Virus record (IMG/VR): IMGVR_UViG_3300010883_000301
Location: 1-28,541 of that record
Direction: 5' to 3' (one strand)
Length of the DNA: 28,541 nucleotides
From: a virus
Shown: positions 1 through 28,541 of the stretch, in pieces
How the letters are laid out: each line of letters starts with the position of its first letter
Numbering within the stretch: position 1 is the first letter of the stretch
Notes under the pieces: generated by a model
The model's input: only the letters and a program-made list of their open reading frames with translations
What the model was told of the DNA's origin: nothing
Database searches by the model: none
Made by a program: the position numbers and the translations under genes

Positions 1-58
1 ATATCTTGGTTTATTTAAATCAGGTTTCTTAAAATTGTTTAACATACATTATACATTT

Positions 59-67
59 ATAATTTAC
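59..67 (-). promoter_or_regulatory. Degenerate copy of the phage promoter motif (left edge)
   Basis: On the minus strand this reads GTAAATTAT followed by AAATGTATAATG. It closely resembles the element at 16855-16863, GTATATTAT followed by ATATGTATTG. It lies just downstream of the phosphoesterase stop and would drive a gene to the left of the window. Bases 1-91 hold nothing else that I can support. One position differs from the other four copies, so confidence is lower. Confidence 0.4.
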
Positions 68-91
68 AAAAAATTAAGCAGTTATTCAAAT

Positions 92-1273
92 TTATTCAGG
101 TGAATATGTAAGTTCACATATTTCTCCTTTAGTTGGACTATGTAGAGATAATACTCCAGATCTTCTAGAACCTATGAATTTATTGTGATAATGATAATAA
201 TCTGTACGTGAGAGACTTGGTAAAATCTTTAACATAAATCCAGTATTTTCATGTTCAGTTATATATTCTATTTTCTTTTTATGATGGTAATGTCCTGTAT
301 ATAATGTTCTGTATAGTGTCTTACCCCATTGTCTTGGATATTCCATTGAATAAACTAATAATGAATTTTTAGTATTAACATCACCATGTTCAAAAGCAAA
401 AAAGTTATCTTCATATACAAACACTTTTCTTTCTAGATAAACAGTATCCCATAAAATTTCTGGGTTATCAAAACACTTAGATAAAGCATGAGCTAAGTGA
501 AATGAAGATAATCTATCATGATTACCAGGTATATAAATAACTTGTAGTTCATCACAAAATTGTTTGATATAGTTAATACTCCATTGTAATGCATCAAAAG
601 CCTGTGTATAAGCCTCTGTAGCTGTCATACAGTTATCTAAAGGTGTTCCAGCAGTAGTAGCTCCATTCCATGTATCCATGTTTATTACATCACCTCCTAT
701 GACATAATACATTTTTTCTAAATGATGGGAATCTGATGCTCTTTTTATTAAATCTTTTATTGTTTCTTCAAAACATTTATCTATAGTTTCATTTCCTTCT
801 TTACCAAAGTGTATGTCTTGTAATGACAAAACTCCAGCTGTTTTAATTTTACCTGGAGTTTCTACTCTTTTTACTTCATTATATTTTTTTGGTTTAAACC
901 CTTTTAATAATTCAGCAACATTATCTACCTCATTATCTTTTAGTTTGGTTATCATTGCAGATACACGCCAATGATCTCCCATTTGTTTATTCCAATAACT
1001 AGATAATTTCCATTTAGTAATGTCAATATTCAATATATCAATTATTTCTTCAGGAGTTTTTGGTTCAGATGAAGACATAACTTCCATCTTTGCTTCTCCT
1101 TTTTCTAGGTTGTATTCATAAGAAGTTGATCCTTCCTCTACTAGCTCTTTAGATTTTACATAATCTTTTAGTGCTTCATAGTCTTCTGTACTAATATTTA
1201 ATTTGTCTGAACAATATTCAGAATTTTTCTTCCATTTAAAGGAAGCTTTGATCTTGTCTAGTAATGATTCCAT
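92..1273 (-). CDS. Calcineurin-like metallophosphoesterase
   Basis: A 393-residue phosphoesterase of the calcineurin/Mre11/SbcD-type superfamily, which uses two metal ions to hydrolyse phosphoesters. All signature blocks are visible: DIH (D153, H155), GGDVIN (D195, N198), GNHD (250-253), a late histidine in EHGD (H296) and GHYH (327-330). The first 140 residues are charged, include a WRVSA stretch (about 102-106), and may be a substrate-binding or winged-helix region; I cannot name it. I place the start at 1273 rather than the in-frame ATG at 1372, because the 33 extra codons would cover a terminator hairpin and a promoter-like TATCTTTG that fit noncoding DNA. Nuclease or end-processing activity on host or phage DNA is the usual guess for phage members, but the substrate is not visible here. 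It appears to be expressed as its own unit, separate from the virion genes. Confidence 0.88.
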   Translation of the reverse strand: MESLLDKIKASFKWKKNSEYCSDKLNISTEDYEALKDYVKSKELVEEGSTSYEYNLEKGEAKMEVMSSSEPKTPEEIIDILNIDITKWKLSSYWNKQMGDHWRVSAMITKLKDNEVDNVAELLKGFKPKKYNEVKRVETPGKIKTAGVLSLQDIHFGKEGNETIDKCFEETIKDLIKRASDSHHLEKMYYVIGGDVINMDTWNGATTAGTPLDNCMTATEAYTQAFDALQWSINYIKQFCDELQVIYIPGNHDRLSSFHLAHALSKCFDNPEILWDTVYLERKVFVYEDNFFAFEHGDVNTKNSLLVYSMEYPRQWGKTLYRTLYTGHYHHKKKIEYITEHENTGFMLKILPSLSRTDYYHYHNKFIGSRRSGVLSLHSPTKGEICELTYSPE

Positions 1274-1298
1274 ATATAAATTATTTTGATTAGAGCCA

Positions 1299-1306
1299 CA
1301 AAGATA
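1299..1306 (-). promoter_or_regulatory. Host-type Bacteroidota promoter (-7 element)
   Basis: The minus strand reads TATCTTTG, an exact match to the TAnnTTTG -7 element used by the primary sigma factor of Bacteroidota. It is preceded by a T-rich stretch near the expected -33 region. It lies 25 bases upstream of the ATG at 1273, which leaves a short leader. It is the only such match I noticed in the gaps and suggests the phosphoesterase is read by host RNA polymerase. The -33 box is poor, so this remains a candidate. Confidence 0.5.
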
Positions 1307-1320
1307 TAATTTTTTTTGTA

Positions 1321-1354
1321 TTATAAAAGAAAAGATCCTATTTTCATAGGACCT
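1321..1354 (-). terminator. Rho-independent terminator after the 184-residue gene
   Basis: On the minus strand, TCCTAT and ATAGGA pair around a four-base loop (1336-1351). Two more pairs form beyond one mismatch. The hairpin is followed by TCTTTTCTTTT. It sits about 50 bases past the stop of the 184-residue gene and closes the adhesion operon. It lies inside the longest possible phosphoesterase reading frame, which argues against that longer start. Confidence 0.7.
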
Positions 1355-1402
1355 CTTCAGGCAATCAAGCAATGAAAACCAAACAAAAACACTACTCTTC
1401 TG

Positions 1403-1957
1403 CTAAAACGCTGTTGTACAAAAAGTTTCTACTGATCCATATAAGGTACCACCTATATTTGTATCAACTTGAAATTTATATACAGTATTATTTGTTAAAC
1501 CTGTTACAGTAAATGTTGCTAGCCCAGTTGAAACAGCAGTTCCTAATGGTGCTGCTGAATAAGCTCCTGCAGTTGATAATTTATATTTTACATTTAAAGA
1601 TGCTGCAGTTGTAGGTACACCAGCCCAACCTAATGTCACTGTTGATGAAGTCTTATTTACTACATATAAATATTGAATTGATTTAGTAGCTGTGTTAGGA
1701 TCTTTTATAAATAATGCTACTCTCTGCATAATTGCAGATAATCTTTCTCCTTTAGCAATTGTAAATATATTACCACTTGCATCTTCTGTTTGTATTGTAT
1801 CTTGACACCAAGTTATACATTCCATACATAAACATTCAGCACATTGTTCAACATTTACACCAGTACATTGTGAATATGCACATGGTGTTGTTAGACCTGT
1901 ATCTTTACAAGCACAAGGTGTTGATTTACAATTACTAGAGTTACAATTACATCCCAT
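1403..1957 (-). CDS. Cys-rich virion protein with C-terminal FN3 domain
   Basis: A 184-residue protein. Residues 1-51 hold twelve cysteines (positions 3, 5, 10, 15, 17, 26, 31, 39, 42, 44, 47, 51), an arrangement that suits metal binding or disulfide knots outside the cell. Residues 60-92 form a short helical segment (AKGERLSAIMQRVALFI) resembling the N-terminal HGDTISDVIAKL segment of the neighbouring 1214-residue protein. Residues 104-182 look like one fibronectin type III domain, with the typical W111 and the VYKFQV strand at 159-164. It is the last gene of its unit, 18 bases after the 1214-residue gene, and is followed by a terminator. I infer a small accessory tail or fibre protein that uses the same anchor as its neighbour. 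There is no signal peptide or membrane segment. The exact role is unknown. Confidence 0.8.
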   Translation of the reverse strand: MGCNCNSSNCKSTPCACKDTGLTTPCAYSQCTGVNVEQCAECLCMECITWCQDTIQTEDASGNIFTIAKGERLSAIMQRVALFIKDPNTATKSIQYLYVVNKTSSTVTLGWAGVPTTAASLNVKYKLSTAGAYSAAPLGTAVSTGLATFTVTGLTNNTVYKFQVDTNIGGTLYGSVETFCTTAF

Positions 1958-1975
1958 TTTATTTATTTTTATTTA

Positions 1976-4900
1976 TTAAGCACATGTTGTTGCATTTTTC
2001 CAATGTGGATAGGTTCGTGAATATTGTGCTACATTAAGTCCTGTAGTACCAGTTGCTCTTGCATACCATCTATCATGAAATAGTTCATCTCTAAAATCTT
2101 GATCTATAGATCCTTTAGTTGTATAATATGCTCTAACAGTACCATCAAATTCAATTCCTGTAGTACTATATATAACCGCACTAACACTTGCAGAATTAGT
2201 ACATGCTTGTGTTGATGTATTTGTGGCTGTAGCCTCATTTGAGTGCCCATATGTAGTACCAGCACCATGCACAGCAACACCCATTCCTAAAACACCACCT
2301 GCTGTTGGATTTGCACTTGCACCTGTTACTGAAGGTAGGCAAAGTAATTTCCCCATCTCATTAACAAATGAAGTATATTCATAACCAAAGTAATCATCTA
2401 TATAAGGTACTACTGTTATATTAAGATCTGATAATGGTGCTAAGTTATTTAGATTAACTGTTGCTACAGTTCCATTATATGGATTTGCATTTGTAACAAG
2501 ATTAGCTTCCCAGTTTGCAACAGCTTCTACATTTAAATAATCACTTCCAAATCTATATGCATTATATTGAGATCCAATAAGAGCTGGAGTTGTATTACCT
2601 GCTGGAGCATTACATGCTAAAATCATTTGTCTTATTAATGCTTTATCTTGTCCATCTACACCAGTATGTAATCCAGTTTGTTTTGGTATTACGTAATGTC
2701 CATCACATCTATATATTGCATTTTCAAGATTAGTATAAGTAGCATTAAGACTATTAGCAGTTGACCATACTGATTCTCCTACACCACCATTGGCTGTTGT
2801 ATTTCTATTATTATCTACAAGTATATTCATTATATCATCATAATCAGCTAAATATCTTGTAGTTGGAGCAAGTGGTGCTGAAGCTGCTAATGCTTCTGTA
2901 TATAATGGATAAGGAGTACCACCACATGTAACTGTATCTGCTTGATCAATAAATGAGAATAACATCATATTTGATGCTAAATTTGCTACTGTACCAGTCC
3001 ACCATCCAACTGGTGTAGTAGAAGGAGTCCATGTTTGTGCAATAGTTGACCATGTTCCTGTAGATGTAAGTGAAAGTCCAGCACCACGCATTGCTATAAT
3101 TTTATGATTTGATAAATATGCACTTGCAGAACCCAATCCAACCCCCACCATATCACAATTAGTTATAGGAAGAATATATAATTGACCTGTATATCCAGAA
3201 TAAGTAGTTTGAATACTTGTATGTGCAGCTATCATTGCAGTCTTTATATTAAGACCTTCAGTTTCTGTATAAGCATCAGTATCAATAAATACTACTAAAT
3301 CAGTAGCTAAAGACTGAGGCCAAAAACCTCTTGATAATGATGTTGTATAATTACTAGTTTTCGCACCTATAGTTAATGCTGCTGAATTTGAATCTGTATT
3401 ATTAAAAGCACCAGACTGTAAAGGTGCATATGTAAACTGTTGTGTCTCAGCAGGGATTGCATTTGGTGTAAATGATGTAACACCAAAACTTGCTACACCT
3501 ACATTATATGTTAATGCTGAAGCTTGAACACTATTACCATGTGCAATTTGATAATTATAATTTGCACTAAAAGCATATTGTACATCTGCACGTGGAACCC
3601 AGGTTGTCCATGCTGCTTGACTTATATTTACTTCATCACCTACACATGAAAAATATGTCTGTGGTATAATTGGTACACTAGTTGCTGTAGTATTTCCTTC
3701 AGCATATACAAATAAATTCTTTCCTCCATCAGATGTAATACCATCAATATAACGCCATCCATCTCCTAGTGTGTTTGTACTTCCATCTAGTCTTGCTGTA
3801 GTAACTCCATTTGTCACTAATGATTTAACTGGATTATTATAATCCAATGATACACCATTCATAGTAATCTTACCTGCTGAACATGGTGTTAAACTTTCAG
3901 CCCATATTGTATTGTTTCTTAATACTCCTGCTACTGAACTATCAGAAGTTGTGAATCCTCCAATATAAATATCACCCATATTTGTTCCTGGATTTATAGA
4001 ATCATCACAAGCAATAGGTGTAAATGAACCAGCTACTCCATATTGAAGTTCTGTTGCAACTGCTTTATAATCTGCTGCTAATACTTCAAGATCTGTACAT
4101 GTTGTTCCTGTTGTATTAAATGATTGTTGAGGACATAAATGATTAAAGTTATCTGATCCTGCTATTGGAGTTCCGTAAGATATTTGAATTAAATATGCTG
4201 ATCCAGGTGTTAAATTTGTAAAGCTTCCTGTCCAAGTAGATCCTGGATTACTATTAACTTGACTAGTAATTACTGAACCTGCAGCATTTAATAATTGTAT
4301 TTGTGCATTCATTGTAGCAGGTAAGTACTGTGCATTTACAGTCCATGATATAGATGTTAATCCTGGAGTTCCCATAGTTAATTGTGGACAAATATCTGTT
4401 GAAGTTATTGTTTTAGTTTGAGTATTAGCACATTCCATTCCTACACCATTTGTAAAGCAGAATTGAACTTCAACTTCAAATGTTGCACTACTACCATTTA
4501 AACCATTAAGAGTATATGTTTGACCAGCAGAATTATTTTGTAATTGATGTATTGATGCATAATGAACTTGATTACTTCCTTCATCATCTGTTATTATAAC
4601 TTTAGAACCATTAGATCTATCACAATCATAAAAAGTTGTTGGAATAGTAGATGATGAAAAGTTTATATTCAGTGAATTAATCTGTCCAGGATCACCTTGA
4701 ACATTAGCAGAAAAACCATAAATAATATCTTTACATGCAGTTGGTACTACATCAGCTATTAAACTTTCAAGTGCTTGTCTCATATCATTAATAGTAATCC
4801 AAGCATTTGTAAATGATTGTGCTAAACTATTAGGATTTAATATAAAACCATTATAGGTACTCATATCTCCTACACCATTTAATTTCTTTGAACTTGCTAA

Positions 4901-5620
4901 AGATGCAGCTTGATAACCTATTGATGTTGCTAAACTTGATTGAGGTCCTGTTCCTTCTTGGAGTCCACAAAATGCTCTCTCAACTGCTATTAAAGCTGTA
5001 CTCATATTTGTTAATCTACCTGGAGTTCCAACACAGGTAGTTAAAATTTGTTTTTCTGACTTATTTGTTTTATTTCTTTTTTCAGTATTTTCTAATGAAA
5101 TAATTCTTCCTTCATGATTTGCTACCTGGCCTTGTATTATTGAAATCTCTGATGTTGTTTCACTTATTCTTGTTCCTAATAATGTAGCATATTGTTGTAA
5201 TGGTAATGCTCTAACTATAGTTGCTGTATTAGGGTCTTGATATTGCAACATTGATGGTAAACTAACAGGTGTAGTTAAAACATCTCCTTGTCCAAATTCA
5301 GATTGATTTGCCACACGTGCTTGAACAACATTCTCTATTATAAGATTTTGTAATTCTGTTTCATTATTAGCATGTCTAGCTTGTTGGCCGTTTCCATTTT
5401 CAAGACCTTCTTGATTTATTGCTGCAAATTTTGAATGTGTACCTGAACCTCCTGCTAATTTACTTAAAGCTGTTAGTTCTTCACATAGTTTAGCTATTAC
5501 ATCACTTATAGTATCACCATGACATATGTCAACACAAGGTAAATCTGGTCCTTGCCAAATTACACAATTTGATGATGTATTATCACATCCACCAGTTTTA
5601 TTAGAGTTAAAAGGAATCAT
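1976..5620 (-). CDS. Large fibre-like virion protein with FN3-like and vWA-like regions
   Basis: A 1214-residue, Ser/Thr/Asn-rich extracellular-type protein with no signal peptide or membrane segment. Residues 12-50 are a Cys-containing head (VIWQGPDLPCVDICHGDT) followed by a helix. I read this as a virion anchor shared in outline with the 184-residue neighbour. Residues 150-180 could form a short coiled coil, as in trimeric fibres. Residues 300-505 are beta-rich with Cys-bounded FN3-like segments. From about 773 there is a von Willebrand A-like pattern: strand LVVFIDTDAY with a DxDxY variant of the MIDAS motif, a helix, strand MMLFSFIDQAD (885-895) and YLADYDD (923-929). The same order of blocks occurs in the 2917-residue protein upstream. 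The role is probably host attachment at the tail tip or head fibre. It has its own phage-type promoter 30 bases before the ATG. Confidence 0.8.
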   Translation of the reverse strand: MIPFNSNKTGGCDNTSSNCVIWQGPDLPCVDICHGDTISDVIAKLCEELTALSKLAGGSGTHSKFAAINQEGLENGNGQQARHANNETELQNLIIENVVQARVANQSEFGQGDVLTTPVSLPSMLQYQDPNTATIVRALPLQQYATLLGTRISETTSEISIIQGQVANHEGRIISLENTEKRNKTNKSEKQILTTCVGTPGRLTNMSTALIAVERAFCGLQEGTGPQSSLATSIGYQAASLASSKKLNGVGDMSTYNGFILNPNSLAQSFTNAWITINDMRQALESLIADVVPTACKDIIYGFSANVQGDPGQINSLNINFSSSTIPTTFYDCDRSNGSKVIITDDEGSNQVHYASIHQLQNNSAGQTYTLNGLNGSSATFEVEVQFCFTNGVGMECANTQTKTITSTDICPQLTMGTPGLTSISWTVNAQYLPATMNAQIQLLNAAGSVITSQVNSNPGSTWTGSFTNLTPGSAYLIQISYGTPIAGSDNFNHLCPQQSFNTTGTTCTDLEVLAADYKAVATELQYGVAGSFTPIACDDSINPGTNMGDIYIGGFTTSDSSVAGVLRNNTIWAESLTPCSAGKITMNGVSLDYNNPVKSLVTNGVTTARLDGSTNTLGDGWRYIDGITSDGGKNLFVYAEGNTTATSVPIIPQTYFSCVGDEVNISQAAWTTWVPRADVQYAFSANYNYQIAHGNSVQASALTYNVGVASFGVTSFTPNAIPAETQQFTYAPLQSGAFNNTDSNSAALTIGAKTSNYTTSLSRGFWPQSLATDLVVFIDTDAYTETEGLNIKTAMIAAHTSIQTTYSGYTGQLYILPITNCDMVGVGLGSASAYLSNHKIIAMRGAGLSLTSTGTWSTIAQTWTPSTTPVGWWTGTVANLASNMMLFSFIDQADTVTCGGTPYPLYTEALAASAPLAPTTRYLADYDDIMNILVDNNRNTTANGGVGESVWSTANSLNATYTNLENAIYRCDGHYVIPKQTGLHTGVDGQDKALIRQMILACNAPAGNTTPALIGSQYNAYRFGSDYLNVEAVANWEANLVTNANPYNGTVATVNLNNLAPLSDLNITVVPYIDDYFGYEYTSFVNEMGKLLCLPSVTGASANPTAGGVLGMGVAVHGAGTTYGHSNEATATNTSTQACTNSASVSAVIYSTTGIEFDGTVRAYYTTKGSIDQDFRDELFHDRWYARATGTTGLNVAQYSRTYPHWKNATTCA

Positions 5621-5650
5621 AATTATTTATTCTTATTATCACTATACATT

Positions 5651-5659
5651 ATAATATAC
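5651..5659 (-). promoter_or_regulatory. Phage promoter motif, copy D
   Basis: The minus strand reads GTATATTAT followed by AATGTATA. It lies in the 95-base gap between the 2917-residue gene and the 1214-residue gene, 30 bases before the ATG at 5620. A TTGGCT sits 17 bases upstream of TATATT and could act as a -35, but this is not shared by the other copies. I see no clear hairpin terminator after the upstream gene, so transcripts may also read through. Confidence 0.6.
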
Positions 5660-5715
5660 AGATTTTTAATGATACAGCCAAGTTATTTATTTTGTTTATT
5701 GTTTTTTTCATAGTA

Positions 5716-8700
5716 TTATATAAACGTTACACCTATATCAATACATCCTGCAACAACTGTATATGTATTACTTGCAACAAACGGATCATCACAAATAATT
5801 GAACTTGCTCCCAATGAATTATTATTCACTATAAAGGTACCAGCAGGCATATTAAGATTATTTCCATTTTTTATATTAAGACTTGTTAATAGATTATCAT
5901 GGGCATAACAAGAAGTCATAACAACATTAGCACTTAAATCAAGGGTTGTGAGTTGATTATTATCACACTTTAATTCAGTTAAAGCAGTATTCTGAATTAC
6001 ATTAAGACTTCCAATTGAATTGTTACTACAATACAACCAAACTAAACCAGTATTAGTAATTACATTAAGGCCTGTGAGGAGATTATTTTGACACTTCAAA
6101 TACTCTAAAACAGTATTAGTAGTTAAATTTAAAGATGTGATTTGATTATTATAACAAGCTAAAGACCATAAAGCAGTACAACCATTTACATTAATACTTG
6201 TAAGGCTATTATAAATTACATTTATTTGGTATAAATTAGTAAGATTACTTACATCCAAAGTTGTCATATTATTATTAGCACAAAACAAACTAGCTAAAGC
6301 AGTAAAATCTTGAATACCTGTTAAATCAGAAATACTTGAATTATTGAGACTTAAAGTAATTATACTACTGACATCAGTTGTTAAGCACCAATCAGTTGTA
6401 GGACCACCTGAGAATGTAACACTATGATTAGCTATTAATTCGTTTTGGAAATTAGTATCAGGTATATAAGTGTAACCAGCATTACAACCTGCACTGAAGG
6501 ATGTCTGAGCATCCTTACTTGTCCAGTTAGCATCTGAGTAAACTACATCATCTACAGTAACACATGTTAATAAAGGATTGGTTGTAGAATCATAGTTAGC
6601 AGTAGGAACATTAGTATTATTACCATTTGCCATATTAAGTTCAGTAAGTGCACAATTTTTAGTATCAATTTCAGTTAGAGCAACATTATTACTTAAATCA
6701 AGACTAGTTATTAACGGATCATTATAAGTCCATAAAAGTTCTAAAGCACTATTAGTACTTAGATTTACACTTGATAGTACATCATTATTACTAACCTTCA
6801 TTGATTTTAAAGCAGTATTCTGAGTAGTATCAATACTTGTCATTGCAGGATTTTCATAAGCATTTAAATTTTCTAAAAGAACAAGAGTACTTATATCAAC
6901 ATTTGTCATTCCACTCGTATTATATGATATATCTAATGATATTAAATTAACAAGAGCACTTACATCAATAGTTGTATATACGCATCCTTGTACACTCAAA
7001 TAAGTTAAAGTAGTATTATAACTTATGTTAAAAGTTGTCAAAGTATTCCAACTAGCATACAAAGTATCTAAAACAATAAAATCTTGTATACCTGTAAAAT
7101 CAGTAACACCCAAACCATTAAGATTTAGAATTGTTATAGTATTAATTGTACTTGTTAATACATAATCACCAACAAATGTTTTTCCAAGTCCTGTTAAATA
7201 AGTTTGGAAAGCACTATCAGGTATATAAGTCCAGAGACACAAATCAGTTGTACTAAATGTAGTTCCTGCATCAATAAATGCTGGTGCAGTCCAGTTAGTA
7301 GTAGAATAAGAAGTATCATCAACAGTGATGTTACTAAGAAGTGGACAACCAGTAAAATCTAGTGACCAGCTATTTAATAGTATATTTGAATTATTTCCAT
7401 TTTTAATATTAACATTTTCAAGTAGTTCACATCCTGCCGTGATTACCCGTGAAAGATTAGATTGTAGATCTAATTTTAAACATTGAATATTAGTTTTGTA
7501 TAATGATGGTGTTAATAATTCAGAACCAATCTCAACAAACCCTAGATTAATATTTGCATCAACATCTAATTCTGTTATGGCAGGACAAGCTCCAAGTGAT
7601 AATCCTTCTAAAAGAATATTGTTAGTGAAATCAATACCCGCATTAGTAAATGCATTATTATATCCAACAAAAGTAGTTAAGGCAGTATTAGTACTTGTAT
7701 CAACAGCTGTTATTTTATTATTATCTATTTCTAATGTTAATAGAGCCGTACAACCAGTTGTGATAAGAGTTGTAAGAGAACTTACTGCAGGATATGCCCA
7801 AGGAGCACTAATACCATTTGCCCAAGTTTGATTATGACAATTAATATGTTCTAAAGCAGTACAGTTAGATGTATTAACGCTTGTAAGAAACGCACAAGCA
7901 GGTATCCATAATGTTTTTAATGTAGTATGATTTTGAACATCCATAGTTATTAAAGGATTCATACTAGCTTCTAGATAAGTTAGAATAGGAGTAACACTTG
8001 GATTTATATTAATTGTAGTAAGTTGATTACCACCTACATAAATCTCATCCAGTAAAGGATTATTAGTGAAATCAATACTTGTAATATTATTACTTTGTAA
8101 TTTAAGAGTAGTTAATAAAGGGTTACCACTTAAATCTATTGCAGTAAGACTATTATTAGGAATATTAATTGTAGTTAAAGATGACATACATTCTAAACCT
8201 GTTGCATCAGCAATAGGTGGATCTATATTACCATCATAAGTTATTCCAGTTATTCCAATTAATCCAGCTGTTGCTGTATTAAAAGAAGCATCAAAGAAAA
8301 CTCCAAATGTAGTTGTTAAATATGCTCTAAAGTTAGCATCTGGAATATTACATATTGGGAGGGCACAACTATTTGGTATACATACTGTGTTATATACATT
8401 TACAGCATCTGTACTTAACCAAGTACTATTTGAATGAGCTACATCATCAACAGTTATACAAGTAAGAAGTGGAGTATCCATAGTATTCCACTCAGAAGTT
8501 AGATTTATTCCTGCTATATTATTACCATTTTGTACATTTAAAGTTGTTAGATTAGGATTATGATCAGCATGACACTGAGTTAAAACAGTAGCATTAGATA
8601 AATCTACACAGTCTATTAAATTATAACCAAACTGAATTCTATCTAAAGCAATATTATTAGTTACATCTAAAGTTGAAATTTGATTAGAAGTACATACAAA

Positions 8701-9978
8701 ATGAATTAAAAGAACATTAACATTTACATTAAGAACTGAAAGTAAATTATTAGATATTTGGAAAACAGTTAAAAGAACATTATTAGTTACATCTATACTT
8801 GTAATTTGATTAGAAACACAATACAAAGAATTTAAAGCAGTATTCTGACTTACATCAAGGCTTGTGAGTTGATTAAAACTACAATTCAAACTACTTAAAA
8901 CTGTATGAGGGGTTACATCAAGGCTATTAAGTAGATTAGAATTTACGGTGATGGAAGTTAAAAGAATATTCTGACTTATATCCAAAACACCTATTTGATT
9001 TGATGGAGCTTGTAAACTATATAAAGCAGTATTAAACTGCAGGTTAAGACTTGTTATTTGATTATATCCAACTTTTAAAATTTGTAATCCTGTAAAGCAT
9101 TCAATACCTGTCATGTCAGCAATACCATTTGGATCAGGTATCATTGTCATAGTTAGATCTAAAGTAGTCAATGCAGCAACATCTGTATCAAGTACAGTAG
9201 TACCAACATATGTAAATGCAGGATATTGAGTTTGTAATGATGCAAAGAAGTTAGCATCTGGTATATTACAATATGTTGCTGCAACACATGGTGATCCAAA
9301 TATATCTCCAGTATCAATAGAAGTTGGTGCAGGCCAATTTGTAGTTGACCAAGCTGTATCATCTACACTAATACAAGTAAGATTAGGAGTATTTATAGTT
9401 ATGAATTGAGGACTATTCATATTTGTATTATTTCCATTTGTTACATCAAGGAAACTTAATGGAATATTATCATTACAATGTAAATAAGTTAAAAGTGTTT
9501 GATTAGTAAGATCAAGTGTTGTAATTTCATTCCAAGAACAATCAACAGTAGTTAAAGCGGTATTATTACTTACATCAAGGCTTGTTATTTGATTTTGGTT
9601 ACACCACAAATAAGTTAAAGCAGGGAGCGTACTTACATCAAGTGTTGTGATAAATTGATTACCATTACAATTCAAATAAGTTAAAGCAGTATTAGCACTT
9701 ACATCAAAGCTTGTAAGTTGATTACCTCCTACATCCACATGCTGTAAAGCTATGTTTTGACTTAAATTAATATTTGTAAGAAGATTATTACTACATCCTA
9801 ATATTTCTAAAGCAACAAAACATTCTATTCCTGTAAGGTCTGTAATAGATGGAACATAATAACTAACATTTAATCCAGTAATTGTATTAACATCATTTAT
9901 AGGTATAGTACCAGTATATGGACCTTGTGGTTTATGACCTAAGTCCATTAATGCTTGCTCAAAATTATTATCTGGAAT
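5716..9978 (-). repeat. Five tandem leucine-rich repeat cassettes
   Basis: Each cassette starts with IPDxxFxxxL, at residues 1498, 1736, 2042, 2416 and 2669 (coordinates 9978, 9264, 8346, 7224, 6465). It continues with LRR units of about 21 residues of the type LxxLDVSxNTxLTxLxCxxN. Cassettes are about 238, 306, 374, 253 and 249 residues long. All five contain NGNN near the end. Four then carry (C/N)(I/V)xVDDxxxS followed by NW or TW, and the fifth has a degenerate IICDD. At the DNA level the repeats remain similar: an identical 18-base segment occurs at 8848-8865 and 9568-9585. This favours gain and loss of units by recombination. Confidence 0.85.
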
Positions 9979-12900
9979 ACTACATACATCTGCAAGTGAT
10001 ACAAAATCACATATATTTGAATAAACAGGATTACTACCACATCCTGCTATATTATGATCTATTATATACGCTCTCCAATAGTATTCTGCAACTCCCAGTA
10101 ATCCTGTTGCTATTTCTGTTATTAAAGTATTTACAACAGCTTCACCTGGATATGTACTAGGAGTTGCTGGTACCATTATAGTTGATGTACTTCCTCCAGC
10201 AACTATATTATCTAATGTTATATCTGCATTAGTACCCCATACTATTCCCCATGTTCCAGTATTAGCAGTTGTTAATGCACCCAGTGAAGTGTATTGATAA
10301 ATTAAATTATAAGATGTTAATGAACTACATGTAGCTAACATACATTCAATTGTAGGACATGGATCAAGTGTAGTAAATATTTGATTAGCATTCCAATCTG
10401 AAGTTAATATACCACAAACACTTCTAACTTGGAATTCATATTCAGTAAGAATTAAAAGTCCTGTTAAACTATATGATGTACCAGTTGCGCCTGTAATTTC
10501 TATCCATGTATTAGGAGTAGTGGTATTTACTTTTCTATATCTTATATCATATGTTATAGTAGTTTCTGAACTATTAGTAACTGTCCATTGTAATAGTACA
10601 CCTGTACCTGCTGCAGTTGGTATAACTTGTAAATTACCAGGTGCATTACATGTACATTGTGGATCTGGTACTGTACATACTGGTTCTGGACATAATTCTG
10701 TTGCAGTTATTAAAAGTCTTTGTTGAGCACAATCTCCTGATGTAGTAAAACAATCACATATTTGTGCTGTATGTTCTGTATTAATAGATGCTTGTGAAAT
10801 TATATGTGTGTATCTTCCAAATTCATTTGTCTTACCAACATCTTTTCCATCTATATATATTTGATAACCTTCTATTGAACTTCCATTCTGATTTACTACA
10901 TCAAACACTAAACATTCAGTATCATTACATTGATATAATCCTAAAGAAAAGAAATTATTTAAATCACTTACTAATATATTAGGATCAAGTGTAGGTGTAA
11001 CAGAAGGTGATGTAAAATTACCACCCCATCCATAATGATCAAGACCTCCATATCCATATGCATGCTGGATTATAGTATTTGTTTCATTCCAATATATATT
11101 AGATCCTGCAATTTCAGCAGCAAGTAAAGTACCAAGAGTATTAACAGGTGCTGTACCTGTTAAAAAAGTACCATCAGGAGAAGGTCTATTACCACTTGTA
11201 ATTGGTCCTAATACAGATAATGGAAATGGTCTATGTGAAGAATATGGTCCAGGAGCACCAGGTCTAATAGGATATGCAAAACAATGCATTTTATGATTAC
11301 ATGATCTTGATGTAAACTCATTATATGTATCTATATAAAAATTATAATCTGCTTTAAATACATCTGCTGGGCCATTTTGACTTGCTAGGTTCCAATCATT
11401 AGCAGTACCATTTACACTTCCACTCTGATGATAACTATAATAATAAGAATTATTACTAACATTAGCATTATGTCCTTGTGCTTCATCAGCAAATATAACA
11501 ACAAGAACTTGTTCTGTTGCACAAGGAGGAGGAGGTCCATTCCAAGTAATACTAGGTCCTATAGGAGTATAAACTGCAGTTCCAGCAGTGTTTGCCCATG
11601 TATCACATTGTACACCTTTAGTAAAACTATCATAAAAGTATGCTGTACAATCACCATTTTGTGCCCAATCTTGGACTTGCTGAGTGTTACCCATTCTTGC
11701 ATTTGGGGTAGTTGTATCACCATGACATCCACATTGTCCAGTTGCTCCAGTATTCATATTTACACTAGCAGCACCACAAAATCTTGGTGGTGTATTACAT
11801 GCTGTTATAGCACTATTAGTAGAACAAGCTAATGTATTTGATTGAAAGTCACCTGAATTATTCCATGCACCCGTAATTGCTTGAATAGACCAATCAATCC
11901 ATCTTTCTCCAGCTATAATTGTATGATAATGATTACCTGTAAATCCATCTGCTTGTAATTGTTGTATCCATAATTCTGAAGCAGTATGAATATTTTGAGC
12001 TTGAACTGCACCCATTGATGTACCATCATAATAGAAATATATGGTTAGATCACCTTTTGGTATGAGGCCACATAAAGGATCTACCCAATTAGGGAATGTT
12101 CCTGCAGCAGGAGGTGTTCCAGGTACAAGTGGTTTAAATACTTCTCTTTCTATTTTATATCCTGTATATTCTTTTTCTTTTTTATCTTGCCAATAACATA
12201 AATATTTCTCTGATGCTATACCATCTAAAGTATTTTCACATGGACTAATCATACCAAATCTTTTAGCTTGGAAATGTTTATAAACATCATCAGCAAATCT
12301 TGCTTCTGTTTCTATTCTTTTAATGTCTGTATCTGTTAAGAATTCAGTTGGATCATATTCTCCATAAGCTATATCACAGGGTAGTTGAGGATGTTCACAT
12401 GTTCCATCATCACAACAAGCAGTGGCATTATAATTAGCAGCAGTAGGATCCATACATCCTGGATAACAACAAGTACCATCATCTTGGTTTGCAGATGGAT
12501 CATAATTACATGCAGTTGGATCAGTACAACCTAATACATCATAAGTACAAGGACATTCAGTAGGATCATAATATGAAGCACTTGGATCATAATTATTTGC
12601 TGCAGGATCATCACAACCACAATCACAAGCTACATCTGGATCAAAACTACAAGTACCTACATATATTTCTAATAAATATTCCATACAAGTACCTGGTGGT
12701 GTAAAATCATAACCGAATAAATTATATGGAACACCTTGTAAGGCATTTTGAAAATACGCATATCCTAATGCATCAGTTATTTGTATACCTAATGCTCCAA
12801 AATCTACACTAAAATTTGGAACTGGTAATCCACTTCCTAAATCTAATGCTTGTACAGTAATACAATTTTCCGTACTACTACATGAAGAAGTTATATTCCA

Positions 12901-14469
12901 ACCACTAGGTACTTGATATGTCATCATATCATTAAACTGTGTTGAGAATGGTCCTATTGTAAATGGACTTGCACTATATGTAGCTAATACAGGCCAAACT
13001 TCTGTTTCTGGTCCACCAACATTAAAAGCTCTTTGTGCTCCCCAATATGGGAATGTCCAATATACACTTGTATTTGTTCCATACGTTTCACCTAAACTAG
13101 CATTAGCATTACCTACTTCACTATTATATGGGTTAGCTCTATCACCAACGAATGAACCACCTCCATTTCCATTTACTTCTAATACTCTTAAGGAAGGACT
13201 ATCCCAACCTCCTGGCTCACTCATTACAGGAATTCCATCTTGGCTAAAGTCAGCATTATTAAGAGTAGGGTGATAATACTTTGAATTTGATTGAAAGACT
13301 CCTACTGGTGTAGTTGTACTAGTATTACCTGGATGTATTGCTGCAGCTACATGTAGTGCAAAACCCCATGTCTTAGCAGTTGACATCATAGTATTTGCAA
13401 TATATGGCCACATAACAGCATCCATAGTACCTCCACCACTTACATGATTATCTACTGCAGTTTTATGATCATCAAAATCAGCTTTCCAAACATTACCTCC
13501 ATCATTAATTATATCCCCACCAGCCATACAATGAGTATTAAATTCTTGAACATTTGGATATGAAGTTCCATTAACTGTAACAGTATTACCAGTACCTTCT
13601 TGACCATGATAACAACATGAAGCTTCATCATCAAATATTATAATTAGAATTTCATCTCCAGGTGCTGGAACAGGAGGTAAACCTAATGATGTAATTGTAT
13701 TTCCTGAATTAGTATTATTTGTAGTTAAACCTGCATCAGTACTACAATAAAAATCTGGAATAGTACTAGAATTATGTGACCAATTTAGTGTATCACCTAC
13801 TCCAAACGTAGCAACACTACCAAGACCATAACCATCCCAAGATGTTGTATCACAATCACCACTATAAAGTTGATTACCACCATTTAGATTAGTACCAGCA
13901 TTATTCATAGCACCTGTATATGTTGAGGTAGCCCAATCAAGCCATCTATTACTACCACCGCCAATTATAGTATGATATGCATCAGCATTAGATAAACCAT
14001 GCATCCATAACCAATTATCCATCCCCCAATATTGATTTTGACTATCAGCTACAGACTGTTGTTGATCTATACCTCCTTTATAGTATATATATATTTTATC
14101 GTATTTAAGGCCAGATGTTGTTACATTATTATAACACTCTTGAGCCCATACGGGTGGTACATCTGCACCATCCCATACAGCTGTATTATTCCATATACCA
14201 CACACCCATTGGAAAGTTACAGTTCCCCATACTACTGGATTTGAACCAACTTGAATAGCATTAAATTGATAATTAGCAGGCATACTTGCTGTTGGTAAGT
14301 ATACTGAATTATCTATTATAGTATCATTGAGAATACTTACATGATGAACAGCGTTACCAAATGCTAATGTTACTTCAACACCACCAGCATCACCACATTC
14401 AACACCATGACTTACATCACATTTAACATTTCGTAACCCATAACAATCTATCATTGGTGGTATTGCCAT
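5716..14469 (-). CDS. Giant multidomain host-adhesion protein (vWA-like x2, GCTDP, FN3, LRR x5)
   Basis: A 2917-residue protein. In order: an N-terminal region (1-120) that may attach it to the virion; a vWA/Rossmann-like domain (about 124-380); a regulatory-like beta domain (535-600); three GCTDPxAxNY-type repeats (618-692); a charged linker (700-790); a second vWA-like domain with a DGTSM motif (808-1070); a second regulatory-like domain (1184-1235); an FN3 domain (1273-1368) and an FN3-like domain (1371-1490). Five leucine-rich repeat cassettes then run from about residue 1498 to the end. The two A-like units are paralogous: both share YHTII, RW(L/I)DW, TGA(M/W)NN and IF.DEA. The LRR cassettes begin IPDxxF and contain NGNN, as in secreted flavobacterial proteins. 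Unlike those it shows no signal peptide. It sits between conserved virion genes, so I infer a structural receptor-binding protein. It starts 4 bases after a small Cys protein and is probably translated with it. Confidence 0.85.
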   Translation of the reverse strand: MAIPPMIDCYGLRNVKCDVSHGVECGDAGGVEVTLAFGNAVHHVSILNDTIIDNSVYLPTASMPANYQFNAIQVGSNPVVWGTVTFQWVCGIWNNTAVWDGADVPPVWAQECYNNVTTSGLKYDKIYIYYKGGIDQQQSVADSQNQYWGMDNWLWMHGLSNADAYHTIIGGGSNRWLDWATSTYTGAMNNAGTNLNGGNQLYSGDCDTTSWDGYGLGSVATFGVGDTLNWSHNSSTIPDFYCSTDAGLTTNNTNSGNTITSLGLPPVPAPGDEILIIIFDDEASCCYHGQEGTGNTVTVNGTSYPNVQEFNTHCMAGGDIINDGGNVWKADFDDHKTAVDNHVSGGGTMDAVMWPYIANTMMSTAKTWGFALHVAAAIHPGNTSTTTPVGVFQSNSKYYHPTLNNADFSQDGIPVMSEPGGWDSPSLRVLEVNGNGGGSFVGDRANPYNSEVGNANASLGETYGTNTSVYWTFPYWGAQRAFNVGGPETEVWPVLATYSASPFTIGPFSTQFNDMMTYQVPSGWNITSSCSSTENCITVQALDLGSGLPVPNFSVDFGALGIQITDALGYAYFQNALQGVPYNLFGYDFTPPGTCMEYLLEIYVGTCSFDPDVACDCGCDDPAANNYDPSASYYDPTECPCTYDVLGCTDPTACNYDPSANQDDGTCCYPGCMDPTAANYNATACCDDGTCEHPQLPCDIAYGEYDPTEFLTDTDIKRIETEARFADDVYKHFQAKRFGMISPCENTLDGIASEKYLCYWQDKKEKEYTGYKIEREVFKPLVPGTPPAAGTFPNWVDPLCGLIPKGDLTIYFYYDGTSMGAVQAQNIHTASELWIQQLQADGFTGNHYHTIIAGERWIDWSIQAITGAWNNSGDFQSNTLACSTNSAITACNTPPRFCGAASVNMNTGATGQCGCHGDTTTPNARMGNTQQVQDWAQNGDCTAYFYDSFTKGVQCDTWANTAGTAVYTPIGPSITWNGPPPPCATEQVLVVIFADEAQGHNANVSNNSYYYSYHQSGSVNGTANDWNLASQNGPADVFKADYNFYIDTYNEFTSRSCNHKMHCFAYPIRPGAPGPYSSHRPFPLSVLGPITSGNRPSPDGTFLTGTAPVNTLGTLLAAEIAGSNIYWNETNTIIQHAYGYGGLDHYGWGGNFTSPSVTPTLDPNILVSDLNNFFSLGLYQCNDTECLVFDVVNQNGSSIEGYQIYIDGKDVGKTNEFGRYTHIISQASINTEHTAQICDCFTTSGDCAQQRLLITATELCPEPVCTVPDPQCTCNAPGNLQVIPTAAGTGVLLQWTVTNSSETTITYDIRYRKVNTTTPNTWIEITGATGTSYSLTGLLILTEYEFQVRSVCGILTSDWNANQIFTTLDPCPTIECMLATCSSLTSYNLIYQYTSLGALTTANTGTWGIVWGTNADITLDNIVAGGSTSTIMVPATPSTYPGEAVVNTLITEIATGLLGVAEYYWRAYIIDHNIAGCGSNPVYSNICDFVSLADVCSIPDNNFEQALMDLGHKPQGPYTGTIPINDVNTITGLNVSYYVPSITDLTGIECFVALEILGCSNNLLTNINLSQNIALQHVDVGGNQLTSFDVSANTALTYLNCNGNQFITTLDVSTLPALTYLWCNQNQITSLDVSNNTALTTVDCSWNEITTLDLTNQTLLTYLHCNDNIPLSFLDVTNGNNTNMNSPQFITINTPNLTCISVDDTAWSTTNWPAPTSIDTGDIFGSPCVAATYCNIPDANFFASLQTQYPAFTYVGTTVLDTDVAALTTLDLTMTMIPDPNGIADMTGIECFTGLQILKVGYNQITSLNLQFNTALYSLQAPSNQIGVLDISQNILLTSITVNSNLLNSLDVTPHTVLSSLNCSFNQLTSLDVSQNTALNSLYCVSNQITSIDVTNNVLLTVFQISNNLLSVLNVNVNVLLIHFVCTSNQISTLDVTNNIALDRIQFGYNLIDCVDLSNATVLTQCHADHNPNLTTLNVQNGNNIAGINLTSEWNTMDTPLLTCITVDDVAHSNSTWLSTDAVNVYNTVCIPNSCALPICNIPDANFRAYLTTTFGVFFDASFNTATAGLIGITGITYDGNIDPPIADATGLECMSSLTTINIPNNSLTAIDLSGNPLLTTLKLQSNNITSIDFTNNPLLDEIYVGGNQLTTININPSVTPILTYLEASMNPLITMDVQNHTTLKTLWIPACAFLTSVNTSNCTALEHINCHNQTWANGISAPWAYPAVSSLTTLITTGCTALLTLEIDNNKITAVDTSTNTALTTFVGYNNAFTNAGIDFTNNILLEGLSLGACPAITELDVDANINLGFVEIGSELLTPSLYKTNIQCLKLDLQSNLSRVITAGCELLENVNIKNGNNSNILLNSWSLDFTGCPLLSNITVDDTSYSTTNWTAPAFIDAGTTFSTTDLCLWTYIPDSAFQTYLTGLGKTFVGDYVLTSTINTITILNLNGLGVTDFTGIQDFIVLDTLYASWNTLTTFNISYNTTLTYLSVQGCVYTTIDVSALVNLISLDISYNTSGMTNVDISTLVLLENLNAYENPAMTSIDTTQNTALKSMKVSNNDVLSSVNLSTNSALELLWTYNDPLITSLDLSNNVALTEIDTKNCALTELNMANGNNTNVPTANYDSTTNPLLTCVTVDDVVYSDANWTSKDAQTSFSAGCNAGYTYIPDTNFQNELIANHSVTFSGGPTTDWCLTTDVSSIITLSLNNSSISDLTGIQDFTALASLFCANNNMTTLDVSNLTNLYQINVIYNSLTSINVNGCTALWSLACYNNQITSLNLTTNTVLEYLKCQNNLLTGLNVITNTGLVWLYCSNNSIGSLNVIQNTALTELKCDNNQLTTLDLSANVVMTSCYAHDNLLTSLNIKNGNNLNMPAGTFIVNNNSLGASSIICDDPFVASNTYTVVAGCIDIGVTFI

Positions 14470-14473
14470 AATC

Positions 14474-14677
14474 TTATCTTGCTGTTGTTGGAGGAATAAC
14501 TAACATTCCTGGATTAAATGGAACACTATTAGTTTCTGGAGATATAATAACTTCTCCAACATTTAATAATGAATTATTATACTTATTTAAACATTTTTTA
14601 TGTATTACAGCTCCATCACTACCTGTTGCTTTATTACATCCACACCCTATTGCTGTATTACAATGTGTACATTTCAT
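14474..14677 (-). CDS. Small Cys/His zinc-binding-like protein
   Basis: A 67-residue protein. The first 35 residues hold CTHC (3-6), CGC (12-14) and a later HKKC (26-29), a CxxC...CxC...HxxC pattern compatible with one zinc site. The C-terminal half is hydrophilic with prolines and no cysteines. It lies 16 bases after the 213-residue gene and 4 bases before the giant adhesin gene, in one transcription unit. It could be a small virion component or an assembly factor for the Cys-rich proteins next to it. I do not recognise a named family. The close spacing and good start context support it as a real gene. Confidence 0.7.
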   Translation of the reverse strand: MKCTHCNTAIGCGCNKATGSDGAVIHKKCLNKYNNSLLNVGEVIISPETNSVPFNPGMLVIPPTTAR

Positions 14678-14693
14678 CTTTTATGATTTTATA

Positions 14694-15335
14694 TTAACAA
14701 CACTCACTACTGCAAGTGATTTTTTTTAGTTTCTTCTTAGCAAAATTATATAATTGCATTCCTTCAGTAGGACTTTGACAATATTCAACTTTTGCTTTAG
14801 CTGCATCTATCATTAACTTAATAAGATTCATTTCTCTATATCTATCTTGTTGTGTTGTACTTGGTTCACAAGGAGTAACATCTATTTCACATAATTTTTT
14901 ATAATAGGATTTCATTATACCTGTTATCCTAAGATGATTATACTCTACATATGTTCTATCATTAGGAGCAACACTATATCTTATAATATATATTCCATCC
15001 GCAATTGCTGCTCTACTACTTGATCCTGATAAAGCATTTACAGCTGTAGTTGTTACTGTATTTCCACATGCATCAGTACTTGTTGTTAATTGTCCTGATA
15101 AAGATGTTCCATTACACCCTGATGTTTGTACTCCTAATGAACATGAATTTATTGCTAAATCAAATCCTGGTTGTACTTTTATTAGATTCCCTTGATTAAA
15201 ACCTGGTGGTGTTATTAGTAATTCACCACAATCTACGTATAAACTATCTGTGTATTGACTTGTGTCTTTAACCCTAAAAATCTCACAATTTGCTACCATT
15301 GGGACTTCAAGACTAAGTATATGTTTATTTGCCAT
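14694..15335 (-). CDS. Conserved virion-associated protein of unknown function
   Basis: A 213-residue protein. Residues 1-115 look beta-rich, with a Ser/Thr/Gly/Cys stretch at about 63-105. A segment at about 113-140 (DGIYIIRYSVAPNDRTYVEY) is strongly patterned. The C-terminal 65 residues are helical and basic (AAKAKVEYC, FAKKKLKKI) and end in a cysteine cluster, CSSECC. It is the first gene of the unit that also carries the small Cys protein and the giant adhesin, downstream of a phage-type promoter. This suggests a tail or fibre-attachment role. I cannot assign a specific function. No catalytic motif, signal peptide or membrane helix is visible. Confidence 0.75.
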   Translation of the reverse strand: MANKHILSLEVPMVANCEIFRVKDTSQYTDSLYVDCGELLITPPGFNQGNLIKVQPGFDLAINSCSLGVQTSGCNGTSLSGQLTTSTDACGNTVTTTAVNALSGSSSRAAIADGIYIIRYSVAPNDRTYVEYNHLRITGIMKSYYKKLCEIDVTPCEPSTTQQDRYREMNLIKLMIDAAKAKVEYCQSPTEGMQLYNFAKKKLKKITCSSECC

Positions 15336-15371
15336 ATTGATATTTATTTAAAATAGGACTACTCTTCCTTA

Positions 15372-15380
15372 ATAATATAC
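15372..15380 (-). promoter_or_regulatory. Phage promoter motif, copy C
   Basis: The minus strand reads TTTTTTTTGTATATTATTAAGG. The GTATATTAT core lies 36 bases before the ATG at 15335, in the 138-base gap after the 426-residue gene. It comes about 14-20 bases after the terminator of that gene, a typical terminator-promoter junction. The T-run in front may act as an upstream element. No consensus -35 is seen. Confidence 0.65.
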
Positions 15381-15393
15381 AAAAAAAATACTA

Positions 15394-15431
15394 TATATAA
15401 AAAGAGTGAGACCTTTAAATCTCACTCTTTC
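15394..15431 (-). terminator. Rho-independent terminator after the 426-residue gene
   Basis: A perfect 11-base-pair stem (15401-15411 with 15420-15430; AAAGAGTGAGA against TCTCACTCTTT) has an eight-base loop. On the minus strand it is followed by TTTTTATATATAG. It begins about 43 bases past the stop codon. Together with the promoter and leader upstream, it isolates the 426-residue gene as a single-gene unit. Confidence 0.85.
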
Positions 15432-15473
15432 TAAATAATATAAAATAAATCTATTACTTTCTATCTAATTATA

Positions 15474-16754
15474 CTAGTTTCCAGTATAACCAGGTAAGAA
15501 TGAAGTAGACATATCAGTAATAGTTCCACCTAAACCTGCTCCAGTAGATAATGCAGCTAAGGTAGTTTCCCAAGCAGCAGATACAGCAGGCATAGCAACT
15601 TTGATTAAGTATTGATCATTATCAAAAGTTCCAGTTGGATTGTTAAAGCGTGGTACAGTATGTAATATATAATACATTACATAGTTATTAGCACGTGTAA
15701 TACCTAAATTACCATCAGCAGGTCCAACCATTTCAACTTCTCTGATTCTAGTTGAATCTAAGTTTCCTTGGTTAGTAGGATGTTGCATGTATCTTTGATA
15801 CATCATAACATCTCTAAGAACTAATTCACCTTTAGTTTCAGCTTCTTTACCTTCAACTCTTACAACTGTAATACAGTTACCTGTACATGGATCACCGTCT
15901 TCATCTAATTCTGATGCATGAATTTGGAATGGTTCTGATTCATAATGATCTCTAGTATCAAATGAACAGTTACCAAATACAGTTTCTGCACTAGTATCAG
16001 TAATTACTAATTCTCCTTCATGTGATACAAGAACAGCAGCTGTAGCCCAAGCAAAAGCTCTAATTGCTGCAATAGCAGCTTGTTGCTTTTCCCATCTAGT
16101 ATTACCTGTAGTAGTAGTTGAATCAGTTACTATTGTAGGAGTACCAAGAATAGTTGAAGTTAATTTTATGTCAACAAATTGACTAAGGATAGGATCTGAT
16201 AAAATTTGAATTGCATAGTTACCGAATACTTGAGCTGGATCAATAAAAGCTTCACCAGCAGCACAACAGATTCCGTCACCACCTAAAATTTTGTAACCAT
16301 TTCTATTTAATGTTCTAAGTACTGGTTCACCTTTAAAGTCTAGTCTAACTGTTCTTTCAGGTCCAGCACATGGGAAACATAACCCTGTTGCATCTAAAGT
16401 AACTTTAGATATTACTGCAGAAACAAGTGGTTGTTTACCTACAAACCTAACATAATTAGGATTGATTAATTTTGATTTCCATGATTCTGCATATCCACCG
16501 TGAAATCTATTTCCACCTAGGATGTCATTTGCTGCACCAGCTACACCAGTAGCACTCCCTAAAGGAGATCCCATTGCAAATATTACATTTATTTTACCAC
16601 CAAGAAGTTGAGCGTCAGTTGCAACATCATAAGTTTGATCTACTAAAAAAGCACCTTGTAATGCTGGCAAAGCAGCAGAATTTGTTCCACTTGCTGAGGC
16701 AGCTATTGTTGCAGGCGCAAACGTTTGTTGAAACGCATGATTAAAATAAGCCAT
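15474..16754 (-). CDS. Probable abundant virion protein, function unassigned
   Basis: A 426-residue protein rich in Ala, Gly, Thr and small residues. The N-terminus (MAYFNHAFQQTFAPATIA) has no signal peptide. Central Cys pairs occur (CFPC, ICCAAG, CTGNC). The C-terminal third contains long regular strands such as YVMYYILHTVPRF. It has its own phage-type promoter, a structured 5' leader and a strong terminator. Such arrangements are usual for proteins needed in many copies, so I infer a major structural protein, for example a tail tube, tail sheath or second shell component. The sequence alone does not separate these. The start is fixed by the ATG that follows an A-rich stretch 10 bases after a small hairpin. 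No enzymatic motif is visible. Confidence 0.75.
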   Translation of the reverse strand: MAYFNHAFQQTFAPATIAASASGTNSAALPALQGAFLVDQTYDVATDAQLLGGKINVIFAMGSPLGSATGVAGAANDILGGNRFHGGYAESWKSKLINPNYVRFVGKQPLVSAVISKVTLDATGLCFPCAGPERTVRLDFKGEPVLRTLNRNGYKILGGDGICCAAGEAFIDPAQVFGNYAIQILSDPILSQFVDIKLTSTILGTPTIVTDSTTTTGNTRWEKQQAAIAAIRAFAWATAAVLVSHEGELVITDTSAETVFGNCSFDTRDHYESEPFQIHASELDEDGDPCTGNCITVVRVEGKEAETKGELVLRDVMMYQRYMQHPTNQGNLDSTRIREVEMVGPADGNLGITRANNYVMYYILHTVPRFNNPTGTFDNDQYLIKVAMPAVSAAWETTLAALSTGAGLGGTITDMSTSFLPGYTGN

Positions 16755-16764
16755 TTTTTCTATG

Positions 16765-16790
16765 CCTAGTTTTTGCTAGGTCTTTTTTTT
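16765..16790 (-). promoter_or_regulatory. Leader hairpin just before the 426-residue gene
   Basis: CCTAG and CTAGG pair around a six-base loop (16765-16780). On the minus strand an A-run precedes the hairpin, and only 10 bases separate it from the ATG at 16754. In that transcript it could affect ribosome access or mRNA stability. Read on the plus strand, the same hairpin is followed by TCTTTTTTTT and could stop antisense transcription. The stem is only 5 base pairs. Confidence 0.4.
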
Positions 16791-16816
16791 AATTAATAAA
16801 GAATGCCCTTTTAGAA

Positions 16817-16852
16817 ATGTATTGTAAGGACTTAGTTTATTCTACAATACAT
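16817..16852. repeat. 10-base perfect inverted repeat in the leader
   Basis: ATGTATTGTA (16817-16826) and TACAATACAT (16843-16852) are exact inverted copies separated by 16 bases. The repeat begins two bases after the phage promoter motif at 16855-16863, near the expected transcription start. It could form a 5'-terminal mRNA hairpin or serve as an operator for a dimeric DNA-binding protein. The other promoter copies lack it. Confidence 0.6.
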
Positions 16853-16854
16853 AT

Positions 16855-16863
16855 ATAATATAC
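16855..16863 (-). promoter_or_regulatory. Phage promoter motif, copy B
   Basis: The minus strand reads GTATATTATATATGTATTG. It lies in the 136-base gap upstream of the 426-residue gene, with an unusually long leader of about 100 bases before the ATG. The leader holds a perfect inverted repeat and a second hairpin. The extended sequence also resembles the degenerate copy at 59-67. Confidence 0.65.
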
Positions 16864-16890
16864 TACTTTTATCTAGTATACCATAACTTT

Positions 16891-17598
16891 TTAATTATTT
16901 CTTTCAGCAGCCTGTAGCTCTCTACCATAGTTGTTTACGTCAGATATATCTCCTGCAATAATTGCACATGCTTCATCAATAAATATTTCAACAAGATCAT
17001 CTTTAAATTCACATTCAATATCTGCTGCAGATGCATTACCTGTATATGGATCAACACAACCTAGAATCTCTATTCTTACAGGTTGTCTATAATACATTAA
17101 TGTTGGACTAACAATATTAAAATCTTCTTTATATATTTTAAGCGTATTATTTGCCATAGTACATACTGTCTCACCCCAATCAAAATTAGGATTCTTTAAA
17201 GGATCTCTCAATACAAGATCAATATTAGCTTCTTCTGTTAAGTAACATGTCATTGATCTGGGTTCTGGACAACATTCAGAAGTAGCATCAAGACTAACTC
17301 TTTTATATTCTAAATAAGTTTCATTATCTGGAAAGTTAGTAGATACATCATGATTTCCCATATCTGCAGTAGTTATTGGGAGAGTAGTTAAAAGAACTTG
17401 TAAGTCATCAATACGTCTTGTTGACACTTCATCACCTTCTTGAAACATATTATTACCATGAAGATTTCTTCTACACCATTCAAGTTGTGCTTTATTAAAA
17501 GATTCAACAATCTGCCAGCATTCTATATTATCATAGTCATCACTGGCTATCTTATTGAGTCTTTGTCTAAACTTTATTTGAATAGTTTGATTTAACAT
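16891..17598 (-). CDS. Putative head-tail adaptor or head-completion protein
   Basis: A 235-residue protein. Residues 1-45 are helical (RLNKIASDDYDN, then ECWQIVESFNKAQLEWCRR). The middle is beta-rich with cysteines (SECCPEP, about 109-115). The C-terminus is again helical, with VEIFIDEACAIIAGD. A helical N-terminus of about 45 residues and a size of 150-250 residues suit connector and adaptor proteins encoded downstream of the capsid gene. That match is positional and structural in outline, not a recognised family signature. The gene starts 3 bases after the 341-residue gene, so the two are probably translationally coupled. No phage promoter motif precedes it. A gene-completion or adaptor role is inferred. 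Confidence 0.6.
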   Translation of the reverse strand: MLNQTIQIKFRQRLNKIASDDYDNIECWQIVESFNKAQLEWCRRNLHGNNMFQEGDEVSTRRIDDLQVLLTTLPITTADMGNHDVSTNFPDNETYLEYKRVSLDATSECCPEPRSMTCYLTEEANIDLVLRDPLKNPNFDWGETVCTMANNTLKIYKEDFNIVSPTLMYYRQPVRIEILGCVDPYTGNASAADIECEFKDDLVEIFIDEACAIIAGDISDVNNYGRELQAAERNN

Positions 17599-17601
17599 AT
17601 C

Positions 17602-18627
17602 TTATAGATTCCAATATTGTTCCATTTGACTACGTAATCTATCTATAACTTCTTCATTTAATGGATTTTTAAAAAATTCTAAAACTTCTTCATTACTTTT
17701 ACCTAACTTAATTTTAGTATCTACTTCAATTATCCATCCTTTACTATCATTTGTAATTACCTGATAATATGATGCATCCTTCATAACTGATCTTAATATT
17801 AAATTTTCCATACTATCATTAGCTACTGCTGTAAATAATACTGGAGCTTTACTCTTAGATGTTTCACTACCTTTTCCATTTATAAATAAGTCCATTGCTT
17901 CGTACATTACATCAATTGGTGTACTTCTTGTATATTGTGAACTATCAGATTCAACTAATTTTGTAACATAGAATAGTTTATCAGTATCCTCATCAAATAA
18001 TCTTTGAAGATTTGATAAAGCTTTATTTTTAATTTTAGTATCTTTAGTTTTTGATGTAATTGTTTTTCTAACTTGATCTAAATAGAATCTACAATTTGGT
18101 ATTTGTTCTGCTGTTTCATAATCTTTTGCAACAATAGAAAATCCTCCAGCTTTAATAGCATACATCTTTATCAAATCATATGGATCTTTCTTTGGATCTA
18201 AAAAGTATGGATCATTACCAACTTTTAAATGTATCTTACCCCAGAAAACATGATTATCTGGTTTTAAGATTTGTACTTTATTCCAGAATTCTGGATCTTC
18301 AGGATCAATAACATTAGATGCTAAGTCCTTCTCAAGTTGTACTACAACTTTTCTAATTTCTTTTACTTTTGCTTTTCTTTCAGCATCAGGTAACATTTTA
18401 ACATCAGGAGCAAATTCATTTAATCCTGTTACATATCTTTTTATGCCGTTTAATTCTAGGCATGCTAGATCTTCCATATGATATACTCCGTCATGCAAAG
18501 TCATCCCATATTTTTCAAGACCCATATTTTCTTTACCAGTATCAAAGAAAGGACGTATAGCAATCTTTTGATCCTTACCTTGTTGGTACTTCTCACTAAT
18601 TGTGAAATCTTTTGTCATTGTACTCAT
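17602..18627 (-). CDS. Uncharacterised protein downstream of the capsid gene
   Basis: A 341-residue, Lys/Asp-rich soluble protein that I do not recognise. Residues 1-90 are mixed. About 80-105 form a basic and acidic helix (ERKAKVKEIRKVVVQLEKDL). About 145-250 are helical with many lysines. The last 60 residues combine a strand pair (YYQVITNDSKGWIIEVDTKI) with a terminal helix rich in charge. It lies just after the capsid terminator and directly before the putative adaptor gene. Expression therefore probably depends on read-through or on an unseen promoter. Its leader (TATAAACCAA followed by A-rich sequence) resembles that of the scaffold gene. A head-assembly or virion role is the best inference from position; no domain supports it. 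Confidence 0.75.
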   Translation of the reverse strand: MSTMTKDFTISEKYQQGKDQKIAIRPFFDTGKENMGLEKYGMTLHDGVYHMEDLACLELNGIKRYVTGLNEFAPDVKMLPDAERKAKVKEIRKVVVQLEKDLASNVIDPEDPEFWNKVQILKPDNHVFWGKIHLKVGNDPYFLDPKKDPYDLIKMYAIKAGGFSIVAKDYETAEQIPNCRFYLDQVRKTITSKTKDTKIKNKALSNLQRLFDEDTDKLFYVTKLVESDSSQYTRSTPIDVMYEAMDLFINGKGSETSKSKAPVLFTAVANDSMENLILRSVMKDASYYQVITNDSKGWIIEVDTKIKLGKSNEEVLEFFKNPLNEEVIDRLRSQMEQYWNL

Positions 18628-18663
18628 AACATTTTGTTTTTTGGTTTATAATTTTTTTGGTTT

Positions 18664-18703
18664 AAAAAAGAAATAGGGGGGAGCACTAGACTCCCCCTTT
18701 TTT
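18664..18703 (-). terminator. Strong, bidirectional terminator after the capsid gene
   Basis: A G/C-rich 7-base-pair stem (GGGGGAG at 18677-18683 with CTCCCCC at 18691-18697) has a seven-base loop. It is followed on the minus strand by CTATTTCTTTTTT and on the plus strand by TTTTTT. It stands out against the AT-rich background. It begins about 23 bases past the capsid stop codon and probably limits read-through into the next genes, so that capsid mRNA is in excess. Confidence 0.85.
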
Positions 18704-18720
18704 CATATTGTTAATTAAGA

Positions 18721-20361
18721 CTAGAATGATCCTCCAGTTACTGGATTCTTCATTACAATCTTAAGTACTTTAGTTGGATCCTTAACCCAGATAGCTGGCA
18801 TTGTTTGTGTCATCATTACACGGTATCCGTTAAAGTTACCTGATGAAGCAAAACCTTGACTTCTACCCATATAATCCATAGTTCCATTTTGATAGAACCA
18901 TTTCAATGCATTATCCCAAGATAATTTCAATAAGAAGATGTTATCTTGAACATTATCAGTTACATCAAAGATGATGAAGCTGTAAGAAGATAAAGGTCTT
19001 CCATCTACTAAAGGATTCTCAATGTCATTAGTATGTAAGTTATCAAACGCAGGGTTTAATACAAACTGTACATTAGCTAAGAACGGAATGATATAAGAAG
19101 TAAATGCATATCCGAAACCTAAGTCCATTGGATTACCTTTAACAATTCCCATTTCATCAGCATTGTATACTGCTCCAGCACCTAATCCACCAGTACCAGT
19201 TAATCCAGCTGCTTCAGCTCTAATAGCTTCATTGATAAGTTTCATTCCACCAATTCCTGTTTGTACTACTAAAGTACGTCCTGGATCTGGTCCTTCTAAT
19301 TCAACTTTTCCTTGATAGAAATTGTAAAGTTCATTCTTAAACATGTCAAGATCAAAAGAAGCTTTGTTGTAAACTCTTTTAAATGAGTTGTCTAACTGCT
19401 TCCAAAGACCAACAGATAATCTAATATCATCTGGACCGTCTTGTTTTACTCTACCACCATGACCCCACATTAAGTAAGTCTCAATGTCATTTGCTACCTT
19501 AGTAAGGTGAGCAGCTTCCATGGATGTTAAGAATGTTCTAGAAAGTGAACCATTATCAAATGCTCTCTTAATATAATCTTTACCCATTGCGCTAACCATA
19601 CCTTCTAATGTAGAAATAGATGGATCAATGTTCTTATCAAAGTTTCTCCAAATCTCAGTTACAGGTACAGTACCATCTGCATTCATTCCTCCTTTAAGCA
19701 TTAAGTCTGCTCTAGATGAAATTGAATAGTGAACGTGTGCTTCAGCTCCTCCTACGAAGTTGTAGAATTCACGGAAACCTGCTTCTGTTGAAATATCAGA
19801 GAATCTTTCTCCATATTCACCTCTAGCAGAACCTTTTCTGAAGAACTTAGTTCCTGCTACAAGATATTTAGTTGTATCTAGTCCTGTATTACTTGCATTA
19901 TTTACAAGTTGTACAGTATAAATAAATCCATTACCTGCTGGAAGTATATCATCAGCTGTAATATATAATTCAAGTCCATTATACTTATCATAAGTAATAA
20001 TGTCCCCATGACCAAATGTACGTTTAGAAAGTTTAATTCTAAACTTTTGACCATCTTTACCTACCACATCTGCATCTGTTACATCATCAGTTACAAAAGG
20101 TAAGTCAATTGCAATAGGTGTTTGCCATTTGTATTCACCTCTTGCATTATCCACCATAATAGTATTCTTACCACCAAAGGAAGCCATTTGATACAAAGGC
20201 ATTTCTACCTTTTGTGTCATTGCCCACAAATCCACTGGACCCATGTCCATTGGTTCTGAGTTACCAAGCATTCCTGCTAAGTGGTATGAATCTACGTGTG
20301 AACTCGCATTGTAGCTTGTATCCCTTAAGAACAAGCCATTGTTTAATACTGGAGTTGCCAT
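18721..20361 (-). CDS. Major capsid protein
   Basis: A 546-residue protein placed where the HK97-fold major capsid protein is expected: terminase, portal, scaffold-like protein, small protein, then this gene. The predicted layout fits. The N-terminal arm contains VDLWAMTQKVEMPLYQ. Beta-rich segments follow (NTIMVDNARGEYKWQTP, about 65-81). A middle helical region contains GGRVKQDGPDDIRLSVGLW. The C-terminal strands (SYSFIIFDVTDN, NGYRVMMTQTMPAIWV) come last. It is longer than minimal HK97-type proteins, suggesting an insertion domain. Codons here are more regular (for example many TTC, GAC and CCA choices) than in the adhesins, as expected for a highly expressed gene. A strong terminator follows. 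I identify it from context and general pattern, not from a diagnostic motif. Confidence 0.82.
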   Translation of the reverse strand: MATPVLNNGLFLRDTSYNASSHVDSYHLAGMLGNSEPMDMGPVDLWAMTQKVEMPLYQMASFGGKNTIMVDNARGEYKWQTPIAIDLPFVTDDVTDADVVGKDGQKFRIKLSKRTFGHGDIITYDKYNGLELYITADDILPAGNGFIYTVQLVNNASNTGLDTTKYLVAGTKFFRKGSARGEYGERFSDISTEAGFREFYNFVGGAEAHVHYSISSRADLMLKGGMNADGTVPVTEIWRNFDKNIDPSISTLEGMVSAMGKDYIKRAFDNGSLSRTFLTSMEAAHLTKVANDIETYLMWGHGGRVKQDGPDDIRLSVGLWKQLDNSFKRVYNKASFDLDMFKNELYNFYQGKVELEGPDPGRTLVVQTGIGGMKLINEAIRAEAAGLTGTGGLGAGAVYNADEMGIVKGNPMDLGFGYAFTSYIIPFLANVQFVLNPAFDNLHTNDIENPLVDGRPLSSYSFIIFDVTDNVQDNIFLLKLSWDNALKWFYQNGTMDYMGRSQGFASSGNFNGYRVMMTQTMPAIWVKDPTKVLKIVMKNPVTGGSF

Positions 20362-20423
20362 AATTTAATTCTTTTTTTAGTTATTAATTATTGTTATTGT
20401 TGTTGTTTTTTTATTTTATATTT

Positions 20424-20717
20424 TTAAGAAACACTTTGTATCAATGGTGTAGTTGCTACAATTCTATCTGCATCACCACTATTGAGAGCAAACAAACTTT
20501 CCATTAATGCAGTAGCTGTAGTTTTAGAAGAATCGGGTTGAGTAATAAACTTTATTTTGGTACCGCTATTTCCCTTAAAGTACATTTCAGTATTGTTAGC
20601 ATCTACCCAGTTAATAAATAAAATATTATCTGCTGCAATATAATGTGTTGATACTACCAGTGTAGTTTTTGCTGTCATTGAAAAACCTAAGAATTTATTT
20701 TCTAGTCCTGTTGCCAT
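20424..20717 (-). CDS. Small protein between scaffold and capsid genes
   Basis: A 97-residue protein without cysteines. It appears beta-rich in the first 60 residues (TTLVVSTHYIA, NILFINWVD, EMYFKGNSGTKIKFI) with a short helix at about 67-78 (TATALMESLFAL). The size, fold outline and position directly before the major capsid gene suit a head decoration or capsid-stabilising protein. This is inference and I do not recognise the family. The leader contains a 13-base A-run just before AACATG. It is 20 bases after the scaffold-like gene and 62 before the capsid gene, within one unit. Confidence 0.7.
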   Translation of the reverse strand: MATGLENKFLGFSMTAKTTLVVSTHYIAADNILFINWVDANNTEMYFKGNSGTKIKFITQPDSSKTTATALMESLFALNSGDADRIVATTPLIQSVS

Positions 20718-20737
20718 GTTATTTTTTTTTTTTATTA

Positions 20738-22063
20738 TTAAAATCTTTTAAACATATTTTGCCCACCTCTATTTATTTTCCTTTTAGAAGGTTGGCTTGA
20801 TGTTGTTTCTTTTCCAGATGTAGAAGCACTCTTATCTGATTGAGTAGTTTTAAGTTTTCTAACAGTTGCTTCAACTGCCTTTGTTTCTCCCTTCTTCATT
20901 ATCTGTGATTTATATCCATTTGGATCAGCCAATAACCATAATGCTTCAGATACTAGATTATAGTTTGGTTCAACAAATTGATACTTCTCTAATAAATGCC
21001 CTAATAAGTTGGTATTCTCACCACTAATAGAAGGATATGCAGGATTAACAAGACCGTTATAAATAAGTGATTGTATCTTCTTATCAACTTTTAGATCACC
21101 AACCTTACCACCTTTTAGTGTATTGTATACATTTTGCATATAATTCTGTGATGCTTGTTCTTGTTGTTTCTTCTTCATTGTTTGCTCTTGAAGTTTAGCA
21201 GCTACAACTTTTTCTTGCATCTTATCTAATTTTGGTTTAAACTTTCCCGCTTGTGTTTCAAGTTTACCAAGATCTTTCCATATTTCTATTTCTTCATCAA
21301 TTTCTGCATCATTTCCATAACCTGTTGCTCCTAAATATTCTCTTATGATATGTACTTGATCTTTCTCATTCTTAATATTACGTTGATATGATTCTTCCAC
21401 ATGGGATAAGGCTCTAAATAAACCTTTCATATCTTGTCCACCATCAGCTACATACTTTGCAGCTATCTGTAATTCTTCAGGTAAACTCTGAAAAAATTGT
21501 GCTGGTGTTTCTCTTCTAACGTCATTAGCTGTTTGATCAAGATTAGCTTGAATTAGTTCTTCAAAATCTTTTGCACTATATTCACTTAAATCTTTGTTAT
21601 CATCAAAACCTACAAGTTTGTCATCTGCAATTAATTTATTAAATACATCTGCCATACCATTGATAGGTTTTCTACCTCTCTTTTTTGGTTGATCTTCTTC
21701 AACGTCAGATTCAGGTGCGAATACATCATCAATAACATCATTAACATCTTCTTTACTAACCTTTTCTTTTATTTCAGTACCTACTTCAGCTATAGGTGTT
21801 TCTTCTTCTGCTTTTACAGAGAGATCAGTTGTATCATCAGAGTCTGCATCTTTAATGACTTGTTCTTCTTTTTCACCCATATCATTTTCATTTAGGAAAC
21901 TCATATCTACTTTTCCTGCTCTTGAAAATACATTAGGTTTTTGTTCTTCTTTCTCATCTGGTAATGTTACACTACCTGCTCCTGGTGCTCCTGAGAATAT
22001 TTCATCCAGGTTAATATCCACATCTTGGATACTTGTTTGTACGGTTTTTTCTATTTCTGCCAT
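20738..22063 (-). CDS. Scaffold-like head assembly protein
   Basis: A 441-residue protein between the portal and capsid genes. Residues 1-125 are very acidic and low in hydrophobics, probably disordered. A basic KRGRKP motif (128-133), resembling an AT-hook core, follows. The middle is helical (DFEELIQANLDQ, LPEELQIAAKYV). About 265-310 is a coiled-coil-like Lys/Gln/Glu stretch. The last 45 residues are basic and Ser/Thr-rich, ending KRKINRGGQNMFKRF. An acidic disordered head, coiled coil and basic tail are common in phage scaffolding proteins, whose basic C-terminus binds the coat protein. The role is inferred from this and from position. No protease domain or catalytic serine motif is visible. 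It is the first gene after a phage-type promoter, with a leader of about 33 bases. Confidence 0.65.
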   Translation of the reverse strand: MAEIEKTVQTSIQDVDINLDEIFSGAPGAGSVTLPDEKEEQKPNVFSRAGKVDMSFLNENDMGEKEEQVIKDADSDDTTDLSVKAEEETPIAEVGTEIKEKVSKEDVNDVIDDVFAPESDVEEDQPKKRGRKPINGMADVFNKLIADDKLVGFDDNKDLSEYSAKDFEELIQANLDQTANDVRRETPAQFFQSLPEELQIAAKYVADGGQDMKGLFRALSHVEESYQRNIKNEKDQVHIIREYLGATGYGNDAEIDEEIEIWKDLGKLETQAGKFKPKLDKMQEKVVAAKLQEQTMKKKQQEQASQNYMQNVYNTLKGGKVGDLKVDKKIQSLIYNGLVNPAYPSISGENTNLLGHLLEKYQFVEPNYNLVSEALWLLADPNGYKSQIMKKGETKAVEATVRKLKTTQSDKSASTSGKETTSSQPSKRKINRGGQNMFKRF

Positions 22064-22096
22064 AATTTTATTTGTTGGTTTATAAATATTACATTA

Positions 22097-22105
22097 ATAA
22101 TATAC
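22097..22105 (-). promoter_or_regulatory. Phage promoter motif, copy A
   Basis: The minus strand reads GTTGTATATTATTAATGTA, 33 bases before the scaffold ATG at 22063. It would drive scaffold, the 97-residue protein and capsid. The 123-base gap holds no clear terminator after the portal gene, so the portal transcript may read through as well. A TTTAC/GTAAA inverted repeat lies 14-30 bases further upstream. Confidence 0.65.
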
Positions 22106-22186
22106 AACTTTTTTAATATTTACTTATTATGTAAACCTTAAAAATTTTATATTAATATGTTTTTTTTTGGAGTATATAGCTAACTA

Positions 22187-24967
22187 CTATTTCTTTTTAT
22201 TCTTTTTATCTGTTTCCTTTCTCTTTTTTGCTGATTCAACATCATATTTGTTTTTATTTTCACGTGCAATTTCAAGATTTGTGTTAGCAACATCACGTTG
22301 AACACTTATTTTTTCTCTATCTATATCTATTTTAGCACGTGAGTTTGCATTTTTATTTGCTGCATCCTCTCTTTTGAAATCCATTGTATCTCTATATTGA
22401 TCTCTTTTGTGCATATCACTCATAGCATCACGGAAATCACTTTGTTCATTCTGATCAATATCACTCTGTGCACCATATCCTGCAGCTCTAATCTCAGCAA
22501 CCATAAGATCTTTTCTTCTTTCTGCTTCTGCTTCCTGTGTTTTAAAGTCACGTTCAGCTTGTTTCTCCATTGCTTCAGCTTCAAGTTGTTGTTCTTGCAT
22601 TTGTTGTTGAGATTGTTGTTGACTCATTTGTTGTTGTTCTTGTTTAGTCTCAGCATCTTTAAGTATATCACTTACCTCTGCAATTGAATCTGCTTTAACA
22701 ATACTTCCAAGATCATAGATACTTGCTCCTGTTGTGTTATTCTGAAGAGCCATTTGTTTTAATTGATCTAATGTTGCTCTATGATTTGTTTTAGTAGTTG
22801 CAAAAATATTAAAGTCTCTTAATAAAAGTTCAGTACCATTAATAGTAAAGTTTACTTTTTCTGCTTCAGTATTAATATAACTTAATCTTACACTTGGATT
22901 TGTACTATTATAATATTGTGCTAGATCTGTTCTCATCTGATGTACACGTGGCATTAATTGATCAGAATGATTTACAAAATATATCTCAGTTTGTGCATAT
23001 GACTGATTCATTGCATTAATAACTCCTGTTGCTGTTTCTTGTCCAATTGGACTTCCTAACCTTTGTGGATTTACACCAATAGCATCAAATGCTTGTTGTT
23101 TAAAATGATTAGCTAATTGTATTCTAGACATTAATCTACCTGTCTGTTCTAAATTTAATGTTTGATAATGATTAAAGTTTGTAGCATTCTCAGTATTAGT
23201 AATAGATGTATCTAATGGTAACATACCAAAATCCTTCATTGCAACATATGCTTTAGCAAGATTATTCTTACCCCAATCTTCACCCATTGAATGACGTGGT
23301 AATGCATTTTGATCAAACATAATAACAGTACCTAATTCATCTACTAGTATATCTGCTATTTGGTTATTAACCATATTATAACCTACTTGATATGGCTTCA
23401 TTAAATCAACTAATGAAGTAGATCTAGTATTTCTATCAGAGAATACTCTACCTTCTACAGGTAGTTTACAACCATATAAACTATTATCCCCTTTAAACTG
23501 GAATGGTAGTCTGCCTGGTTTAGTTCTATTAATTCCTATATATATTGGATTAAATTCTCCAGTGTTACCTTGTCTCCAAGATGTAGGTAAATTTGGTCCT
23601 ATTTTTACACCACCCCATACTTCATTTATCCATATCCAATCAATATGTTCTCCTTGTACTAGATTATCTTTTGTTTTTTCTTTAAATAGATTTGTATTAT
23701 AAATAGGTTTCTCAGTTACTTTATATACTTCATCAATAATATCTTGTTGAACTTCTCCTTCTTCTGTTATTCTTGTAAGATGTCCTACTTTTCTTTGAGT
23801 CTTCCAATATGTTGTTGTAACTCTCATCATATCAGCATCACCCCACATTCCTACATCATCACCTTCTTTTAATATCATGTTTACTATATCACCTCCAGCT
23901 TGTGGATCAGAATCCCAATTACTCATATATTTTCTATATGATAATGATGGAGCACCTGTATTCCATTGATGTGATTTACTTGCATCATAATAAGATCCAT
24001 CATTCTGTTGTCCATCTAACATGTACTTTGCAGAAATTGCTGGATAAATATTTTGTAAAGATAATAATTGTTCTTGTGACATTAGATAACCATACTTATC
24101 AATAACATCTGCGGGAGACATCATATCACATTTACCAACAAAATTTGAATCTGATATATATCTACTATCAGGAGATTTGTGATAAAATGTTAAAACAGGA
24201 TTCCATAATTCTACTTCATAATCATCTTCCATCATTTTAAAATGCCAAAACTCTCTATCTGAGATAAGCATATCTCTAAAACCTCTTTCTTCAAGTTCAT
24301 TCATTCTGAATCTTTCTTCATCTACAGCTAATTGATGTGTAGCCCATTCTTCAACCATACTTCTATAATCTTTAGAAAAGAAATCTTCAATCTCTGGTAA
24401 GGTCTTTATATTTTCTGGTGAAAGTTGTTCTTGTGCTTCTTCTGACTGAGGATCTAAACCTGCATCAAGCATCTTCATAAGCATTTTAGATTCTGCATCA
24501 GCTAATAGATTCTCTTCAATTTGAGATCTCTTCTGTTCTAACATCTCATTATAAGATGTATCATCAACAGCTCTAAATTGTACTTTATGAAATCTTTTTG
24601 TAAATTCTCCAGTTAATACATTAATTACATTTGGAATGATTGGATAGAATTTTAATTCTAATGCTGATTCATTCTCTTTAGTAAGAATGTCCATTAGATC
24701 CTTATAATCATTATCTTCTTCAATAATATAATCTGTCTTATCTATAATACCTTTTGCAAGTTTGTAATTCTTTAATAATTTTCTTGCATTTTTTCTAAGG
24801 TAATTCATACCTCTTAATTCAATCCAATCGAGATTCCATGCTGCCCATTCATCATCCTTATCTTTAGCTTTAATAAACTGAAGAGGTTGTGTAAGATTAC
24901 TAGTCGTTAAATCAGCACCTTTAACTTTTGCTCCAGCTTTTAGCTGCATTGCATTATATAGTTGCAT
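22187..24967 (-). CDS. Portal protein
   Basis: A 926-residue protein that would form the dodecameric ring at the capsid vertex through which DNA is packaged and ejected. The segments fit portal proteins: an N-terminal helical region (MNYLRKNARKLLKNYKLAKG), FYPIIPNVINVLTGEF with KVQFRAVDD after it (about 107-133), a central region with GKCDMMSPADVIDKYG, and a late GVNPQRLGSPIGQETATGVI. That late segment resembles the stem and active face of P22-type portals. The last 160 residues are unusual: a Gln-rich stretch from about residue 770, then a highly charged coiled coil ending in KKRKETDKKNKKK. It could be a barrel extension or interact with DNA or scaffold. It follows the large terminase and a 37-residue ORF, and starts after an A/T-only leader. 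Confidence 0.85.
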   Translation of the reverse strand: MQLYNAMQLKAGAKVKGADLTTSNLTQPLQFIKAKDKDDEWAAWNLDWIELRGMNYLRKNARKLLKNYKLAKGIIDKTDYIIEEDNDYKDLMDILTKENESALELKFYPIIPNVINVLTGEFTKRFHKVQFRAVDDTSYNEMLEQKRSQIEENLLADAESKMLMKMLDAGLDPQSEEAQEQLSPENIKTLPEIEDFFSKDYRSMVEEWATHQLAVDEERFRMNELEERGFRDMLISDREFWHFKMMEDDYEVELWNPVLTFYHKSPDSRYISDSNFVGKCDMMSPADVIDKYGYLMSQEQLLSLQNIYPAISAKYMLDGQQNDGSYYDASKSHQWNTGAPSLSYRKYMSNWDSDPQAGGDIVNMILKEGDDVGMWGDADMMRVTTTYWKTQRKVGHLTRITEEGEVQQDIIDEVYKVTEKPIYNTNLFKEKTKDNLVQGEHIDWIWINEVWGGVKIGPNLPTSWRQGNTGEFNPIYIGINRTKPGRLPFQFKGDNSLYGCKLPVEGRVFSDRNTRSTSLVDLMKPYQVGYNMVNNQIADILVDELGTVIMFDQNALPRHSMGEDWGKNNLAKAYVAMKDFGMLPLDTSITNTENATNFNHYQTLNLEQTGRLMSRIQLANHFKQQAFDAIGVNPQRLGSPIGQETATGVINAMNQSYAQTEIYFVNHSDQLMPRVHQMRTDLAQYYNSTNPSVRLSYINTEAEKVNFTINGTELLLRDFNIFATTKTNHRATLDQLKQMALQNNTTGASIYDLGSIVKADSIAEVSDILKDAETKQEQQQMSQQQSQQQMQEQQLEAEAMEKQAERDFKTQEAEAERRKDLMVAEIRAAGYGAQSDIDQNEQSDFRDAMSDMHKRDQYRDTMDFKREDAANKNANSRAKIDIDREKISVQRDVANTNLEIARENKNKYDVESAKKRKETDKKNKKK

Positions 24968-24972
24968 ATTAT

Positions 24973-25086
24973 TTAGTGTTTAATTTTAATAATATTATCT
25001 AGTTCTACATAAATATATGTAAAAGGATCCGTCCCAAATGTTGTTGTTGTTGTCCAATAGTCTAAGACGTTAGCATAATTATTCAT
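24973..25086 (-). CDS. Tiny ORF (37 residues) coupled to terminase
   Basis: A 37-residue frame starts at the ATG that shares its first base with the last base of the terminase stop codon (TAATG) and ends 5 bases before the portal ATG. It therefore fills the 118-base gap exactly. The product begins MNNYANVLDYW, has a run of five threonines, continues FGTDPFTYIYVELDN and ends IIKIKH. It has no stop within it and the composition is not random. It may be a small structural or regulatory peptide, or merely couple translation of the portal to that of the terminase. I recognise no family. Confidence 0.45.
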   Translation of the reverse strand: MNNYANVLDYWTTTTTFGTDPFTYIYVELDNIIKIKH

Positions 25087-27275
25087 TATTTAAAGTTTTT
25101 ATATGGTGATTTTTTTATTTTATTTTTATAACTAGATCTTTTAACTCCTATGTTTCTAAAAGGTGTCATAGATAATTTATACAAATTTTTGGACTTATCC
25201 AAGTTATTTGAGTCCTGATTCTCTCTACGCTTGGTATATCCTCTATTTGACTGCTGTATTCTTACAAATGCAACTAAAGCAGCAAAAGCTACTAATCTAT
25301 CCACGTTTAATCCAGGATAGTATTGCATCATCTCAGTAAGTAGCATTTTATCTGGTATTCTTTCAACACCAAATGTCTGTGATGTGACTTCTCCATTCTC
25401 ATCTAACTCCTCATCTATACCTTCTCGTATATACTCAATTGCATATGAAATAAGATGACTTTTAAATAAAGTTCCTGTATTCTTCCATCCATATTCTTGG
25501 AATACATTCTGATTAGACCCAAGATCTTTAAGAAACATAATCTGTTGTTTTGGAACTAAATACTTTTGTTTACGTTTAGCAATCATATGTTGTATAAATA
25601 ATGAGATATTATTTTCAACTAATGTCCAAGCTTTATACCATTCTACAATTAGTTCTAATTGTTCATGTGTTTTATTTATGTCATCATATCTACCACACCA
25701 TGATGCAACAACTTTCTCTCTCTCAATAAAAGTTTCTGTCTTATCATCTTCATCTATTCTTGTAACTTCTATTGCATTTTTATATACAAATATACTACAT
25801 AATGAATCTGATGTTGTAGTCTTTCCTTCTGACACAGGGTCAATAGAAGCATAATAGGTTCCAAATTCAGGATTACTAATAGGTCTTTCCCATACAACTA
25901 ATACTCCTGTCTTATCCTCTAATTTCTTTTTTACTGGAAATGTTATTATAGGAAGTTTTCTACTTTTCTTAGCTTCAATACCATCTTCTGTTCTTTCAAG
26001 TTCTAAAAACTCATAACCATATTCTTTATCTTCTATTCTTTTTAACTGTTTTGATATTAGACCTTGTGGGAATATTGCTGCCTTTCTATATGCAAAGGCT
26101 TCAGCAATATTGATGGGTTTTTGAGATATACGTAATTGATATTGTTCTGGTGCTAAATCCTTTTGCCATACTGATCTCTCATTTTTTATAGCTTTTAAAG
26201 CTCCTTCTATCATTGAATTACCAAATGCATCTATATGAGGAGGCATTGACCATTGTTCTGGTATAAATAATCCTGCTATACCTATTGTCCCTTTATCATC
26301 CATTAAGTCTGTCTCTACAGCATATATATCATTTGCTTGTGGATTAAGTATAAATTCTTTAAGTGGATTACACTGTTGCAAGTCACCCACTGATCCAGCA
26401 GCAATAAACTGTCCAGTAGTCATCATACCAGATGTCATTGCTGGACGAATATACTCATAAGTCTGATCCATCTTTGGAGCAATACCAGCCTCTTCATGAA
26501 AGAAATAAGTACATGGTCCACCAACACCAGTAGTTGCATTTTTCTCAAATGAAGCACCTTGGATCTTTGACATAAGACCTTTGTTGGTTTTTCTATTATT
26601 AATTCTAACTTCAATCTTTTGTTCCCATAGTAAAACTTTTTCAGGTGAGCTAGGTCTATACCATGCGGTATGTTCATTTAAGAAAGTCTTATATTCATCT
26701 AAGAATTTCCATGAACCTTTATCATTAATATAATCTTTTAGTGATGCTCCTATTTTACATATTGATCCTTCTTCAAACCAATACTGATTTAAAAGTTTAG
26801 CCATATGAAAATATGATGATGCTATCTGACGTTTCTTAAGTATTGCAACATGTTTACAATGTAACTCAGCAATTATTTCATAAAGAGCCATATGATATTG
26901 AGCATCTCTAACTTTAGCAAATCCATATTTTTTTTCTTCTTTATCAAATATAGGTAAGAAATTTAACCACATATAATAATCTCTTGTAAGATACCATGTG
27001 TTTTTCTTTCCTACATATAAAACTCCTTCTCTACATTTTTCTTTTTGATCATTCCAGTATTCTATATAATCTCTAGATCTAAATGGTTTATTACAATAGA
27101 ATCCTTGAGAATTAAATGTAACAGCTTGTTCATTAAATAATAATGCTGTTTCATCAAAATCATATTGTCCAGGTTCTTTAAATAATGTCAAAAGATATTC
27201 AGCTAATTGTTCTTGTGTTTCAAATTCTTTATAACCCCATTCTCCATTATTATATGTTGGAATTTTTTTATACAT
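25086..27275 (-). CDS. Terminase large subunit
   Basis: A 729-residue protein that cuts concatemeric DNA and drives it into the procapsid. The ATPase domain is recognisable by position, but its Walker A is unusual: LKKRQIASSY (146-155) replaces the usual GKS/T loop. Walker B reads TYFFHEEA (256-263), with His where Asp is usual but with the catalytic Glu present. The coupling motif region is GQFIAAGSVGD (288-298). The C-terminal RNase H-like nuclease domain keeps its acidic triad: ASIDP (D479), VENN (E554) and VDRLVAFAALVAF (D659). The last 50 residues are basic. It overlaps the GroES-like gene by 8 bases and its stop overlaps the next small ORF. The portal follows, as in most tailed phages. 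The assignment rests on the triad, the layout and the position. Confidence 0.9.
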   Translation of the reverse strand: MYKKIPTYNNGEWGYKEFETQEQLAEYLLTLFKEPGQYDFDETALLFNEQAVTFNSQGFYCNKPFRSRDYIEYWNDQKEKCREGVLYVGKKNTWYLTRDYYMWLNFLPIFDKEEKKYGFAKVRDAQYHMALYEIIAELHCKHVAILKKRQIASSYFHMAKLLNQYWFEEGSICKIGASLKDYINDKGSWKFLDEYKTFLNEHTAWYRPSSPEKVLLWEQKIEVRINNRKTNKGLMSKIQGASFEKNATTGVGGPCTYFFHEEAGIAPKMDQTYEYIRPAMTSGMMTTGQFIAAGSVGDLQQCNPLKEFILNPQANDIYAVETDLMDDKGTIGIAGLFIPEQWSMPPHIDAFGNSMIEGALKAIKNERSVWQKDLAPEQYQLRISQKPINIAEAFAYRKAAIFPQGLISKQLKRIEDKEYGYEFLELERTEDGIEAKKSRKLPIITFPVKKKLEDKTGVLVVWERPISNPEFGTYYASIDPVSEGKTTTSDSLCSIFVYKNAIEVTRIDEDDKTETFIEREKVVASWCGRYDDINKTHEQLELIVEWYKAWTLVENNISLFIQHMIAKRKQKYLVPKQQIMFLKDLGSNQNVFQEYGWKNTGTLFKSHLISYAIEYIREGIDEELDENGEVTSQTFGVERIPDKMLLTEMMQYYPGLNVDRLVAFAALVAFVRIQQSNRGYTKRRENQDSNNLDKSKNLYKLSMTPFRNIGVKRSSYKNKIKKSPYKNFK

Positions 27276-27546
27276 TCATGATTATTGCTAATATATCAAA
27301 TTGTTCTATCAGTAAATGTACTTCACCATGATGCATCATAGGTACAGGTACTGCTTGTTCTGCATATTGTATATAGTCACCATCCTTAATACCTTTTACT
27401 GCATCTCCTACTGAGATTACATATGCCTTAAGTTGTTGAGACTGTGCTGTTTCAGGAATATATATACCTGAATTACCATATGTTTCTGCTGCTTTAACTT
27501 GTTTTACCAATACTTTACTTCCAATTGGGATTACTTTTTCTGCCAT
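27268..27546 (-). CDS. Phage-encoded GroES-like co-chaperonin
   Basis: A 92-residue member of the GroES/Hsp10 family, which caps the GroEL folding chamber of the host. Matching features: the initial strand VLVKQVK (12-18); a mobile loop with the hydrophobic tripeptide IYI (28-30) where E. coli GroES has IVL; a glycine-rich VGD turn; KDGDYIQY, aligned with the VGDIVIF strand; and the C-terminal DILAII (84-89) opposite DILAIV in GroES. It is slightly shorter than bacterial GroES (97) and than T4 gp31 (111). Its place beside the terminase and upstream of the capsid gene suggests it helps fold capsid or another large virion protein. It overlaps the terminase start by 8 bases, so the two are likely coupled. 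It is a phage gene, not a host gene fragment. Confidence 0.9.
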   Translation of the reverse strand: MAEKVIPIGSKVLVKQVKAAETYGNSGIYIPETAQSQQLKAYVISVGDAVKGIKDGDYIQYAEQAVPVPMMHHGEVHLLIEQFDILAIIMNV

Positions 27547-27565
27547 TTTAGTTTAGTTTTAATTA

Positions 27566-28084
27566 TTACATTTGATCATATGCAAGTCCTTGTCCTCCAC
27601 GGACAGAACTTTTCTGTTCATCTTTCATATCATTATAAGCACCCTTGAATGACTGTCTTATTTGGTCAAACTTTGCAGCTGTATTTACTAATGATGTTAA
27701 GTTTCCATCTCTTCCATGTTCAATAGATGTAGTCTCCATATACCTAGCTAGTCTATCTAACATACTTTTAATTCCTTTGTATGCTCTAAATGTTGGTGTT
27801 TGATACATCTCTTTACATATATCTACAGCTTGTCTTATCTCTCCATCTTCAGTAGATTCTTCAAGTCCTATTTCTTCTATAATTAGATCTTCTTTCTCAT
27901 GTTCAGGTATATTAAAGAAAGGATTCATATCTGGATCAGGACAAGTCATATAAAATATATATAAATATACAGATAAAAATGTATCTGGGTATTTATCCAT
28001 TATAGATTTTAAAGATTTAATTGTATAGCAATGTTCTGATGGTATTACTTTTCCATTTTGTATATCAAATAATTTTACTAACAT
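27566..28084 (-). CDS. Unknown protein next to GroES-like and terminase genes
   Basis: A 172-residue soluble protein, acidic in the middle (EKEDLIIEEIGLEESTEDGE), then helical with basic residues (KGIKSMLDRLARYME). It ends in a polar tail, SSVRGGQGLAYDQM. Its start overlaps the stop of the nuclease gene (TAATG), so it is translationally coupled. The size and position upstream of the large terminase would allow a small terminase subunit, but I see no helix-turn-helix that proves DNA binding. It could equally be another packaging or assembly factor. The co-chaperonin gene lies 19 bases downstream. Confidence 0.7.
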   Translation of the reverse strand: MLVKLFDIQNGKVIPSEHCYTIKSLKSIMDKYPDTFLSVYLYIFYMTCPDPDMNPFFNIPEHEKEDLIIEEIGLEESTEDGEIRQAVDICKEMYQTPTFRAYKGIKSMLDRLARYMETTSIEHGRDGNLTSLVNTAAKFDQIRQSFKGAYNDMKDEQKSSVRGGQGLAYDQM

Positions 28085-28541
28085 TATATATTGTCTTTAA
28101 GCCACATTATTAAACTATCTATTTCATCTTTAAGATATGGTAGATCATACATTTTAATATCTTTTATTATTGGTTCATCTTGATCATTATACTTTGTTAT
28201 TGGATAACCAAATTCATTCTCACCTTCTTTCTCAAAGGATACATGTTGGATTTGTAACTTTCCAATTTTAAGTTTAGGGTTATGCTTCTTAATAATATAA
28301 GCATATAAGCTTAACTGTAAAGTATAATGTTGTAGATTACAATCATCTAAACTACTAATAGGATTATACATCTTAGAAGTAATACCTTCCCAGTTAGTAA
28401 ATCCTTTTTCTTTTATTTCTTTATTAGTTTTATAGTCTAAAATATTTATTCTATTATTAACTATAGATACTAAATCAGCTTGACCACATAACCCTAATGA
28501 TTTTAAATAAACAAAGTGCTCTGGATATGCACCATCTTTTA
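28084..28541 (-). CDS. PD-(D/E)XK nuclease, Cas4/RecB-like (5' truncated)
   Basis: The reading frame stays open to the window edge, so the annotated ATG at 28371 is internal and the true start is outside. From the edge inward the frame reads HFVYLKSLGLCGQADLV, then INILDYKTNK, then QLSLYAYIIKK. These are the core motifs of the PD-(D/E)XK family: the Asp in GQADLV, the DYK of the (D/E)XK pair, and the QxxxY motif typical of RecB-, AddB- and Cas4-like members. The last 40 residues are variable, ending LIMWLKDNI. It may process DNA ends during replication, recombination or packaging. The N-terminal part, possibly an iron-sulfur cluster region or other domain, is not in view. It overlaps the next gene by one base. 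Confidence 0.88.
   Translation of the reverse strand, partial: KDGAYPEHFVYLKSLGLCGQADLVSIVNNRINILDYKTNKEIKEKGFTNWEGITSKMYNPISSLDDCNLQHYTLQLSLYAYIIKKHNPKLKIGKLQIQHVSFEKEGENEFGYPITKYNDQDEPIIKDIKMYDLPYLKDEIDSLIMWLKDNI

Follow-up and report, generated by a model that had tools for sequence, protein, structure and literature searches.

Do two adjacent genes of a crAss-like phage carry three copies of one domain? The question is raised by a 28,541-nucleotide window of viral DNA (positions 1 to 28,541 of IMG/VR record IMGVR_UViG_3300010883_000301), for which a sequence-only reading had proposed that a 1214-residue protein holds a diverged relative of two A-like domains in the neighbouring 2917-residue protein, and that this phage lineage multiplies the fold for attachment. 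The source of the window is a member of the Crassvirales, as its major capsid protein (PF23898, crassvirus major capsid protein; Pfam E = 1.1e-29), portal (phrog_6547, 9.4e-93) and terminase (phrog_6681, 2.7e-62) all found their crassviral counterparts. All large genes lie on the minus strand, including that of the 2917-residue protein (5716..14469) and, immediately downstream, that of the 1214-residue protein (1976..5620), an open reading frame confirmed as real; the genome's own muzzle gene is located outside the window. A phosphoesterase/exonuclease gene (phrog_704) occupies positions 92–1372; its TTG start as listed is probably 33 codons too early, because its relatives begin at a methionine equivalent to that of the internal MESLLDKIK.

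The larger protein carries first the A-like domain D1 (residues 105–547; 12829..14157, minus strand), in which the first aspartate is replaced by lysine, and continues through cysteine-rich repeats, the A-like domain D2 (residues 792–1200; 10870..12096, minus strand), an FnIII domain and leucine-rich repeats. Pfam recognized the leucine-rich repeats and the single FnIII domain. D1 and D2 are plainly related to each other (blastp 2.5e-6 in one direction; hhalign 99.6%), and their relatives were found at 33 loci in each of two scans of viral contigs. A single scan of GTDB genomes with the D1/D2 profile returned eight pattern matches, none of which was confirmed, and hence gave no bacterial source for these domains. 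The surroundings of the domains vary. Repeats of the type GCTDPTACNYDPxAxxDDGSC lie between and after the two A-like domains and occur in many copies in contig L005 (2–7636); residues 603–670 match a virion structural protein of Synechococcus phage S-CAM3; and the leucine-rich repeats (PF12799, PF23952) close the protein in its C-terminal half. Orthologues are very unequal in length, with 2208 aa in contig L001 (2282–8905) and 1490 aa in L003 (4465–8934), the latter form stopping ahead of the leucine-rich part. In L050 (933–4478), the D1/D2-type domain comes in three pieces (residues 114–279, 683–821 and 881–1032), that is, with an insertion of ~400 aa inside the domain.

No family was recognized by Pfam in the 1214-residue protein, and tblastn against 50,697 phage records gave no match, either with this protein or with the relatives from contigs L027 and L021. 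Its N-terminal ~130 residues carry the conserved motif SSNCVxWQGPDLxCxxxCxGDTxSxV; a comparison of this N-terminus with 22 crAss001 proteins yielded no detectable match, and kinship with the crAss001 fibre protein gp22 was likewise undetected. The third domain, D3, lies toward the C-terminal side at residues ~770–1034 (2519..3313, minus strand), as delimited by hmmsearch, profile alignments and an AlphaFold model; the stretch singled out originally, 2550–3310, corresponds to residues 771–1023. The strings on which that reading relied are indeed present: LVVFIDTDAY at residues 775–784, MMLFSFIDQAD at 885–895 and YLADYDD at 923–929. On the minus strand, the model places strand b1 at residues 774–780 (3281..3301), helix a1 at 786–806 (3203..3265), strand b2 at 814–819 (3164..3181), strand b3 at 884–892 (2945..2971, within MMLFSFID), a helix bearing the DYDD motif at 921–934 (2819..2860) and strand b4 at 971–980 (2681..2710). 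In the alignment of ten D3 sequences, Asp780 at the end of b1 is invariant (10/10) and Asp926 of the DYDD helix is present in 9/10, whereas Asp892 of b3 occurs in 2/10 only. The D3 region is conserved among orthologues of the 1214-residue protein, and a scan of viral contigs found its relatives in 12 of them.

BLASTP gave no meaningful match between D3 and D1/D2, and thin profiles (five D3 and eight D1/D2 sequences) reached a best P of 0.009, which is insufficient alone, so that deeper profiles and bridging sequences were needed. Given profiles of ten D3 and 28 D1/D2 sequences, hhalign aligned D3 positions 10–59 to positions 16–71 of D12, the joint profile of D1 and D2 (score 34.9, P = 5e-4), and, collinear with this block, D3 127–181 to D12 188–251 (24.2, P = 0.019). 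The top score was reached in none of 299 column shuffles of the D1/D2 profile (maximum 23.1), nor was the collinear pair (0/299), and the reversed D1/D2 profile scored 16.0 against D3. The sequence-only reading was to be given up if neither profiles nor structures matched above background, and this did not happen. Because column shuffling destroys local secondary-structure patterns, a control with real families was added: when 26 gene families drawn from the same loci, including that of D3 itself, were compared with D3, D1/D2 was the best non-self match (29.9; next 20.3). The direct hhalign probability is only 31%. Alignments in the global and low-mact modes of hhalign were uninformative, and neither the D1/D2 nor the D3 profile gave a relevant match among PDB sequences.

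Bridging copies were found in cultured phages. Starting from a remote relative of D2 on contig L041, tblastn led to structural proteins in the Cellulophaga phages phi4:1 and phi17:2. The domain in phi17:2 gp043 was picked out of 591 sequences by two profiles built without it: that of D3, with E = 8.3e-5, and that of D1/D2, with E = 1.9e-10 and only when the HMMER filters were off. Taken alone, the same domain scored 30.2 bits with the D3 profile, against 7.9 for its best shuffle, and 49.7 bits with the D1/D2 profile, against 10.4 (2000 shuffles were made, of which 802 and 896, respectively, received a reported score). The D3 of the window also matches phi17:2 directly (blastp, 24% over 159 aa, E = 8e-6 in a set of 40 sequences). 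A search with the phi17:2 domain reached a protein of Flavobacterium phage Fpv3 (E = 0.04), which, like gp043, is annotated as a structural protein. This protein matched the D1/D2 profile with E = 9e-6. Its match to the D3 profile is weak and broken into two collinear segments (E = 0.99 and 0.038), with E = 3.7e-4 for the protein as a whole; a D3 profile that included phi17:2 reached it with E = 9.1e-6. Combined into one profile, four muzzle-borne copies (those of phi17:2, of Fpv3 and of two contigs that are near-identical to the latter) aligned with D3 at a probability of 97.8% (P = 1.2e-12, 187 columns) and with D1/D2 at 98.1% (P = 1.2e-13, 244 columns), compared with 0.1% for an unrelated control. 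When the bridges were added to the D1/D2 profile, its match to D3 rose to 93.5% (P = 2.2e-7, D3 positions 10–60), the second block then being unreported. Against the bridges, certain D3 orthologues score lower, one of them no higher than background.

Because these intermediates match both sides, we take the homology as established: on the evidence of profiles, D3 is a diverged member of the D1/D2 domain family, belonging to one superfamily with D1 and D2 through significant matches, direct or via intermediates. Since D3 is related to both D1 and D2, the family has three members in the two adjacent genes, as had been proposed. The equivalences drawn between individual blocks fared less evenly. 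The first two stand firmly in the proposed register; the third (KADY in D1/D2, ADYD in D3) is backed by the direct profile alignment, whereas through phi17:2 its register is ambiguous and off by some residues.

With respect to fold, the AlphaFold model of the D3 region (residues 738–1214) has a pTM of 0.70 and a modest mean pLDDT of 59, with core blocks mostly at 63–79; that of D2 has a pTM of 0.82 and a mean pLDDT of 76. Comparison of the element lists of the two models reveals a common core order, b1-a1-b2-a2 followed by an insertion, b3, a helix that carries the conserved DY motif, b4 and a further helix, and by this predicted order, too, D3 and D2 belong to one superfamily. Foldseek against the PDB returned no significant match for either model (best E 0.12 for D3 and 0.18 for D2). 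After VIA re-alignment, all but three of 50 rows for D3 were von Willebrand A (vWA)-type folds (Z 6.3–7.9). The 50 rows for D2 were likewise headed by vWA-type folds (integrin beta, Sec23, C2a and RGLG; Z up to 7.9), with six short-chain dehydrogenases or similar proteins and three SGNH-type esterases (Z 5.5–6.8) mostly lower down. The vWA status of these rows was assigned by protein name (Sec23/24, Ku, VWF A1, integrin I, TFIIH p44 and Rpn10, which we take to have this fold), leaving 9ya0_GB, 9v0j_D and 9c4f_I for D3 and 9ya0_GF, 7pks_f and 7bxd for D2 without a placed fold. The Pfam VWA families matched none of the 28 D1/D2 and 10 D3 members at E values up to 1. Since the tool flags Z values below 8 as common, we call the fold vWA-like rather than vWA; within that wording, the models and their best structural matches favour the A-like fold originally suggested, the predicted fold of both D3 and D2 being von Willebrand A-like. 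The accessible parts of the open-access literature on von Willebrand A domains in phage tails hold no description of the D1/D2/D3 domain. Among predicted viral structures, Foldseek with D2 pointed to a possible relative in an uncharacterized 1189-aa protein of Virus NIOZ-UU157 (BFVD A0A7S9SUN3; probability 0.94, E = 0.01, TM 0.43).

The putative metal site is less uniform than the fold. In D2 domain numbering, the 28 D1/D2 sequences share D24 at the end of b1 (24/28, the exceptions being four D1-type copies), T/S26 (24/28), S27 (24/28), T75 (27/28) and D204 after b3 (28/28); H58, H223 and D250 are, together with D204, invariant polar residues (28/28). D2 thus has a MIDAS-like set (D-x-T-S, T, D), from which D1 lacks the first aspartate. 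A canonical MIDAS (DxSxS, Thr, Asp) was found in none of the three domains, the spacing in D1/D2 being D-x-T-S and D3 keeping the first aspartate only: the b1 aspartate is present in all ten D3 sequences, and the position after b3, that of the third aspartate, is Asp in two. As a consequence, the FIDQAD of the window is not a conserved feature; its two acidic residues are Asp in 2/10 and 3/10 D3 sequences. The claim that D3 retains the acid motif of D1/D2 thus fails, and a conserved metal site formed by this motif in D3 was rejected. For D2, target binding through a metal ion at the MIDAS-like site is possible; D3, with the first ligand position only, would bind in a metal-free manner or serve as a scaffold.

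Among related contigs, the modules come and go. D3 is present in L058 and L059, whose upstream gene lacks D2; conversely, L021, L024, L026 and L034 have D2 followed by a short neighbour (379–384 aa) without D3, and in L035 a clear D1/D2-type copy resides in the gene adjoining the usual D2 gene (E = 5e-78). In L058 (3248–7618), the segments on either side of the missing D2, PAWVDxxC ... VQVVTQNGTPVQGYEV, almost adjoin each other, and the upstream gene of L059 (7027–7653) encodes merely 209 aa; the upstream genes of both contigs are consistent with module gain or loss. In L005 (7630–8910), a 427-aa protein with the segments SNNHVLI and GDSGSALI, by eye resembling a trypsin-like protease, sits between the D2 gene and the orthologue of the 1214-residue protein, an arrangement seen in this contig. 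The proposed multiplication of the fold is in fact wider than the two genes of the window, relatives having copies in a muzzle homologue as well as in the 2917-like and 1214-like genes.

Two other accounts of the resemblance between D3 and D1/D2 have to be weighed against this picture. If D3 were unrelated, the similar blocks would reflect the common strand–helix–strand pattern of alpha/beta proteins, as the missing BLASTP match, the low direct hhalign probability and the unconserved acid motif of D3 might suggest. However, two bridge families match D3 and D1/D2 across most of the domain, the same muzzle-borne intermediate matching both significantly over overlapping residues, and the direct blocks score above all shuffles and all unrelated families, which makes chance similarity extremely improbable. 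A recent duplication of the neighbour's domain is also unlikely, judging from sequence relationships, and the specific version in which a copy of D1 or D2 moved to the adjacent gene in this lineage very much so. Gene adjacency favours it, as does the D1/D2-type copy beside the D2 gene of L035; yet the D3 of the window scores better against the muzzle-borne copies (38.5 bits, blastp E = 8e-6) than against the D1/D2 sequences, none of which gave a blastp E below 0.20, and D3 occurs in the two contigs without an upstream D2. Both observations favour an old superfamily.

What the domains do is suggested by the company they keep. By tblastn, the proteins in which the bridging domain resides have a homologue in a 1646-aa protein encoded downstream of the 1214-residue orthologue in L001, and a joint profile of these muzzle-type proteins matched the crAss001 muzzle gp44 (E = 1.1e-7 among 22 proteins, chiefly in the N-terminal segment) and Fpv3 (E = 9.7e-42, over N- and C-terminal parts). 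In the published account of the crAss001 structure (PMC10172136), the muzzle is placed at the tail tip, contact with the cell surface is suggested and variation in muzzle length is ascribed to insertions. From these relatives and their annotation, it is plausible that D1, D2 and D3 are host-contact or attachment modules, and their presence in some relatives and absence from others fits exchangeable parts of this kind. Both window proteins would then be tail appendage proteins, with the three domains as exposed modules touching the host surface. We assign a probability of about 0.7 to this overall reading, namely that D3 is vWA-like, is homologous to D1/D2 and to the muzzle-type domains, and has a host-touching role on a tail appendage.

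The same homology could also be accommodated by domains that are not adhesive and instead act as structural spacers or assembly domains of tail appendages, or that represent a degenerate hydrolase-like alpha/beta domain, which we consider unlikely. In keeping with such a role, esterases and dehydrogenases appear in the D2 list, a GDSL esterase is found among the Foldseek rows for D3, and the many invariant polar residues of D2, H58, D204, H223 and D250 among them, could be catalytic or structural. On the other hand, vWA folds top both VIA lists, the bridging copies reside in muzzle-type proteins, the tail tip of crAss001 being formed by its member of this family (PMC10172136), and relatives differ in whether they carry the module, as would be expected for host-range parts.

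Pursuing the adhesive reading further, we tentatively suggest, as a possibility that we hold to be rather doubtful, a phage-specific A-like superfamily that acts as a swappable host-binding head in three tail proteins of Bacteroidota phages, namely the leucine-rich-repeat protein, the 1214-type fibre and the muzzle tip. One branch would have a metal-dependent adhesion site in shifted form (D-x-T-S ... T ... D), parts of which the others would have lost. On this view, a single virion would combine versions of the fold that need a metal with versions that do not. Host recognition of Bacteroidota by environmental crAss-like phages is poorly known, and tying these undescribed metagenomic domains to one present in Cellulophaga and Flavobacterium phages in culture offers a laboratory system for testing a role in adsorption; annotators, in turn, gain a domain family where Pfam has none.

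Compared with known systems, the models of D2 and D3 show a predicted Rossmann-like order of strands and helices resembling that of von Willebrand factor A/integrin I-type domains (VWF A1, integrin alpha/beta I, the Sec23/24 trunk, Ku and C2a), but the family differs from them in having no sequence-family match and Z values below 8, in the D-x-T-S-M/L of D1/D2 in place of D-x-S-x-S, and in the missing third aspartate of D3. The domain at residues ~1784–2040 of Cellulophaga phage phi17:2 gp043 (AGO47576.1), of which the phi4:1 copy is near-identical, matches the profiles of both D3 and D1/D2 and carries the motifs FDTTSM and FIDES; it differs in being a compact form within a 2289-aa muzzle-type protein, whereas the domains described here belong to separate, putative appendage genes. 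Residues ~1430–1700 of Flavobacterium phage Fpv3 ANB40431.1 match the D1/D2, D3+phi17:2 and muzzle-family profiles, and likewise sit in a muzzle-type protein, but have the motif FDRSGS and a replacement of the aspartate after b3. With the crAss001 muzzle gp44, finally, the muzzle-type proteins bearing the bridging domain share an N-terminal segment.
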